From Pseudidiomarina homiensis (lineage in GTDB: Bacteria; Pseudomonadota; Gammaproteobacteria; Enterobacterales; Alteromonadaceae): a stretch of 64,000 bases of DNA. Numbering within the stretch: position 1 is the first letter of the stretch; each line of letters opens with the position of its first letter. The notes beneath the pieces were generated by a model that saw only the letters and a list, made by a program, of their open reading frames with translations, was not told where the DNA came from and searched no databases. Shown piece by piece: positions 1-64,000 of the stretch. The stretch spans positions 1,054,001 through 1,118,000 of the forward strand of contig NZ_PIPX01000001.1 of the NCBI RefSeq assembly GCF_003987225.1, read 5' to 3'. The position numbers and the translations under genes were made by a program.

Positions 1-768
1 ACCTTGGATGTTACCTAAGAAGGCATTCCACCACATGTCCATGTCAGCAAAATAGTTTTCGCCGATAGCCGCTTGACCAAGCAAAGTTGCACCCGAGAAA
101 CCATCAACAGCTGTCCATACTTTGTCGCCCGAGATTTGCGCTGGGAAAGCAAAGTACAAGAACGCACGGCCGGTAAGCGCCGGGTTCAAGAAGTTACGAC
201 CGGTGCCGCCGAAGATTTCTTTACCAATGACCACACCGAAAGTGATACCTAAGGCAACTTGCCATAGTGGAATCGTCGCTGGCAGGGTTAAGGCAAACAA
301 GACCGAAGTAACGAAGAAGCCTTCGTTGATTTCGTGCTTACGAATGCTGGCAAACACGACTTCCCAGAAACCACCGACAATAAATGTCGTGGCGTAAACC
401 GGTAAGAAGAAGCAAGCGCCGTACCACATTTTGGTACCCCAGCCCGCGTTGGCCATATCGCCGCCTAGCATTTGGAATAGACCAACCTGCCAAACGTCGG
501 CCAATTCGTAGCCGTTACCAAGTGCCATAAAGGCTTGGTTACCCACGTTATACATACCCCAGAACATTGCTGGGAAGGTCATCATCCACACCAAAATCAT
601 GATGCGTTTCAGATCCACATTGTCTTTAACGTGCGTAGTTTTTTTGGTTACTTTGCCAGGCGTATAGAGAATCGTGGCCACTGCTTCATAGAGGGCATAC
701 CACTTTTCATACTTGCCGCCTTTCTCAAAGTCTGGCTCAATCCGCTCAAGATAATTTTTTAAGCCCAT
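1..768 (-). CDS. nqrB: Na+-translocating NADH:quinone reductase subunit B (N-terminal 256 residues; cut by window edge)
   Basis: NqrB is a membrane subunit of the Na+-pumping NADH:ubiquinone oxidoreductase and carries a covalently bound FMN. The reading frame is open from the ATG at 766-768 to base 1, so the C-terminal part lies outside the window. The visible part has the cytoplasmic N-terminal stretch ([20 protein letters not shown]), then transmembrane segments. It contains the SGAT motif, whose Thr (residue 228 here) corresponds to the FMN-attachment Thr236 of the Vibrio enzyme, and a Gly-Gly pair at 132-133 matching the region linked to korormicin sensitivity. The ATG lies 2 bp after the nqrA stop, so the two are in one operon; nqrC-F should follow off the left edge. 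Confidence 0.95.
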
Positions 769-770
769 GA

Positions 771-2111
771 TTAGCCCTCTTTCTCGATCGTGGTCAACGC
801 ATTACGCAACACTGGACCGTACTCGTACTTGCCTGGACAAACATAAGTACAAAGCGCCAAATCTTCCTCGTCTAACTCCAAGCAGCCCAGTTGTTGAGCT
901 TCATCGGTGTCACCAGAAAGCAGATCACGTAACAAAATGGTTGGCAGAATATCTAACGGCATGATGCGCTCGTAGTTGCCGATCGGCACCATGGCACGGT
1001 CAGAGCCGTTGGTAGATGTGTTCATTGCGAACAGCTTCTTCGGCATCAAGTGTCCGGCAAAAGCACGGGTCACAGAGTGCTGATTCACACCTGGCTTGAG
1101 CCAACCTAAGAATTCTTTCTCATCACCTTCAGGCAGTACGCTTACTTGCATATGGAAGCGCCCTAACCACTGGTGGGCATCGTCAACTTTGTGGCCATTC
1201 AAGATAGAGCCGGAAACGATGCGCTGTTTACCTTCAGCAAGTTCACCTTTGATGAGCTCGTTCAGGTTCGCGCCCATGTGGGTGCGCAGCAAACGTGGTT
1301 TAGTTACACCAGGGCCGCCAAGAGCAACCGTGCGTGGTGTGAAAATCTCACCTGTGGTAAACAACTTACCGTAAGCGATCACGTCTTGATAATTGATGTG
1401 CCAAACCTGTTTCTTCATGCTAACAGGTTCTAAGTAGTGGATATGCGTACCGACCAAGCCAGCTGGGTGAGGACCTTTGAAGCTCTCAACCTGTGCCTGC
1501 GCGTCGCCAGTGTCAACTTTTGCGTCAGCAGCTTTGGTGACGTACACCTTGCCTTTGGTCAAGTTGCCCAACACTTTCAAACCATCAACAAAAGCTTGTT
1601 GCTCTTCGTTGATGATTACGGTTGGGTCAGCAGCGAGTGGATTGCTATCCATGCAGTTGACAAAAATCGCTGCTGGCTCAGCGTCAAGCTTCGGCGAACG
1701 GCTAAACGGACGCGTGCGTAGAGCGACCCACTGACCTGAATCATTCAATTGTTCGACGACTTTCTCGCGATCCAAGTTAGTAAGCTCTTTGCTGTCGTAC
1801 TTCGCAAATGTTTCTTGCTCGTCGCCATCAATTTCGATGACTACCGCTTGCAACACTCGCTTAGCACCACGCAATACGTCTTTAACAACGCCTGCAGCTG
1901 GAGCTGTGAATTTAACCCCTGGGTTTTTCTTGTCTTCGAAAAGTACCTGGCCTTTTTTTACGCGGTCCTCAACCTTGACATGCATGGTTGGGCGCATACC
2001 CACATACTCTTCACCCAGAACGGCAACGGTGGTGATGGATTGACCATCTTCAATAGTTTGCTGGGGAGCACCCGTAATTGGGATATCCAGCCCTTTCTTG
2101 ATCGTAATCAT
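771..2111 (-). CDS. nqrA: Na+-translocating NADH:quinone reductase subunit A
   Basis: NqrA is a cytoplasmic-side subunit of the Na+-NQR complex, which couples NADH oxidation and quinone reduction to Na+ export. The protein opens with [14 protein letters not shown], the family's characteristic start, and is 446 residues from the ATG at 2109-2111, matching the usual length. A GTG four codons upstream (2123) would add MQTR but does not fit the family start, so the ATG is preferred. It is the first gene of the operon, with nqrB 2 bp downstream. A candidate promoter lies at 2189-2216. Confidence 0.95.
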
Positions 2112-2188
2112 ACGCGTTTGCACTACTCGTTAGGGAAGATGAATCTTTCTTCAGTTACACTGACTAGCAGCTCTCTGAAACCTGATAA

Positions 2189-2216
2189 ATCATATAGTTA
2201 GCGCACTGAAACTCAA
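2189..2216 (-). promoter_or_regulatory. Candidate sigma-70 promoter of the nqr operon
   Basis: On the minus strand TTGAGT (2211-2216) and TATGAT (2189-2194) are separated by 16 bp, about 75 bp upstream of the nqrA ATG. This is pattern matching only; no transcript start is known. Confidence 0.35.
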
Positions 2217-2284
2217 CGAGCCGAGCATTCACTGCGCTGACTGAATTTTGTACATAGTCATCTAGGGCGGGCATTTTAGCACTT

Positions 2285-2317
2285 TTGTGCGGTGCGTTAC
2301 CACCTTACACCGCACAA
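2285..2317. repeat. Perfect inverted repeat between fabV and nqrA
   Basis: GTGCGGTG (2287-2294) and CACCGCAC (2308-2315) form a 10-bp stem with the flanking T/A pairs and a 13-nt loop. It lies about 35 bp downstream of the fabV stop. There is no clean T-tract on the minus strand, so it is either a poor terminator for fabV or a structural or protein-binding site upstream of nqr. Confidence 0.5.
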
Positions 2318-2349
2318 TTTTTGTGGTGATTTCTTTGATTTGTGTCGGC

Positions 2350-3531
2350 TTATGACCAGCTCACAACGGGATCCACATCGGCATCATAATCAACACCTTC
2401 CATACCAAAGCCAAACAGCTTCAGAAAGTCCGAGTGATAGCCCTCGTAATCGGCCAATTGATGGAAGTTGTCTTGGGTCACTTGGTCCCAAAGTGCTTTT
2501 ACTTTCGCCTGCGTTTCTGGGTTGGTTTCTTTGCCATCCATGCGCAAGCGACCGGCCGCATCCCAGTTTGGCTCATCGGTATAAAGGCCTTCGGTGAACA
2601 ACCGGTAAATTTGTTCGATACAGCCCTCATGAGTGCCCTCTTCTTTCATCACCCCATAAATCAGTGAAATATACAGTGGCATCACCGGGATCGCTGAACT
2701 TGCTTGGGTAACCAAGGCCTTCAACGAAGAAACATAAGCCTCAACATTTAAATTTTTGTGATCGCCGCGAATTGCAGCGGCGGCGCGATCTAAATCCTCT
2801 TTGGCCTTACCAATGGTTGCGTGACCGTATATCGGCCAAGTTAATTCTTTGCCGATATAGGTATAAGCCGTCGTTTTCGCATCTTTCGCCAACACTCCGG
2901 CCGCATCAAGCGCATTCAACCAGCGCTCCCAGTCTTCGCCACCCATCACTTTTACAGTGTTATAAATTTCGTCGTCGTTGGCTGGCTCTAGGGTGATTTC
3001 TTTCACCAAATCTTTATCGGTGTCATAGGTTTTTGTGGTGTAAGCCTTACCCACAGGTTTCAAGGTCGAGCTATAAAGTTCACCAGATTCAGGGTCTTTA
3101 CGCTTCGGCGACGCCAAGCTGTAAACCACAAGATCAACTTGGCCAAGATCGGCTTTAATCCGTGCAATGGTTTCTTCTTTAATTTCATCAGAGAAAGCAT
3201 CGCCATTGATGGTATGGGCATACAAGCCCGCTTTCGCCGCTTCGTCATGAAAGGCAGCAGTGTTGTACCAACCAGCTGTGGCTGTTTTCTTCTCGCTTGG
3301 CTCTTTTTCGAAACACACGCCAAGCGTATCAGCGCCAGCACCAAAAGCTGCTGTAATCCGTGACGCAAGCCCGTAACCTGTTGAACAACCGATCACCAAC
3401 ACACGCTTAGGAGCGGCGGTTATTTGCGGTTGTTGCTTGATATACTCGATCTGCTCACGCACATGTGCCGCGCAACCGATCGGATGGGCATTGGTACAAA
3501 TGAAACCACGAATTTTCGGCTTAATAACCAT
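2350..3531 (-). CDS. fabV: Enoyl-[acyl-carrier-protein] reductase, FabV type (NADH)
   Basis: FabV reduces trans-2-enoyl-ACP in the last step of the fatty acid elongation cycle and is a triclosan-tolerant alternative to FabI. The protein (393 residues from the ATG at 3529-3531) begins [20 protein letters not shown], the family signature. It has Tyr53 in the cofactor-proximal TGYGLASR stretch. The active-site Tyr-x8-Lys appears as Y235-GHATIGKA-K244, at exactly the positions known for FabV. An in-frame upstream extension of 20 residues (to 3591) has no family support and was dropped. It is transcribed in the same direction as nqrA. No fabI is visible in the window. Confidence 0.96.
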
Positions 3532-3597
3532 AGTTCTATCCTGTTCTATTTTACTTGTGCCGCAGTGTAACCGACCACCGTCGGAAAACACATCTGA

Positions 3598-3924
3598 TTA
3601 GTTGCTGCCACCACGGCAAGCAGGTGACGCTGGGACTTCGTTCAGTTGTTGCCATTCGTCGGGGCTGTAGGTGTGCAAAGCCAGCGCATGAATCGGCCCA
3701 GCTAAGAGCTCTGCTAAAGCTTTATTGACCAATCGGTGGCGCTGTAACAAACGCTTACCGGTAAAGGTTTCACTCACCACTACTAATTTAAAATGCGAGT
3801 CGTCGGTTGGCGTGCCATGGCGGTCACTTTCGTTGATCACCTCAAGATGTTGCAGCGGCATCGCGTTCCCTAATGCTGCCGTAATTGCTGTTGCGGTGGG
3901 GTGTTGCGTCGTCGTATCAGCCAT
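3598..3924 (-). CDS. bolA: BolA family protein
   Basis: A small class II KH-like fold protein. BolA and IbaG proteins partner with monothiol glutaredoxins in [2Fe-2S] handling, and BolA also acts in stress and morphology control. The 108-residue protein shows the family core: HFKLVVVSETFTGKRLLQRHRLVNKAL followed by IHALALHTYSPDEW, including the His of the F.GK....RHR..N motif. A poorly conserved N-terminal 20 residues precede the domain. It starts 4 bp downstream of the lipoprotein gene on the same strand, so the two are probably cotranscribed. The length and the RHR motif favour BolA over IbaG, but the exact paralogue is not proven. Confidence 0.88.
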   Translation of the reverse strand: MADTTTQHPTATAITAALGNAMPLQHLEVINESDRHGTPTDDSHFKLVVVSETFTGKRLLQRHRLVNKALAELLAGPIHALALHTYSPDEWQQLNEVPASPACRGGSN

Positions 3925-3928
3925 TCAA

Positions 3929-4417
3929 TTAGTCCTCCTGCGAGCTATCTAAAGCACTATAGCAGATGGCGTCATCACGCCCTAGGCGAGCGAGTGCGTC
4001 GGTCAATGATGGTGGCGGAGCATCGGCAGGCGCGGCGAGTCGATACGATTGTGAGCTTACCGTGCCCCACTCTTGCCACAACAAAATGGCATGATCTTGA
4101 TAGATAGCTGCCAGTTGTTGGAGACCTAACCTACGTCGTTCTGGTAACGCAGAAGCCTCTTGCACAAGGCGCCAGCGATTCAAATCTTCTGCGTCGGCGA
4201 GTAAGGCATCGTTCATTTTATTGCGGCAAAAGCTAAGCTGCAATGTGCCGGCACTCAGTTGCCAATCGCGATTAGGTAAGTCTTGGAGGTTGACTTCAGC
4301 AACCACATCAAGCGCAGCAGCTCCCTCGGCAACCGGTGGCGGCGAGCAAGCCGAAAGCGCAAAGCTCGACATGACGAACGTCAGTAATGAAAAACCTCGA
4401 AGCGAAGCATAGTACAC
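3929..4417 (-). CDS. Putative lipoprotein of unknown function
   Basis: A 162-residue protein with a signal peptide ending in the lipobox-like LSAC (MSSFALSAC), predicting lipidation at Cys24 and anchoring in the envelope. The mature part is Ala/Leu-rich and has two further Cys residues (in LSFCRNKMND and DAICYSALD). I do not recognise the family. It lies immediately upstream of the bolA-family gene with a 4-bp gap, which suggests a shared transcript, but a functional link is not established. Confidence 0.7.
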   Translation of the reverse strand: MYYASLRGFSLLTFVMSSFALSACSPPPVAEGAAALDVVAEVNLQDLPNRDWQLSAGTLQLSFCRNKMNDALLADAEDLNRWRLVQEASALPERRRLGLQQLAAIYQDHAILLWQEWGTVSSQSYRLAAPADAPPPSLTDALARLGRDDAICYSALDSSQED

Positions 4418-4611
4418 GGTGATACCCTTACGACTTAATAAGCGTTAGCGCATCATACCTAAGATTAATGAGGGGATAAACTCAGAGGTTCAAGACGAAC
4501 ATCCCTGTTCCGACGAAATGGTGTCTATCCTTAACTCCATTTCTAGATCCTGAGTCACACCTTAGCCACCCTGATGCGTTAAATCAACCTTTGCGCAACA
4601 CTTTTTACACT

Positions 4612-6498
4612 TTATTTACCGTTTTCATCAGGTGATTTGTCTTTTACTTGTTGTTCTTTATGTTCTTTTTCTTCTTTTTCACGACTCTGCTTCACAGCCT
4701 GCTGTTCAGAGATTTCATCGGCAGTGATCAGCGCCACAATTTGCCAACCTGGCTTCGGCTCAAAAGTATGATCGGTGGTAAACACATGGAACACCTTGCG
4801 TTCGTCAATGGCAAACATCGGAATCGCACGATTGCCATACCGTTCTTGATAGTCGGTAAAGCTGAAGCTCTCAGTAATCGTAGTGGTCTTCATTTGCGCA
4901 CCTTGGAACGTCAGACTCGCAAGTTTCGAGAACGTCACTCCCTTACCAAACAACTTCAAGCGCTCACGATAACTTTCGGAGAGTTGGTTGCGTGCTGGGG
5001 CATCGTGTTCTGTACTCGGTAACCCATAGATTTTCTCTGAGGCAAACCAATCCATGTAGTGCAATGCAACCACTGGATTTAACTGCTTGTACGGGGACAA
5101 GATCAAGACCTTACCAATGCCGGTCATATCCATGTTGTTTTCAGCGTGCTCAGAGGTTGGATTACCGAAATACACCGGCAAGTTCTCCATGCGGGCGGTT
5201 TTAATGTTTTCCCAGTTGGTATCCGCGAGCAATACCGGCAAATCATGCTCACGCAACGCCTTGGCTATCGCACGTGCAGTTGCGTTGGCGCCGAAAATAA
5301 GAAAACCATGAGCTGGCGGTTCACGTAGCTTCAAAGCGTGCGCCAGCGGCTTTGCTGTTAGGCTTTGCAGTACGACGGTACTAAGAATGACCAAAAACAC
5401 CAACGGCACTAATAATTCTGCGTCCGTCCAGCCGGCTTGTTGCAACTTCAACGCAAACAATGCCGATACGGCGGCGGCCACGATACCGCGTGGCGCAATC
5501 CACGACAGCAATAGCTTTTCTCGCACATTGAGTTGCGTTCCAATCGCTGACAGCCACACACTTAGCGGACGTACCGCAAAAATAATAATCGCCAACAAAA
5601 TGACTGCTGGCAGGCCGAGCTGGCTAAAGGCTTCGGTATTCAACCGCGCAGCAAGAATAATAAACAGTCCTGAAATCAGCAGCACGCTGAGCGTCTCTTT
5701 AAACTCCAAGATGTCATCAAGGTTGAGGTTACGCATATTCGCCATAACCATGCCCATGACCGTAACCGTTAACAAGCCAGACTCATGCTGTAGCGCGTTG
5801 GATAAGGCAAATACCCCCAGCACTGAGGCTAATGTCGCAACATTCTTGAGGTAATGTGGGAACCAACCTTTGTGCAAGGCGATGCCGAGGAGTTTGCCAG
5901 CGGCGTAACCTAATGCGAAGCCAATACCGATAGTGATGCCAAAGGCTTGGAACGCATGCAACAGTCCTGCACCCTGGCTCGCAATGATAAATTCGTAGAC
6001 CAAAACCGCCAGCAATGCGCCTACTGGATCGATGATGATACCTTCCCAACGCAGAATGTTGGCAATATTCGACTTAGGCCTTACCGAGCGTAACATCGGC
6101 ATAATTACGGTGGGTCCGGTCACCACCACCAAAGCACCAAACAGCGCGGCGAGCTCCCAACCAAAATCCATCAGCAAGTACGCGACAATTGAAATAGCGA
6201 TCCAGGTGACCAGCATGCCAATGCTAACAAGGTGAGTTACCATTCGCCCATGACCACGGATTTCTTCCATTTTCAGGGTTAAGCTCCCCTCAAACAGAAT
6301 AATGGCAACTGATAACGACACCAGCGGGAATAAAATATCGCCAAACACGGCATCCGGTTGCAGCCAACCAAGACCAGGACCAACCACCATCCCGACAATC
6401 AACAACGGTAGAATTGCAGGGATCTTGAGCCGCCAAGCTGACCATTGACAGAGAATCGATAGAACGCCGATGAGGGCAAGAGCTGACATATTTGACAT
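4612..6498 (-). CDS. CPA1-family cation:proton antiporter with C-terminal TrkA-N-like domain
   Basis: A membrane antiporter of the NhaP/CPA1 type, expected to exchange Na+ or K+ for H+. Residues ~1-400 hold about 12 hydrophobic segments with family motifs: FEGSLTLK, VVTGPTVIMPML, IIDPVGALLAVLVYEF (the conserved Asp of the ion site) and a late SWIAPRGIVAAAVSALFAL. A Rossmann-like segment follows (FLIFGANATARAIAKALREH...), resembling an RCK/TrkA-N domain but with GANATA instead of a standard GxGxxG. The C-terminus is a highly charged Glu/Lys tail. I chose the ATG at 6496-6498 (628 aa) because AGGGAG lies 11 bp upstream; the longer frame to 6573 has a non-family N-terminus. It is divergent from the iron operon. 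Confidence 0.85.
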   Translation of the reverse strand: MSNMSALALIGVLSILCQWSAWRLKIPAILPLLIVGMVVGPGLGWLQPDAVFGDILFPLVSLSVAIILFEGSLTLKMEEIRGHGRMVTHLVSIGMLVTWIAISIVAYLLMDFGWELAALFGALVVVTGPTVIMPMLRSVRPKSNIANILRWEGIIIDPVGALLAVLVYEFIIASQGAGLLHAFQAFGITIGIGFALGYAAGKLLGIALHKGWFPHYLKNVATLASVLGVFALSNALQHESGLLTVTVMGMVMANMRNLNLDDILEFKETLSVLLISGLFIILAARLNTEAFSQLGLPAVILLAIIIFAVRPLSVWLSAIGTQLNVREKLLLSWIAPRGIVAAAVSALFALKLQQAGWTDAELLVPLVFLVILSTVVLQSLTAKPLAHALKLREPPAHGFLIFGANATARAIAKALREHDLPVLLADTNWENIKTARMENLPVYFGNPTSEHAENNMDMTGIGKVLILSPYKQLNPVVALHYMDWFASEKIYGLPSTEHDAPARNQLSESYRERLKLFGKGVTFSKLASLTFQGAQMKTTTITESFSFTDYQERYGNRAIPMFAIDERKVFHVFTTDHTFEPKPGWQIVALITADEISEQQAVKQSREKEEKEHKEQQVKDKSPDENGK

Positions 6499-6586
6499 AT
6501 AAAGTGTTACTCCCTGTACAAAGCAGTTTACGGCGAGCCGGAGAAAAAGCTGATCTGGCTCAAGAAAGATCACTTCTCTTCTTGTT

Positions 6587-6605
6587 GATAATCATTCGCA
6601 TTTGC
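6587..6605. promoter_or_regulatory. Candidate Fur box upstream of the ferric ABC transporter
   Basis: GATAATCATTCGCATTTGC resembles the classical 19-bp Fur operator and lies ~70 bp before the substrate-binding protein start. The core AATCATTCGCATTTG recurs with one change at 12933-12951 upstream of bfd. It also lies in front of the divergent antiporter. Confidence 0.65.
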
Positions 6606-6675
6606 GTACAATACAGTCATCGACAGTCAAATGCTCGCCCGTTTTGGGTCTGACTTACTACGAGGTTCTCAAGTT

Positions 6676-7704
6676 ATGAGATTAGCTAACATGAAAAAAT
6701 TCGTGTCACTCAGTGCTATCACTTTAGCATTAACGGCAAGTGTTGCCCACGCAGCAACGGTAAACGTGTATTCTGCGCGAAAAGAAGCACTTATCAAACC
6801 CGTTTTAGAGCAATTTACCGAAAAAACGGGAATTGAAGTACGTTTATTGACCGGCGGCGGTGATGCGCTCCTCGCACGCTTACGTAACGAAGGCGAAAAC
6901 AGTCCTGCAGATCTCTTTCTTACCGTCGATGCTGGCAACCTCCATCGCGCGGCCGAAGCTGGTATTTTCCAACCGATTACTGACGCCGGAGTGCTCAACA
7001 AAGTGCCCGCCAATCTGCATGGCGCTGACAAGCTGTGGATCGGTTTAAGTTTGCGCGCCCGTCCGTTGTTCTACGCCAAAGACCGCGTCGACCCAAGTGT
7101 CCTGAATGGTTATGAAGACCTTGCCGCAGAACGCTGGGACAACAACGTTTGTATCCGTTCGTCCGACAATATCTACAACCAATCACTCACCGCCGCCTTA
7201 ATTGAACATTGGGGCCCGGAAAAAACCGAAGCGTGGGCTAAAGGCTTGGTCGGTAATCTGGCCAAACCTCCAGTAGGTGGCGATCGCGACCAAATCAAAG
7301 CGGTCGCAGCTGGGGTTTGCGATATTGCCGTAGCAAACACTTACTATTTAGGCCTCATGGAAGCTTCGAACGATGCTGACGAACGCGAAGCAGCAAGCAA
7401 AGTCGCTATTTTCTGGCCAAATCAAGAGAGCTTTGGTACCCACGTCAACGTCTCGGGAATTGGCCTCACGAAGCATGCGAAGAACACCCAAGAAGCACAG
7501 CAATTGATCGCGTTTTTACTCTCTGAAGAGGCACAGCGTTGGTACGCTGCAACCAATAATGAGTACCCTGCGGTAAATGGCGTCGAATGGAGCGAACGTT
7601 TACAAGCATGGGGCGAGTTCAAAATGGATTCTATTGAGATGCGCTACCTTGGCGAAAATAACGCTGCTGCGGTTAAACTTATGAACCGAGCTGGCTGGCG
7701 TTAA
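6676..7704 (+). CDS. fbpA: Ferric iron ABC transporter, periplasmic substrate-binding protein (FbpA/FutA type)
   Basis: The periplasmic Fe3+-binding component of a ferric importer. The preprotein has a signal peptide with predicted cleavage after AHA (residue 26). The mature start ATVNVYSARKE is typical of the FutA/FbpA group. The ligand-type dityrosine is present in IAVANTYYLGLM (Tyr223/Tyr224). The start at 6676 has a GAGG 10 bp upstream; an internal ATG at 6691 (MKKFVSLS) is an alternative that still leaves a full signal peptide. Its TAA overlaps the permease ATG by one base (TAATG), so they form one operon. The candidate Fur box at 6587-6605 suggests iron repression. The symbol is by function; idiA, futA and afuA are also used for the family. 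Confidence 0.9.
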   Translation: MRLANMKKFVSLSAITLALTASVAHAATVNVYSARKEALIKPVLEQFTEKTGIEVRLLTGGGDALLARLRNEGENSPADLFLTVDAGNLHRAAEAGIFQPITDAGVLNKVPANLHGADKLWIGLSLRARPLFYAKDRVDPSVLNGYEDLAAERWDNNVCIRSSDNIYNQSLTAALIEHWGPEKTEAWAKGLVGNLAKPPVGGDRDQIKAVAAGVCDIAVANTYYLGLMEASNDADEREAASKVAIFWPNQESFGTHVNVSGIGLTKHAKNTQEAQQLIAFLLSEEAQRWYAATNNEYPAVNGVEWSERLQAWGEFKMDSIEMRYLGENNAAAVKLMNRAGWR

Positions 7705-9371
7705 TGCAAGCACGCGGGCGGCAATTCTCCCTCGTAGCTTCAGCGTTAGTGCTGGGGCTACCGCTTTTTGTTATCGTTTTCGCCCTCTTGCAACTGCTGT
7801 TTGGGGGCGACTTCAGCACCCTTGGTCACCTCTGGAAAACGGTTATTCCGGAGTACGTCCGACACTCCTTGTGGTTAATGCTCGGGGTTGCGGTAGGCGT
7901 CATCACTCTCGGCGTAAGTACGGCGTGGCTGACCACTAGCTGCCGCTTTCCTGGACAAAAAATACTCAGCTGGGCGCTCTTGTTACCGCTGGCGATGCCG
8001 GCATACATCACCGCCTACACTTATACGGGGATGTTCGATTACAGTGGTCCTGTACAGGACACCTTGCGGACAACCTTTGGTTGGGGCTACGGCGACTATT
8101 GGTTCCCACAAATTCGTAGTCTCGGTGGGGCTATCGTGGTGCTGAGCTTAGTACTCTTCCCCTATGTTTACTTAATCACCCGTGCGACCTTTTTGCAGCA
8201 GTCCGCTACAACCTTAGAAGCTGGCCGTAGTTTGGGATTAACGCCGTGGCAATGTTTCCTGCGGATTGCCTTGCCCTTAGCACGGCCCGCTATTGTTACC
8301 GGAACCACACTGGCGCTGATGGAAACGCTCGCCGACTACGGTACCGTGCAGTATTTTGGGGTAACCACCTTCACCACCGGAATTTTCCGCACTTGGTATG
8401 GACTTGGTGACTTGACCGGCGCGTTGCAACTGGCGGGCTTACTGTTAGCAGCGGTCATCAGCCTCATTCTGTTGGAGCGTTGGTCACGCAAGCAAGCACG
8501 CTACGATCAACGTAACCCGCGCCCTGCCACCCCTTTCGAGTTGCATGGTAGAAAGGCTTGGCTCGCCAGTATCGCTTGCTGGCTACCATTAGTGTTTGGC
8601 TTTATTTTACCGGCAGTGCAACTGGCGGCATGGTCACTCGAACGTTGGCAAGTATGGACCACGGGCGACTTCTGGCAGTTAACTTGGAATAGCTTCGCCC
8701 TCGCCTTTATGGCGGCAATTTTAGTCGTCATGATTGCCCTGTGGTTGGCCTATGGCCGTCGCCAATTGCCAACCCGCGTCGTCCGCACCAGCGTCGCCTT
8801 TGCCGGGTTAGGTTATGCCATTCCTGGCTTAGTCATCGCCGTAGGCTTATTAGTGTTGCTCACATCAATTGACAACGTCATTATCGCTGCTAGCCAACGT
8901 TGGTTCGACTACAACCCAGGCTTGCTGCTATCGGGTACCTTATTTGCATTACTTTTCGCCTATGCTGTGCGCTTTTTAAGCGTCGCTATACAAACTGTGC
9001 AGGCCGGCCTCGCGGAAATTCGACCCAGCATGGACGAAGCCGCTCGAATTCACGGTTATAAGCCCTTGCAAGTGCTGCGGCTCATTCATCTACCGTTATT
9101 ACGACCGAGCGTACTGACCGCGATTATATTGGTTGGCGTCGACGTTTTGAAAGAGTTACCGGCAACCCTAGTATTGCGTCCGTTTGATTTCAATACGCTC
9201 GCAGTGCGCGCTTACGAAATGGCCGGTGACGAACGTTTGGCTGATGCCGGTCCGCCCGCTTTGATGATGGTGATGGTGGGTTTGATACCGGTTATTCTGC
9301 TGTCGCGAGCTATGTTAAAGTCGCAACAAAATGCCCTGAAGGAGCAAGACTTTGTCCCTGTTACAGCTTGA
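7704..9371 (+). CDS. fbpB: Ferric iron ABC transporter, permease (fused double domain)
   Basis: The inner-membrane permease for Fe3+ import. At 555 residues it contains two tandem binding-protein-dependent permease domains, each with an EAA-type loop that contacts the ATPase: LEAGRSLGLTPWQCFLRIALP (~residues 173-193) and MDEAARIHGYKPLQVLRLIHLP (~443-464). This duplicated architecture is normal for FbpB/SfuB/AfuB proteins. The ATG overlaps the substrate-binding protein stop by one base, and the 3' end overlaps the ATPase gene by 20 bp, indicating tight translational coupling. Confidence 0.92.
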   Translation: MQARGRQFSLVASALVLGLPLFVIVFALLQLLFGGDFSTLGHLWKTVIPEYVRHSLWLMLGVAVGVITLGVSTAWLTTSCRFPGQKILSWALLLPLAMPAYITAYTYTGMFDYSGPVQDTLRTTFGWGYGDYWFPQIRSLGGAIVVLSLVLFPYVYLITRATFLQQSATTLEAGRSLGLTPWQCFLRIALPLARPAIVTGTTLALMETLADYGTVQYFGVTTFTTGIFRTWYGLGDLTGALQLAGLLLAAVISLILLERWSRKQARYDQRNPRPATPFELHGRKAWLASIACWLPLVFGFILPAVQLAAWSLERWQVWTTGDFWQLTWNSFALAFMAAILVVMIALWLAYGRRQLPTRVVRTSVAFAGLGYAIPGLVIAVGLLVLLTSIDNVIIAASQRWFDYNPGLLLSGTLFALLFAYAVRFLSVAIQTVQAGLAEIRPSMDEAARIHGYKPLQVLRLIHLPLLRPSVLTAIILVGVDVLKELPATLVLRPFDFNTLAVRAYEMAGDERLADAGPPALMMVMVGLIPVILLSRAMLKSQQNALKEQDFVPVTA

Positions 9372-10467
9372 TCATTTACATGTTCACCTTGGTCAAAATG
9401 CGATTGTTCGTGGCGTATCCGTGCAACTCGCGGCAGGCGAAATCGGTTGTTTGCTTGGCCCTAGCGGTTGCGGAAAGACGACGCTGTTGCGAGCTATAGC
9501 AGGCTTTCAACAAGTAGCTGCGGGCAGCATTAGCCTCGCTGAAAAAACCGTCTCTGCACCGGCTTACACCCAAGCACCAGAACAACGGGGCATTGGTATG
9601 GTTTTTCAGGATTTTGCCTTGTTCCCCCACTTAACTGTCGAAGAGAACATCAGCTTTGGCATGCGCCATGCCAGTGCGAAAGAAAAACTCCAGCGGGTGG
9701 ATGAGCTGCTTAATCGAATTGGCTTGCCGGGCTACCAAAAACGCTACCCACATGAACTATCGGGTGGCCAACAGCAGCGTATTGCCTTGGCCAGAGCACT
9801 CGCTCCTAAGCCGCGCCTGTTATTGCTTGACGAGCCCTTCTCAAGTCTTGATGCTGAATTGCGCGAGCGGCTTGCGGTCGAGGTCCGTGAGTTGCTCAAA
9901 AAAGAGCAAATTACCGCATTGTTGGTGACCCATGATCAGCAGGAGGCCTTTGCCATGGCCGATAAAGCTGGCGTCATGTATCAAGGCGAATTGCTTCAGT
10001 GGGATACACCTTACCAACTTTACCATCAGCCGCGTCACCAAATGGTTGCGGACTTTATTGGCCATGGGGTTTTACTGCAAGGTACGGTGAATTCAAGCGG
10101 CTCAATGGCGTCGCCATTGGGTATGCTCGAACATCCGAGCTTGGCCAATGTTGCAGGCGGCACCCCAGTGAGCTTTTTGGTACGTCCTGACGACTTGGTG
10201 CCCGATCCCGAATCGCGTTTACGCGGCACCATCAAAGCACGTGGTTTTCGTGGCGCCCACAATCTTTACAGCGTCGAGTTAGTCAGCGGTGTTGAAGTCT
10301 TGACCCTTAGCGCTTCACACGAGCAATTAGAGGTCGGCGCCGAAATTGGGCTGCGCCCAGACTTCGACCACCTTGTGGTATTTGCTGCCGATCACTGCGA
10401 GTTGCCAGGCTTCCATAGTCAGGCCCCCGCCTTTCGTCCGGTATTACCAAAAGCGCAAACGGCGTAA
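9352..10467 (+). CDS. fbpC: Ferric iron ABC transporter, ATP-binding protein
   Basis: The ATPase energising the importer. The nucleotide-binding domain (~1-240) has Walker A GPSGCGKTT, Q-loop FQDFALFPH, signature LSGGQQQRIALARAL, Walker B LLLLDEPFSSLD and the switch His in LLVTHDQQEA. A C-terminal TOBE-like regulatory domain follows (~240-350). The start is a TTG at 9352 with AAGGAG 7-8 bp upstream, located 20 bp inside the permease gene. The last 24 bp overlap tail-to-tail with zntB on the other strand. The length of 371 residues is usual for FbpC-type ATPases. Confidence 0.92.
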   Translation: MSLLQLDHLHVHLGQNAIVRGVSVQLAAGEIGCLLGPSGCGKTTLLRAIAGFQQVAAGSISLAEKTVSAPAYTQAPEQRGIGMVFQDFALFPHLTVEENISFGMRHASAKEKLQRVDELLNRIGLPGYQKRYPHELSGGQQQRIALARALAPKPRLLLLDEPFSSLDAELRERLAVEVRELLKKEQITALLVTHDQQEAFAMADKAGVMYQGELLQWDTPYQLYHQPRHQMVADFIGHGVLLQGTVNSSGSMASPLGMLEHPSLANVAGGTPVSFLVRPDDLVPDPESRLRGTIKARGFRGAHNLYSVELVSGVEVLTLSASHEQLEVGAEIGLRPDFDHLVVFAADHCELPGFHSQAPAFRPVLPKAQTA

Positions 10468-11412
10468 CAGTAAAAATTCAACCACAGCGATGACGCCAAG
10501 TGCGCCACAGAAAATCCAAAACGCGTTGTCGTTATCGACGCCTGGCATGCCACCAATATTAATGCCAAATACCCCGGTCAAAAAGCTGATCGGTAAAAAC
10601 ACGCCAGCAACCATCGACAACCAATAGGTATTGCGATTCATTTTTTCTGCCACTTCCTGCTGCAAATGCTCACGCAACATCCACACTTGTTCTAATAGCA
10701 TTTCGAGCGATTCAAGTTCACGTTGAATGCCGTCGCGTTCATTCACCAACCACTGCACATTTTCGGGTTCCAACCACTTTGGCGCATCCACACCAAAGCG
10801 CTCAATCGCAGCAAGTTGTGGCCTGACAAAGCGAACTAAACGCAGCATCCGTCGATGCAATTCGGTGAGCTTACGTTGGCGTTCAGACGTCGTTCCTTGA
10901 GCATCGTCTTCTAGGCTCTCCATTTCGACTTCTATGACATCCAACAGTTCTTCAAGACGATTGTTCATTTCTTCAATTAGGGTCACTAAGAAGTCGTTGA
11001 GTGATTCAGGTCCCTCCTGTCGCTGCAAGCGCTCACGAATGACCCCAACCGAACGAATAGGCCTTTTGCGAAAACTATAAATAGCGCCTTTGTAATAGAG
11101 AATACGTAGACTGAGCATATCTTCTGGACGCTCGCCTTCGGTCAAGTTAACGCCCCGCAAGATCAGCAGAAAGCCTTCGTTACTGCGCTCAAAACGTGGT
11201 CGCGTATCCTCTTCTAATACAGCATCAATCAGTGGCGCTGGAATCCCTGAAGCCGCTAACCAGGTATCAATGCCTGGTAAATCGCGCTGAATGTGAAACC
11301 AACGCTGTGGGGCACCTTGTAGGTCATGCTCGATAGGTTGTGCGGGATGACAGGAGAAATCCCAACTATCGATCATAAAATCTGGTCGTTGCGTTAAGGT
11401 TGAGTTCGCCAT
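10444..11412 (-). CDS. zntB: Zinc transporter ZntB (CorA/MIT family)
   Basis: A CorA-superfamily inner-membrane transporter; ZntB is associated with Zn2+ transport. The large N-terminal cytoplasmic domain ends in a long helical, coiled-coil-rich stretch (residues ~140-260). Two C-terminal transmembrane helices follow, and between them is GINIGGMPG, a ZntB-type variant of the CorA GMN signature. At 322 residues the protein is of typical size. It is convergent with fbpC (24-bp overlap of coding ends) and divergent from the Ca2+/Na+ exchanger gene. Confidence 0.87.
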   Translation of the reverse strand: MANSTLTQRPDFMIDSWDFSCHPAQPIEHDLQGAPQRWFHIQRDLPGIDTWLAASGIPAPLIDAVLEEDTRPRFERSNEGFLLILRGVNLTEGERPEDMLSLRILYYKGAIYSFRKRPIRSVGVIRERLQRQEGPESLNDFLVTLIEEMNNRLEELLDVIEVEMESLEDDAQGTTSERQRKLTELHRRMLRLVRFVRPQLAAIERFGVDAPKWLEPENVQWLVNERDGIQRELESLEMLLEQVWMLREHLQQEVAEKMNRNTYWLSMVAGVFLPISFLTGVFGINIGGMPGVDNDNAFWIFCGALGVIAVVEFLLLRRLRFW

Positions 11413-11503
11413 GTAAATTCCTTCCGTGCGGTTGCTGCAACATTTTCTGCTTTAAGGTTACAATAGCAGCCAATTGAAATAACCTCATTAAAAAGGATCG
11501 TGC

Positions 11504-12469
11504 ATGTTACTTGCTGTTGTCGCTGTAATTGTTGGCTTAGCTTTGCTTGTCTGGAGTGCTGACCGGTTTGTTGATGGAGCAGCTGCGACCGCAACCCATC
11601 TGGGGATGCCCCCACTCTTAATCGGCATGGTGATCATTGGCTTTGGTACGTCCGCCCCCGAAATGGTGGTATCAGCATTAGCTTCGTTACAGGGAAACCC
11701 CGGCTTAGCTTTAGGTAACGCCTTCGGCTCAAACATCACCAACATAGCCCTCGTGCTGGGTATTACCGCAGTTCTCGCGCCAATTGCCGTAAGCAGCCAA
11801 GTACTTAAACGCGAAATGCCGATTTTGATTGCCATTACTTTACTGATGGCGATCCCACTTTACGATCTCACCATCACCGCGATTGAAGCCTGGATGATTC
11901 TAGCTATTTTTGCTGCCTATATGGGCTGGAGTATTTACCAAGGCATGCGCGGTAAAGATGACGTACTCGCGGGTGAATTTGATCAGGAACTCAAAGAACA
12001 CAAAATGCCCCTTGGCAAAGCCATTGTTTGGCTGGTTATTGGTCTTGTACTTCTCGTCATTAGCTCACGTGTCTTGGTTTGGGGTGCAGTCGATATTGCC
12101 GTCGCGTTGGGGGTGAGTGACTTAGTCATTGGCCTAACTGTGGTGGCCATTGGTACGTCGTTGCCAGAACTCGCATCAGCCATAGCGGCGGTCCGCAAAA
12201 ATGAGCATGACCTCGCTTTCGGTAATGTCATTGGCTCTAACATGTTTAACACCCTAGCTGTGGTGGGGATTGCCGGCGCAATTCATCCTGTAAGCCTAGA
12301 ACCTCTGGTATTAAGCCGTGATTGGGTTGCCATGACGGTGCTAACTCTATTATTGGCGATTTTCGCCTTCCGCATTAACCGTCCAACGCGACTGAACCGA
12401 ATCCACGGTATCGCGCTATTACTTTGTTATACTGCTTACACGATCTACTTACTCAAAACGGGCTTCTAA
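11504..12469 (+). CDS. Calcium/sodium antiporter, CaCA family (YrbG-like)
   Basis: A 321-residue, ~10-TM inner-membrane exchanger. Both inverted alpha-repeats are clear. Repeat 1 has GFGTSAPEMVVSALAS with GNAFGSNITNIALVLG, and repeat 2 has AIGTSLPELASAIAAV with GNVIGSNMFNTLAVVG. These provide the acidic ion-binding residues of the family. The stop codon abuts the ATG of the next gene (12470) with no gap, so the pair is cotranscribed. A start at 11504 is supported by AAAAGGA just upstream. Whether it moves Ca2+/Na+ or Ca2+/H+ cannot be read from sequence. Confidence 0.9.
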   Translation: MLLAVVAVIVGLALLVWSADRFVDGAAATATHLGMPPLLIGMVIIGFGTSAPEMVVSALASLQGNPGLALGNAFGSNITNIALVLGITAVLAPIAVSSQVLKREMPILIAITLLMAIPLYDLTITAIEAWMILAIFAAYMGWSIYQGMRGKDDVLAGEFDQELKEHKMPLGKAIVWLVIGLVLLVISSRVLVWGAVDIAVALGVSDLVIGLTVVAIGTSLPELASAIAAVRKNEHDLAFGNVIGSNMFNTLAVVGIAGAIHPVSLEPLVLSRDWVAMTVLTLLLAIFAFRINRPTRLNRIHGIALLLCYTAYTIYLLKTGF

Positions 12470-12904
12470 ATGATCGACGAAAAGGCAATTGCAACCGCAC
12501 AACGACTTGGCTACGCCGGCTTAATCCCTTTCTTAGCCTTTACCCTTGGTGGACTGCTTGATGTTTATGCAGACCACGCAGTGCGCCTTTTCGTCATTTA
12601 TAGTGCGCTTATTCTTAGTTTTCTTGGCGGCATTCACTGGGGCGTCGCCATGCAAAGCGAAGGTAGCCCTACCCGCGCTTTCAAATGGAGCATGCTGCCG
12701 AGCATCATAGGTATCGTGCTCTTTTTTGCCGGGATCTGGGTATCGCCTTTATCCATGTTGACGATTCTTGCCCTTACCCACTTGTTCTGGCTTAACTTTG
12801 AAAAACGCCATCTAAGCGAACAGCTTTGGTACTTAGAGCTTCGCAACCGCCTCACCTTCACGGTTGTTGCTCTGCACGTGATCTTGATCATTATTTCGCT
12901 GTAA
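12470..12904 (+). CDS. DUF3429 family membrane protein
   Basis: A 144-residue hydrophobic protein with about four to five transmembrane segments. The N-terminal AQRLGYAGLIPFLAF and SFLGGIHWGVAM blocks are characteristic of the DUF3429 family, whose function is unknown. It begins directly after the exchanger stop codon without a spacer, so it is translationally coupled to it. No enzymatic motif is visible. Confidence 0.8.
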   Translation: MIDEKAIATAQRLGYAGLIPFLAFTLGGLLDVYADHAVRLFVIYSALILSFLGGIHWGVAMQSEGSPTRAFKWSMLPSIIGIVLFFAGIWVSPLSMLTILALTHLFWLNFEKRHLSEQLWYLELRNRLTFTVVALHVILIIISL

Positions 12905-12932
12905 AGCTGACGCAAAAACAAACAGCACTGTT

Positions 12933-12951
12933 GCGAATCATTCGTATTTGT
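12933..12951. promoter_or_regulatory. Candidate Fur box upstream of bfd-bfr
   Basis: GCGAATCATTCGTATTTGT lies 36 bp before the bfd ATG. It matches the candidate box at 6587-6605 in 15 of 19 positions, sharing AATCATTCG-ATTTG. A position near the promoter of iron-storage mobilisation genes fits Fur control. Confidence 0.6.
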
Positions 12952-12986
12952 ATTAGTATTTAGACCAAGTACTCAACGAGGTCTTT

Positions 12987-13211
12987 ATGTACGTCTGTCT
13001 TTGTAAAGGTGTCACCGATAAAACCATTCGTCGTGCCGTGCACGAAGAAGGCATCAGTACGATGCGCGAACTCCGCCAAGAATATGGCGTAGCATCGCAG
13101 TGTGGCTGCTGTAAAAGTTGCGCCAAAGAAGTCCTCAGCGACGCTGTGAAAGAGCGGAATAAACGCTTTTTAGAAGAAACCTTGTTGCCAACGGACGTGT
13201 GCTACACTTAA
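12987..13211 (+). CDS. bfd: Bacterioferritin-associated ferredoxin
   Basis: Bfd is a small [2Fe-2S] protein that reduces bacterioferritin to release stored iron. The 74-residue protein begins MYVCLCKGVT, giving cluster ligands Cys4 and Cys6; Cys39 and Cys42 in QCGCC complete the set, with extra Cys41 and Cys45. GAGG lies 6 bp before the ATG. It heads a bfd-bfr-bfr cluster, as in many gammaproteobacteria, and a candidate Fur box precedes it, consistent with induction under iron limitation. Confidence 0.95.
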   Translation: MYVCLCKGVTDKTIRRAVHEEGISTMRELRQEYGVASQCGCCKSCAKEVLSDAVKERNKRFLEETLLPTDVCYT

Positions 13212-13212
13212 G

Positions 13213-13232
13213 CTAGGTTTTAAATTACCTAG
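13213..13232. repeat. Imperfect palindrome between bfd and the first bfr
   Basis: CTAGGT and ACCTAG arms lie either side of an AT-rich centre, between the bfd stop and the ribosome-binding site of the downstream gene. It could be a small hairpin or an operator; no T-tract is present. Confidence 0.4.
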
Positions 13233-13246
13233 GTTAGGAGTAGTTC

Positions 13247-13723
13247 ATGCAAGGCGAACCCAAAGTTCTTCAAGAACTTAATCGAATTCTTACCCGTAAG
13301 TTAACTGCCATTAACCAGTACTTTTTACATGCTCGTATGTATAAAAACTGGGGTTTTGAAGCACTGAATCACACCATTTATAAAGCTTCGATCGAAGAAA
13401 TGAAGCACGCTGATGACATCATCGAGCGGCTGCTATTTCTTGGTGGTATCCCTAACTTACAAGATCTTAGTAAGCTCTTCATTGGCGAAGACCCGCGCGA
13501 AATGCTGCAACTGGATCACAAAATCCAACTCGCCGACGTCGAGGCCATTCGTGACGCGATTGCTCAGTGTGAAAAGCAGCAAGACTACGTTAGTCGCGAC
13601 ATGCTCGCTGAGATTTTGGAACAGCAAGAAGAGCATTTAGATTGGCTCGAAACCCAGCTCGACTTAATCACCCACTTGGGGGCTAACACCTACCTGCAAA
13701 CCAAACTGCATAAGGAGTCTTAA
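13247..13723 (+). CDS. bfr: Bacterioferritin subunit with haem-ligand Met but degenerate ferroxidase centre
   Basis: A 24-mer iron-storage ferritin subunit. It aligns with E. coli Bfr over the full 158 residues (AINQYFLHARMYKNWG, EMKHAD). The haem ligand Met52 is kept. At the di-iron site Glu51, His54 and His130 are present, but Glu18 is replaced by Lys18, Glu94 by Gln94 and Glu127 by Gln127. Catalytic iron oxidation by this chain alone is therefore unlikely. It precedes a second bfr gene by 1 bp, and the two chains probably co-assemble. GGAG lies upstream of the ATG at 13247. Confidence 0.95.
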   Translation: MQGEPKVLQELNRILTRKLTAINQYFLHARMYKNWGFEALNHTIYKASIEEMKHADDIIERLLFLGGIPNLQDLSKLFIGEDPREMLQLDHKIQLADVEAIRDAIAQCEKQQDYVSRDMLAEILEQQEEHLDWLETQLDLITHLGANTYLQTKLHKES

Positions 13724-13724
13724 A

Positions 13725-14195
13725 ATGACTTTAGACAGCGCAGCTGTGGTGAAGCAGCTTAACCGTTTACTCGCGTTTGAATTAACCTCAATCGATCAAT
13801 ACACAGCGCACTCACGCCGCTACGAAGATATGGGCTTAGACAAATTGTATGAGCGCATCAACCATGAAGTTGATGACGAGCGCGGCCATGCGGACTTGTT
13901 GATCCGCCGGATGTTATTCCTTGGTGGCCGTCCAGATATGGATGCCCGTGAAAAGCACACCATCGCAGACGATGTGCCGACCATGCTTGCCAACGACCTT
14001 GAACTTGAGCGCAACAATGCCAAAACCCTGCGCGAAGTCATCGACTTTTGTGAACAAGCAGGTGACTTTGTCACGCGTGACATGCTCGTCGGCATTCTTC
14101 GTGATACAGAAGAAGATCATGCTTACTGGCTGCGGCAGCAACTTGAGTTGATTGACCGTTTAGGACTGGAGCTTTACCTGCAGGCACAAATGTGA
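13725..14195 (+). CDS. bfr: Bacterioferritin subunit with intact ferroxidase centre but no haem Met
   Basis: The second ferritin chain (156 residues). The di-iron ligands are all present at shifted numbering: Glu19, Glu52, His55, Glu95, Glu129 and His132. The residue after Glu52 that should be the haem-binding Met is Arg53 (VDDERGHAD). The chain is thus catalytic but not expected to bind the inter-subunit haem, the mirror image of the upstream gene product. Its ATG is 1 bp after the upstream stop, and its TGA overlaps the GTG of the MscS gene. Confidence 0.95.
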   Translation: MTLDSAAVVKQLNRLLAFELTSIDQYTAHSRRYEDMGLDKLYERINHEVDDERGHADLLIRRMLFLGGRPDMDAREKHTIADDVPTMLANDLELERNNAKTLREVIDFCEQAGDFVTRDMLVGILRDTEEDHAYWLRQQLELIDRLGLELYLQAQM

Positions 14196-15211
14196 GTAAA
14201 ACACCTACAGAACAAGCCACGGACACCATCGATACGGTGGTGTCTACCGTTTCGGGCGCATTTCATTGGCTCGAAAAAGAGCTTTTTAGCGTTGGTGAAA
14301 CCGCCGTCACCTATGGTTCGGTGTTTCGCTTTGTAGCGATTTTATTTGCCACCTACATTGTCTCAGTGCTCATCCAAAAGGCACTGCAACGCTATGGTGA
14401 CATGCGCAGTAGCTTTTCACGCTCATCACTCTATGCGCTCAAACGGATCACCCACTACATTATTTTGCTCGTGGGCTTTTTAGTCGCTGTTGCTTCCATC
14501 GGCATTGATTTAACCAAGTTTGCGATCTTTGCCAGTGCCTTGGGTATTGGCGTAGGTTTTGGCTTACAAAACCTGATCAGTAATTTTAGCGCCGGTATTA
14601 TTTTACTCTTTGATAAGACGCTAAAAGTGGGTGACTTTGTCGAACTGGAATCAGGCGTCACCGGTGAAGTGAATGAAATCAATATTCGTAGCACCATTAT
14701 CACCACCAATGACAATATCGACATTGTCGTACCAAACTCTGAATTCGTCGCTGGCCGCGTTACCAACTGGACCATGCGCGATACTTATCGACGCATCAAG
14801 GTTCCCTTTGGTGTTGCTTACGGCACCGATAAGGAACTGGTCAAAAAGGCTGTATTGGAAGCCGCGGATAAAGTGCCACACACGTTGACCGACACCTCTC
14901 ACCGACCACCTCAAGTGTGGTTAGTTGAGTTTGGTGAAAGCAGTCTTAACTTCGAGCTCGTGGTGTGGCTAAAGCCTGAAGCCGTCAACCGCCCCGGCGC
15001 AGTTCAAGCAGCGTTCTTATGGGAAATTCACACGGCTCTCATTGAGAACACTATTGAGATTCCGTTTCCACAGCGTGACTTGCATATTAAAAGCTGGCAA
15101 GCCGATGATGCGATACGTGTGGCCAAGGGCGCCACAGAAAAAAAAGCCCCTGAGCCGGAGCCAGAGGCAAAAGAGCAACCCTCACATAACGATGCTGCCG
15201 ACGAGATCTAG
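14192..15211 (+). CDS. MscS-family small-conductance mechanosensitive channel
   Basis: A 339-residue inner-membrane channel relieving hypo-osmotic pressure. It has an N-terminal amphipathic region, three TM segments, and the pore helix region ALGIGVGFGLQNLISNFSAGIILLFDKTLKVGD, the hallmark Gly/Ala-rich TM3 and following beta domain. The C-terminus is a Glu/Pro/Ala-rich tail. The start is a GTG at 14192 overlapping the bacterioferritin TGA in GTGA, so translation is coupled to the iron-storage genes; no functional link is obvious. The stop shares CTAG with prpE on the opposite strand. Confidence 0.92.
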   Translation: MSKTPTEQATDTIDTVVSTVSGAFHWLEKELFSVGETAVTYGSVFRFVAILFATYIVSVLIQKALQRYGDMRSSFSRSSLYALKRITHYIILLVGFLVAVASIGIDLTKFAIFASALGIGVGFGLQNLISNFSAGIILLFDKTLKVGDFVELESGVTGEVNEINIRSTIITTNDNIDIVVPNSEFVAGRVTNWTMRDTYRRIKVPFGVAYGTDKELVKKAVLEAADKVPHTLTDTSHRPPQVWLVEFGESSLNFELVVWLKPEAVNRPGAVQAAFLWEIHTALIENTIEIPFPQRDLHIKSWQADDAIRVAKGATEKKAPEPEPEAKEQPSHNDAADEI

Positions 15212-17088
15212 CTGCCAAGCTGCTGCTTGAGCTCGTCGACACAACTCGGATCGTCGATGGTCGATGGAATACTCACTTCGGTATCGCCATCGGCCAGTTG
15301 CCGCAGCAAGCGCCGCAGAATTTTACCCGAACGGGTCTTGGGCAGACGCGGCACCACATGAATTTGCCGCAAACAGGCCACTGCGCCAATCTCATCACGT
15401 ACCCGCTGCACCAAGCGCGCACTCAGTTCCTGCGGTGCAATGTCCACACCATCTTTGACAATCACTAATCCCACTGGGATCTGCCCTTTGAGCTCATCAC
15501 TAACGCCTATGACGGCACATTCGGCTACGGCAGCGTCCATGGCCAAAATCTCCTCCATTTCGCCGGTTGATAAGCGATGGCCAGCAACATTAATGACGTC
15601 GTCGGTGCGGCCCATAATGAAAACATAGCCGTCATCATCTTTGTAGCCACCGTCACCACTGCTATAAAAGCCCTTAAATTCGCGCAAATAACCCGCAGAA
15701 AACCGCTCAGAATTGCGCCAAATCGTGGTCAGACAGCCTGGCGGTAAGGGGAGCTTAATCGCCACAGCGCCCTGCTCGTTTGCTTCAACTTCGCTGCCGT
15801 CTGGCGCAAGAATACGAATATCATAACCCGGCACGGGTAGTGTCGATGAGCCAGGTTTTATCGGATGCTCAGCGATTCCTACAGGATTCGCACATATCGG
15901 CCAGCCCGATTCGGTTTGCCACCAATGATCGTACACCGGCTTTCCGGTCATCTCTTGGGTCCATTCTAAGGTTGGCGGATCTAAGCGCTCGCCAGCCATG
16001 TAAATGCGCTCTAACTTGCTCAAGTTATGAGGTTTTAACTGGCGAGCCTCAGGATCTTCCTTTTTAATGGCTCGAAAAGCCGTCGGCGCGGAAAAGAGAA
16101 CACTTACACCATACTCCGCACAAACGCGCCAGAAAGCACCAGCATCCGGCGTGCGCACTGGCTTACCCTCATACAGAATAGTCGTAGCGCCCGCCAAAAG
16201 TGGGCCATAGACAATATAGGAATGACCTACCACCCAACCCACATCTGAGGCCGTGAACATAACCTGCCCCGGTTGCACGCCATACACCACATTCATCGAA
16301 TAGCGCAGTGCCGTGGCATAGCCACCGGTATCGCGCACGACACCCTTGGGTTTTCCAGTGGTACCCGAGGTGTACAGAATATAAAGCGGATCGGTGCTTT
16401 TCATTACCGCACACTCGGCTGGGGTAACATCAGATAGCGATTGCTGCCAATCGATATCACGCGGAGCCTGCAGCTCCGCTTGGCACATTGAACGCTGCCA
16501 AACCACCACATGCTGTGGCTTGACCTCGGCCAACTCAATAGCTTTGTCGACAAAAGGCTTATAGGGCAATACTTTATCGACTTCCACACCACAGGACGCG
16601 GTGATGACCAGTTTGGCTTCCGCATCGTCAATACGCACCGCCAACTCATGCGGCGCGAAGCCACCAAATACCACCGAGTGCACCGCCCCTAATCGCGCAC
16701 ACGCCAGCATGGCAATCGCAGCTTGCGGGATCATCGGCATATAAATAACGACCCGATCCCCCTTCTTCACATGGTATTTCTTTAGCAACCCAGCAAATTG
16801 CGCTACTTGATCACGGAGTTCACGATAACTGTAACGCTCCTTTGTTTGCGTTACTGGCGAATCATAAATCAGTGCCGTTTGCTCCCCACGCCCATTATCC
16901 ACGTGGTAGTCAAGGGCACAAAAAGCCATATTCAGCTCGCCATCGACAAACCAATCGGCCGTACCGTCTGGCCGCAGTTGCATGATTTCGCTAGGCTCAT
17001 TAAACCAATGCAAGCGCCGTGCTTGCTGCAACCAAAACCGCTGCGGCTGTTGCAACGACGATTCGTATTCGTGGGGGTAGTTGTTCAT
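15208..17088 (-). CDS. prpE: Propionyl-CoA synthetase (acyl-CoA synthetase, PrpE type)
   Basis: An AMP-forming acyl-CoA synthetase of the acetyl/propionyl-CoA synthetase group, which activates propionate (and often acetate) to the CoA thioester. The 626-residue protein has the P-loop-like YTSGTTGKPKGVVRD, the adenylate motif YDHWWQTESGWPI, GDGGYKDDDGYVFIMGRTDD and, near the C-terminus, RLPKTRSGKILRR with the Lys that is usually acetylated for control. The length and VFGGFAPHELAVRIDDAEAK block favour PrpE over Acs. No prpBCD genes are nearby, so the substrate assignment is by family only. Confidence 0.85.
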   Translation of the reverse strand: MNNYPHEYESSLQQPQRFWLQQARRLHWFNEPSEIMQLRPDGTADWFVDGELNMAFCALDYHVDNGRGEQTALIYDSPVTQTKERYSYRELRDQVAQFAGLLKKYHVKKGDRVVIYMPMIPQAAIAMLACARLGAVHSVVFGGFAPHELAVRIDDAEAKLVITASCGVEVDKVLPYKPFVDKAIELAEVKPQHVVVWQRSMCQAELQAPRDIDWQQSLSDVTPAECAVMKSTDPLYILYTSGTTGKPKGVVRDTGGYATALRYSMNVVYGVQPGQVMFTASDVGWVVGHSYIVYGPLLAGATTILYEGKPVRTPDAGAFWRVCAEYGVSVLFSAPTAFRAIKKEDPEARQLKPHNLSKLERIYMAGERLDPPTLEWTQEMTGKPVYDHWWQTESGWPICANPVGIAEHPIKPGSSTLPVPGYDIRILAPDGSEVEANEQGAVAIKLPLPPGCLTTIWRNSERFSAGYLREFKGFYSSGDGGYKDDDGYVFIMGRTDDVINVAGHRLSTGEMEEILAMDAAVAECAVIGVSDELKGQIPVGLVIVKDGVDIAPQELSARLVQRVRDEIGAVACLRQIHVVPRLPKTRSGKILRRLLRQLADGDTEVSIPSTIDDPSCVDELKQQLGS

Positions 17089-17180
17089 GGCTGAAGTCCT
17101 TTATCCTGCTGCGATGGCTTAACTGTAGCGCAGTATGGGATTCTGCCTATTCGACTTGAGTCGTAAGAGCCGTTATTCGG

Positions 17181-17268
17181 GTAGCCCGTGGTTCTACCAC
17201 GGGAATTCTCGAATTCAACGACAATGGTTAAAACGTCAGGCTTGCCCCGTGGTAGAACCACGGGCTAC
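17181..17268. repeat. REP pair (BIME-like) copy 1
   Basis: An 88-bp element: GTAG followed by CCCGTGGTTCTACCACGGG, a ~42-bp linker, then the inverted CCCGTGGTAGAACCACGGG ending in CTAC. The linker is the reverse complement of that in copies 2 and 3, so this copy is in the opposite orientation. It lies between the prpE start and tRNA-Ser. The 12-mer GAACAGCGAATA follows directly and recurs beside copy 4. Confidence 0.9.
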
Positions 17269-17293
17269 GAACAGCGAATAGTAAACAGCGCTC

Positions 17294-17322
17294 TTGTTTT
17301 TGGCCCTTTGATGGCCTATCAT
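17294..17322 (+). promoter_or_regulatory. Candidate promoter of tRNA-Ser
   Basis: TTGTTT (17294-17299) and TATCAT (17317-17322) are 17 bp apart and followed by a GC-rich discriminator, a few bases before the mature tRNA 5' end at 17336. Confidence 0.5.
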
Positions 17323-17335
17323 TGCGGCCGCTTTT

Positions 17336-17426
17336 GGAGAGGTGTCCGAGTGGCTGAAGGAGCACGCCTGGAAAGTGTGTATACGGTAACCCCGTATCGA
17401 GGGTTCGAATCCCTCTCTCTCCGCCA
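17336..17426 (+). tRNA. tRNA-Ser (GGA anticodon)
   Basis: A 91-nt class II tRNA with encoded CCA. The 5' GGAGAGG pairs with the 3' acceptor arm, the anticodon loop is CTGGAAA (anticodon GGA), the long variable arm is TATACGGTAACCCCGTATC, and the T-arm contains GGTTCGAATCC. It reads UCC/UCU codons. Confidence 0.97.
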
Positions 17427-17432
17427 ACTACT

Positions 17433-17459
17433 AAAAAACCGCCCCCGTGGCGGTTTTTT
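17433..17459 (+). terminator. Rho-independent terminator of tRNA-Ser
   Basis: AAAAAACCGCC and GGCGGTTTTTT pair around a CCCGT loop, 7 bp after the tRNA. The stem ends in a T6 run. Confidence 0.9.
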
Positions 17460-17607
17460 GTTTTGCACCGCACGCCAGTGCGGCCCAAAGGGCGAAGGCC
17501 ATGGATGGCCTGAGTGAATCCAAACCTCCACTTTAAACGTACCCATTGTACTCAATCCAGTTTTCGTTATGATGAATCTGACGGTTTTTTCATCAAGGAG
17601 TCGTACT

Positions 17608-17931
17608 ATGTTTCAGAAAGTGATTGGAGGTGCTTTCGTTTTAGCCGCTGTGCTCGTCGCAGGTCAGGCCCAAGCGAATGAAGAGGCGGAAAAGTTGGCG
17701 CAGAACAATGCTTGCACAGCTTGCCATGGTATTGATAACAAGATTGTTGGCCCAGCTTATAAAAAAGTCGCAGCGAGTTACGCAGATGATGCAGACGCCT
17801 TGGCAAAGGTCAAAAACAGCATCAAAAATGGTGGTAAAGGTAAATGGGGTGAAATACCCATGCCAGCGCAGCCACAATTGAGTGATGAACAACTCACTTT
17901 GCTGGCCGAGTGGATTTTAAGCCTTAAATAA
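17608..17931 (+). CDS. Small class I c-type cytochrome (c5/c551-like), periplasmic
   Basis: A 107-residue preprotein with a signal peptide (MFQKVIGGAFVLAAVLVAGQ, cleavage near AQA-NEE) and one haem site CTACH, with the distal Met ligand probably in IPMPAQPQLSD. It is a periplasmic electron carrier and a likely client of the ccm operon at 41.5-48.5 kb. The start at 17608 is chosen because AAGGAG lies 7 bp upstream; an earlier in-frame ATG at 17569 has none and gives a non-secretory N-terminus. A strong terminator follows, so it is monocistronic. Confidence 0.92.
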   Translation: MFQKVIGGAFVLAAVLVAGQAQANEEAEKLAQNNACTACHGIDNKIVGPAYKKVAASYADDADALAKVKNSIKNGGKGKWGEIPMPAQPQLSDEQLTLLAEWILSLK

Positions 17932-17949
17932 CCGTACAGGTTACCTACC

Positions 17950-17992
17950 GAGTAGGATGCGACATTGGTCGTGTCCTGCTCCTTTTCCCTTT
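17950..17992 (+). terminator. Terminator downstream of the cytochrome c gene
   Basis: A 14-bp stem (GAGTAGGATGCGAC with GTCGTGTCCTGCTC, including G-U pairs), loop ATTG, then CTTTTCCCTTT. It starts 18 bp after the cytochrome stop codon. Confidence 0.75.
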
Positions 17993-18035
17993 GAGCCTCG
18001 TTATAGTGAATAGCATCACTCATGAGGAGGCAACC

Positions 18036-19739
18036 ATGAAAACCAAACTACTTTCCTTTTCTCTTGCGGCTGGACTGGCCCTTACCAGTGGCATCAGCGC
18101 CGCAGCCGACCGCATTACCGGTCATCATTTTGCGACCCGCTCTGAAGCGATGGCCCCCAATGCCATGGCCGCCACAAGCCAACCGTTAGCGACGCAAGTG
18201 GCACTCGATATTATGCAGCAAGGCGGTAATGCCATTGACGCCGCGATTGCGGCAAATGCGGTATTGGGCTTGGTTGAACCAACCGGGAATGGTATCGGAG
18301 GCGATCTTTTCGCAATTATTTGGGATGCTGAAAGTGAACAACTTTACGGTTTGAACGCTTCGGGACGCTCGCCGCAAAGCCTCACGCTCGAGTACTTCAA
18401 ACAAAATGGTTATAGCTCGATTCCACCACGGGGCGTTTTGCCTCTTTCGGTTCCTGGCACCGTTGATGGTTGGTTCGAATTACACGAAAAATTCGGCCAG
18501 TTGCCAATGGCCAAGGTCCTTGCACCAGCCATCGAGTATGCTCGCCAAGGCTTTCCGGTCACTGAGGTTATTGCCTATTACTTCGAACGCAATGCCGAAG
18601 TGCTGCAAGAGCAACCGGGCTTTGCCGAAGTGTTTATGAAAGACGGTCAACCACCGCAGAAAGGTGAGCGTTTTACCAACCCTGACCTCGCCAACACTTT
18701 AGAGACCATCGCTGAGCAAGGCCGCGACGTTTTCTACAAAGGCGATATCGCGAAAACCATCAGCGACTTTGTAGCTGAGCATGACGGTTTTCTTTCGTAC
18801 GACGACTTAGCAGAGCACTCCTCGACGTGGGTTGAGCCAGTAGCGACTAATTATCGTGGCTATGACCTGTGGGAGTTACCACCGAATACCCAAGGGATTG
18901 CCGCTCAGCAAATTCTTAATATTCTTGAGAACTTCGACCTTGCGAGTATGGGTTTTGACAGTGCCGAATACATTCACCACTTTGTCGAAGCCAAGAAACT
19001 CGCCTTCGAAGATCGCGCCAAATACTATGCCGATCCAGCTTTTAGCAAAGCTCCCGTCGAAGGTCTGCTCGATAAGGGCTACGCCAAAGAACGCGCTCAG
19101 CTCATCAACCCTAACAAAGCCGCCAACGCAGTTGAAACGGGCAACCCACCAACCGAAGGCGATACCATTTACCTGACCACCGCCGACCAAGCTGGCAACA
19201 TGGTATCGTTGATTCAAAGTAACTACCGTGGCATGGGCTCGGGCGTAACGCCGACCGATTTGGGCTTTGTACTCCAAAACCGTGGTGAGTTGTTTGCCCT
19301 TGAAGAGGGTCATGCAAACGTATTCGCCCCGGGTAAGCGTCCATTCCATACCATTATTCCGGCCTTCGTTACGAAAGACGGTAAGCCAGTGATGAGCTAC
19401 GGCGTGATGGGTGGTGCTACGCAACCGCAAATGCATGCGCAAATTTTAATCAACATGATTGATTTTGGTATGAACCTACAAGAGGCTGGCGATGCGCCGC
19501 GCATTCTACACTCAGGTTCAAGCCAGCCGACGGGTGAGCAGATGACAGACGGCGGTGTCCTGAGCTTAGAGAATGGGTTCTCGGCCAAAACTCGGCGTGA
19601 ACTCATCAAGATGGGCCATACCCTGCAAGAAGCGGTCGGCCCTTACGGTGGCTACCAAGCTATCTGGAAAAACCATGAAGAAGATGTCTATTATGGTGCT
19701 TCCGAGAGTCGCAAAGACGGTCACGCGGCAGGTTTCTAA
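18036..19739 (+). CDS. ggt: Gamma-glutamyltransferase (glutathione hydrolase)
   Basis: A periplasmic Ntn-hydrolase that cleaves gamma-glutamyl bonds, for example in glutathione, and processes itself into large and small subunits. It has a signal peptide (MKTKLLSFSLAAGLALTSG, cleavage near SAAA), then GGNAIDAAIAANAVLGLVEP and GNGIGGDLFAI typical of the large subunit. The autocatalytic Thr is in EGDTIYLTTAD (about residue 377). GYGVMGGATQPQ-type and GPYGGYQAI blocks mark the small subunit. GAGGAGG precedes the ATG at 18036; an upstream in-frame start (17991) lacks a signal sequence. The length of 567 residues is usual. Confidence 0.95.
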   Translation: MKTKLLSFSLAAGLALTSGISAAADRITGHHFATRSEAMAPNAMAATSQPLATQVALDIMQQGGNAIDAAIAANAVLGLVEPTGNGIGGDLFAIIWDAESEQLYGLNASGRSPQSLTLEYFKQNGYSSIPPRGVLPLSVPGTVDGWFELHEKFGQLPMAKVLAPAIEYARQGFPVTEVIAYYFERNAEVLQEQPGFAEVFMKDGQPPQKGERFTNPDLANTLETIAEQGRDVFYKGDIAKTISDFVAEHDGFLSYDDLAEHSSTWVEPVATNYRGYDLWELPPNTQGIAAQQILNILENFDLASMGFDSAEYIHHFVEAKKLAFEDRAKYYADPAFSKAPVEGLLDKGYAKERAQLINPNKAANAVETGNPPTEGDTIYLTTADQAGNMVSLIQSNYRGMGSGVTPTDLGFVLQNRGELFALEEGHANVFAPGKRPFHTIIPAFVTKDGKPVMSYGVMGGATQPQMHAQILINMIDFGMNLQEAGDAPRILHSGSSQPTGEQMTDGGVLSLENGFSAKTRRELIKMGHTLQEAVGPYGGYQAIWKNHEEDVYYGASESRKDGHAAGF

Positions 19740-19784
19740 TCCAATAGACAGACCAGCCACGTAGTTATCACAAAGGAGGTGTTT

Positions 19785-20825
19785 GTGCGTTGGTTGATCT
19801 TATTAGTATGTGTCATTGGCATTGTGGTCGGGGTGAGCTCCTGTAGCGCCCCTGGCCGTTTTGCCGATCGTAACCCTTACGTTACTCCCAAAGATACCAA
19901 CGCTATCGATTTCTTTATGATGCGATGGTTTGGTGACGACCCTTGGGCTGATCAAATGCAAGAGTACAGCAATGATCCGAGCCTCGTGCCGCAAACCCGC
20001 ATTGACCTTGGTGCACTACTGCAACCCAGCACTAAGCCGCAACTGACTTGGCTCGGACATGCTACGTTCTTATTGCAGTACCAAGGCCTCAATATCCTTA
20101 CCGACCCTATTTTGAATGGGCGGGCGTCGCCGGTCAGCTTTGCAGGGCCTGAGCGTATTACTCCTGCACCACTTAGTGTTCAAGATTTACCGCCTATCGA
20201 CATCGTCGTCATTAGCCATAATCATTACGATCACTTGGACGAAGAAACCATTGCGGGGCTCGGCGCTCAGGTCAATTATATGGTCCCGTTAGGGCTCACC
20301 GAATGGTTTGTAGAACAAGGTATTAGCGCCGAGCGTGTGTACGAATTCGATTGGTGGCAACAACTCAATTTTGGCCCTGTTACTGTTACGGCGACGCCAA
20401 GTCAGCATTGGTCAGCTCGCAATCTATTCGATAAAAACGAGACGCTGTGGGCGAGCTGGCACCTACAGGTCGAAGACTGGCAAGTATGGTTTGGTGGCGA
20501 CACCGGCTATAACCCATTTCAATTCAAGGAAATTGGCACACGCTTTCCCGCTATCGACGATGCACTTATTCCCATCGGGGCGTACTTGCCACGCTGGTTT
20601 ATGCAGCCACAACACGTTAATCCTCCAGAAGCCCTGCAGATTCACCAAGATCTCGGCGCAACCCGCTCCTACGCCATGCACTGGGGTACTTACCAACTCG
20701 CCGCCGAAAGCCTAAAGCAAACGCGAGGAGACTTAGCCGCTGCAAAACAGAACGTTGCGAACGACAACAATGAACAACTCAAAATTCTAGCTATCGGCGA
20801 AACCAAGACAATCATACAAGACTAA
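19785..20825 (+). CDS. Metallo-beta-lactamase-fold lipoprotein (NAPE-PLD/UlaG-like)
   Basis: A Zn-dependent hydrolase-fold protein. The motif SHNHYDHLD (HxHxDH) with later HWS, GGDTGY and MHWGT residues gives a complete metallo-beta-lactamase metal site. The central TWLGHATFLLQYQGLNILTDP block is typical of the NAPE-PLD/RomA/UlaG group. The N-terminus is hydrophobic and ends at SSCSAPG, a possible lipobox, suggesting an envelope location. The GTG at 19785 is preferred because AGGAGG lies 5 bp upstream; a GTG at 19779 overlaps that sequence. The substrate is unknown. Confidence 0.85.
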   Translation: MRWLILLVCVIGIVVGVSSCSAPGRFADRNPYVTPKDTNAIDFFMMRWFGDDPWADQMQEYSNDPSLVPQTRIDLGALLQPSTKPQLTWLGHATFLLQYQGLNILTDPILNGRASPVSFAGPERITPAPLSVQDLPPIDIVVISHNHYDHLDEETIAGLGAQVNYMVPLGLTEWFVEQGISAERVYEFDWWQQLNFGPVTVTATPSQHWSARNLFDKNETLWASWHLQVEDWQVWFGGDTGYNPFQFKEIGTRFPAIDDALIPIGAYLPRWFMQPQHVNPPEALQIHQDLGATRSYAMHWGTYQLAAESLKQTRGDLAAAKQNVANDNNEQLKILAIGETKTIIQD

Positions 20826-20900
20826 AAGTAAATAAAACTTGACTTATCTAGTCCCTTGCGCAACTCTATGTAAAACACACTTTACTTTTGGAGAATACTT

Positions 20901-21296
20901 ATGGGTTGCAACAGAACAAAAAAGAACACGTTAGGATTAGCGCTTTGGACCGCTGCGTGGTTAATCTCGACCGCGGCTGCAACCGCAGTCGCTACCACGT
21001 ATGCTGAAGAGCATTACGGACTCAAACTCGCATTAGTCATAATCAATTTAGTGATCGGTGGGGTTATGATTGAAATGAACCGACGCCATATTATGGCTCT
21101 TGATGAGCTGCAGCAGAAAATTCACTTACAGGCGATGGGGATCACATTAGGCGTTACCGTTATTGTAGGGCTAGCCTACAACATCGCAGATATTGGTAAC
21201 CTCTATGCCGGTGACGCTGAATTTTCTTATTTACTCATCTTGATGAGTCTTAGCTATTTGTTTTCGATCATCATCGGCACACGGAGATACCAATGA
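20901..21296 (+). CDS. Small membrane protein paired with an XRE regulator
   Basis: A 131-residue protein with about four hydrophobic helices: residues ~13-33, 43-57, 78-98 and 108-126. It has no recognised enzymatic motif. The gene overlaps the downstream HTH gene by 4 bp (ATGA). The arrangement of a four-helix membrane protein with a tiny cotranscribed XRE repressor recurs in bacteria and archaea, but I cannot name a function. Confidence 0.75.
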   Translation: MGCNRTKKNTLGLALWTAAWLISTAAATAVATTYAEEHYGLKLALVIINLVIGGVMIEMNRRHIMALDELQQKIHLQAMGITLGVTVIVGLAYNIADIGNLYAGDAEFSYLLILMSLSYLFSIIIGTRRYQ

Positions 21297-21493
21297 AAAA
21301 TAGACTCAAAGTGCTCCGTGCTGAGCGCGACTGGACCCAAGCGAATCTAGCCGACGCGGTTGATGTTTCGCGGCAAACCATTAATGCGATTGAGAAAGGC
21401 AAATTTGATCCAAGTCTGCCGTTGGCCTTTAAGTTTTCGCGACTATTCAATACCCCTATAGAGGCGATCTTTTTCGATGAGGGTGATCGTTAA
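21293..21493 (+). CDS. XRE-family small transcriptional regulator (YozG-like)
   Basis: A 66-residue stand-alone helix-turn-helix protein. The Cro/C1-type HTH covers nearly the whole chain: LRAERDWTQANLADAVDVSR then QTINAIEKGKFDPSLPLAFK, followed by a short tail (IEAIFFDEGDR) typical of this subgroup. It overlaps the membrane protein gene by 4 bp and probably autoregulates the pair; that role is inferred from gene order. Confidence 0.88.
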   Translation: MKNRLKVLRAERDWTQANLADAVDVSRQTINAIEKGKFDPSLPLAFKFSRLFNTPIEAIFFDEGDR

Positions 21494-21564
21494 AAACAAA
21501 GTGCCATTTTGCCATGAGCTAAGGTAAGCTGAAGGCATGAGAGTTTAACGCTGAAGAGGTGGGC

Positions 21565-22341
21565 ATGGACTTGGTTTTGACGGCACTCATCGCCAGTGCT
21601 ATCACAGGTGGGTTAACAGCGGTTGGCGCGTTACCGGTGCTGTTTGGACGTCAACCCTCTGAGTCCTTTAACGACACTCTGCTTGGCTTCGCCGCTGGGG
21701 TGATGTTAGCCGCCTCGTTCTTTTCTCTTATTGTGCCGTCAATTGAAATAGCGACTGAGCTCTATGGTGAAGGTCCAGCACCCGCTTTGATTGCCGTGTT
21801 TGGCATCTTACTCGGAGCGGTCGCCATCGCCGTAATGGATCGCCTACTTCCACACGAGCACTTTATTTCCGGCCCTGAAGGCCGTTCATCAGAAAAAATT
21901 GCTGGAGTTTGGCTGTTCGTTTTTGCCATCGCCATTCATAATTTCCCTGAAGGACTTGCCGTTGGCGTTGCCTACGGTAGCGGCGAAAGTGATGCCGCGT
22001 TCTCATTGGCGTTGGGTATTGGCCTGCAAAACCTACCCGAAGGTTTAGCTGTTGCGGTAGGTTTAGTTGCTGTGGGGTATAGTCACCTTAAAAGCTTTGT
22101 GGTTGCGGCACTTACCGGTCTTATCGAACCTATCGGCGGTTTAGTCGGCGGTGTCTTTGTAAATATTTCACAAGTTTTACTGCCCTGGGGCCTCGTTTTC
22201 GCAGCAGGTGCTATGCTCTTTGTCATCAGTCACGAGATTATTCCCGAAACCCACCGACGTGGTCACCACCGACGCGCTACCGCAGGCTTAATGGTTGGCT
22301 TAGTGGTGATGTTATTCCTTGATGTGTGGTTAGCAGCATGA
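21565..22341 (+). CDS. ZIP-family divalent metal transporter (GufA/ZupT-like)
   Basis: A 258-residue inner-membrane transporter for Zn2+ or related divalent cations. It has about eight TM segments; the metal-binding helices are AIAIHNFPEGLAVGVAYG (HNFPEG) and LGIGLQNLPEGLAVAVGL (QNLPEG, where ZupT has HNIPEG). The C-terminus has a His/Arg-rich loop (ETHRRGHHRR) before the last helix. The ATG at 21565 is preferred over an upstream GTG at 21559, as GAAGAGG lies just before it. The stop overlaps the next ATG in ATGA. Confidence 0.9.
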   Translation: MDLVLTALIASAITGGLTAVGALPVLFGRQPSESFNDTLLGFAAGVMLAASFFSLIVPSIEIATELYGEGPAPALIAVFGILLGAVAIAVMDRLLPHEHFISGPEGRSSEKIAGVWLFVFAIAIHNFPEGLAVGVAYGSGESDAAFSLALGIGLQNLPEGLAVAVGLVAVGYSHLKSFVVAALTGLIEPIGGLVGGVFVNISQVLLPWGLVFAAGAMLFVISHEIIPETHRRGHHRRATAGLMVGLVVMLFLDVWLAA

Positions 22342-23159
22342 CAACAATTGCTTTTTTAGGTTATGGCGATATCGCCGAACGCACCAGCTCGCTATTGCAG
22401 TTTGCTGGATTTACGCAAATGCGTGGTATGTGTCGTCATCCTGATAATAAGAACAACCCCGCCCATATCGAGCTACTCGCTGGCGATGCGAGTAACGCTG
22501 CTGACTTAGAGCGTTTAGTTGATGCCGATGTCGATGTTGTCGTTATTACCCTAACGCCAAACCGAAAGTCGGAAGATCCGTATTTCAACGGCTATGTGCT
22601 GCCCTGTCGGCTGTTGCAACATCAATTACAAAGCCAGGGATTAAGACCTCGTATTATCTATATTTCAAGCACGGGCGTTTATGATCAGCGCGATGGCGAG
22701 TGGATTGATGAGCGTACGCCGGCAGAGCCAAGTGATCACCACGGTCAGATGTTACTTCAAGCCGAACAGACCATCGCCACCGCAACCGATCAGGTAAGTA
22801 TTTTGCGTTGTTCAGGGATTTATGGGCCAAACCGCACGCGGCTTGCTGAGATGTTAATTTCGGGCGAGGCGGTCATTACACCAGCTTGGACGAATCGGAT
22901 TCACGCCGACGATGTCGCAGGCTTTATCGCGTTTCTGATTCAGCACCCCGATAAGCAGCAGCCAATGTTCCTCGTATCGGATGATGAGCCGTTACCGCAA
23001 GAGGCTGCTTATGGCCGTTTAGCCGAGCGCTTGGGAGTCGATTTGAGCACCTTTCCACGCAGTGATGATATTGGGCGTCGAGGCAGTAAGCGAATTAGTA
23101 ACCGCTTACTGCGGGCAAGCGGTTACCAACTGCAACATCCGACCTATACGCCGCGCTGA
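22338..23159 (+). CDS. NAD(P)-binding epimerase/SDR-family protein (YeeZ-like)
   Basis: A 273-residue extended-SDR-like Rossmann protein. It starts MTTIAFLGYGDIAERTSS, with a G-x-G-x-x nucleotide-binding turn. It has IIYISSTGVYDQ (conserved strand with Ser and Tyr) and LRCSGIYGPNRTRL in the second half, as in NAD-dependent epimerase/dehydratase-like proteins annotated YeeZ. The ATG overlaps the ZIP transporter's TGA, so the two are translationally coupled. No substrate can be inferred. Confidence 0.8.
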   Translation: MTTIAFLGYGDIAERTSSLLQFAGFTQMRGMCRHPDNKNNPAHIELLAGDASNAADLERLVDADVDVVVITLTPNRKSEDPYFNGYVLPCRLLQHQLQSQGLRPRIIYISSTGVYDQRDGEWIDERTPAEPSDHHGQMLLQAEQTIATATDQVSILRCSGIYGPNRTRLAEMLISGEAVITPAWTNRIHADDVAGFIAFLIQHPDKQQPMFLVSDDEPLPQEAAYGRLAERLGVDLSTFPRSDDIGRRGSKRISNRLLRASGYQLQHPTYTPR

Positions 23160-23167
23160 TCGGACGC

Positions 23168-24217
23168 TTAGGTCTTTTTGAAGTTCAACATACGCTGTAA
23201 TGGCCGCATCGCCTGTTCAGCGAGTGCTGGGTCGACATGAATCTCGTGCGTCGCACCACCATGCTCTAATGCTTCAGCAATGGCTACCAGGCCATTCATT
23301 GCCATCCACGGACAATGGGCACAGCTGCGGCATGTTGCACCTGCTCCAGCGGTCGGTGCTTCAATGAAGTGTTTGCCTGGTGACAGCTGCTGCATCTTGT
23401 AAAAAATACCGCGGTCGGTCGCTACAATAAAGGTATCATTCGGGAGCTCTTGGCTGGCTTTAATCAACTGCGAGGTCGAACCCACCGCATCGGCCATTTC
23501 TACCACATGGGCTGGCGACTCTGGGTGCACCAAAATGGCCGCTTCTGGATAAACTTTCTTCAGATCTTCTAAGGCCTTGGTCTTGAATTCATCATGCACC
23601 ACACAAGCGCCCTGCCACATGATCATGTCGGCACCCGTCTGCTTCTGAATGTAATTACCTAAATGCTTGTCTGGGCCCCAAAGAATGGTCTCTCCTTCGG
23701 CATCAAGGTGATCAACAATATCCAACGCAATGCTCGAAGTAACCACCCAATCGGCGCGCGCTTTTACTGCAGCTGAGGTATTCGCATAAACCACAACTGT
23801 TCGCTCAGGATGCGCGTCACAGAAAGCCGAAAACTCTTCGATTGGGCAACCGATATCAAGTGAGCAGGTTGCTTCTAACGTTGGCATCAGAACGGTTTTG
23901 TGAGGCGTGAGGATTTTCGCCGTCTCACCCATAAATTTAACGCCAGCGACAATCAAAGTGTCGGCGTCATGATTCGCACCGAATCGCGCCATCTCGAGTG
24001 AATCCGCAACGCAGCCACCCGTCTCTTCGGCCAATGCCTGAATTTCAGGATCGGTATAATAGTGTGCTACCAGCACAGCATTCTTTTCTTTTAGCAACTG
24101 CTTGATACGCGCAATGTAAGCCGCTTTTTCAGTGTCGCTTAAAGGTTTAGGTTTGGCCGGGAACGCGTAGTCGAGCTGGTCAATAACGCGGGCTTGAATC
24201 TCTTCAGTAATACTCAT
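23168..24217 (-). CDS. nadA: Quinolinate synthase
   Basis: NadA condenses iminoaspartate with dihydroxyacetone phosphate to quinolinate in NAD biosynthesis, using a [4Fe-4S] cluster. The 349-residue protein has the three conserved cluster Cys contexts: [21 protein letters not shown] and [13 protein letters not shown]. It also has the N-terminal [20 protein letters not shown] block. It lies downstream of cpoB and two tRNA-Lys genes, the same order as in E. coli. It is convergent with the epimerase-like gene, 8 bp apart. Confidence 0.97.
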
Positions 24218-24288
24218 GCTGCTACTTCACCACATGCGAAAAAAAGTTAGAGTAGTATACTGCAAAACAAGGCTAGGGTAAAAAATCG

Positions 24289-24364
24289 TGGTGGGTCGTG
24301 CAGGATTCGAACCTGCGACCAATTGATTAAAAGTCAACTGCTCTACCAACTGAGCTAACGACCC
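24289..24364 (-). tRNA. tRNA-Lys (TTT anticodon), copy 2
   Basis: A 76-nt tRNA on the minus strand with encoded CCA. It starts GGGTCGTTAGCTCAGTTGG, has anticodon loop CTTTTAA (anticodon UUU) and the T-loop GGTTCGAATCC. It is identical to the copy 29 bp upstream. Confidence 0.97.
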
Positions 24365-24393
24365 ACGACTAAAGAAGGGGATGATGAGAAGAT

Positions 24394-24469
24394 TGGTGGG
24401 TCGTGCAGGATTCGAACCTGCGACCAATTGATTAAAAGTCAACTGCTCTACCAACTGAGCTAACGACCC
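24394..24469 (-). tRNA. tRNA-Lys (TTT anticodon), copy 1
   Basis: An identical 76-nt tRNA-Lys on the minus strand, first of the tandem pair between cpoB and nadA. The two copies presumably share one precursor. Confidence 0.97.
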
Positions 24470-24509
24470 AATCTCATCGGTTGCTGCTTATCAGCGGCAA
24501 CGGCGGCAT

Positions 24510-24537
24510 AGTTTACTTAAAATGCCGCGCGTTGCAA
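24510..24537 (-). promoter_or_regulatory. Candidate promoter of the tRNA-Lys pair
   Basis: On the minus strand TTGCAA (24532-24537) and TAAACT (24510-24515) are 16 bp apart and followed by a GC-rich stretch. They lie ~40 bp before the first tRNA. Confidence 0.35.
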
Positions 24538-24587
24538 CTGCAATTTGCAGATATACGGTGCGTTTGCTCAATTAGCGAACACTTCGC

Positions 24588-24610
24588 GTAAAAAACCACA
24601 GGCTTTTTAC
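24588..24610 (-). terminator. Possible weak terminator at the cpoB stop codon
   Basis: On the minus strand GTAAAAAGCC and the following GGTTTTTTAC can pair around a short loop, with T6 inside the descending arm. The hairpin overlaps the cpoB stop. The stem is AT-rich, so efficiency is doubtful. A second small hairpin (GCGAA/TTCGC) follows. Confidence 0.35.
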
Positions 24611-25371
24611 AAATTTGCTAAGCGTTTCTCAGCTAATCCGGCCGGAGTACTGTTTGGGTACTCGCTAATAACCTTCTCAAAATAGCTACGTGCAAGCTGA
24701 CTTTCACCTTGTTGTTGGGCAACGATACCCAACTTCAAAATGCTGTCACCACGTTTATTGCTATCAGGGAATTGCTCCACTACAGCGGTGAATTCCTGCT
24801 TCGCTTCGTCAAATTGACCTTCCGCATACAATAACTGACCAAGCCAGTAGTGTGCATTAGGAACGTAAGTCGAATTCGGGAATTGCTGAATAAACTTACG
24901 GAATTCAGGAATCGCGGCGTCGTAGCGACGATCTTCCATGACTAAGCGAATCGCTTTGTCATAGGCATCGTTTTCGCCTAAGTTGTTTGAGTACTCAACT
25001 CCGCCAGAAGCGTTCGACGACGGTTCAGCAACCGTAGATGGCTCAGGATTCACCGGTGTCGCCGCTAAACGACGATCGATTTCCTGATAAATTTCACGTT
25101 GCCGCTGCAAAATCTGCTCAAGCTGGTAGGCATGCTCTTCGGTTTTGCCGCGCAAATCAGCGACCTCATCCTGTAAGCTTGCCATTTGATCCAGCAGCGC
25201 CATTTGCGCAGCGTTACGCGCATCCATCACCCGTTCTAGTTGCTCTAAGCGTTCTTCGACACTGCCACTACCTAACTTAGACACCGGTGCCTGTGCGAAC
25301 ACGACACCGGGGACAACAAAGGCTAGCACTAGACATAATTTTTGCATTGGCTTAACCGTATATTGCTTCAT
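24607..25371 (-). CDS. cpoB: Tol-Pal associated periplasmic protein CpoB (YbgF)
   Basis: CpoB is a periplasmic protein that coordinates peptidoglycan synthesis by PBP1B with Tol-Pal driven outer-membrane constriction. It has a signal peptide (cleavage near VFA-QAP), an N-terminal coiled coil (~residues 38-100, LEQLERVMDARNAA...) and three C-terminal TPR-type repeats (YDKAIRLVMEDRRYDAAIPE, YWLGQLLYAEGQFDEA, LKLGIVAQQQGESQLARSYF). It is the last gene of the ybgC-tolQRAB-pal-cpoB operon, 11 bp after pal. An internal Met at residue 9 could be the true start. Confidence 0.95.
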   Translation of the reverse strand: MKQYTVKPMQKLCLVLAFVVPGVVFAQAPVSKLGSGSVEERLEQLERVMDARNAAQMALLDQMASLQDEVADLRGKTEEHAYQLEQILQRQREIYQEIDRRLAATPVNPEPSTVAEPSSNASGGVEYSNNLGENDAYDKAIRLVMEDRRYDAAIPEFRKFIQQFPNSTYVPNAHYWLGQLLYAEGQFDEAKQEFTAVVEQFPDSNKRGDSILKLGIVAQQQGESQLARSYFEKVISEYPNSTPAGLAEKRLANL

Positions 25372-25382
25372 TTAAATGGTGC

Positions 25383-25919
25383 TTAGTAAACCAGTACACC
25401 GCGACGATTTTTTGCGTACGCCGACTGGGTAGAAGCATTTACCAATGGCTTTTCTTCACCGTAAGACACGGTTTCCATTTGGTTTGAACTTACACCTAGG
25501 TTTTGCAGGTACTGTGCTACCGCTTTCGCACGACGCTCACCGAGGGCGATGTTGTATTCTGGAGTACCACGCTCATCTGCGTGACCTTCGATGGTGACAG
25601 TAACATTCGGGTTTTGCACTAAGAAGTCAGCGTGCTCAGAAAGCATCTGGGCATATTCAGAGCTTACTCGTGAATCATCAAACGCAAAGTAAACAATGTT
25701 TTCTTGACGCAAGGTTTCCATTTGTTCAGCACGGATTTCTTCAGGAGTCTTAGTGCGCTCCGCAGAATCCAGCTCAACACCAGAACCTTGTTGGTCTTGT
25801 TGTTGCTGATTGGTTTGTTGATTTGCTGCATCATCGGCACCTTGGCTTGAGCTACAGGCAGCCAAAGTCAACATAGGTACGGCGATTAGCAGGCTTTTTA
25901 GTAACTGGTTTGCGTTCAT
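25383..25919 (-). CDS. pal: Peptidoglycan-associated lipoprotein Pal
   Basis: Pal is an outer-membrane lipoprotein that binds peptidoglycan and TolB. It has a signal sequence with lipobox LAAC (Cys22) and a Gln-rich linker (QQTNQQQQDQQG). The C-terminal OmpA-like domain contains VTIEGHADERGTPEYNIALG, with the diaminopimelate-binding Asp/Arg residues, and ends in AYAKNRRGVLVY. It is 178 residues, of family length, and sits between tolB and cpoB. Confidence 0.97.
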   Translation of the reverse strand: MNANQLLKSLLIAVPMLTLAACSSSQGADDAANQQTNQQQQDQQGSGVELDSAERTKTPEEIRAEQMETLRQENIVYFAFDDSRVSSEYAQMLSEHADFLVQNPNVTVTIEGHADERGTPEYNIALGERRAKAVAQYLQNLGVSSNQMETVSYGEEKPLVNASTQSAYAKNRRGVLVY

Positions 25920-25977
25920 GTCCGCGATCCTTAGTTCTCTGTTTAATTAATATTTTTAGGGTTCGTTCTGTATAAAA

Positions 25978-27339
25978 CTAGCGTAAATATGGCGACCACG
26001 AAGGCGACTTAACTTCACCTTCACGGGCTGGCAAACGGGCCTTAAAGCGACCGTCTACCGAAACCAACGCCAACACTTGTTGGTTGTTATGAGTAGTACT
26101 GTAAATCACCATACTGCCATTTGGCGCTAGACTTGGTGATTCATCCAACGACGTTTGCGTTAGAATTTGCAGGTTACCACTCGGATAATCTTGCTTAGCA
26201 ATATGATAGTTGCCTTGCGTGCGATTTACCATGACCACTTGTTGGCCATCAGGCGTATAGGTACCGCCGAGATTTTGTTCGCCCTCGAAAGTAAGTCTAC
26301 GCACCTGACCTGAATCTAAATTTACGCTATATAACTGCGGTCTGCCACCCCTTTCTGAGGTGAATACAAGGGATTTCCCGTCAGGTGACCAATTCGGTTC
26401 TGTATCGATAGCGTGATGCCGCGTTACACGGGTTAGACGCTTGCTTGCAACATCCATCGTGTAAAGCTCAGGATTGCCGTCTTTCGACAGTACCATAGCC
26501 AGCGTGCGCCCATCCGGAGACCAAACTGGACTACTATTAATCCCCGAAAATGATGTCATCTTTTCACGCCGAGTGGTGTAGATGTCCTGCACAAAGATTT
26601 CTGGGCGTTTGTTTTCAAAACTCACGTAGGTAAGCTTATTGCCGTCCGGCGACCACGATGGCGACATTAACGGTTCAGGACTACGTAGTAACACCTTTTC
26701 GTTGTAGCCGTCATAATCAGCCACCACCAGCTCATAAGGCTTTTCGCGATTGTGGTTGACCGTAACGTAAGCGATGCGCGTCATAAATGCACCAGGATCG
26801 CCCGTCATCGTTTCATAAAACACATCCGAGATTCGGTGCGCGTACTGACGGAACTGATCACCGTTGATGACGCTGCGACGCGCATCGAGAATATGATCAT
26901 TTGAGCTTACCAGCTCACCGCCACGCAACACGCGTGAGCCACTAGTAATTTGCCCGCGCAATACGTCAATAATTTGAAAAGCGACGGTATAGCGGTCGAC
27001 GGCATAGGGTTCGATGGTCCCCACCAAAACCGCTTCTACCCCTAAGCTCGCCCAACTCGGGTAGTCGATTTCCTCCTCCGAGCTTGGCATTTGTGGCATC
27101 GCATTGGTCGGTATCGGGTTAAATTTACCACTACGCATCAAGTCCGCTGCAATAACTTGTGTCAGCCCCTCAGGCGCTGGGCCGTCACCTAACCACCGAA
27201 ACGGTACGACAGCGATCGGACGCGCACTATCGATACCGTCAGTGATAACGATCTCAAGTGATGCCTTGGCCGGACGATACATTAAGCTCACCACAATTGC
27301 GGTGACTAAAACAAATGCTAGCTTTTTCATCATACTCAT
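25978..27339 (-). CDS. tolB: Tol-Pal system protein TolB
   Basis: TolB is a periplasmic beta-propeller protein that cycles between Pal and TolA. After the signal peptide (cleavage near AKA-SLE) comes an N-terminal domain, then a six-bladed WD40-like propeller with repeated [33 protein letters not shown] and [19 protein letters not shown] modules. It is 453 residues, slightly longer than E. coli TolB because of the extended signal region (MSMMKKLAF). Confidence 0.97.
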
Positions 27340-27359
27340 GGGCGTTGCTACTTCATTGT

Positions 27360-28283
27360 TTAGTTAAATTCAGGAGCGAAGGTCAAATTGATATCTTTCA
27401 TCTTCGCGAAAACTTCAGGGTCTTCAGATACAGGTAGTGTACCTGCTTTTAGCACCGCATTCTCGGTTGCTTTACAAACTCCTGGGTCACCACTTACGCG
27501 ATTCACTGAAATCACGAAACCACTGGACGCTAAGCGAATGTTTACCACGCACTGCTTACCTTGCATGGACGAGTCAGAAATTAAGTTGCGCTGAATTGTC
27601 GCCTTAATCAAGTTGGTGTATTTACCTAACTCGCTTTGAACTTGCCGTGCCTTCGCCGCCGCTCGCGCCTCACGCTCGCGTTCTAATTCTTCTTGCATCT
27701 GACGCTCACGCTCCGCTCGCGCACGCTCTTCGGCTTCTTTGCGTTTACGCTCTTCTTCACGGCGACGCTCTTCAGCTTCGCGGCGCTTACGTTCTTCTTC
27801 CGCCTTACGTGCTGCCTCTTCTTCAGCTTTGCGGCGCTGCTCGGCTTCTGCCGCCTTGCGTTCAGCTTCACGCTGTTGTTTCAGCGCAGCTTCTTTCTCT
27901 TTAGCCAACCGCTCTCGCTCGGCACGCTGTTGCGCTTCAAGCTCACGTTGACGTTGCTGTTCCGCTTCGCGCTGACGTTTTGCTTGCTCAGCACGACGTT
28001 CGAGTTCGGCAATTTCATCTTTGCGCTGTTGCTCAGCTGCACGAATTTCCTCAAGCTGCTGCTCAACTTTTGCCTTATCGACAGTGGCGGCCTTCACAAT
28101 CTCTTCTTGTGGCACAACCTCTTCCGAGAGCGGCGCGTCAAGCGTTACTTCCATCGCCTCAGGTGTACTTGGTGAGAACTTAAAGCCTGCGACTAAAATA
28201 ATGACCACACCTAAGTGCAGCGCCACCGACAAAAGCAGTGGAACGGTCATTTCCTGCGGCCATGTATACTTACCCTTCTTCAC
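27360..28283 (-). CDS. tolA: Tol-Pal system protein TolA
   Basis: TolA transmits the proton-motive force from TolQR to the outer membrane. It has one N-terminal transmembrane helix ([20 protein letters not shown]) containing the Ser-His pair (SVALH) that contacts TolQR. A long charged helical domain of Ala/Glu/Arg/Lys-rich heptads runs from ~65 to 210. A C-terminal globular domain ([14 protein letters not shown]..., [17 protein letters not shown]) follows. The low-complexity domain explains the many spurious open frames on the opposite strand. It is 307 residues. Confidence 0.95.
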
Positions 28284-28294
28284 ATGCGCCTCGC

Positions 28295-28735
28295 TTAACC
28301 GTCGGTGTCTTCAGTCATTAAGCCCACAGATTCAATCCCCAACTGCTGCAATAATGCCATTAATTGAATCACTTGATTGTAGGAAACAGCACCATCGCCA
28401 TTTACCATAAAGCGTGTTTCCGGATCGTTAATCAACTGCGCTTGCACACGTGCTGCCAAAGTTTCCAGCGGCAAAGGCTCATTTGGATCGCCAATATTAT
28501 TGATTGAATTAATAAAATACTGACCATCACGGTTCACAGACACAATCACCGGCGGCTTACTTTCTTTGTCAAGCGGCTCGGCATTGGCGTTAGGCAAATC
28601 AACTTGCACGCCTTGCGTGATCAACGGCGCTGTTACCATAAAAATAATCAGCAACACTAACATCACGTCGATGTAAGGTACGACGTTGATCTCGGAAACT
28701 GGCTTACGCCGTTTTCGATTCGACGTCATCATCAT
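28295..28735 (-). CDS. tolR: Tol-Pal system protein TolR
   Basis: An ExbD/TolR-family inner-membrane protein with a single TM helix carrying the protonatable Asp (VVPYIDVMLVLLIIFMVTAPL) and a periplasmic dimerisation domain ending in a possible amphipathic segment. It has 146 residues. The ATG overlaps the tolQ stop by 4 bp. It forms the TolQRA energising motor. Confidence 0.97.
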   Translation of the reverse strand: MMMTSNRKRRKPVSEINVVPYIDVMLVLLIIFMVTAPLITQGVQVDLPNANAEPLDKESKPPVIVSVNRDGQYFINSINNIGDPNEPLPLETLAARVQAQLINDPETRFMVNGDGAVSYNQVIQLMALLQQLGIESVGLMTEDTDG

Positions 28736-29433
28736 GAGGCATTACTCGCTGCTGCTTTAGGTTGAGCGCTTTGGCGCTGTAAAATCGCCAATAACTCATC
28801 CATAAAGTTCAGGTATTGGTTATCTACTTTTTCAACTCGGTTAGCAAAACGGTTATAGGCAATAACCGCCGGAATCGCCGCAAATAAACCCATGGCTGTT
28901 GCGATCAACGCTTCGGCAATACCCGGAGCAACCATCGCAAGGGTTGCTTGCTGTACCGCGCCCAGACCAATAAAGGCGTTCATAATCCCCCACACCGTGC
29001 CAAACAGACCGACATACGGACTAATCGAACCAATAGTTGCGAGTAAACTGAGGTTGTGCTCGAGGCGATCGACTTCACGCGAGTGCACGACACGCATCGC
29101 ACGGTACGAGGCCTCTAGAACTTGTTGCTGACTTAACGCAGCATTACTACGCAAGCGTGCGAATTCTTTAAAACCTGCATAGAACAATTTTTCCATGCCA
29201 TTTGCGTTTTGCGCGCGCGCGCCAATTTCTTGATAGAGCCGAGCCAAGTCGACGCCAGACCAGAAACGATCTTCAAACGCCGTCGCTTGCTGACTTGCGG
29301 TTTGAATAATTTTCTTCCGTTGAAAGATCATCATCCAACCGAACACCGAAAAAGCAAGCAACATCAGCATGACTAACTGAACTACAAAACTCGCTTCAAG
29401 AATCAACGCAGTGATCGACATTTCAGCTTGCAC
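28732..29433 (-). CDS. tolQ: Tol-Pal system protein TolQ
   Basis: A MotA/TolQ/ExbB proton-channel protein with three TM segments: residues ~12-34, ~138-160 and ~170-192. The conserved blocks are LSLLATIGSISPYVGLFGTVWGIMNAF and GIAEALIATAMGLFAAIPAV. A GTG at 29433 is supported by AGAGG 9 bp upstream and overlaps ybgC by 11 bp; an in-frame ATG at 29421 is the alternative. It is 233 residues. Confidence 0.96.
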   Translation of the reverse strand: MQAEMSITALILEASFVVQLVMLMLLAFSVFGWMMIFQRKKIIQTASQQATAFEDRFWSGVDLARLYQEIGARAQNANGMEKLFYAGFKEFARLRSNAALSQQQVLEASYRAMRVVHSREVDRLEHNLSLLATIGSISPYVGLFGTVWGIMNAFIGLGAVQQATLAMVAPGIAEALIATAMGLFAAIPAVIAYNRFANRVEKVDNQYLNFMDELLAILQRQSAQPKAAASNAS

Positions 29434-29848
29434 GCTTAAGCACCTCTATTATTTCTGTTGGCATCGGTACCGCCCGAACGGCGTTACCGTCTTCCCCTAA
29501 ATTCACACAGGCCGCTTTGACCTGAGCCTGACATAAAACTGTGCCTTGTTGATTTAGCACTTGTTGTGTAAACACGACCGACGCGCGTTTCAACCGTTCG
29601 ACCACAACGGTTACACGCAGTTCATCGTTAAATCGTGCTGGCCGTAATAAATCCATATGGACCTGCCGAACCACAAAACCCAGCCGATGAGCTAACCACG
29701 TATCCTGTTCTATTCCCAACGAGCGTAACCATTCTGTTCTGGCGCGCTCAAGGAATTTGAGATAGTTGGCATAATATACGATACCGCCGGCATCTGTGTC
29801 TTCATAGTACACTCGGATCGGCCACGAAAATGCATTTGCTTCGACCAT
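29423..29848 (-). CDS. ybgC: Acyl-CoA thioesterase YbgC (4-hydroxybenzoyl-CoA thioesterase family)
   Basis: A small hot-dog-fold thioesterase, the first gene of the Tol-Pal operon in many Proteobacteria. RVYYEDTDAGGIVYYANYLKF contains the catalytic Asp (YEDTDAGG) and the Tyr/His-type helix, followed by FLERARTEWLRSLG. It is 141 residues. The promoter must lie in the AT-rich region upstream (29849-30110). A role in phospholipid or acyl-CoA turnover is known for the family. Confidence 0.94.
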   Translation of the reverse strand: MVEANAFSWPIRVYYEDTDAGGIVYYANYLKFLERARTEWLRSLGIEQDTWLAHRLGFVVRQVHMDLLRPARFNDELRVTVVVERLKRASVVFTQQVLNQQGTVLCQAQVKAACVNLGEDGNAVRAVPMPTEIIEVLKRAS

Positions 29849-30090
29849 ACTTGCAAGCTTTCCTCTATTTCAGTGAATGCGCAACCTTGCACCGCTCAAA
29901 GTTTATGTAAATTTTTTGCATGATTAAAAAGTAGCCAGACATTTTTTTATTTAACCGATTTTACCAAAAATCATTATGTTGTTGATTGAATTGATTATTT
30001 TTGGTCTTACCAATTTTAGTGTGTTTATTATTTATTCACACGTTACATCATGCTATTAGTTTTTCTTATGCGAAGCGCAATTTTTCTCGT
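29849..30090. other. AT-rich intergenic region upstream of ybgC
   Basis: About 240 bp without a supportable gene. It is markedly AT-rich compared with its flanks (several T6-T7 and A5 tracts) and presumably holds the tol-pal operon promoter on the minus strand. I cannot single out one convincing -35/-10 pair. Confidence 0.6.
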
Positions 30091-30118
30091 TTGAACAGAT
30101 GTCCGACCTCCGTATAAT
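30091..30118 (+). promoter_or_regulatory. Promoter of the candidate small RNA
   Basis: TTGAAC (30091-30096), a 16-bp spacer and a consensus TATAAT (30113-30118) are followed by GCGC, a GC-rich discriminator as seen at stable-RNA promoters. A Rho-independent terminator lies ~110 bp downstream on the same strand, with no open reading frame between. Confidence 0.6.
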
Positions 30119-30124
30119 GCGCTG

Positions 30125-30233
30125 CATATCAGTTACGAAGAGACCGGTTGTCACTTCTTCCTGTTATTGTTCCCTGGATTTAACTTCCTTGTTGTTCTGT
30201 AGTTTTGGCCCGCTTCCCAGCGGGCTTTTTTTT
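30125..30233 (+). ncRNA. Candidate small RNA, about 110 nt
   Basis: A consensus promoter and a strong terminator bracket ~110 nt with no ORF. The predicted RNA has a possible 5' hairpin (GAAG...CTTC near 30137-30160), then a pyrimidine-rich unstructured stretch with repeated CTTCC and TTGTT motifs. It ends in a 6-bp GC stem plus T8, the shape typical of Hfq-dependent sRNAs. I do not recognise the family. The 5' end is estimated from the -10 box. Flanking genes (ybgC and ruvB) are both on the minus strand, so the transcript is not a leader of either. Confidence 0.5.
30207..30233 (+). terminator. Rho-independent terminator of the candidate small RNA
   Basis: GCCCGC (30208-30213) and GCGGGC (30220-30225) form the stem around TTCCCA, followed by eight T residues. 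It points in the + direction only. Confidence 0.9.
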
Positions 30234-30262
30234 GTGCGTTATTCGTGCGTTCGGCATTACGG

Positions 30263-30350
30263 GTAGCCCGTGGTTCTACCACGGGTCAAACCTGACGTTT
30301 TGACCATTTTCGTTGAATTCAGCATACCCCGTGGTAGAACCACGGGCTAC
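30263..30350. repeat. REP pair (BIME-like) copy 2
   Basis: An 88-bp element with GTAG-headed palindromes at both ends facing each other, and a linker containing CAAACCTGACGTTTTGACC. It is nearly identical to copy 3. Its right-hand GTAG (minus strand) supplies the TAG stop codon of ruvB. Confidence 0.92.
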
Positions 30351-31345
30351 TTATCTAAGCCGAAGTGCGCGTAGGCGTGCGGTGTCGCAATTCGACCACG
30401 CGGCGTACGCTGCAAAAACCCCTGTTGAATCAAATACGGCTCCAATACATCTTCAATAGTATCTTTTTCTTCACCAATCGCCGCCGCAATGTTATCCAAA
30501 CCGACGGGGCCACCCATAAATTTTTCTATGATGGCCAATAACAACTTCCGATCCATATAATCAAAGCCAGCTTCGTCGACATCAACCATTTTCAGAGCGG
30601 CAGAGGCAATCGGCAAATCGATTTTGCCATTGTTGCGTACTTCGGCGAAGTCACGCACACGGCGCAACAAGCGGTTGGCAATACGAGGGGTACCACGAGA
30701 ACGTCGTGCGATCTCGCGCGCCCCGGCGTCGTCTAGATCTAAGTTTAAGTAGCTCGCTGAGCGTTGAATAATCGTCGTAAGTTCGGTCACATTATAAAAT
30801 TCAAGTCGTTGCACGATGCCAAAGCGATCACGCAGCGGCGAAGTTAACGCCCCGGCACGCGTCGTCGCACCTATGAGCGTGAACGGTGGTAAATCGAGCT
30901 TAATTGAACGTGCGGCAGGTCCTTCACCGATCATGATATCTAACTGGTAATCTTCCATCGCTGGATACAAGATCTCTTCAACCACCGGACTTAAGCGGTG
31001 GATCTCGTCAATGAACAGTACATCATGCTCTTCGAGGTTGGTCAGTAACGCCGCTAAATCGCCTGCTTTCTCGAGTACCGGCCCGGAGGTTTGGCGAATA
31101 TTAACGTTTAGCTCGTTAGCAACAATATTTGCCAGCGTCGTCTTGCCCAGTCCTGGCGGACCAAAAATCAGCAAATGATCGAGTGCCTCTTGCCGTTGCC
31201 GAGCCGCTTGAATGAAGATCTCCATCTGTTCGACCACATGCTCTTGCCCAGTATAATCGGCAAGTTTTTTGGGCCGAATTGCACGGTCGATGAGTTCGTC
31301 ATCGCCTTGGGTCTGCGGCTGGTTAATACGGTCCGGTTCAATCAT
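30347..31345 (-). CDS. ruvB: Holliday junction branch migration ATPase RuvB
   Basis: RuvB is the hexameric AAA+ motor that drives branch migration with RuvA. It has Walker [16 protein letters not shown], Walker [12 protein letters not shown], a sensor IGATTRAG and the C-terminal winged helix ending [15 protein letters not shown]. The start [11 protein letters not shown] at 31343-31345 is chosen (332 aa). The frame stays open upstream to 31462 only because it reads through a REP element. The stop codon TAG (30347-30349) lies in the GTAG end of REP copy 2. ruvA is 130 bp upstream, separated by REP copy 3. Confidence 0.96.
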
Positions 31346-31381
31346 AAGAGCCTCAAAGGTCGTTATTCGTTTCTCGTACAG

Positions 31382-31469
31382 GTACCCCGTGGTTCTACCA
31401 CGGGTCAAACCTGACGTTTTGACCATTTTCGTTGAATTCGGCATACCCCGTGGTAGAACCACGGGCTAC
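31382..31469. repeat. REP pair (BIME-like) copy 3
   Basis: An 88-bp element in the ruvA-ruvB gap, near-identical to copy 2. The left tetranucleotide is GTAC rather than GTAG. Its right end is 6 bp from the ruvA stop codon. Confidence 0.92.
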
Positions 31470-31475
31470 TTCGCT

Positions 31476-32096
31476 CTACATATTTTTCAATGCGGTGCGG
31501 ATAAGCTCTTCGCTCGACGCACCTTCATTTGTCTTCATCGCTTGTGCGACGGCCTTCTCTGCCTGTGCTGGTTTGTAACCTAACGCCAACAAAGCACCCA
31601 CCGCATCGTCGCGCGGAGAACTTGCCACCAACGTCGACTGTCCATCGCCAAAATCAATAGGTGCTGCGTCAGTTGCAGGTGTCGCGCTGCTCCATTGCTT
31701 CAGCCGATCGCGCATTTCCACCACTAAACGCTCAGCAGTTTTGCGTCCCACTCCAGGCAGCTTAATTAAGCTCGATACGTCATCATGAGTGACAGCTTGA
31801 ACAAACTGATGTGCAGTCATCCCAGACATGATGGTAAGTGCCAACTTCGGTCCAACGCCTTGTGCCTTAATCAGTTGGCGGAACAGTGAGCGCTCGGCAA
31901 AGGTATTAAAGCCATACAGCAATTGCGCGTCTTCACGTACCACAAAGTGCGTGATAACGGTCACCGGTTCACCCACGTCGGGTAACTCGAACAGGCACGT
32001 CATTGGCATTTGCACTTCGTAGCCCACGCCGTGCACGTCGATCATGATCTCGGGTGGCTGTTTGCTAATTAGGGTTCCGGTAAGGCGACCTATCAA
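31476..32096 (-). CDS. ruvA: Holliday junction DNA-binding protein RuvA
   Basis: RuvA is a tetrameric junction-binding protein that loads RuvB. It has an N-terminal OB fold ([20 protein letters not shown]), a helix-hairpin-helix region ([18 protein letters not shown] and [23 protein letters not shown]) and the C-terminal UBA-like domain III ([20 protein letters not shown]) that contacts RuvB. It is 206 residues. The ATG overlaps the ruvC stop by 4 bp. Confidence 0.97.
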
Positions 32097-32620
32097 CGTC
32101 CTCTCCTTGTGCTTTTATGGGTTGCCATCAAAATGGCCTGATTTCGGTTGTGCGCGTGGCACATGGCCACCGCTAAAGCATCAGCTGCATCGGCTTGTGG
32201 TCGATGGCTTAACTTTAACATAGCCACCACCATATGCTGTACTTGGGTCTTATCTGCCGCTCCCGTACCTACCACAGCTTGCTTGACCAAGCGCGCGGCA
32301 TATTCGGCCACGGGAAGGTTAGCGCAAGCTGCGGCGACAATTGCCGCGCCACGCGCCTGCCCTAGCTTCAACGCTGAATCGGGATTACGCGCCATAAACA
32401 CTTGCTCAATGGCAAATTCGTCTGGTTGAAACTGCACAATGAGTTCACTCACGCCATCATGAATGACCTTGAGTTTTTCGGCAAGTGACAATGGCTTACG
32501 GGCGGTGCCAGCAGCATTGATGCAGCCACTGGCAATGTAGGAGAGTTGATTCCCTTGCTGACGGATCACGCCATAGCCGGTCATCCGCGAACCTGGGTCG
32601 ATACCCAGAATGATCGCCAT
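32093..32620 (-). CDS. ruvC: Holliday junction resolvase RuvC
   Basis: RuvC is a dimeric endonuclease that resolves Holliday junctions. The catalytic acidic residues sit in [15 protein letters not shown] (Asp7), [20 protein letters not shown] and the C-terminal [15 protein letters not shown]. It has 175 residues with a basic C-terminal tail. It shares one base with the yebC stop, giving a yebC-ruvC-ruvA-ruvB order as in many Proteobacteria. Confidence 0.97.
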
Positions 32621-33366
32621 TAGCCAATGCGCTCCAGAATGTCGTCGGCAATATCGGCATTGTGATAGACCTCTTGCACGTCGTCCACCTCTTCCAACGC
32701 GTCAATTAATTTAAGAAATTGTTCGGCGTCTTTTTCATCAAGCTGTGAACGGGTTTCCGGAATAAAGCTCACTTCCGCATGAGTCGCGGCAAATCCCGCT
32801 TGCTGCAAGCCGTCCTTCACTGTGCCAAATGTATCTGGCGTGGTAAAAACATCAAAACTACCATCTTCATTGGTAACAATGTCTTCCGCCCCAGCTTCGA
32901 GTGCAGCTTCCATCAATGCATCTTCGCCAGTGTCAGGGCCAAAGCTGAGCACGCCACGCTTATTAAATAAATAGGCGACTGAACCATCGGTACCCAGGTT
33001 GCCGTTGTGTTTAGTGAATGCGTAGCGCACTTCCGACACGGTACGGTTACGATTATCGGTCATGGTTTCGACGAAAATGGCCACCCCGCCAGGTCCATAG
33101 CCTTCGTAACTGAGCTCCTCAACGCTATCGCCTTCCAGATCACCACTGCCACGTTTGATCGCAGTATCGATGGTGTCTTTTTTCATATTATTCGACAGAG
33201 CTTTGTCGACGGCTGCGCGTAAGCGCGGGTTGGTGTCAGGGTCGCCACCGCCTTGCCGGGCAGCGACCACAATTTCACGGATAAGACGAGTAAAGATTTT
33301 GCCACGCTTAGCATCTTGCGCAGCTTTGCGATGTTTAATGTTGGCCCATTTGGAATGACCTGCCAT
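32620..33366 (-). CDS. yebC: YebC/PmpR family transcriptional/translational regulator
   Basis: A conserved three-domain protein starting [22 protein letters not shown], the family signature. Members act as DNA-binding regulators or, in recent work, as ribosome-associated factors relieving proline stalling. It has 248 residues, the normal length. It is encoded between aspS (14 bp upstream) and ruvC (1-bp overlap). Confidence 0.96.
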
Positions 33367-33380
33367 TGTGTCGCTCCTCG

Positions 33381-35159
33381 TTAATCGTTGTCGTTGGCTT
33401 CCTCAGCTACCTTAACGGCTACGCCCAACTCCTGCAATGCGTCTGGGTTTGCTAAACCAGGAGCATCAGTCAACACACAAGCTGCCGTGGTGGTTTTCGG
33501 GAAAGCAATCACTTCACGAATCGAGCTGGCGCCCACCATCAACATGACTAAGCGATCAAGACCGAAGGCTAAGCCGGCGTGCGGCGGTGTACCGTATTTC
33601 AGAGCTTCGAGTAAGAAGCCAAATTTTTCTTGTGCTTCGTCTTTCTCAATGCCCAAGATTTCAAATACCGCTTGCTGCATCGCATTGTCGTGGATACGTA
33701 CCGAACCACCGCCAACTTCAACGCCATTCAGCACCATGTCATAGGCATTCGACAAGGTCTGCGCTGGATTGGCTTTGAGTTCCTCTGGCGTTACGCCTAC
33801 CGGAGCGGTAAACGGGTGATGGATGGCGTGTAATTCACCGTCATGCTCTTCAAACATAGGGAAGTCAACCACCCATAACGGACGCCATTCATCGCTGACG
33901 AAACCGTGCTCTTCGCCGACTTTCAAACGCAACGCACCCATGGCTTCAGCGACCACGGTCGCATTGTCTGCGCCAAAGAAGATAATATCGCCATCGGCAG
34001 CTTCGGTGCGCTCAAGGATGCCCTGCAAAGCGTCATCTGGAATGAATTTCAACACGGGCGACTGAATACCGTCGCGGCCCGCTGCGAGATCATTCACTTT
34101 CAACCACGCCAGACCTTTAGCGCCGTAAATACCGACAAAGTTGGTGTACTCGTCAATGTTTTTACGTGAAATATCACCTGCTTTACCCGGTACTTTCAAC
34201 GCCGCAACACGTCCTTTCGGGTCATTCGCCGGACCAGCAAAAACTTTGAATTCGACGTCTTTTAACAAGTCAGCCACGTCAACCAATTCTAGCGGGTTGC
34301 GCAAATCAGGCTTATCACTACCAAAGCGACGCATCGCTTCGTGCCAGCTCATTTGTGGGAAATCACCCAAGTCGATGTTTAACAGCTCATTAAACAGCTT
34401 ACGCACCATCTGTTCAGTCACCGCCATCACTTGGTCGGCGGTCATGAACGAGGTTTCAATATCAATTTGGGTAAATTCTGGCTGGCGATCGGCACGTAAA
34501 TCTTCGTCACGGAAGCATTTGACGATTTGATAATAACGATCGAAGCCCGACATCATCAGCAACTGCTTAAACAACTGCGGCGATTGCGGCAAGGCAAAGA
34601 ACTTGCCTTTATGCGTGCGACTTGGCACCAAGTAGTCACGTGCACCTTCAGGGGTGGCGCGCGTCAACATTGGCGTTTCGATATCTAAAAAGCCAGCGTC
34701 ATCCATAAAACGACGCACCGCACTAGTTACCCGCGCACGGAACTGCAAGTTGTGGTTCATATTTGGGCGGCGCAAATCGAGATAGCGGAAACGCAAACGC
34801 GCTTCTTCGCTCACGTGCTGGTTAAAGTCAATCGGCAGTGGCTCTGAACGACTCAAAATCTCGAGCTCATCGGCCATGACTTCAACTGTGCCGGTCGCCA
34901 TGTTGGCGTTGACTTGGCTTTCAGGGCGAGCGCGCACGGTACCTTTTAACCGTATGCAGAATTCCTGGCGCAGCTTATTGGCGTTTTCAAACAGCGCCGC
35001 TTGATCCGGATCGAATACCACCTGCACCAAACCGGTACGGTCACGCATATCGATGAAAATCAGACCACCGAGGTCACGACGTTTATTAACCCATCCACAA
35101 AGGGTTACCTGTTGATCAACAAGACTCTTTTCGAGCTGTCCGCAATAATGGCTACGCAT
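33381..35159 (-). CDS. aspS: Aspartyl-tRNA synthetase (bacterial type)
   Basis: A class II synthetase charging tRNA-Asp. It has the N-terminal OB fold anticodon domain ([40 protein letters not shown]). The catalytic core has motif 2 ([21 protein letters not shown]) and motif 3 ([15 protein letters not shown]). A GAD insertion domain lies at ~300-420, as in all bacterial-type enzymes. It is 592 residues. It is divergent from cmoA across ~150 bp that must carry both promoters. Confidence 0.98.
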
Positions 35160-35313
35160 GGGAGCTTCCCTACCACAAGTTAGAATTTACAAAGCGCCAC
35201 ATTATAACGGACTCACAGCAATTGTCAGTAGCGCGGGCCGAATAAAAACCTCAAGTTTTAGCCCCCAGTGCGTTAAACTATAACCATTCAATTGAATTCA
35301 TGGTGTTGAAAAC

Positions 35314-36060
35314 ATGAGTAAGTTTGACAGCAAACCTGATGCTATTTTTGCCGAGCCGCTCACGCAGGTGAGTGACTTTGCCTTTGACCAACATGTGGTT
35401 GAAGTCTTTCCCGACATGATTAACCGTTCAGTGCCGGGTTACCAAAGTATTTTACAAGGCATTCACCAGCTCACGCGACGCTTCGCGCAAGCCGATAGCA
35501 CCTTATATGATCTTGGTTGTTCACTGGGGGCGGCAACGCTCGCCATGCGCCAAGGCGCACAAGGCTTAACCGGCGTAAGTATGGTCGCTGTCGACAATTC
35601 AGCAGCAATGGTGGAGCGCTGCCGTCTACATCTTGAGGGCTACCGCAGTGACATCCCTGTCGTAGTAAAATGCGAAGACATCCGCCACACCCAGATCGTC
35701 GATGCGTCTGTGGTGACCATGAACTTCACCCTCCAGTTCGTGCCACCGGAGCAACGCCAAGCCATACTGCAAACCATTTACGACGGCCTCAAACCTGGTG
35801 GCGTACTGCTACTCTCAGAAAAGTTTAAGAGTGAAAATACCGGTATGGACGAAGTACTCGTAGATTTGCACCATGAATTCAAACGCGCAAACGGTTACAG
35901 TGAATTAGAAATTAGTCAGAAGCGTGCAGCGATTGAAAATGTGATGCGCATCGATAGCCTCGAAACGCATAAGCAACGCTTAGAGGAAGTCGGTTTTAGC
36001 GCGGTGCAAGTATGGTTCCAATGCTACAACTTCGCCGCTTTAATCGCAGTGAAGTCGTAG
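35314..36060 (+). CDS. cmoA: Carboxy-S-adenosylmethionine synthase CmoA
   Basis: CmoA makes carboxy-SAM from SAM and prephenate for tRNA wobble uridine modification (cmo5U34). It has a SAM-binding Rossmann core (LYDLGCSLGAATLAMRQGA) and FTLQFVPPEQRQAILQTIYDGL. It has 248 residues, the family length. It is followed by cmoB, which uses its product. The TAG stop (36058-36060) is part of the GTAG head of a REP element, so the C-terminus VKS ends exactly at the repeat. Confidence 0.96.
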   Translation: MSKFDSKPDAIFAEPLTQVSDFAFDQHVVEVFPDMINRSVPGYQSILQGIHQLTRRFAQADSTLYDLGCSLGAATLAMRQGAQGLTGVSMVAVDNSAAMVERCRLHLEGYRSDIPVVVKCEDIRHTQIVDASVVTMNFTLQFVPPEQRQAILQTIYDGLKPGGVLLLSEKFKSENTGMDEVLVDLHHEFKRANGYSELEISQKRAAIENVMRIDSLETHKQRLEEVGFSAVQVWFQCYNFAALIAVKS

Positions 36061-36118
36061 CCCGTAGTTCTACTACGGGGTATCTCGAATGCAGCGAACA
36101 TGGTCAAAACGTCTAACG
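36057..36118. repeat. REP half-element, copy 4
   Basis: GTAG plus CCCGTAGTTCTACTACGGG is followed by a diverged linker (CTCGAATGCAGCGAACATGG) matching copy 1 in orientation. The second, inverted palindrome is missing. It begins inside the cmoA stop codon. Confidence 0.85.
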
Positions 36119-36126
36119 GCGTTCTT

Positions 36127-36195
36127 CGCTATTCGCTGTTTGCTGTTTGTTTAAACAAAAAGCGAACGCAGTGAGCGTGCGAACAGCGAATAACA
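36127..36195. repeat. Second inverted-repeat element in the cmoA-cmoB gap
   Basis: TATTCGCTGTT (36130-36140) and AACAGCGAATA (36182-36192) face each other across a centre containing the 14-bp palindrome TTTGTTTAAACAAA and GCGAACGCAGTGAGCG. The 12-mer GAACAGCGAATA also directly follows REP copy 1 at 17269-17280. Confidence 0.7.
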
Positions 36196-36217
36196 AACAA
36201 CGGTTTTAAGGGATTTT

Positions 36218-37183
36218 ATGTTTAAAAACGATCTCATAGCTGTGGCGCAATCGCCGCTTAGCCACTGGCTCACCCACTTACCGCAACAGCTGGCACAATG
36301 GGAAAAGCAACAGCAACACGGCGAACTGCATAAATGGCTGCGTTGTGTCGCACAATTACCCACGCTTGAACCAGAACAGGTTGTCTTGGGTGATACGGTG
36401 ACGGTGCGCAGCGAGAATGTCAGCGAGGGTGAGCAAAATCGTATTCGTGGGCTGTTACAACAACTCACGCCATGGCGCAAAGGGCCGTTCCATTTGCATG
36501 GCGTCGACATCGATACCGAATGGCGGTCGGATTTTAAATGGCAACGTGTTGCGCCTCATATCGGTGACCTAAGCGGACAGCACGTCCTTGATGTCGGCTG
36601 CGGTAGCGGCTATCACTTGTGGCGCATGCTCGAAAGTGGTGCTGAACAGGTCTGGGGAGTCGATCCGGGGCAGCTGTTTATGGCCCAGTTTATGGCTGTA
36701 CGCCACTTTATGCCCCAAGCACTACAACAGCGTGCCCACTGGTTTCCGCTTGGCGTAGAAGACCTCCCTGAATTAAAGGCGTTCGACACGGTATTTAGCA
36801 TGGGCGTGCTTTATCATCGCCGCTCTCCCATCGACTTTCTCACGCAATTGAAAGCACAGTTGCGCACCGGCGGCCAATTGGTGCTCGAAACGTTAGTCGT
36901 CGAAGGTGACATAAATACCGTACTCGTGCCAGGTCAAACCTATGCCAAAATGCGTAATGTGTGGTTTATTCCAAGCACTGCTGCACTGCTCCATTGGCTT
37001 GATCGTTGCGGATTCAAAAACGCCCGTGTGGTTGACGAAAACGTCACTGAGCTGAGCGAACAACGCGCAACGGAATGGATGACAGGCCAATCGCTAGTGG
37101 ACTTTCTTGATCCGAATGACCACAGCAAGAGCATTGAGGGTTACCCAGCACCGCGCCGTGCTGTGGTCATTGCCAACAACTAA
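36218..37183 (+). CDS. cmoB: tRNA U34 carboxymethyltransferase CmoB
   Basis: CmoB transfers the carboxymethyl group from carboxy-SAM to 5-hydroxyuridine-34 of tRNA. The SAM-fold motif [20 protein letters not shown] and the conserved [16 protein letters not shown] and [17 protein letters not shown] blocks are diagnostic. It has 321 residues. It is 157 bp downstream of cmoA, a gap filled by repeat DNA rather than an obvious promoter. Confidence 0.96.
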
Positions 37184-37209
37184 TCAGCAACATCGGAACG
37201 GAGCATGTG

Positions 37210-38100
37210 ATGGCTACCAACTACCGCCCAAAGACCACCATTGAGCAATGGCGCATTCTGCAGGCGGTCGTCGATTATGGTGGCTATGCGCAAGCCGCTC
37301 ACGCCTTGAACAAAAGTCAAAGCTCAATGAATCACGCCGTGGCGAAGTTGCAAGATACCCTCGGCGTGCAGTTGCTGCAGGTCATTGGGCGCAAAGCTGA
37401 GCTTACCGAAATTGGTGAAGTTATGCTCCGTCGCTCACGGCAACTCACCGTGCTCGTCACCGAACTCGAGCAATTAGCGGTCAACCTCAAACAAGGTTGG
37501 GAGCCGGAGATTAAACTTGCCGTCGAAATGGTCTTTGACCGTAATCTTCTACTACCGGTGTTACGCGAGTTCCAACTGCATAGTCGCGGCAGTCGGCTGA
37601 TCATTGAGGATACGGTTCTGACCGGCTCCGTCGAGGCTATTACCGAACAGCGTGCTGATATTGTCATTAGCCACCAAGTTCCCAAAGGTTACGTTGGTGA
37701 ACCCATTTCGCAGTTTCAAATGCATTTAGTCGTCAGTAACGATCACCCCCTTGCTGGGCTGCCCCAACCGGTGAGTCCTGACCAACTCAGTCAATACTTA
37801 CAAATCGTGATCCGAGATACAGCGCAGAAACCACTTGAGCAACAAGGCTGGCTCAAAGCGGAGCAGCGTTGGACGGTCAATAACTTCAATGAAGCGCTGC
37901 AGCTGATCGAAGCTGGGATTGGTTTTTGTTGGCTGCCGCCGTTTATCACAAAAACCAGCACTCAACTCACGGAATTGCAACTTGCCGGCAGCTCCCACCG
38001 CGCTGGCGCAACCTATTTGGTGTTGCCCAAAGACGAAAAAACCGGGCCTTGCGCCCGGTTACTGTACGACATGTTGGTGAGCGAACTCACCAACACTTAA
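37210..38100 (+). CDS. LysR-family transcriptional regulator
   Basis: A LysR-type regulator with N-terminal winged HTH (IEQWRILQAVVDYGGYAQAAHALNKSQSSMNHAVAKLQ) and a C-terminal periplasmic-binding-like effector domain. The ATG at 37210 is chosen because ACGGAG lies 6 bp upstream; the GTG one codon earlier is too close to it. It is 296 residues. It follows cmoB by 26 bp in the same direction. Its target is unknown. The last codons contain a terminator for the convergent peptide transporter gene. Confidence 0.9.
   Translation: MATNYRPKTTIEQWRILQAVVDYGGYAQAAHALNKSQSSMNHAVAKLQDTLGVQLLQVIGRKAELTEIGEVMLRRSRQLTVLVTELEQLAVNLKQGWEPEIKLAVEMVFDRNLLLPVLREFQLHSRGSRLIIEDTVLTGSVEAITEQRADIVISHQVPKGYVGEPISQFQMHLVVSNDHPLAGLPQPVSPDQLSQYLQIVIRDTAQKPLEQQGWLKAEQRWTVNNFNEALQLIEAGIGFCWLPPFITKTSTQLTELQLAGSSHRAGATYLVLPKDEKTGPCARLLYDMLVSELTNT
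38035..38060 (-). terminator. Terminator of the peptide transporter, inside the lysR coding end
   Basis: On the minus strand ACCGGGC, loop GCAAG and GCCCGGT are followed by a T6 run, 44 bp after the transporter stop. The same bases encode the KTGPCARL segment of the LysR protein. Confidence 0.8.
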
Positions 38101-38103
38101 CGC

Positions 38104-39654
38104 TTAAAGTTTATCTTGTTTTACTGGCTCATTTGCATTGATAGCCACATGCTCCGGATCAGGTTGACCGGCCAGGGCTTCCCATTTACGGGTTTTCAGT
38201 GCAATAAAGAACACGACAACACCGACACCAATACCGAACAGCGTGATCTGCATGTACATATCAGGCATGGTCGAGGTGTTTTCAGGGTCTAGGTTACCCG
38301 CAATCAGACCTGCTAACAGGCTACCGATAGAGTAAGTTAACACGAAGATGCCCATCATCTGGCCAGCCATGCGCTTCGGCGCCAGCTTACTTACCGCACT
38401 TAACGCTACCGGGCTCAAGCATAACTCACCAACGGTGTGCAAGAAGTACACGGCTACCAACCAGTTTGGCGACACTTTCATGCCTGATGCTGCCGCTTGT
38501 GAAGCGAAAAACATCACGATGAAACCACTTGCCATGATGATCAAACCCAGTGCGCTCTTAAAGCCATACGATGGGTTAATCATCTTCTTGGTCAGGTTGA
38601 CCCACAGGGCCGCAAAGAACGGTGACAACGCAATCAAAAAGCCTGAGTTCAGCATCTGGAACCAGGTGGTTGGAATTTCGAAAGTTCCCACCATACGGTC
38701 GGTCAGATCACGAGCGAACAAGTTCAACGAAGAACCAGCCTGCTCAAAGCCTGCCCAGAAACAGATTGACGCAATACATACTAGGAACAGTGCGCCCAGA
38801 CGTTTTGCTTCGTTCTTGGTTAACTTACCAAACAAGAAAATACTTAGGTAATAAACAAAAAATACGATGGTCGCTGCTGCTGCAACATATTGTGCAATCG
38901 CAACCGGATCAATGGTCATTGCGCCAGTTGAAGTGGCCACAAAAACTACACCAAGGCCTACCAAGAACGCAGTGATGATCATCCAGCTTAGGCGACGACC
39001 ATTGTCAGACAGTGGCTTCGGCGCATCTTGGCCAACAGAACCAAGCTTTGGCAGAGTCATGCGGTACTGCACCAAACCGAAGAACATACCTACGGCTGCG
39101 GCACCAAAGGCCCAGTGCCAACCCACATTTTCCATGAGATAGCCGGTGACCAAGTAACCGATCAATGAACCAATGTTGATACCCATGTAGTAAAGGGTGT
39201 AACCGGCGTCACGACGGTCATCACCATCGTCATAAAGCTGACCTACCAGAGCACTGATATTCGGCTTTAACATGCCCGTACCAAGTACGACAAGAATCAG
39301 ACCGAGAAAGAACGACGTGTCCGAAGGAATAGCCAATACGATGTGACCACACATGATCACAATACCGCCGTACCAAGTGGCACGTTGACCACCGATCAAA
39401 CGGTCAGCAATCCAACCGCCAGGCAAGCCCATGAAGTAAACCGCACCGGTATATAAGCCGTAGATTGCGGTCGCAGTGGCAACGTTCATCGCCAAACCGC
39501 CGTCTTGCAGGGCTGCTGTCATGAAGAGTACAAGTAGCGCGCGCATGCCGTAATAACTCATGCGCTCCCACATTTCCGTAAAGAACAAGGTTTGCAAGCC
39601 GGCTGGCTGGCCGAAAAACCCGTTGTCTTGTTGTAAATTATTCTTAGGTTCCAT
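38104..39654 (-). CDS. POT-family proton-coupled peptide transporter
   Basis: A major-facilitator transporter importing di- and tripeptides with H+. The 516-residue protein begins with the POT signature FFTEMWERMSYYGMRALLVLF (ExxER motif in TM1). It continues GGWIADRLIGGQRATWYGG and has the PTR2 signature around YTLYYMGINIGSLIG. About 14 TM segments are predicted. It is related to DtpA/DtpB-type proteins, but the paralogue is not determined. It has its own terminator in the convergent lysR gene. Confidence 0.93.
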   Translation of the reverse strand: MEPKNNLQQDNGFFGQPAGLQTLFFTEMWERMSYYGMRALLVLFMTAALQDGGLAMNVATATAIYGLYTGAVYFMGLPGGWIADRLIGGQRATWYGGIVIMCGHIVLAIPSDTSFFLGLILVVLGTGMLKPNISALVGQLYDDGDDRRDAGYTLYYMGINIGSLIGYLVTGYLMENVGWHWAFGAAAVGMFFGLVQYRMTLPKLGSVGQDAPKPLSDNGRRLSWMIITAFLVGLGVVFVATSTGAMTIDPVAIAQYVAAAATIVFFVYYLSIFLFGKLTKNEAKRLGALFLVCIASICFWAGFEQAGSSLNLFARDLTDRMVGTFEIPTTWFQMLNSGFLIALSPFFAALWVNLTKKMINPSYGFKSALGLIIMASGFIVMFFASQAAASGMKVSPNWLVAVYFLHTVGELCLSPVALSAVSKLAPKRMAGQMMGIFVLTYSIGSLLAGLIAGNLDPENTSTMPDMYMQITLFGIGVGVVVFFIALKTRKWEALAGQPDPEHVAINANEPVKQDKL

Positions 39655-39747
39655 ACCTATTCGCCTTCACTAGTTTATCGTTATAGTGTTTTAAAACCGT
39701 ATTACCCTACCTATTTCGAGGCGAAAAGGAAACAGAAAGCGACCAAA

Positions 39748-39779
39748 AGCAAAAAGAAAAGGAGGGATGAACCCTCCTT
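39748..39779 (-). terminator. Rho-independent terminator of galU
   Basis: On the minus strand AAGGAGGG and CCCTCCTT pair around a 5-nt loop, followed by TTCTTTTTG. It lies 37 bp after the galU stop codon. Confidence 0.8.
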
Positions 39780-39815
39780 GTTGAAACTTTAAACAGGAAA
39801 CTTTACACAGTAGCG

Positions 39816-40700
39816 TCAGCCAATCGACTTCAACCACTCTTTCATTGCTGGGCCAAGATCGGGATGACGAAGTGCGTGCTCGACAAATGCTTGCGCATAG
39901 CCAAGCTTATTACCGCAGTCATTACTGCGCCCTTTCATGTAATAGGCATTCACAGTCTGACGTTCCAGTAACATCGCCATGGCGTCCGTTAATTGAATCT
40001 CATTACCGGCTCCGACAGGAGTCCGTTCTAACAGCTCCCAAAGATCGGCAGGGAATACGTAGCGGCCAACTACGGCAAGATCCGAGGGCGCTTTACCCAC
40101 CGCCGGTTTCTCGACGAGTTGCTTGATCGCTGCTTGTTCGCCCGGCGCCAAGTCACTGCCATCAATATCGGCAATACCGTATTGATCGACTTTGTCGTGC
40201 GGTACTTTTTCGACCATTACCTGGGCGGTACCGGTTGCAGTAAAATTACGCACCATCTCGGCTAGGTTCTCACGGCGCAAATCACAACTTGAGGCGTCGA
40301 CCAGCACATCAGGTAACACCACAGCAAACGGCTGATCATCAATCAATGGCCGCGCGCACAGCACTGCATGGCCAAGACCTTTAGCAACCCCTTGGCGGAC
40401 ATGCATAATCGTCACACCTGGTGGTGTGATCGCTTGCACTTCAGCTAATAATTGGCGTTTTACGCGCTGCTCAAGTGTCGTCTCTAATTCAAAACTGGTG
40501 TCAAAGTGGTTCTCAATCGAGTTCTTACTCGAATGGGTCACCAAAATAATGTCCGTTAGCCCTGCTGCTGCACATTCTTCCACAATAAATTGAATGAGTG
40601 GGCGATCCACTAGCGGTAGCATTTCCTTCGGAATAGCCTTCGTAGCGGGTAACATCCGTGTACCGAGTCCGGCAACGGGAATGACGACTTTTTTTACCAT
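39816..40700 (-). CDS. galU: UTP-glucose-1-phosphate uridylyltransferase
   Basis: GalU makes UDP-glucose for envelope polysaccharides and sugar interconversion. The N-terminal [25 protein letters not shown] is the nucleotidyltransferase signature. [20 protein letters not shown] is the sugar-phosphate region. The ATG at 40700 has AAGGA 9 bp upstream; a 12-residue longer frame has no family support. It is 294 residues. A terminator follows at 39748-39779, so the gene ends its transcript. Confidence 0.96.
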
Positions 40701-40747
40701 GTCATCGGGTCCTTGTTTTCCAAAACGTGTTTCCAAAACAGCTGTCG

Positions 40748-41494
40748 TTAATCAAATTGATCGTAGAAATCGTCACCTAAATCTTCAGGCTCACTCGGGT
40801 CCGCTTCTTGTTCCGGCGGGTTGCCATCATACACCTTGTTACGCCAGCTCTGATAGTAGGCTTCGCGCACGAAACTATAGGGATCGAGCGAGTTTTCCAT
40901 CAACGCTTGCTGCTCTTGCAAACGCAAGCGTAACTCGAGGGCTTTAATGGTGACCCGCGCAACACTCACCGGTGTATTCAAGTCATCTAACGGAAAGTAC
41001 CAACCATCGACTAAGTCCCCACCGCGGTCGACCGGAACCGTCGGTCCCATCGCCGGCAACATAAGGTAAGGTCCATCGCCCACGCCCCACGAGGCAAGCG
41101 TTTCGCCAAAGCCTTCATCACGGCGGCTGAGTCCCATTTTGTCGGCAACATCAAAGATACCGACGACACCCACAGTACTGTTGATCAAAAAGCGCCAAAA
41201 CGAAATACCAGCGTCTTTAAACTTACCTTGCAGAGTATTATTAACTAAATACGACGGTTCGCTGAGGTTTTCGGCAGCATTGAGCATACCCGTTCGCACG
41301 GGTTGCGGGATCTTCCCGTAGGTTCGCGCTACCGGCCAAAGAACGTTTTCATCAAGCGCTTCATTAAAGTCCCAAACGTCGCGGTTCACTTCTTCGAATG
41401 GGTCGCGCGGATCTGCATAAGGGTCATCGGGCGCGGTTGCGCAGCCGCTCAGACCTAATAGCGCCATTACCACAACTAACACATAGCGTTTCAA
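40748..41494 (-). CDS. mlaA: Outer-membrane lipoprotein MlaA (VacJ)
   Basis: MlaA removes mislocalised phospholipids from the outer leaflet of the outer membrane as part of the Mla pathway. It has a lipobox LSGC (Cys18), then [59 protein letters not shown] and [20 protein letters not shown], all family hallmarks. It is 248 residues with an acidic C-terminal tail. No other mla genes are in this window, which is usual. Confidence 0.95.
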
Positions 41495-41508
41495 GCTATT
41501 CTCCTTGT

Positions 41509-42732
41509 TTATTCACCTGCCAATGTCTGAGAAATGATCAACGTCACCTCAGCGCTGGCTCTTGCCTCAACAACTTTTGCCTCAGCGCCTAAATCGCCGC
41601 GAGCAATTTCAATTCGATCATCGGTAGAAATACGCGCCTCAACCTGCCATTGGTTCAATTGACTCATTTTGTAGTCAGGCAGCATCGCTTGCGCGTCCGA
41701 CAACAGAACCTCAACTGGAAATTCACTTACCGGTTGACGCACTACTGCGGCAGGCATCGGTGCACCATCAACCGCTTTAACGAAAACAAACAACGTCGCA
41801 TCGGCAGGTACTTGTGCACGTAGCGCCTCACTAATTTCCACCGTAACACGCAGCTGTTGCGCTCCTGCTGCTTGTTGTTCTTGCGCATCACTCAGTGCCT
41901 CTTGCACAGCACCACGACGCGGATCATTCGCTGGCATCAACTGCATGAGCAACTGCCACGCTTGGACCGCCTGTTCATAGTCGCCACGTTGATAAGCGAC
42001 GGCACCGGTTAGCGATAATGCATCGATATTCTGCGGTTCCACTTGCAACAATTCTGACAACAAACGCGCAGCTGTTTGCAGTTGCTCTGGACCACCTAAA
42101 TTAATCAGTAACTGGGCGTAGCCAAGTAAAATTCCGGGGCGTTGTGGCTCCAACTTATAGGCATGCGCATAGGCTTCTAACGCTTGCTCGTAACGCTGCA
42201 ATGCTGTTGCCGCACGAGCGTACAGCATCCATGTTAACCCATCACCACCATCTTGTTGTAAACGTTGACGCAATCCTAACGCAAACGATTCAAGTTCGGC
42301 TTGGGTCGGCGTGCTCTGCTGATTATTCAGCACTTGCTGCGCTAGCTCAGGTAAAGCCTTACGTGCTTCATCGGCCTGCTGTTGCTGTGACCAGCTCCCA
42401 AACAAGGCATAACCCACCACCGCAAAGACAACAATGATCACGGCAGGCAACCAGATGCCGCGACCAATCGCGTGTTCTTCCAGTTGTTCGAGTTCAGCAT
42501 TCTCACTAACAAAGCGCTTATCGAGCTCACGCTCAGCCGCGCGCAAAGCGTGCTCGCTCAGGAGTCCATCGGCATTTTCCTGCGCCAATTCTTGCTTGCG
42601 TTGCTCATACAGCTCACGGTTCACATCGAGTCTTGTGCGCCGCTGCGCTGTTTGTCGCACACCGAAAAAAAGGACCAAGACAAAGACCAATAATGCCAGT
42701 CCGGTCATGCTGAGGATCAGTACCACGTTCAT
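41509..42732 (-). CDS. ccmI: Cytochrome c biogenesis protein CcmI
   Basis: CcmI is an apocytochrome c chaperone presenting the protein to the haem ligation complex. It has two N-terminal TM segments (~residues 5-25 and ~95-112) flanking a Glu/Arg-rich coiled coil. TPR repeats follow (YARAATALQRYEQALEAYAH, YAQLLINLGG, VAYQRGDYEQAVQAWQLLMQ), then a C-terminal periplasmic domain (~290-407). It is 407 residues. It is the last gene of ccmABCDEFGHI and overlaps ccmH by 4 bp. Confidence 0.93.
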   Translation of the reverse strand: MNVVLILSMTGLALLVFVLVLFFGVRQTAQRRTRLDVNRELYEQRKQELAQENADGLLSEHALRAAERELDKRFVSENAELEQLEEHAIGRGIWLPAVIIVVFAVVGYALFGSWSQQQQADEARKALPELAQQVLNNQQSTPTQAELESFALGLRQRLQQDGGDGLTWMLYARAATALQRYEQALEAYAHAYKLEPQRPGILLGYAQLLINLGGPEQLQTAARLLSELLQVEPQNIDALSLTGAVAYQRGDYEQAVQAWQLLMQLMPANDPRRGAVQEALSDAQEQQAAGAQQLRVTVEISEALRAQVPADATLFVFVKAVDGAPMPAAVVRQPVSEFPVEVLLSDAQAMLPDYKMSQLNQWQVEARISTDDRIEIARGDLGAEAKVVEARASAEVTLIISQTLAGE

Positions 42733-43223
42733 CGTTCCTCATCCTTGTTTGCTTGGCTTTGCAATGCCGCAAGGCGCTGGCGTTCCTCATCACTAAGTTC
42801 GACCTCAGCGCTACGCTGCTGGCGAACCCGAAACACGATCACGAGACCACCAATGGCCACTACCACAATCGGCCCCCACCACAAGATACTCGTGACAAAA
42901 GTGACTGGCGGTTGATAGTGCACAAAGTCGCCATAACGCGCGACCATAAAGTCAATGACCTCTTGCTTCGTCGCACCCTCTTTCACCATAAAATAAGTGC
43001 GGTCCCGCAGGTCTCGCGCCAATTCGGCGTTCGAGTCGGCAATACTTTGGTTTTGACATTTCGGGCAGCGCAACTCATTGATCAGTTCTTTGAAGATTGC
43101 TTCCTGTGCAGGTTCATCAAATTGATAGGCTTCGAGATTCTGGGCTGAACTTGGCATACTCAACAGTAACGTCGCCATGAGTACAGTTGCCGTTAGCACG
43201 ATTCGCACCATTTCGCTTATCAT
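42729..43223 (-). CDS. ccmH: Cytochrome c-type biogenesis protein CcmH
   Basis: CcmH is a membrane-anchored thiol oxidoreductase that reduces apocytochrome CXXCH thiols. It has a signal peptide (cleavage near SSA-QNL), the active-site motif LRCPKCQNQSIADSNAELA, and a TM helix at ~105-125 with a charged C-terminal tail. At 164 residues it is the short, single-domain form; the CcmI function is encoded separately. It overlaps ccmG and ccmI by 4 bp each. Confidence 0.95.
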   Translation of the reverse strand: MISEMVRIVLTATVLMATLLLSMPSSAQNLEAYQFDEPAQEAIFKELINELRCPKCQNQSIADSNAELARDLRDRTYFMVKEGATKQEVIDFMVARYGDFVHYQPPVTFVTSILWWGPIVVVAIGGLVIVFRVRQQRSAEVELSDEERQRLAALQSQANKDEER

Positions 43224-43798
43224 TTGCTTTGCTCCCCGCTTGCATTCGCTGCAAACTCTTGCCTTAACTTGCGATAACGCTCGCCCAATTCACCGCGCCA
43301 AACACGCTCATTCACGTCACCCACATGGCGGTAGCGAATATGACCTTGGGCGTCAATTAAGAAGGTTTCAGGTGCGCCATAAACGCCTAATTCTAGCGCA
43401 ACACTTCCAGTCGCATCGAAAAGATTGACAGTATAAGGGTCGCCTAGCGTATTCAGCCAATTGACCGCTTTATCGCGTGAGTCATCCTTATAGTTCAAGC
43501 CAACAATAGCAACACCTTCCGCCGCTAACTTATTAAGGTATTCGTGTTCAGCACGGCAGGTTGGGCACCACGTGGCCCAAACATTCAAAAGCATGGGCTC
43601 ACCGCTAAGCACAGCTTGCGTATGGGAGCGCTCTGGCTGATACAAGTCTGGCACAGTAAATTGTGGTACCGGCTTACCTACGAGGGCCGAACTCAATTCA
43701 GTAGGATCAGAAAAAAGACCACGCAGCAAAAAGCCAACTAACACCACAAAAGCGATTAGCGGCAGCAGTAAGACGACCCAACGCCAGCCCTTATTCAT
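43220..43798 (-). CDS. ccmG: Thiol:disulfide interchange protein CcmG (DsbE)
   Basis: CcmG is a periplasmic thioredoxin-like reductase in cytochrome c maturation. It has an N-terminal TM anchor (VVLLLPLIAFVVLVGFLLRG) and the thioredoxin motif NVWATWCPTCRAEH. GVYGAPETFLIDAQGHIRYRH contains the cis-Pro and the glutamate region. It is 192 residues and overlaps ccmF and ccmH by 4 bp. Confidence 0.96.
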   Translation of the reverse strand: MNKGWRWVVLLLPLIAFVVLVGFLLRGLFSDPTELSSALVGKPVPQFTVPDLYQPERSHTQAVLSGEPMLLNVWATWCPTCRAEHEYLNKLAAEGVAIVGLNYKDDSRDKAVNWLNTLGDPYTVNLFDATGSVALELGVYGAPETFLIDAQGHIRYRHVGDVNERVWRGELGERYRKLRQEFAANASGEQSK

Positions 43799-45750
43799 GC
43801 TGCACCTCCAGCTTTCTTCAAGGCACGATAACGCTTATCACTAATTGCTAAAGCACCACCTAACGCCATCAACAAGGCTCCACCCCAAATCCAACGGATA
43901 AATGGCTTCACATAAATGCGTACCGCCCATGCATCACTATTCTCTAATGGCTCACCAAGAGCAACATACAAGTCGCGCGTGAATCCAGCGTCAAGGCCAA
44001 CTTCCGTCATACTCATACGTTGCACGGTGTAAAAGCGCTTTTCGGTAACCAGAACGGTAATCTTCCGGGGGCCGGAGTACACCGAAAACTCCGCATGGTC
44101 GGTGATGTAATTCGGACCTTGTTGCTGACTTAAAACATCAAACTGAAAACGGTAACCTTGCACCACAACGCTATCGCCAGGCGCTAGGCGCACGTCACGT
44201 TCAACTTCGTATTGACTGACTGCAGCAATGCCGATCAGGGTGACGGCAAAGCCTAAATGCCCTAACACCATGCCCCAATGACTACGCCCCAGTTTAGTTA
44301 GACCTGCCAGCCCTTGCTTACGCTGCGCAACCCGCAGGCGCAATTCGGTGACTAGCGTCATCGTGATCCATAAACTCATCACCACGCCTAACACCGCCAT
44401 GGCTTTAACTTGTTCGGCGAGTATTGCCGGTAAAGCGTAACCGATCCCCAAAGCGAGCAGCAAAGCCAGCACCAAGCTATTACGGAGCGGTTGTAATTCT
44501 TGCCGGCGCCAACGGAATAACGGCCCTAGCCCCATCAGCAAGACAAATGGGACGATCAACCAAGTGAACATTTGATTAAAAAACGGTACGCCGATCGAAA
44601 TCGAGCCCAAACCAAGCTCTTTATGCACCAGCGGCAATAAGGTACCGAGCAACACCACTAAGGTGGCCGCGATAAGCAATATGTTATTGCCGAGGAGCAT
44701 GACTTCGCGCGAGACCGCTTCATATTTGGTATGGCTTTGCACCACTCCAGCACGCAGTGCAAAGAGCAACAACGAGCCGCCGATGACCACCGCTAAGAGG
44801 CCCAAGATAAACAGTCCACGGGCAGGGTCCGTGGCAAATGCATGCACCGAAACAATGACGCCTGAACGCACCAAAAATGTCCCCAGTAAACTTAAACTAA
44901 AGGCTGAAATGGCCAGTAGCACCGTCCACGATTTGAACGCGCCGCGCTTTTCGGTGACCGCTAAGCTGTGTATTAGTGCAGTACCCACCAACCACGGCAT
45001 AAAGCTGGCATTTTCAACTGGGTCCCAGAACCACCAGCCGCCCCAGCCAAGTTCGTAATAGGCCCACCAACTTCCAAGCGCGATGCCTACGGTCAAGAAC
45101 GACCAAGCAGTGGTCGCCCAAGGTCGCGACCAACGCGCCCACGCAGCATCAAGCTTACCCGTCATCAACGCCGCAATGGCAAAGGCGAAGGCCACTGAAA
45201 AGCCGACATACCCCATATACAGCAATGGCGGGTGAATAATCATCCCAGGATCTTGTAAGAGTGGGTTCAAATCTTGGCCATCAACTGGAATCCATGGCAA
45301 CGTCCGGTCAAACGGATTCGACACCGATAGCATGAATAAGTAAAAGCCAATACTGATCATGCCGAGAATAGCTAATACGCGCGCCATCATCGTCACTGGC
45401 ATACGCCGCGAAAACATCGCCACCGCAGCTATCCATCCGGCTTGCATCAGCATCCACAATAAAAATGAGCCTTCGTGCGCGCCCCAAACTGCCGTTATTC
45501 GATACGCTAAAGGCAACTGCGAGTTGGAGTTTGCGGCAACATAAGCAATACTGAAATCATTAACCACAAAGCCCCAAGTCAGCGCCGCATAGGCTATCGC
45601 GGTGAACAAAAACTGGCCGTAGGCAAGTGGACGCGCCAGCAACATAGCACCGCTATGCCCTTTATAGGCTCCCCATAGCGGGTAAATGGCAAGAATGAGC
45701 GAGAAGCCAAGTGCCAACGCCAGAGCAAATTGACCGATTTCAGCAATCAT
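43795..45750 (-). CDS. ccmF: Cytochrome c haem lyase subunit CcmF
   Basis: CcmF is the multi-TM core of the haem ligation complex, taking haem from CcmE to apocytochrome c. The WWD motif appears as [18 protein letters not shown], and the conserved [12 protein letters not shown] and [18 protein letters not shown] blocks carry the haem-ligand histidines. It is 651 residues with about 15 TM segments. It overlaps ccmE and ccmG by 4 bp. Confidence 0.97.
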
Positions 45751-46247
45751 TGGTCACCGCCCTGCTCGTCATAGACACCTGACTGATTAGGATTGACATG
45801 CTTTATGCCTTTCATCTGTTCAGCGAGCTCTGGCGGCATATACTCTTCGTCATGCTTTGCTAAAACTTCCGTCGCTTGCATCACCGTCGGCTCGACCATC
45901 ACGCCTTGCGCGACAATGCCCTGACCCTCGCGGAATAAGTCCGGCAAAATACCGGTGTAAAGGATCTTAACCTCAGGCCCAGTGTCAGTAACGCGAAACT
46001 CGACTTCCAGCGTTTCCGGATTGCGGCGTACCGAGTCTTCGACCACCATGCCACCAATGCGCAGGCGTTGTCCCACAGCTGGCTTGATTGCGTCTGGGCC
46101 TTTACCCTCGACCACCTCACTGGGCGTATAGAATAAATCGATGTTTTGCGACAAAGCATACAAAATAATGCTGAATGCAACTGCTACACCGGCCACCAAA
46201 CCTAGCGTCCATGTTAAACGTTTTTTTCGTCGGGGATTCATCGCCAT
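45747..46247 (-). CDS. ccmE: Haem chaperone CcmE
   Basis: CcmE is a periplasmic OB-fold protein that binds haem covalently through a His and passes it to CcmF. It has an N-terminal TM anchor after [11 protein letters not shown]. The haem-binding His is in [12 protein letters not shown] (His132, or His130 if counted from the internal Met3). GAGG lies 7 bp before the ATG at 46247, which overlaps the ccmD stop. It is 166 residues. Confidence 0.96.
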
Positions 46248-46447
46248 CAGGATACCTCTTGCTGCCGTCGCGCCAGTCGTTGTTGCCGCTGTTGTTCTTG
46301 CACAAATTCACGTTCCAACTTGCTACGGGCACGCAAGCCTTGCACAACCAATAGACCCATAGCTAAAAAGCTGACACCAAACGCCAGCCAAACATAAAAA
46401 CCATACCCGCCCATCTCGATGAAGGCTTGCCAACTCTCAAACTGCAT
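46247..46447 (-). CDS. ccmD: Haem exporter protein CcmD
   Basis: A 66-residue single-TM protein with a basic, Gln-rich tail, helping release holo-CcmE from CcmABC. It has the TM region [24 protein letters not shown] and the C-terminal [19 protein letters not shown]. Identification rests on size, topology and position exactly between ccmC and ccmE, overlapping each by one base. Confidence 0.9.
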
Positions 46448-47205
46448 TAGCGTTGCTCCCCCGTCGTTGGTGAAACCTGAAGCACATTTTTAACCCAAGG
46501 TCGGCGCAATTCTTGGCGCAAGATTTCGGTGCGCATCCGCTGGAAAATAAGTGCAGCCGCTAGCAACGCAAAGCCCAAGATACATGTGAGTAATGGAAAC
46601 AGCATACTATTCGCCATAGGCGGACGCTCGAAGACCGTTAACGTTGCCCCCTGATGCAGCGTGTTCCACCACTCGACTGAGTAGCGAATGATGGGAATGT
46701 TGATCACGCCAACCATTGCCAGAATACCTGCAGCTTTCGCGCCCGTGCGGTTATCACTAAACGCGTAATAAAGCGCGAGCACACCTATGTACAGGAATAA
46801 GAGAATGAGTTGAGACGTCAGTCGCGCATCCCACTCCCACCACGTACCCCACATCGGCTTGCCCCAGACCGCGCCGGTGAACAGCGCAATAAAGGTAAAA
46901 ACAGCCCCAACCGGCGCAATCGCAGCAAGTGCCCAGTCGGCCATTTTCAACTGCCAAACTCGGCCAATAAATGCTGCAACCGCCAAGCTCACATAGATAC
47001 TCATCGAAAACATCGCCGAGGGAACATGAATAAAAATAATTCGATAACTATCGCCCTGCTGATAATCCGCCGGCGCAAATAAAAGCCCCCACACCAGTCC
47101 GCCGCCTAAAATGAGGACCGCGCCAGCCGTTACCCACGGCAGCCAGCGACCAAGCAGATGATAAACCGTTTCGGGTTTTGCGTAAGGATGTAACCACCGC
47201 CACAT
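46447..47205 (-). CDS. ccmC: Haem exporter permease CcmC
   Basis: CcmC is a six-TM protein that loads haem onto CcmE. The tryptophan-rich WGTWWEWDARLTSQLIL is its WWD signature; FIHVPSAMFSMSIYV contains a conserved His. It is 252 residues. It lies 1 bp downstream of ccmB, with ccmD overlapping its stop. Confidence 0.96.
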   Translation of the reverse strand: MWRWLHPYAKPETVYHLLGRWLPWVTAGAVLILGGGLVWGLLFAPADYQQGDSYRIIFIHVPSAMFSMSIYVSLAVAAFIGRVWQLKMADWALAAIAPVGAVFTFIALFTGAVWGKPMWGTWWEWDARLTSQLILLFLYIGVLALYYAFSDNRTGAKAAGILAMVGVINIPIIRYSVEWWNTLHQGATLTVFERPPMANSMLFPLLTCILGFALLAAALIFQRMRTEILRQELRRPWVKNVLQVSPTTGEQR

Positions 47206-47206
47206 G

Positions 47207-47890
47207 TCAATTCACACTCACTCGTATTGAGGCTGCTACCGCAAACGGCGCCAACAGCAAAGTTAATAAACTTAAGCCGGCCAATAGTAACACTTGCGGC
47301 CACGCAGCTGTACCCACCAAAGCGGCTTCCACAGCGCCACTAGCAAAAATAAGTAACGGAATAAACAGCGGCAGTAGTAGCAAACTTAACAGTGCGCCGC
47401 CTCGCCCTAAGCTTACCGTCAGAGCAGCGCCTATAGCGGTCATCGCACTCAAGATCGGCGTTCCCACGAGTAACGTTGCCAGCAACGTACTCCAACCAGC
47501 GATCGGTAGTTTTAATAATAACGCGCACACTGGCGCAAGGATCACCAATGGCAAGCCGCTCAATAGCCAATGCACGGCTATCTTACCGAACGCCAGCAGC
47601 GCTAAAGGCTGAGGTTGCAAAGTGAGTTGTTCAAGCGTGCCATCTAGGTAATCTTCTCGAAACAAGCGTTCTGAGCCTAATAACGCGGATAACAATGCCG
47701 CCACCCAAATCACACCTGCCGCGATGCGGCCCAAAATATCAGGGCCTGGCCCTACCGCGAGTGGAAACAAACTGACCACGATCAAGATAAACAGCAGCGG
47801 GTTGAGAATATCGCTGCGACGGCGCATGACCACCATCAGGTCACGACGCATCACGGCGGTAAGCGCAGACCAATTAGCCGGTTGCGTCAT
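47207..47890 (-). CDS. ccmB: Haem exporter permease CcmB
   Basis: The transmembrane partner of the CcmA ATPase. It is 227 residues with six TM segments. The family stretches SERLFREDYLDGTLEQLTLQ and LLPLFIPLLIFASGAVEAAL are present. The ATG overlaps the ccmA stop by 4 bp. Confidence 0.95.
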   Translation of the reverse strand: MTQPANWSALTAVMRRDLMVVMRRRSDILNPLLFILIVVSLFPLAVGPGPDILGRIAAGVIWVAALLSALLGSERLFREDYLDGTLEQLTLQPQPLALLAFGKIAVHWLLSGLPLVILAPVCALLLKLPIAGWSTLLATLLVGTPILSAMTAIGAALTVSLGRGGALLSLLLLPLFIPLLIFASGAVEAALVGTAAWPQVLLLAGLSLLTLLLAPFAVAASIRVSVN

Positions 47891-48513
47891 AGCTCACCTC
47901 CTTGAATACGGATGCGCTTTAACTGTTCCGGACGCCAAGTTAACGCTTGGTGCGAAGTCATCACGATGGCTCCGCCTTGTGCTGTATGTTCAGCAAAACG
48001 CTGCTGCAATAGGTCAATGCCGCGTGTATCAAGCGCGGTAAACGGTTCATCCAAGATCCATAACGGCGCCTTGCTATACCACAGGCGCGTGAGTGCGATG
48101 CGCCGCTGCTGACCTGCCGATAATTGACCAGCAGGCAAATCTTCAAGCCCTAACAAACCCACCGTCTCGAGTAACTGCCAAGCATCGACATTGGCAACCG
48201 CCGTCAACTGTGCTTGTAAGCGCACGTTCTCAAGTGCCGTTAACTCAGCTTTAACTGCGGGTTTATGCCCCATAAACAGGGTGTGTTGGCGCCATTCTTG
48301 GGCGAATGGAAGTTGCTCAGGGAAAAAGCGAATGGTACCGGCTTGCAGTTCGACGAGTCCAACCAATGAACGTAATAGGGTCGATTTTCCGGCGCCATTC
48401 TCGCCTTCAATATGAAGAACGTCGCCAGCATTGAGGGTGAAGCTGAGATCGGCAAAAAGCGTGCGGCCGGCACGCTGCGAAGCGAGCTGTTGTACATCTA
48501 ACAGTGTCGACAT
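47887..48513 (-). CDS. ccmA: Haem exporter ATP-binding protein CcmA
   Basis: An ABC ATPase that drives release of haem-loaded CcmE. It has Walker A EGENGAGKSTLLRSLVG, signature QLSAGQQRRIALTRLW, Walker B LWILDEPFTALD and switch MTSHQAL. It is 208 residues, the short family length. It is the first gene of the ccm operon. The upstream neighbour is the pilV-like gene on the same strand, 74 bp away with an inverted repeat between them. Confidence 0.96.
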   Translation of the reverse strand: MSTLLDVQQLASQRAGRTLFADLSFTLNAGDVLHIEGENGAGKSTLLRSLVGLVELQAGTIRFFPEQLPFAQEWRQHTLFMGHKPAVKAELTALENVRLQAQLTAVANVDAWQLLETVGLLGLEDLPAGQLSAGQQRRIALTRLWYSKAPLWILDEPFTALDTRGIDLLQQRFAEHTAQGGAIVMTSHQALTWRPEQLKRIRIQGGEL

Positions 48514-48529
48514 GATGATAGGCGTTCAA

Positions 48530-48563
48530 CTACCGAGGCAATCGTTAAAAATTGCCTCGATAG
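48530..48563. repeat. Inverted repeat between the pilin cluster and ccmA
   Basis: CTACCGAGGCAAT and ATTGCCTCGATAG can form a 12-13 bp stem over an 8-nt AT-rich loop. It lies between the pilV-like stop and the ccmA start. No T-tract follows on the minus strand, so it is at best an atypical terminator, mRNA stabiliser or operator. Confidence 0.5.
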
Positions 48564-48587
48564 TATCACAAGTCGTAGAAAATCGGA

Positions 48588-50540
48588 TCAGTTAATGCGT
48601 AGTTCAATGTCTTGCACGACATCTTGGCTAATTTCTTGCACCGCTACCGAACTTGGCGATATCGTTGCGTTGCCGCCGCTATAACCAAATGAAATCGATA
48701 AGCTCGTACCGGCACGAATACCAGGACACGAATAACTTGCTGTGCTTGTGTTACCGATCGTCGAGAACTCACAGGTTACGTTAAGATCAGAAGAGCTGAT
48801 CGAAAGGTCACGGAAGTCACTTGACTTACATGCTTCCCACACCCCAGTTTGACCCGTGACTTTGTAGTACAAGCAGTTAATTTCGCCAGTAATGGAATAC
48901 AGTTGTGTTTCGTCGTTGTCTTGTGCGATAACGGTCACCCCAAGATCGCTGGAGTAGAACACACCTTCATCAAACGGATGAACAGCGTTGCTGTTCAGGA
49001 TACTGGCATTCCCCGCACCTACGGTGATATCGACTGACGTCGAGCCACCCGCTACGGTGCGTAATCGACCGCGACTATAGGTTCCATAGTAGTCATTCGC
49101 CGGATCGACAATGGTTTCAATCGGCTCATTCGTAACCGTCGCCACGGCGTCATTGGCGGAATCCCAATCCCCTAAGAGCGTCAGGTTAACTTCATAAAAC
49201 GGTACTTTGGTAAGCCAGTCTGCTTCACCATTTTGAATCGCTGTGACAACTGCACTGCGATGCGAGTCGGTCATTCGATCGAGATAAATAGCGCGACCGA
49301 TTAACTGGTAGGCACCAGGAACCACGCGCATGTCACGTCCACTTGGCGGGCTTGGTAAACTTTGATTCAACACTAGCGCCTTCACCACTGCACGAACATA
49401 GTCAGTGTACTCACCGCTGGTGGCGGCATTCACGAGATATTGCGAGCTCATGGCGGTAATGGTTTCCACTTTCCAATCAGGATAGGTCACGTAATAACCA
49501 TCTACCCGACGCAAGCGGCATGACTCTTCGTAGACATCATCTAACCCAGCCTGCACCGGTTGACCATTCACATTGGTAAAGTGCCGATGATCACCGCTAG
49601 GTACGCGCAACAGCGAACTTTCTTCGCGATAAACGTTGCCGCTAGAGGCCATAGCATTACTGTCATGGTGATCGCGACAACAGATAGTGCAGAGTTCCGG
49701 CTGATTGGTATCGGCTGGTTCCCCTACCATTTTTTGCGTGGCTTGCGAGCCATTAGGATCAAGAACTAAATAGTCACCTTCTAGCACTAACCTTGCCGGC
49801 GTTAAGCCGTTTTCAGCAACGCCAACGAAGCGGCAAGAGCAATTGACGGTAACAAAATCCTCGATGCGCTGCGTCTGCGTTTCTTCATCATAGGTGACCG
49901 TATCGAACCTGACCTGCAGCTTGTCGCCTCGTTTAGCGACTTGCGGTGTTGGTTTGGTGGTTTCTTTAACTTGATACTGTTCTGCACCATCATTTTCGGT
50001 CAAACGCACCGCGATAACTTCCGGTGCAGCACCGGGATTATAGGTGACGCTTGGTTGCTGCCGCGGATTCGGCTGTGTTACCACTAGACCGCCATCGCGC
50101 GATTCGATTTTACTGAACCACGCTTCCATATCCAGCGATTCAGCATCGCCTGCGCGCTCAGTCCAAGCAACGGACACCGTTACATTCTTGATATCTGGCT
50201 CTGGCGGCAACGGATCCGGTGCGCTTGGATCACTTGCCGGGATCCAGCCACCAGCGCTCCAATAACGCTCTGCAACCGTCCAGCCCACAGTAAAGGTTTT
50301 ACCTTCTCGGTCAGCGGTTTCGGAGCCCGCCGCTAAATTTGCGTACTCAACAAAACGTAATTCTTCGATTTTTTCTTGCGCTAACTCCATCGCCGCGGTG
50401 CGCTCTGCTGCACGGGTCGATGACTGAATAAACATGCGTTGCAGGCTCACTAAGCCAGCGACACCTACGGCAATGATCACCAAGGCGACCAATACCTCGA
50501 CAAAGGTAAAGCCGCGACGGTTGTGTCGATTAGAAATCAT
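48588..50540 (-). CDS. Very large PilV-like minor pilin
   Basis: The N-terminus RRGFTFVEVLVALVIIAVGVAGL is a type IV prepilin site (cleavage after Gly, Phe1, Glu5) with the hydrophobic assembly helix. The first ~110 residues resemble PilV (MELAQEKIEELRF). The protein is 650 residues, three to four times the usual PilV size. The extra region carries VNCSCRF, ELCTICCRDHHDSN and further paired Cys, suggesting disulfides or a metal site, and beta-rich sequence to the end. It is the last of four overlapping minor pilin genes (11-bp overlap with the pilX-like gene). It is probably a pilus-tip component; that role is inference. Confidence 0.8.
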   Translation of the reverse strand: MISNRHNRRGFTFVEVLVALVIIAVGVAGLVSLQRMFIQSSTRAAERTAAMELAQEKIEELRFVEYANLAAGSETADREGKTFTVGWTVAERYWSAGGWIPASDPSAPDPLPPEPDIKNVTVSVAWTERAGDAESLDMEAWFSKIESRDGGLVVTQPNPRQQPSVTYNPGAAPEVIAVRLTENDGAEQYQVKETTKPTPQVAKRGDKLQVRFDTVTYDEETQTQRIEDFVTVNCSCRFVGVAENGLTPARLVLEGDYLVLDPNGSQATQKMVGEPADTNQPELCTICCRDHHDSNAMASSGNVYREESSLLRVPSGDHRHFTNVNGQPVQAGLDDVYEESCRLRRVDGYYVTYPDWKVETITAMSSQYLVNAATSGEYTDYVRAVVKALVLNQSLPSPPSGRDMRVVPGAYQLIGRAIYLDRMTDSHRSAVVTAIQNGEADWLTKVPFYEVNLTLLGDWDSANDAVATVTNEPIETIVDPANDYYGTYSRGRLRTVAGGSTSVDITVGAGNASILNSNAVHPFDEGVFYSSDLGVTVIAQDNDETQLYSITGEINCLYYKVTGQTGVWEACKSSDFRDLSISSSDLNVTCEFSTIGNTSTASYSCPGIRAGTSLSISFGYSGGNATISPSSVAVQEISQDVVQDIELRIN

Positions 50541-51645
50541 GCCAACTTCCTCCTACGCGGTAGAGTCGACGAAACTCATCATTCACTACCACATTTCGCA
50601 ATACATCCAAACTGTAGCGAACGGTCAAATTACCGTTCGATAGTTTAGGGTCTTGGCTCGCCATCACCGAGCCCTCAACGTAGGCACCACCGTTGAGTGT
50701 AATTTCATATTGGGTTGTATTTCCCGGCGTCGTAAATTGGAAGGCCATCCCATACAAGGTGACATCACCGTTCATTTTAAAATCACCGTCGTGAATCACA
50801 ATCAATGCTGGCTCAGCAACAGAGCCAACATCGTTACTCGGCATATCACAACTACCGGTAATCCAAATCAAGCCTGTGGTATTCGGGCCTAAACTCGAGC
50901 AATCAGGCAGTACCTGATTCGCCATGTCACGCAAGTCTTCCCAGTTCTCCTCTGGAATACCAAACAGATAGTCCAATAGGTCATCGGGGAAGTTAGGGTC
51001 ATTATCGAGAATATCGACGCCGTGATCGCCACGCTCGCTTAAAGTTTGGGTTGAACAAACGCCATTATCAAATTCAAACTGACCACAGGTCGTTCCGGCG
51101 CCATTTACATCAACATCATCTTGCGTCCAAATCGACAAAGGTACGCCGTCACCACCACCATTCGGGTTAGCAACCACTTGGAAACTACCCGACACGTTGA
51201 CCCCTCCGCGAATCGCCAAGGGTACATTGGGACCACCACGCACCAACGACATGACAATCAGTTCTTGTGCCGCTCGTTGGGTAGCCGAGCCATCGGCAGA
51301 GTTCGCAACTACATCCACCTCAACCACATCAACATCGCCGCGTGGTGTATCTGGATAAGTGACGTTGGTAATCGTCGCCGTATAATTCGCACCAGCAATG
51401 GTTCCATTGATGGTGCGATCGAGGTTATTGCGATCCGCATCAATCTCTTGAATTGTCTGCTCCAAACCGGCATCCGCCACAATACGCGCTTCTTGCATCG
51501 CCAAGTGGTTACGCATAATCCGTTGCTCTTGCGCTTTAAACTTTGCCGTATACAAAGTCACAAGAATAATAATCGCTAGTAACAGCACCGTAAGGGTGAC
51601 TGTTGCAAAACCACTTTGCTGTAAATACTTACGATTAAAATGCAT
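50530..51645 (-). CDS. PilX-like minor pilin
   Basis: The N-terminal LQQSGFATVTLTVLLLAIII resembles a prepilin processing site, with Thr rather than Glu at position 5 of the mature chain, as found in PilX/GspK-type tip pilins. The helix is followed by NHLAMQEARIVADAGLEQTI, typical of PilX-family proteins. The C-terminal ~200 residues are Gly/Asn/Asp-rich and beta-like (GGVNVSGSFQVVANPNGGG, YEITLNGGAYVEGSVMAS). It is 371 residues and overlaps its neighbours by 11 bp each. Confidence 0.75.
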   Translation of the reverse strand: MHFNRKYLQQSGFATVTLTVLLLAIIILVTLYTAKFKAQEQRIMRNHLAMQEARIVADAGLEQTIQEIDADRNNLDRTINGTIAGANYTATITNVTYPDTPRGDVDVVEVDVVANSADGSATQRAAQELIVMSLVRGGPNVPLAIRGGVNVSGSFQVVANPNGGGDGVPLSIWTQDDVDVNGAGTTCGQFEFDNGVCSTQTLSERGDHGVDILDNDPNFPDDLLDYLFGIPEENWEDLRDMANQVLPDCSSLGPNTTGLIWITGSCDMPSNDVGSVAEPALIVIHDGDFKMNGDVTLYGMAFQFTTPGNTTQYEITLNGGAYVEGSVMASQDPKLSNGNLTVRYSLDVLRNVVVNDEFRRLYRVGGSWHDF

Positions 51646-52252
51646 TGCGAATTACCACTTCACTAGTCATCGTTCTGGTGATGTCAGGGTCAGAAGGCAT
51701 TGCTACCTCCATCACGACAGTCACACGCTGTTCATTTACTAAATCGACCATTTGCTCGGTAAGCGTGAACTCTAAATCGTTCACGAGCAACATCTCGCTA
51801 CTCGTCAAATTCTGCCAGCCACCTCCATCACACCCTGCCGAGGCTTGGCGGCGTTGCACTTGGTTTTCGCGTACACGAAAGCCCATATTCTCCGAAGAAC
51901 CATCATGCGTGCCATCGGCATCTTCATCATAGCTAAACAAAACACAGCTATTAGCTTCTTCGCCGGAGAATTGTGAAATGACAATCGTATTATTGAAGGC
52001 AGTGCTGGCATTGGCTGGGTCATACACTAATTCCGCTGCATCACCCCGATAACCTGTGCGGCGTAATTCTCCAACCATCAGGTCCATTACCGTGGTCGCC
52101 TCTTCATGCAATTGACTCAGTTTCAAACTTCGGGAGTTCACCCCCAACGTATTTGAAAACACAGCAGTAAGCGCTGCCATCAGCAATAAACCCAGCGTAA
52201 TGGTGATCATAAGCTCGACAATAGATAAACCTTTCTGCCGTTCCATCAACAT
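51635..52252 (-). CDS. PilW-like minor pilin
   Basis: A prepilin with site RQKGLSIVELMITITLGLLL (Gly-Leu cleavage, Glu5 kept) and the downstream LHEEATTVMDLMVGELRRTGYRGD block typical of PilW. It is 205 residues. The ATG at 52252 has GGAG 10 bp upstream; an in-frame ATG at 52246 is also possible and overlaps the fimT-like stop in TGATG. It is second in the cluster. Confidence 0.82.
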   Translation of the reverse strand: MLMERQKGLSIVELMITITLGLLLMAALTAVFSNTLGVNSRSLKLSQLHEEATTVMDLMVGELRRTGYRGDAAELVYDPANASTAFNNTIVISQFSGEEANSCVLFSYDEDADGTHDGSSENMGFRVRENQVQRRQASAGCDGGGWQNLTSSEMLLVNDLEFTLTEQMVDLVNEQRVTVVMEVAMPSDPDITRTMTSEVVIRNAF

Positions 52253-52791
52253 GCTGTGTAATCTCCAATTTGCCCCGTCGCTTTACAGTAACGAACACGC
52301 CCCAACAAACTCACGACGACGCGAATTTCCGCTTCAACCGTCCCGCCATCATCTGTCAAACTGTAGGCGACATGACCCGCATTCCCTTCGGCTAAACCAC
52401 GCATACCATCAAAGCGAGTATAGTCGCCGGCAGAAAAGTTTGCGGCGACATTGACATTCGTGTATTCCGAGCCGTTCACTTGCCGCAACACGCCGTTGAT
52501 ACTGCAATCTTCCGTTAAGCAGTCACAGTCGTTGCTGACCGCTACCGCCGCACACCAATTCGCGCCATCCGTGTCCCACACGACAAAGCGCTCCTCGGTC
52601 GTACGCAATGCATCCGAGCGCGCATATTGCAATAGCGCATAGGTATCCTGCGCCGCACCTTGCAAACGCATAGATTCAGCCATACCAAGCATCAGCGGCA
52701 CGCCGGCCCCTATAATGATGGAAAGGATAACCAGCGTGACCAATAACTCGAGGAGTGTAAAGCCGCGTTTAACTGCCGCCCAAGGTCTCAT
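52246..52791 (-). CDS. FimT/GspH-like minor pseudopilin
   Basis: A prepilin with site VKRGFTLLELLVTLVILSII and the GspH/FimT helix continuation LLQYARSDALRTTEERFVVWD. The C-terminal domain has two Cys pairs (CDCLTEDC) and ends QIGDYTAC. The ATG at 52791 (181 aa) is preferred because AGAG lies just before it; the upstream ATG at 52806 has no ribosome-binding site. It is the first gene of the minor pilin set, transcribed away from the pilE-like gene. Confidence 0.82.
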   Translation of the reverse strand: MRPWAAVKRGFTLLELLVTLVILSIIIGAGVPLMLGMAESMRLQGAAQDTYALLQYARSDALRTTEERFVVWDTDGANWCAAVAVSNDCDCLTEDCSINGVLRQVNGSEYTNVNVAANFSAGDYTRFDGMRGLAEGNAGHVAYSLTDDGGTVEAEIRVVVSLLGRVRYCKATGQIGDYTAC

Positions 52792-52899
52792 AAGTGCTCT
52801 GCGCATTGCGAAATTGCCAAAAATAGCGTATCTATTTAGTTATAGTTTATTAAATTACAGTGTAGTGCAAAAATTCATCTTTGACGACAAGGCAAACAA

Positions 52900-53286
52900 A
52901 TGCAAGCTAAATTAAAGCAGGCGGGGATTACACTTATCGAACTTATGGTGGTCGTGGTTATCATTGGCATCATCGCTAGTGCTGCCTACCCGAATTTTGT
53001 CGATTACGTGCGCGAAGCCCGTCGAGCAGATGCTATGGGGCAGTTGTTAACACTACAGATGGCACAAGAAGAATATCGCTTAAAGAATACCAGCTACGCA
53101 GATATCGCAACATTAGGTATTACCTTGACTAGTGATTATTATACTTTTTCGGTGAGTAATATCGGTAACGAAACTTATACGCTTACGGCAACAGCGACAG
53201 GTGGGCAGGCCAATGACACCGGCTGTACCACCCTAACCCTGAATCAAAATGACCAAAAATCACCAGCTGCGTGTTGGGAGCGTTAA
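52900..53286 (+). CDS. PilE-like type IV (minor) pilin
   Basis: A 128-residue prepilin: QAGITLIELMVVVVIIGIIAS has the Gly-Ile cleavage site and Glu5, then AYPNFVDYVREARRADAMGQLL, characteristic of PilE. The C-terminal disulfide loop runs between the two Cys of TGCTTLTLNQND...AACW, a standard PilE ending. It is divergent from the fimT-like gene, with ~110 bp of AT-rich promoter DNA between them, and convergent with ispH. Confidence 0.88.
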   Translation: MQAKLKQAGITLIELMVVVVIIGIIASAAYPNFVDYVREARRADAMGQLLTLQMAQEEYRLKNTSYADIATLGITLTSDYYTFSVSNIGNETYTLTATATGGQANDTGCTTLTLNQNDQKSPAACWER

Positions 53287-53289
53287 CTC

Positions 53290-54231
53290 TTAAAGTTCTA
53301 CCACCCGCAGCTCTGGCGGAATTGAAAAGGTTATGTTCTCTTCGCGACCACTGCGCTCGTTAACTGTGTGGCCACCCCAGTCTTGTAACTGTTTAATCAC
53401 ATTTTGCACCAAAACCTCCGGTGCCGAAGCCCCTGCTGTTACCCCAACGCGCTGAACACCTGCGAGCCAAGCTTGATCAATGCAGGTCGCATCATCGATA
53501 AGAAACGCCGGCGTCCCCATTTTTTCCGCAAGTTCACGCAAACGGTTCGAGTTAGAACTATTTCGAGCCCCAACCACTAACAGTAAATCGACTTCTGCGG
53601 CCAAATCACGCACTGCGTCTTGGCGATTTTGTGTGGCATAGCAAATATCGTCCTTACGTGGGCCTTGGATGTCCGGAAACTTGGCTCGCAACGCATCAAT
53701 CACATCCGCAGTATCATCAACCGACAATGTCGTTTGGCTCATGTAATGCAACTGTTGCGGATGTTTGACTTCAAGTTTGGCAACATCGGCTACCGATTCC
53801 ACCAAGTAAATACCACCGTCAGCATTGGAGTACTGCCCCATTGTGCCTTCGACTTCAGGGTGCCCTTGATGGCCAATCAGCACACATTCGTGGCCCTTGC
53901 GACTAGCGCGCGTTACTTCCATATGTACCTTGGTCACCAGTGGACAAGTTGCGTCGAATACCTTCAAACCACGGTTTTTGGCCTCTTGGCGCACCGCTTG
54001 CGAAACGCCATGCGCTGAGAAAATCACAATGCTATCGTCGGGCACTTCTTCAAGCTCATCAACGAATACTGCACCTGCCTTACGCAATGAGTCGACCACG
54101 TATTTGTTATGCACAACCTCATGACGCACATAAATCGGCGGTTCAAAAATCTCTAGCGCGCGTTCAACAATGGTGATCGCACGGTCAACACCCGCACAAA
54201 AACCACGTGGATTTGCCAGCACAATGTCCAT
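53290..54231 (-). CDS. ispH: 4-hydroxy-3-methylbut-2-enyl diphosphate reductase
   Basis: IspH is the last enzyme of the MEP isoprenoid pathway, an iron-sulfur reductase yielding IPP and DMAPP. The cluster Cys are in [14 protein letters not shown] (Cys12), [12 protein letters not shown] and [14 protein letters not shown]. The active-site region EVEGTMGQY is present. It is 313 residues. It is the last gene of ribF-ileS-lspA-fkpB-ispH, sharing one base with fkpB. Confidence 0.97.
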
Positions 54232-54668
54232 TACGGATTTACCTCAATAATTTCGACCGCGAATCGTACGCGTTGTCCCGCCAACGGATGATTAAAATCA
54301 ATCGTTACAAACTGCTCATTGATCGACCGCACAATACCAGGAAGTTCCGTGCCATCGGGTTGTGGAAACGTAAAGATTTGCCCTACTTCTGGCAATTCAG
54401 CGAACTTTTGCGTTTCCACTTGATAATAGTTGTCTTTGTTCGGTTCGCCAAAGGCATCTTCCGGCGCAAGCTCAAACTCACGCTCATCACCAGCCTTCAA
54501 ACCTACGAGGCAACTCTCGAAGTTTTCCGTAAGTGAACCGTCACCCATACGAAACTTGGCGGGCTTACCCGACATTTTCGTACTGTCAGCCACCGAGTCA
54601 TCGGTCAACTTAATCGTAAAATGCAAAATCACTTCCCGACCATGCTCGATCGGTAGACGACTGATCAT
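54231..54668 (-). CDS. fkpB: FKBP-type peptidyl-prolyl isomerase FkpB (SlpA)
   Basis: A 145-residue SlyD-like FKBP with inserted flap. [20 protein letters not shown] and [22 protein letters not shown] are family blocks; [12 protein letters not shown] and [19 protein letters not shown] complete the fold. It is conserved between lspA and ispH in gammaproteobacteria. It overlaps lspA by 4 bp. Confidence 0.94.
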
Positions 54669-55204
54669 GCGCGTTGCTCCTGACGTTGCTCAAAGAATGC
54701 TTCGAGTAGCATTAAGATGGCGCCACAAGTTATCGCCATATCGGCGACGTTGAAGGCTGGCCAATGCCAGTTATCCACATAAACGTCGATAAAGTCGATC
54801 ACGTAGCCGTACATTAGGCGATCAATGACGTTTCCCACAGCCCCAGCAAGGATCAGTGAAAAAGCTAAGTTCTGACGCCACATGCCCACCGGATTACGAC
54901 GCAACCAAACCAGTAAGATCACACTAACCGCAACTGCTAATGCAGTGAATAGCCAGCGCTGCCAACCGCTTTGGTCACTTAAAAAGCTAAACGCCGCGCC
55001 AAAATTTTGCACATAGGTAAAGTTTAGGTACGGCATAATTTCAATGCTTTCATACAACTCAAACGCACTCAGAACCCACTGCTTAGTGGCTTGGTCAATA
55101 ATAATCAGCAGTAACGAGAGCCACAGAAACTGTAACCCGCTCAGGCGCTTTTGAAAGTCTGGTTTTGGCTGTTTAGGCAAAACGACGCTCCTCACCTTGT
55201 CCAT
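54665..55204 (-). CDS. lspA: Lipoprotein signal peptidase
   Basis: LspA is an inner-membrane aspartyl protease that removes signal peptides from prolipoproteins; clients here include Pal, MlaA and the lipoproteins at 4 and 20 kb. It has four TM segments and the catalytic Asp pair in [19 protein letters not shown] and [11 protein letters not shown]. The ATG at 55204 (179 aa) is used; a TTG precedes it directly. The gene overlaps the 3' end of ileS by 32 bp. Confidence 0.96.
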
Positions 55205-58025
55205 CAACGTTTGTCACGCAACGTTGGCAAAGCGTTGGATGTTCAGCGATACTGCCCACTTCTGGGCGGTGGTGCCAGCAACGTTCACACTTTTCATTGT
55301 CCGACTTGTTCACTTTAACCCACAAGCCTTTGACGTCGGTTGCAACAGCGCCGTTTGGTGCCGCATCGACCGTCTCGACTTGCGTGCCCGACGTCAGCAA
55401 TACAAAGCGCAGTTCGTCGCCTAAGCGTTGTAATTGAGCAGCTAAGTCAGCCTGCGCATACAACGTCAATTCGGCCTGTAATGAGCCACCGATCACATCA
55501 TCACGGCGCGCTTGTTCTAGCGCGCGATTCACCGCATCGCGAACTTCCAGCAATTGCTGCCAAAATGCATTGTCTTCACTGCTCACACGAATGCCGTCGG
55601 CGGCGCGGTACCATGACTCAGTAAACACGTACTCACTGCGTGCTTCACCGTTGCCATTTTGCTGCGGCAAGGCCGTCCAAATTTCTTGCGCAGTGAAGCT
55701 ACAAATCGGTGCTAACCAACGTACTAGCAGTTCCGCAATATGATACAACGCCGTTTGACACGAACGCTGTGCGACACTGTCACGCTTCGCGGTATATTGG
55801 CGATCTTTAATAACGTCAAGATAGAAACTGCCCAATTCAATCGAACAGAAGTGCATTAATTTTTGTACGACAACGTGGAATTGATAGTTGTCATAAGCAT
55901 CGAGCAATTCATCTTGTAAGGCGACGGCTCGAGCAACAACCCAACGATCCATAGCTACCATATCGTTAGCTGCAACCGCATGCTGCGCTGGCTCGAAGGC
56001 ATTAATATTCGCCAACAAGAAACGCGCCGTGTTACGAATACGACGATAACTATCCGCCGACCGCTTCAAGATCTCATCAGATACAGTCATTTCACCGGAA
56101 TAATCAGTAGCAGCGACCCACAAACGCAGGATGTCGCCGCCAAGTTTATTCATTACTTCTTGCGGGGCGACGACGTTGCCAATCGACTTGGACATCTTGC
56201 GGCCTTGCCCATCAACCGTGAAACCATGAGTAAGTACTTGCTTGTAAGGAGCTTCTTGGTACATGGCAACACCAGTCAATAATGACGACTGGAACCAGCC
56301 GCGGTGCTGGTCAGAACCTTCTAAGTACAAGTCAGCAGGCCATTGTAAACCTGGTGTTTTGTTGAGCACCACTTCATGGGTAACGCCCGAATCAAACCAA
56401 ACGTCCAAAGTGTCCGTTACCTTGCGGTAGTCTTTAGCTTCATCACCCAGCAACGCTTCTGGCTCAAGGTCAAACCAAGCCTGAATACCGTCTTTTTCAA
56501 CACGCTTAGCTACTTCTTCAAGTAATTCCAAGGTACGTGGATGCAACTCATCATTGTCGCGTCGAACAAATACAGCAATTGGGTTACCCCATGTCCGTTG
56601 ACGCGAGATACACCAGTCTGGGCGGCCATCAACCATGCTTTCGATACGACTTTGGCCCCACTCAGGTACCCAGCGTACTTGTTTAATCTGCTCCAGCGCT
56701 TTGCTTCGCAAGCCCTGCTTATCCATGCTGATAAACCACTGCGGCGTCGCACGGAAAATAATTGGCGTTTTGTGACGCCAGCAATGCGGGTACGAGTGGT
56801 TGTACGCTTCATGATGTACCAAGCGGCCGTTGTCTTGCAGCGCCTCAACGATGTTGTCGTTAGCTTTCATCACGTGCTGACCTGCGAACATCGGCGTATC
56901 GTCTTTGTAGACGCCATTGTCACCTACAGGGTTATACACCTCGATGCCATAACGTTGGCCTACCAAAAAGTCATCAACACCGTGGCCTGGCGCGGTGTGC
57001 ACACACCCCGTACCCGATTCGGTGGTTACATGCTCACCTAAAATCAACGGAACTTGAATATCAGCAAACAACGGATGCTGCACTTTCATGTTTTCCAACG
57101 CCGCACCTTTCGCAAAACCGAGCTTGTGGTAGTCATCGATATTCCAGCGCGCCATGGCGGACTCAACCAATTCGTCGGCCAGCACAAAACGCTGCGCCGG
57201 ACGCTCATCGGTCGCCTCAACTTGCACTAAGGTATAGTCCAACGACGGATGCAATGAAATTGCACGGTTCGCCGGAATGGTCCACGGTGTGGTGGTCCAA
57301 ATGACGACGCTTACTTCGCCCGCACCAGCATGGCCTTCGGGATGGTCAAACGCAGCAACCAACTGCTCTTGATCCACCGCCAAAAAGTCCACATCGATCG
57401 CTGGCGAACGCTTGTCTTGATATTCCACCTCAGCTTCAGCCAACGCCGAGCCGCAGTCTGTACACCAGTGCACCGGTTTAAAGCCTTGTTGCATATGGCC
57501 ATTCGCAATGATTTTACCAAGAGCTCGAATACTGTCCGCTTCTTGCTTCGGATTCATCGTCAAATAAGGGTTGTCCCAATCACCGAATACACCTAAGCGT
57601 TTAAAGTCTTCACGTTGCTGCTCAACCTGCCCCATCGCATAATCACGGCACTTTTGCCGGAACTCAGCAACCGACAGCTTTTTACCTGGCTTGCCATGTT
57701 TCTTCTCGACTTGCAGCTCAATCGGCAAGCCGTGGCAGTCCCACCCCGGCACATAAGGTGCGTCGAAATCGCTAAGCGTTTTCGCTTTCACGATCACGTC
57801 TTTCAGAATTTTGTTCACCGCATGACCAATGTGAATCTGACCGTTCGCATACGGCGGGCCGTCGTGCAAAATAAACACTGGCTTACCCGCTTTCGCAATG
57901 CGCACCTTGCCGTAGACGTCGTCGGCATACCACTGCTGCAACATTTGCGGCTCGCGCTGAGCCAAGTTGCCACGCATCGGAAACTCGGTTTCCGGTAAAT
58001 TCAGCGTGTGTTTATAGTCGGTCAT
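55173..58025 (-). CDS. ileS: Isoleucyl-tRNA synthetase
   Basis: A class I synthetase charging tRNA-Ile. It has the HIGH motif in [15 protein letters not shown], an editing domain with [20 protein letters not shown], the KMSKS motif in [14 protein letters not shown], and a C-terminal Zn ribbon (CERCWHH...CQRC). It is 950 residues, the bacterial type-1 length. REP copy 5 lies 29 bp upstream of the ATG, between ileS and ribF. Confidence 0.98.
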
Positions 58026-58053
58026 TAGTTAGGTTCCTTTTTCGAGATCTTTT

Positions 58054-58141
58054 GTAGCCCGTGGCTCTACCACGGGGCAGGCCACACGTTTCAGCTACGT
58101 CCGTTCAATTCGCTATCCCCCGCAGCAGAACTGCGGGCTAC
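58054..58141. repeat. REP pair (BIME-like) copy 5 (diverged)
   Basis: An 88-bp element: GTAG + CCCGTGGCTCTACCACGGG, a linker related to copies 2 and 3, then CCCGCAGCAGAACTGCGGG + CTAC. The second palindrome has changed on both arms so that pairing is kept. The right half lies inside the ribF reading frame and encodes its C-terminus. Confidence 0.9.
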
Positions 58142-59059
58142 GAGTAACGTCTTTGCTTTTTCAGCGTCGGCGACAATTTGTTGCTTCAGCTCGGCAAAAT
58201 CGGCGAACTTTTGTTCCGCACGAATAAAATGTGTCGGCACAACTTTTAACTGCTGGCCGTACAAATCACCAGCGTAATCGAATAAATGCACTTCAAGCTG
58301 CATACGCTCGCCATTCAATGTCGGTCTACGGCCAATATTAGCAACTCCTGCATGCATTTTGCCATCATTGCTTTGCACCTGCACCGCAAATACACCTTGC
58401 AAAGGTGAATGTAGCCGCTTTAACTGGATATTTGCCGTGGGAAAACCAATCGTTCGGCCTTTTTTCTCACCATGAGTCACACGGCCTTCGAATGCATAGG
58501 GACGCCCTAACATGGCTGCTGCTTGAGCAAAGTCACCGGTTTTTAATGCTTCACGAATCGCCGTACTGCTTACGCGTTGCTGCTGCTGTCGATAGCTATG
58601 GGTATCCACTACCTCAAAACCAAGCTCCGCACCGGCCCGTTGCAACATAGCAAAGTCGCCCTCGCGACCATGACCAAAACGGAAATCATCACCTACTACC
58701 AAAAACTCGACGCCTAGCTGCTTCACCAGCACTTCATCAATAAAGGTACGCGCTGGTAGATTGGCAAACTTACGATTGAACTCAATCACAATATGGCGAT
58801 CGATGTCTTGCGCTCGCAGCGCCAAATGTTTCTCACGAAAATTGGTCAGGCGCGCAGGCGCACGATCCGGCTGAAACAACTCTTGCGGTTGTGGCTCGAA
58901 CGTCATCACCGTCGCCGGCACTCCACGTGCCAACGCCTGCGACTTCACCTGCGCTAGCACGGCTTGATGGCCCAGATGCACACCATCAAAGTTACCGATG
59001 GTGAGCACACAGCCACGGTGCTGGGCACGAATATTGTGAATTCCACGAATGAGTTGCAT
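58091..59059 (-). CDS. ribF: Bifunctional riboflavin kinase/FAD synthetase
   Basis: RibF makes FMN and FAD. The N-terminal FAD synthetase domain has LTIGNFDGVHLGHQAVL, VGDDFRFGHGREGDF and VSSTAIREAL. The C-terminal riboflavin kinase domain has GRTIGFPTANIQL and GVANIGRRPTLNG. The start at 59059 (322 aa) has AAGG 5 bp upstream; the longer frame adds 24 unrelated residues. The natural end appears to be near KAKTLL. The last 16 residues (VARSSAAGDSELNGRS) are encoded by the REP element at 58054-58141, and the stop lies in its linker. It heads ribF-ileS-lspA-fkpB-ispH. Confidence 0.95.
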   Translation of the reverse strand: MQLIRGIHNIRAQHRGCVLTIGNFDGVHLGHQAVLAQVKSQALARGVPATVMTFEPQPQELFQPDRAPARLTNFREKHLALRAQDIDRHIVIEFNRKFANLPARTFIDEVLVKQLGVEFLVVGDDFRFGHGREGDFAMLQRAGAELGFEVVDTHSYRQQQQRVSSTAIREALKTGDFAQAAAMLGRPYAFEGRVTHGEKKGRTIGFPTANIQLKRLHSPLQGVFAVQVQSNDGKMHAGVANIGRRPTLNGERMQLEVHLFDYAGDLYGQQLKVVPTHFIRAEQKFADFAELKQQIVADAEKAKTLLVARSSAAGDSELNGRS

Positions 59060-59137
59060 GTAGGCCTTGCGGATCCGTTGCGCGAATCGTTTAACAAAGC
59101 GGCGATTATAACAGGCTGTGCAAGGGGTCACCAGACA

Positions 59138-59485
59138 CTAGGGCGTCATTAGTACCAGTTTGAATAACTGATCACGCAAGTTCTGTCGTGTACGAAGGAA
59201 CAATAATACCGACACATGGGTACCACGTTCCTCACCAAGTCGATAGATAATCCGAACCTGTGCCTTGGTATCAATAAACTCGTAATAGTGCCCGAAACCT
59301 ACAACTTCGCTCTCGATACATTGGCTACAGCCCATTGGAAACGCGCTTACACGCTGCTCAAAACGGTCAAGGATGTTATCGATGTAACGCTGCGCGGCCC
59401 GGTAACCAATATCTCGAGCAAGATATTTTACCCAATCTCTCGTCTGCAATTTAAATCGGCTGGTGTAATCAATCGCGATCGTCAT
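59138..59485 (-). CDS. ParE/RelE-family toxin
   Basis: A 115-residue plasmid-stabilisation-type toxin. It has the helical N-terminal half (WVKYLARDIGYRAAQRYIDNILDRFEQRV) and the central beta strands with VRIIYRLGEERGTHVSVLLFLRTRQNL, typical of ParE/RelE folds. The ATG at 59485 has AGGAG 10 bp upstream and overlaps the antitoxin gene end by 17 bp. The C-terminus is longer and more hydrophobic than usual (FKLVLMTP). ParE (gyrase) versus RelE (mRNA) activity cannot be decided from the sequence. Confidence 0.82.
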   Translation of the reverse strand: MTIAIDYTSRFKLQTRDWVKYLARDIGYRAAQRYIDNILDRFEQRVSAFPMGCSQCIESEVVGFGHYYEFIDTKAQVRIIYRLGEERGTHVSVLLFLRTRQNLRDQLFKLVLMTP

Positions 59486-59747
59486 CTTCCCCAAGCTCCT
59501 CTGCCAATCCTTTGAACAGATCTTCTCGGCTTACCACACGACCAGCGCGAACATCCTTTTCAGCTAGGGCTATCATTTTCAGCATCGCCATTTGTTCTTG
59601 CATGGCTTCATATTGAACAGGGTCTTGCACCACATACAGAGGCTCGCCGTTTTGGGTCACCAAAACAGGCTCGTTTACATCCATGGTGGCCATTTCTTTT
59701 TTAAAACCAGAAACGGTGGTTACGCGGGGGCGTTTAACGGTGTACAT
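59469..59747 (-). CDS. Phd/YefM-family antitoxin
   Basis: A 92-residue antitoxin: the N-terminal DNA-binding Phd domain (VTTVSGFKKEMATMDVNEPVLVTQNGEPLYVVQDPVQYEAM) is followed by an acidic, helical toxin-binding tail ending GLAEELGEDDDRD. It is upstream of and overlapping the toxin gene, the usual order, and should repress its own promoter in the ~100 bp before it. The pair sits between ribF and murJ. Confidence 0.88.
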   Translation of the reverse strand: MYTVKRPRVTTVSGFKKEMATMDVNEPVLVTQNGEPLYVVQDPVQYEAMQEQMAMLKMIALAEKDVRAGRVVSREDLFKGLAEELGEDDDRD

Positions 59748-59849
59748 GGCACTGACTCCTTGCTGGTGTTAACAGGTGTCAGCTTAGACGAGAATAGCGG
59801 CAAAGTCCAAATTTAGACCAAATATGGACCATCCGAAAAGCGTTGTTTG

Positions 59850-61391
59850 CTAACGGAGTTTAACGCGTAGCAACAGCAAGGCCGCTAAGAAGATGCCGGC
59901 ACCTGCACCAACTAACAGTGCCAACTGCCACACCCGCTCCATAAAGTCGACGGCGAGCCACCACTGGCGATTCGGCCCTAGATAGAGCAGTAAAGCAATC
60001 ATAGCGACAACCGCTAGCGTAACTTTTACCAGATAGGTCAGCGTGCCTGGATAGCGCTTAAGAACGCCATCACGCCAGAGGTTATACCCCAACAGTCCCG
60101 CGTTGACCGCAGCCGACAGCGAAGTGGCGATAGCTAGGCCCACATAACCAAAAGGGATGGCAAAAATAACGTTAAACACCATGTTGGAAACCATGGCGAT
60201 AATGCCGTATTTCACTGGACGTTTGGTGTCTTGGCGCGAATAAAAACCCGTCGCGAGCACCTTCACCAACATAAAACTCAACAGCCCAGAGCCGTACGCA
60301 AAAAGACTGTAAGACGCCAAACGCGCGTCTTCTGGAGTGAACTCGCCACGCATAAACAACACCATCAGCATCGGTTCGGCCAGCACAATCAACCCCGCCA
60401 TTGCCGGCAGCCCCAGCAGCACCACCTTGCGGATGCCCCAGTCTAACGTGCGACTGAACTCATCGGCAGATTTATCCACATGGCGCGATGACAACGCTGG
60501 CAAAATCACCGTCGCAATGGCAATGCCAAACAAACCCAAAGGGAACTCAAGTAAGCGATCAGAGTAGTACAACCAACTAATTGAACCACTCATTAAAAAC
60601 GACGCAATAAAGGTATCGAGCAATAAGTTAATCTGGCTTACCGACACACCGAACAACGCCGGGATCATCAACTTGCGAATTTTAGTGACGCCAGGGTCAC
60701 GCCAGCCCCACTGCGGACGCACCAGCAACCCCGCACGTTTCATAAATGGAATTTGGAACAAAAACTGCACCAAGCCACCCAAAAACACACCCCAAGCCAG
60801 TGCATATTCAGGTTGCTCAAGCTGCGGCCCCAACCACAACGCCGCCACAATAATCGCAATATTCAAAAACACAGGCGTAAACGCCGCCACCGCGAATTTG
60901 CCCAGCGTATTGAGCACCGCCCCGGCAAGCGCCGTAAAGGTAATAAACCACAAATAAGGAAAGGTAATGCGCAGCAAATCAGAAGCGAGCACAAACTTAT
61001 GCCCCTGCGGCCCATCGGTATACCAATCCACAAACCAGCCCATACCGAATAGCGCCGCCACAATAGGTGAAGCAATCACCCCAACCAGCGTAACCACCGT
61101 CACCAACGTACCGAGCGTGCCCGACACCCGCGCGATCAGCAATCGTTGTGCATCAATATCCTTACCCTGCCGATACTCGGTTAAAACCGGCACAAACGCC
61201 TGAGCAAAAGCTCCCTCAGCGAACAATCGCCGCAAAAAATTCGGAATTTTGTTGGCAAAAAAGAACACATCGGCCGCAGCACCCGCACCCATCAAGTTCG
61301 CGATCACCACATCGCGCACAAGCCCGAGCACGCGCGAAATCAGTGTCATGGCACTAACAATAATGCCGGATTTCATAAGAGATTTAGACAA
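59850..61391 (-). CDS. murJ: Lipid II flippase MurJ
   Basis: MurJ is a MOP-superfamily flippase moving lipid II across the inner membrane for peptidoglycan synthesis. It starts SKSLMKSGIIVSAMTLISRVLGLVRDVVIA, then FFFANKIPNFLRRLFAEGAFAQAFVPVLTEY, the signature of the family. It is 513 residues with 14 TM segments. The start is a TTG at 61391 with GGAG 5 bp upstream; the next ATG (61376) has no ribosome-binding site and would drop conserved residues. Confidence 0.96.
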   Translation of the reverse strand: MSKSLMKSGIIVSAMTLISRVLGLVRDVVIANLMGAGAAADVFFFANKIPNFLRRLFAEGAFAQAFVPVLTEYRQGKDIDAQRLLIARVSGTLGTLVTVVTLVGVIASPIVAALFGMGWFVDWYTDGPQGHKFVLASDLLRITFPYLWFITFTALAGAVLNTLGKFAVAAFTPVFLNIAIIVAALWLGPQLEQPEYALAWGVFLGGLVQFLFQIPFMKRAGLLVRPQWGWRDPGVTKIRKLMIPALFGVSVSQINLLLDTFIASFLMSGSISWLYYSDRLLEFPLGLFGIAIATVILPALSSRHVDKSADEFSRTLDWGIRKVVLLGLPAMAGLIVLAEPMLMVLFMRGEFTPEDARLASYSLFAYGSGLLSFMLVKVLATGFYSRQDTKRPVKYGIIAMVSNMVFNVIFAIPFGYVGLAIATSLSAAVNAGLLGYNLWRDGVLKRYPGTLTYLVKVTLAVVAMIALLLYLGPNRQWWLAVDFMERVWQLALLVGAGAGIFLAALLLLRVKLR

Positions 61392-61494
61392 GCGAGCTCC
61401 AATTCTTTCGCAGAAAACTAGCTGAGGGTTCTACTTAAGCCAGTTAGTTTCTATTATATTTCGTTCAATGTCACTCCCACTGCTACAACACAGA

Positions 61495-61526
61495 CAAAAA
61501 AGCCCCAGCTTAATCAGCTGGGGCTT
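61495..61526 (-). terminator. Rho-independent terminator of the TonB-dependent receptor gene
   Basis: On the minus strand AGCCCCAGC and GCTGGGGCT pair around a 7-nt loop and are followed by T6. It begins 18 bp after the receptor stop codon and before the murJ promoter. Confidence 0.9.
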
Positions 61527-61543
61527 CAACTTTGCGTTAAGAT

Positions 61544-64000
61544 TTAGAACTTCATATTTAAGCCGATGCTGTAGGTGCGTCCCCACGTCCAACGCCCAGC
61601 TTGCAGTTCCTTACGATTAGGGTACCAGTCGCCGACATTTTCGACTTTGGCGCGGAAGCGCACCGTGTCAGAAAAGTCATAAACCATACCTAAGTCGAAG
61701 GTTGTAATGCTAGGTAGTGAATTGTACGGCGTACCATCAATATCGATGTACTTATATTCGTCAGTGTTATTCACGTTGCGCGAACCTTCACCTGAGTAAC
61801 GCACGTCCAAGAATGTTAACAAGCGATCCAAACGATGCGCGATCTTGAAGTCGCCACGCCAATCTGGGTTATTGTACTGACCGGTTGAGTCAGAAAAGTC
61901 AAACCCAGTGTTAGAGGTCGCATTTTTCTTCAGGTTATACATACGCAAGGTCATCGTTAAGTCACCCATGCCTTCTGAGAACCAACCTCCAACAAGAGGG
62001 AACTCATGCAGCGCTTTGTGATAACGACCGGCATATTCAATTGCTTCGAACGAACGTAAAGCTGCGTTCACATAACCCGACTCAAACGCATCGATGGTTG
62101 GCAATTGGAAATCCGGACCGCGAACGAACATGTCGCAGAACTGGTTCGGATAGTTCGTCGCATCGTAACAAGCTTCCATGATATTCGTCAGCGAGAAGCT
62201 CGTAATTGCGTCCTCAATATCGATCTCAACCCAATCCACAGATAGGTCTAAACCTTGAGCCCAGCTTGGTGCATAAACGATACCGATGTTTTTGCTTTCA
62301 GCTTGTTCATTAGAAAGGTTTGGATTACCACCGGTATAGCCAAAACGCGAAGCGTTCGTTGCAATACTCACGAAGTCCTCAGGAATACCTTCGGCGTCAC
62401 AGTTACGTTGGCGCGTTTCTGGATCAGGACCGTTACCGCGGTTTGCACCATGACATGGATCGGCTGCGAATGATGAAATTTGTACGCGAGGCAAGAATAA
62501 CTCGGTAATTGCCGGAGAGCGCACAGTTTCAGCAACGTTAGCGCGGATGATCAAGTCTTCGATAGGTCGATAGTTCAAACCTACCGCCCATGCATTATCG
62601 GTACCTGAACGACTGTTATCCATGCGACGGTACGACGTTTCCAACGAAGCCGAGTAAACCAGTGGAATATCTTGCGAAGGATCCGCTAAAGGAATGTAAA
62701 GCTCGCCGAAAACGTCCTTGGTGCGATATTCACCACCTGTTGAATTATCGCTAAAGCCCATAAATTGGTCAGTACCATCAGATTTGAAGTCAGCGTATTC
62801 ACGACGTGACTCAAAACCAACCAATGCGCTTACAGTACCGCTTGGCAAATAGAATAAATCACCAGAGATGTAAGCCGACAGGATGTCTTGCTCAACGCGA
62901 GTCTTACCCATCGACAAATAGGAAATATAGTCGATAGAAGCTTCTGAGGCCGTTCCGAATGGGTTGAACGGTGAACAATCGCCAGGACGACCAAGGATCG
63001 ATTCGGTACCGCGCACACCACTACCTTGTGGAACTAACTCATCACCATACCCATCGACATAGTTGAACTTACAGTCGATTTGGCCGGTCTCTGGGTTGAT
63101 ACCCACATCCATGGCGGTAAGCCAACGCCAGTCATTAATCGCTGTACTTTGCGAAAATACAGACGATACGCCTCGTTGATAACTCACTTCCCAATCAAAA
63201 TAACGGTTGGCGATATCGAATTCGCCATCAAAGCCAAAACGAATACTACGTACATTTGACTCGTTAACAACTTCACGTTGACCAAGGTTCAGCCAACCAC
63301 GGTGCATGTAGAAATCACCAGGTCCACCAAGTAAACCTTCTAGCTCACTGCGCGAACTATCGGTTAAGAAAGGGTTGTCGGTAGAGAACCGCAATGCAGC
63401 ACCGGTACCACCGAAAACGCCTGAGCTATATAGCGTTGCCTGATAACCTGGGTTTGCTGCATCTGATGAATTCGCAAAGGTAGTTAAAGAGAAATTAACG
63501 TCGTCGGTCAATTCATAATTCGCTATTGCTGTAATGTTGACGCGTTCATACCCCTCTTGTGCGGTGTTTGTCGCGACAAGATCCAGGCCGTCACCACCTG
63601 ATGACCATACGGCATTACCCGTAGCAACCCCCGGATCATAACCGACTAACGAGCCAGAACCATCCATTGCAAATTGGTAGAAGTTACCGTCACCCCACTG
63701 GCCAATACCGAAGTTTGTTACCGCCAATGGCCCCGGAGTTACAAGACCGCTAAATGACAAGATACCAGCTCGCGGTTGAGGATAAAGACGCAGTTGGCCT
63801 GGGTTGTAGTTACCATCGGGATCAAGCACACGATCTGCCGCAGATGGCTGCTGGAGCGTCCAACTATCGCGTAAGCTTGGAACTTCAGACGACAAGACAT
63901 TATCGGTTTCATTGTATTCGACGGACAGCACAACGTTACCGCGGCCACCACCGAAGTTTCCACCTAACAAGGTACGGAACGAAACCTCATTCGCGATACC
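61544..64000 (-). CDS. TonB-dependent outer-membrane receptor (C-terminal part; cut by window edge)
   Basis: Most of a large TonB-dependent receptor. The frame is open to base 64000, and the first visible residues (GIANEVSFRTLLGGNFGGGR) are inside the barrel start, so the plug domain and signal peptide lie outside the window. It has at least 818 residues of beta-barrel with YRPIEDLIIRANVAETVRSPAITELF, a conserved receptor block, and ends in SIGLNMKF with the terminal Phe needed for outer-membrane assembly. The long extracellular loops contain Cys pairs (DPCHGANRGNGP...RNCD). The substrate is unknown; large marine receptors of this type often take up peptides, glycans or siderophores. Confidence 0.92.
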   Translation of the reverse strand, partial: GIANEVSFRTLLGGNFGGGRGNVVLSVEYNETDNVLSSEVPSLRDSWTLQQPSAADRVLDPDGNYNPGQLRLYPQPRAGILSFSGLVTPGPLAVTNFGIGQWGDGNFYQFAMDGSGSLVGYDPGVATGNAVWSSGGDGLDLVATNTAQEGYERVNITAIANYELTDDVNFSLTTFANSSDAANPGYQATLYSSGVFGGTGAALRFSTDNPFLTDSSRSELEGLLGGPGDFYMHRGWLNLGQREVVNESNVRSIRFGFDGEFDIANRYFDWEVSYQRGVSSVFSQSTAINDWRWLTAMDVGINPETGQIDCKFNYVDGYGDELVPQGSGVRGTESILGRPGDCSPFNPFGTASEASIDYISYLSMGKTRVEQDILSAYISGDLFYLPSGTVSALVGFESRREYADFKSDGTDQFMGFSDNSTGGEYRTKDVFGELYIPLADPSQDIPLVYSASLETSYRRMDNSRSGTDNAWAVGLNYRPIEDLIIRANVAETVRSPAITELFLPRVQISSFAADPCHGANRGNGPDPETRQRNCDAEGIPEDFVSIATNASRFGYTGGNPNLSNEQAESKNIGIVYAPSWAQGLDLSVDWVEIDIEDAITSFSLTNIMEACYDATNYPNQFCDMFVRGPDFQLPTIDAFESGYVNAALRSFEAIEYAGRYHKALHEFPLVGGWFSEGMGDLTMTLRMYNLKKNATSNTGFDFSDSTGQYNNPDWRGDFKIAHRLDRLLTFLDVRYSGEGSRNVNNTDEYKYIDIDGTPYNSLPSITTFDLGMVYDFSDTVRFRAKVENVGDWYPNRKELQAGRWTWGRTYSIGLNMKF

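Follow-up and report, generated by a model that had tools for sequence, protein, structure and literature searches.

A conserved small RNA gene between ruvB and the tol-pal genes of Pseudidiomarina homiensis, with a GcvA-type site upstream of its promoter

In Pseudidiomarina homiensis, promoter and terminator signals lie between ruvB and ybgC, the first gene of ybgC-tolQRAB, which raises the question of whether an RNA is made there and, if so, under which regulator. In the window (the whole stretch of DNA analysed, 64,000 nucleotides), ybgC occupies 29423-29848 and ruvB 30347-31345, the latter with an internal ATG start chosen by eye (longest ORF 30347-31462). Both genes are on the minus strand. 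A sequence-only reading had proposed a candidate small RNA on the opposite strand to both neighbours, and the RNA does lie on the plus strand. The stretch 30125-30233 is a small RNA gene; its product is probably a base-pairing RNA of the Hfq type that is controlled by GcvA and stands in for GcvB.

The RNA gene and its conservation

The claimed promoter was located on the plus strand, with a -35 hexamer TTGAAC (30091-30096), a 16-bp spacer and a -10 hexamer TATAAT (30113-30118) followed by a GC-rich discriminator. With the 5' end placed from the -10 hexamer, the predicted transcript (30125-30233, corresponding to 1084125-1084233 in the genome) measures about 109 nt. It comprises, all on the plus strand, a 5' hairpin identified by covariation (GAAG.GAC-CGGUU-GUC.CUUC, 30137-30157), a pyrimidine-rich core that is almost invariant in the alignments (GUUCCCUGGAUUUAACUUCCUUGUUGUUCUGUA, 30169-30201) and an intrinsic terminator (30208-30233). 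The terminator consists of the stem-loop GCCCGCTTCCCAGCGGGC at 30208-30225 and a T8 run at 30226-30233, in agreement with the strong T8 terminator read earlier. The further claim that no ORF is enclosed held for conserved frames only: a 55-aa ORF (30099-30266) is the sole plus-strand ORF of at least 20 aa that spans the whole predicted RNA, its start lying 5' of the predicted transcript and its frame reading through the terminator, and a kept frame within the gene is unlikely because of indels between genera.

Matching to promoter and terminator consensus is by itself not beyond chance, as simple scans returned 5 promoter-like sites (3.3 expected) and 4 terminator-like sites (2.9 expected). 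The element is instead taken as real because it is conserved in the genomes of the genus and, with its neighbours, in other genera, and because its stems carry compensatory changes. A DNA search found the gene in all 26 Pseudidiomarina genomes and in none of 33 others, the query matching only in part in three fragmented assemblies (G001, G015, G023). The genus alignment comprised 25 loci, two partial pieces from G015 and a second, 29-base match in G007 being excluded. TATAAT, TTGAA and the loop GGTTGTC were invariant in these loci, as was the core CCTGGATTtAACTTCCTTGTTGTTCTG except for one base (with a similar picture in 23 rows), and the terminator loop and flanks were variable.

Among 13 sequences selected for clean terminator alignment, 96.9% of the cells in the 5' hairpin and terminator were paired, and both sides had changed in 5 of the 15 pairs (6 cells), as many as in none of 500 shuffles; slid controls gave 0 to 3 pairs. 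Two of the seven pairs of the 5' hairpin had changed on both sides, and its outermost pair was broken in 3 of the 13 rows. The terminator alone showed 34 double-change cells in 31 family sequences, two rows of which appeared misaligned by eye; shuffles gave 7.7, none of the 500 being as high. Further pair types showed no excess (10 versus 10.8). Conservation and covariation, both named as checks by the sequence-only reading, thus came out in favour of its candidate.

At the family level, covariance model R2 matched 197 of 295 genomes (E up to 0.01), representing 40 of 52 genera, although the weakest of these matches may be due to chance. A model of the core recovered five genomes missed by R2 (G027, G034, G061, G072 and G093), and four of the five had RuvB and TolQ beside the RNA (L096, L097, L100, L105). 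R2 gave no match in the family genomes G028, G031, G032, G062 and G064. The RNA lay between RuvB and TolQ in all 35 loci checked in other genera of the family (drawn from matches with E up to 7.7e-4), and the promoter, its upstream box (see below), core and stem were conserved across genera but the flanks were not. The homologues in Pseudoalteromonas (L062-L065) seem by eye to have a longer 5' part, with the promoter about 150 nt before the core; tblastn found TolQ and no YbgC at these loci. The exact core pattern occurred in at least 119 stretches of named genomes. The 80 matches listed include Pseudidiomarina, Idiomarina, Alteromonas, Pseudoalteromonas, Paraglaciecola, Marisediminitalea and Aestuariibacter, the rest of them being MAGs titled Idiomarinaceae, Alteromonadaceae or, twice, Gammaproteobacteria.

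At the order level, matches to the core model at E up to 0.01 came from 109 of 295 genomes. The noise floor lies near 1e-3, and matches outside the named families at E of about 1e-3 to 1e-2 are close to it; the P. homiensis genome itself gave two extra weak matches. YbgC was in reach in 15 of 20 loci outside the family (the best and some weak matches), at 0.4-1.1 kb together with ruvB and/or tolQ in family f20, at about 2.6 kb in f15 and at 0.8-2.7 kb in f6. These three further families carry diverged copies of the RNA near ybgC. Among the five loci without YbgC, L128 possessed the sequence and the box with no YbgC within 3 kb, and the other four (L120, L125, L126, L127) look like chance matches, lack the neighbours and are not among the 16 loci in which the box was scored. 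At the class level and a threshold of 0.001, matches came from 7 of 229 genomes, of which two belong to the family itself. The strongest of the other class matches (L129, E 6e-7) begins by eye at a stop codon, lacks a box of up to 2 mismatches over 300 nt and was rejected; L130-L133 likewise had no box within 2 mismatches, L130 lying near a contig end, which leaves the stretch searched uncertain. Separately, clustered matches to the RNA model were observed in genus g76 (G252:C12:455229-482776, 7 per genome; G288:C13:3871-6513, 5 per genome).

The locus also carries a 95-nt element with 23-nt inverted repeats (CCCGTGGTTCTACCACGGG arms), one copy of which lies directly 3' of the small RNA terminator (30258-30352) and another just upstream of ruvB (31377-31471), with a further pair of arms at 17185-17264. 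The arms occurred 13 times in 360 kb of the same genome, including the six of the window, and twice in another 400 kb, and the element looks like a REP or MITE-like repeat. Matches to mir-140 (30258-30355) fall on this element and were discarded.

Hfq and candidate targets

All 11 genomes searched for hfq encoded it, including that of P. homiensis. Targets were scanned over 296 orthologous starts, taken as trios from three species, and the best predicted target was a gene of the DUF1329 family (PF07044; G000:C1:437989-439344, L329), whose leader AGAACAA(A)CAAGGA contains the ribosome-binding site. This leader site is complementary to a candidate seed within the core, the invariant UUCCUUGUUGUUCU (30185-30198, plus strand). 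The leader keeps AACAAGGA in 26 of 26 genus genomes and the longer site in 24, as AGAACAA(A)CAAGGA in 22 and as AGAATAACAAGGA, a T variant that still pairs by G-U, in two; the rest of the leader differs between clades. In Idiomarina, AGAACAACAAGGA was kept in 14 of 15 genomes (L426 differs), weaker variants of the site occurred in six genomes of genus g35, and the site was absent in Alteromonas and Pseudoalteromonas (8 of 8). By eye, the DUF1329 gene of the latter two genera seems to follow another frame closely, and that of P. homiensis lies two genes from an RND/MMPL-like transporter. The A-rich leader could instead be kept for ribosome or Hfq binding.

The scan as a whole gave no excess over 13 control RNAs, with 19 trios below -3.5 compared to 12-22 in the controls, and the best sum (-9.72) fell within the range of the control RNAs (-5.8 to -10.4), one of which was lower and one nearly equal. 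Other promising targets were an NSS symporter, an SSF (PutP-like) symporter and an mmsA-like aldehyde dehydrogenase (assigned by Pfam, other names by eye), and mmsB-like and phhA-like genes also ranked high with control RNAs. As the scan performed no better than its controls, the amino-acid theme among the top targets is a lead only; most of the amino-acid genes near the top owe their names to inspection by eye, and shuffled RNAs also placed some of them high. A search of 8 genomes with the antisense pattern AACAACAAGGAAGT, allowing one mismatch, was set aside: besides its 8 matches at the RNA gene there were 11 elsewhere, the same number as with the reversed control (11). The earlier suggestion that the pyrimidine-rich stretch pairs with purine-rich ribosome-binding sites therefore gains a conserved example in DUF1329, but no overall excess of targets.

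A GcvA-type site and its regulator

Two elements upstream of the promoter do not figure in the sequence-only reading. The dyad ATTAG-TTTTT-CTTAT (30055-30069, plus strand), a GcvA-type box of the LysR T-N11-A form with one mismatch, is centred about -63 from the predicted start. Some 21 bp downstream of it, a conserved AT-rich element, CAATTTTTCTCG (30078-30089, plus strand; centre about -42), adjoins the -35 hexamer; it is possibly a second GcvA half-site, degenerate at most, and/or an UP element. GC-rich discriminators and AT-rich upstream elements resemble those of growth-rate-controlled promoters, and such features may add a second input to the RNA.

The GcvA motif ATTAG-n5-CTAAT occurs at -65 and -43 of gcvB, the first site being the more conserved in a phylogenetic footprint (PMC5002191), and a GcvA site has the form T-N11-A with CTAAT (PMC3658693). 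In the gcvB promoter of Escherichia coli K-12, ATTAGTTTTTTTAAT is centred at -65, 22 nt before TTGAG, taken as the -35. In the printed sequences of the present RNA, the -35 TTG follows the box by 21-23 nt (counted by eye), and by 21 nt in the window. Among the matches listed, 81 of the 114 loci scored had ATTAG-N5-CTAAT with 0-1 mismatch in front of the RNA. With the half-sites reversed the figure was 5 of 114, and in the adjoining stretch further upstream it was 1 of 112; the 114 came from 119 fetched loci, five having too little upstream sequence. In families f6, f15 and f20, the box had at most one mismatch in 14 of 16 loci and two mismatches in the other two (reversed half-sites, 1 of 16). 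Overall, the box upstream of the RNA is conserved in four families.

The bare pattern ATTAG-N5-CTAAT was not enriched in eight genomes of the genus (1-3 per genome compared to 2-7 for the reversed control), and perfect boxes with an all-A/T centre occurred only at the RNA gene, in five of the eight. A search for perfect ATTAGTTTTTCTAAT in the 26 genus genomes gave six matches, five of them at the small RNA. The sixth (L264, G019:C9:11885-11899) lies, by eye, upstream of cytochrome c-like and nitrite-reductase-like genes. A second perfect dyad, ATTAGAGATGCTAAT, was seen in G000 (L316, C1:1659830-1659844) and G010 (L320, C1:1374098-1374112), in identical, non-coding, promoter-like sequence before a gene, and from its sequence could be another GcvA target.

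The gene for GcvA itself was found over the curated cut-off in 38 of 39 genomes, the exception being 60% complete. In P. homiensis it lies apart from the small RNA (G000:C1:738660-739556), and the two genes were more than 100 kb apart or on different contigs in the genomes whose coordinates were compared. A box with at most one mismatch was present within 130 nt upstream of gcvA in 19 of 30 loci (0 of 30 in each of two controls), seven of the 30 coming from genomes without an RNA match (G028, G039, G042, G054, G062, G064, G088). As the two genes are far apart, the box at gcvA is separate evidence for its being a GcvA site. The three loci examined in Pseudidiomarina and Idiomarina (L293-L295) have no box at gcvA, so that there the link to GcvA comes solely from the RNA promoter. 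By eye, gcvA closely follows other coding sequence at L293-L295, unlike at most other loci.

Of 68 genomes, 7 had a GcvB match that reached the gathering score; none of the 41 from the family did, five of these giving sub-threshold matches of 27-31 bits (cut-off 42). None of the seven GcvB-positive genomes had a core-model match at E up to 0.01, an exclusion that could reflect a single event on the tree. In G048, which possesses the small RNA, the GcvB model scored 38.2 bits at a place away from gcvA, short of the cut-off of 42. It is an even proposition that in Alteromonadaceae and the three related families GcvA has a different partner RNA, in that GcvB is missing and the RNA holds its promoter type and its place in the amino-acid circuit, the hub small RNA having been replaced or rebuilt beyond recognition and the transcription factor site kept.

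These observations bear also on the possibility that the RNA is a strongly diverged and relocated GcvB orthologue rather than an unrelated RNA with a GcvB type of promoter. The same box and box-to--35 spacing, a G/U-rich stretch that could read CA-rich leaders and the lack of any genome with both RNAs over threshold speak for such descent, which is nevertheless unlikely given that the GcvB model found no match at E up to 10 in the 512 bases of 29849-30360, nor any in the P. homiensis genome, and that the two RNAs differ in length (about 109 versus 206 nt) and in their neighbours. It is improbable that a conserved Hfq small RNA is here controlled by another LysR-type regulator reading ATTAG-N5-CTAAT-like sites, with a function unrelated to that of GcvB. 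T-N11-A dyads are common to LysR regulators, LysR genes are numerous in the genome, where the GcvA model gives 15 matches (G000), and the gcvA loci of Pseudidiomarina and Idiomarina have no box; on the other side, the sequence, spacing and distance from the start are those of the published GcvA motif, and the same box stands at gcvA in the 19 loci noted above.

Because the promoter is preceded by a gcvB-type arrangement of GcvA sites, GcvA most likely activates the RNA. That GcvA binds there is an inference, as are association with Hfq, repression and a part in the uptake of amino acids or nutrients; everything that follows the promoter step is deduced from anatomy. Activated GcvA (in E. coli gcvB, with glycine present) would occupy the dyad, possibly along with a weaker site next to the -35, and thereby start the RNA. 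The transcript would fold into the 5' hairpin, an open pyrimidine core and the terminator with U8, and the terminator hairpin and U8 tail would stabilise it. With Hfq, the single-stranded core (UUCCCUGGAUUU, UUCCUUGUUGUUCU) would pair with purine-rich ribosome-binding sites and so keep the mRNAs from being translated, a mode of action that GcvB achieves with another sequence and from another locus.

The bacteria that carry the RNA are abundant in the sea, and some of them feed mainly on amino acids and peptides. The RNA offers a handle on amino-acid control in Alteromonas and Pseudoalteromonas, and with the control site of GcvB found on an RNA that looks unrelated to it, one can test whether regulators retain their RNA partners or exchange them. 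The family could also enter RNA libraries.

Relation to known small RNAs

No Rfam family reached its cut-off over the gene, the window otherwise containing three tRNAs elsewhere, and 14 loci, 13 of them with homologues, likewise gave no Rfam match. With its own promoter and terminator, no kept ORF and conservation across the family, the gene remains an unassigned small RNA, as first proposed, and the earlier failure to match it to a known family was reproduced at the gathering scores. RprA, mmgR (suhB) and anti-hemB gave sub-threshold matches only, and ArcZ and SdsR none at E up to 10. A CsrB/RsmY-type RNA, with several GGA motifs in loops, was rejected, 30125-30233 having one GGA.

Homology to the rpoS-linked small RNAs RprA, ArcZ or SdsR is very improbable. 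A weak match extends over the whole length of RprA (30.3 bits, E 0.13), and the motif UUCCCUGG is also present in ArcZ and SdsR; the RprA gathering score is however 70, the other loci gave no RprA match either, and the promoter box differs. A functionless look-alike of a promoter and terminator, or a terminator of ybgC or ruvB only, is refuted by the conservation of the element across genera, with flanks that are not conserved, and by both neighbours pointing the other way, even though simple scans find such sites near chance level.

No small RNA was described together with ruvB, tolQ and ybgC in the literature searched, and the open text on Idiomarina, Pseudoalteromonas, Shewanella, Alteromonas, Aeromonas and GcvB does not describe this RNA. 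In transcriptome papers on Alteromonas and Shewanella, the main text has no mention of tol-pal or ruv (PMC5864184) and none of tolQ, ybgC or motY (PMC5471319). PMC5864184 counts 127 chromosomal RNAs, of which this RNA may be one, and it may already have been seen in RNA-seq without a name; its GcvA-type control is new here.

Among known systems, the RNA shares its bacterial family with the CsrB-like Aln1a-c of Alteromonas, which derive from a 404-bp region and carry CsrA-binding motifs (PMC5864184), and with the CsrB-like Pf1-3 of Pseudoalteromonas, which bind CsrA (PMC11882849). It resembles RprA (RF00034) in length and in its 3' end (UGUAGU..GCCC-stem-GGGC-U8), from which its score of 30.3 bits against 70 sets it apart. 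In contrast to GcvB (RF00022), the RNA measures about 109 rather than 206 nt, lies at the ruvB-tol locus and neither next to nor divergent from gcvA, and its targets look different. As in GcvB, it has its own promoter and terminator, hfq is present, and an unpaired pyrimidine or G/U-rich stretch is fit for ribosome-binding sites. CUUGUUGUU is present as a possible counterpart of the G/U-rich R1 seed of GcvB, which pairs with leaders of amino-acid transporter genes; the target scan was overall at the level of its control RNAs. The encoded hfq and the intrinsic terminator with T8 are features suggestive of an Hfq-type small RNA. Measured against the gcvB promoter, with its dyads near -65 and -43, the sequence has a first putative site centred about -63 with one mismatch and, at the second position, a predicted half-site at most; the GcvA-type box ATTAG-N5-CTAAT near -65, 21-23 nt before the -35, is thus the promoter feature that the two RNAs have in common.
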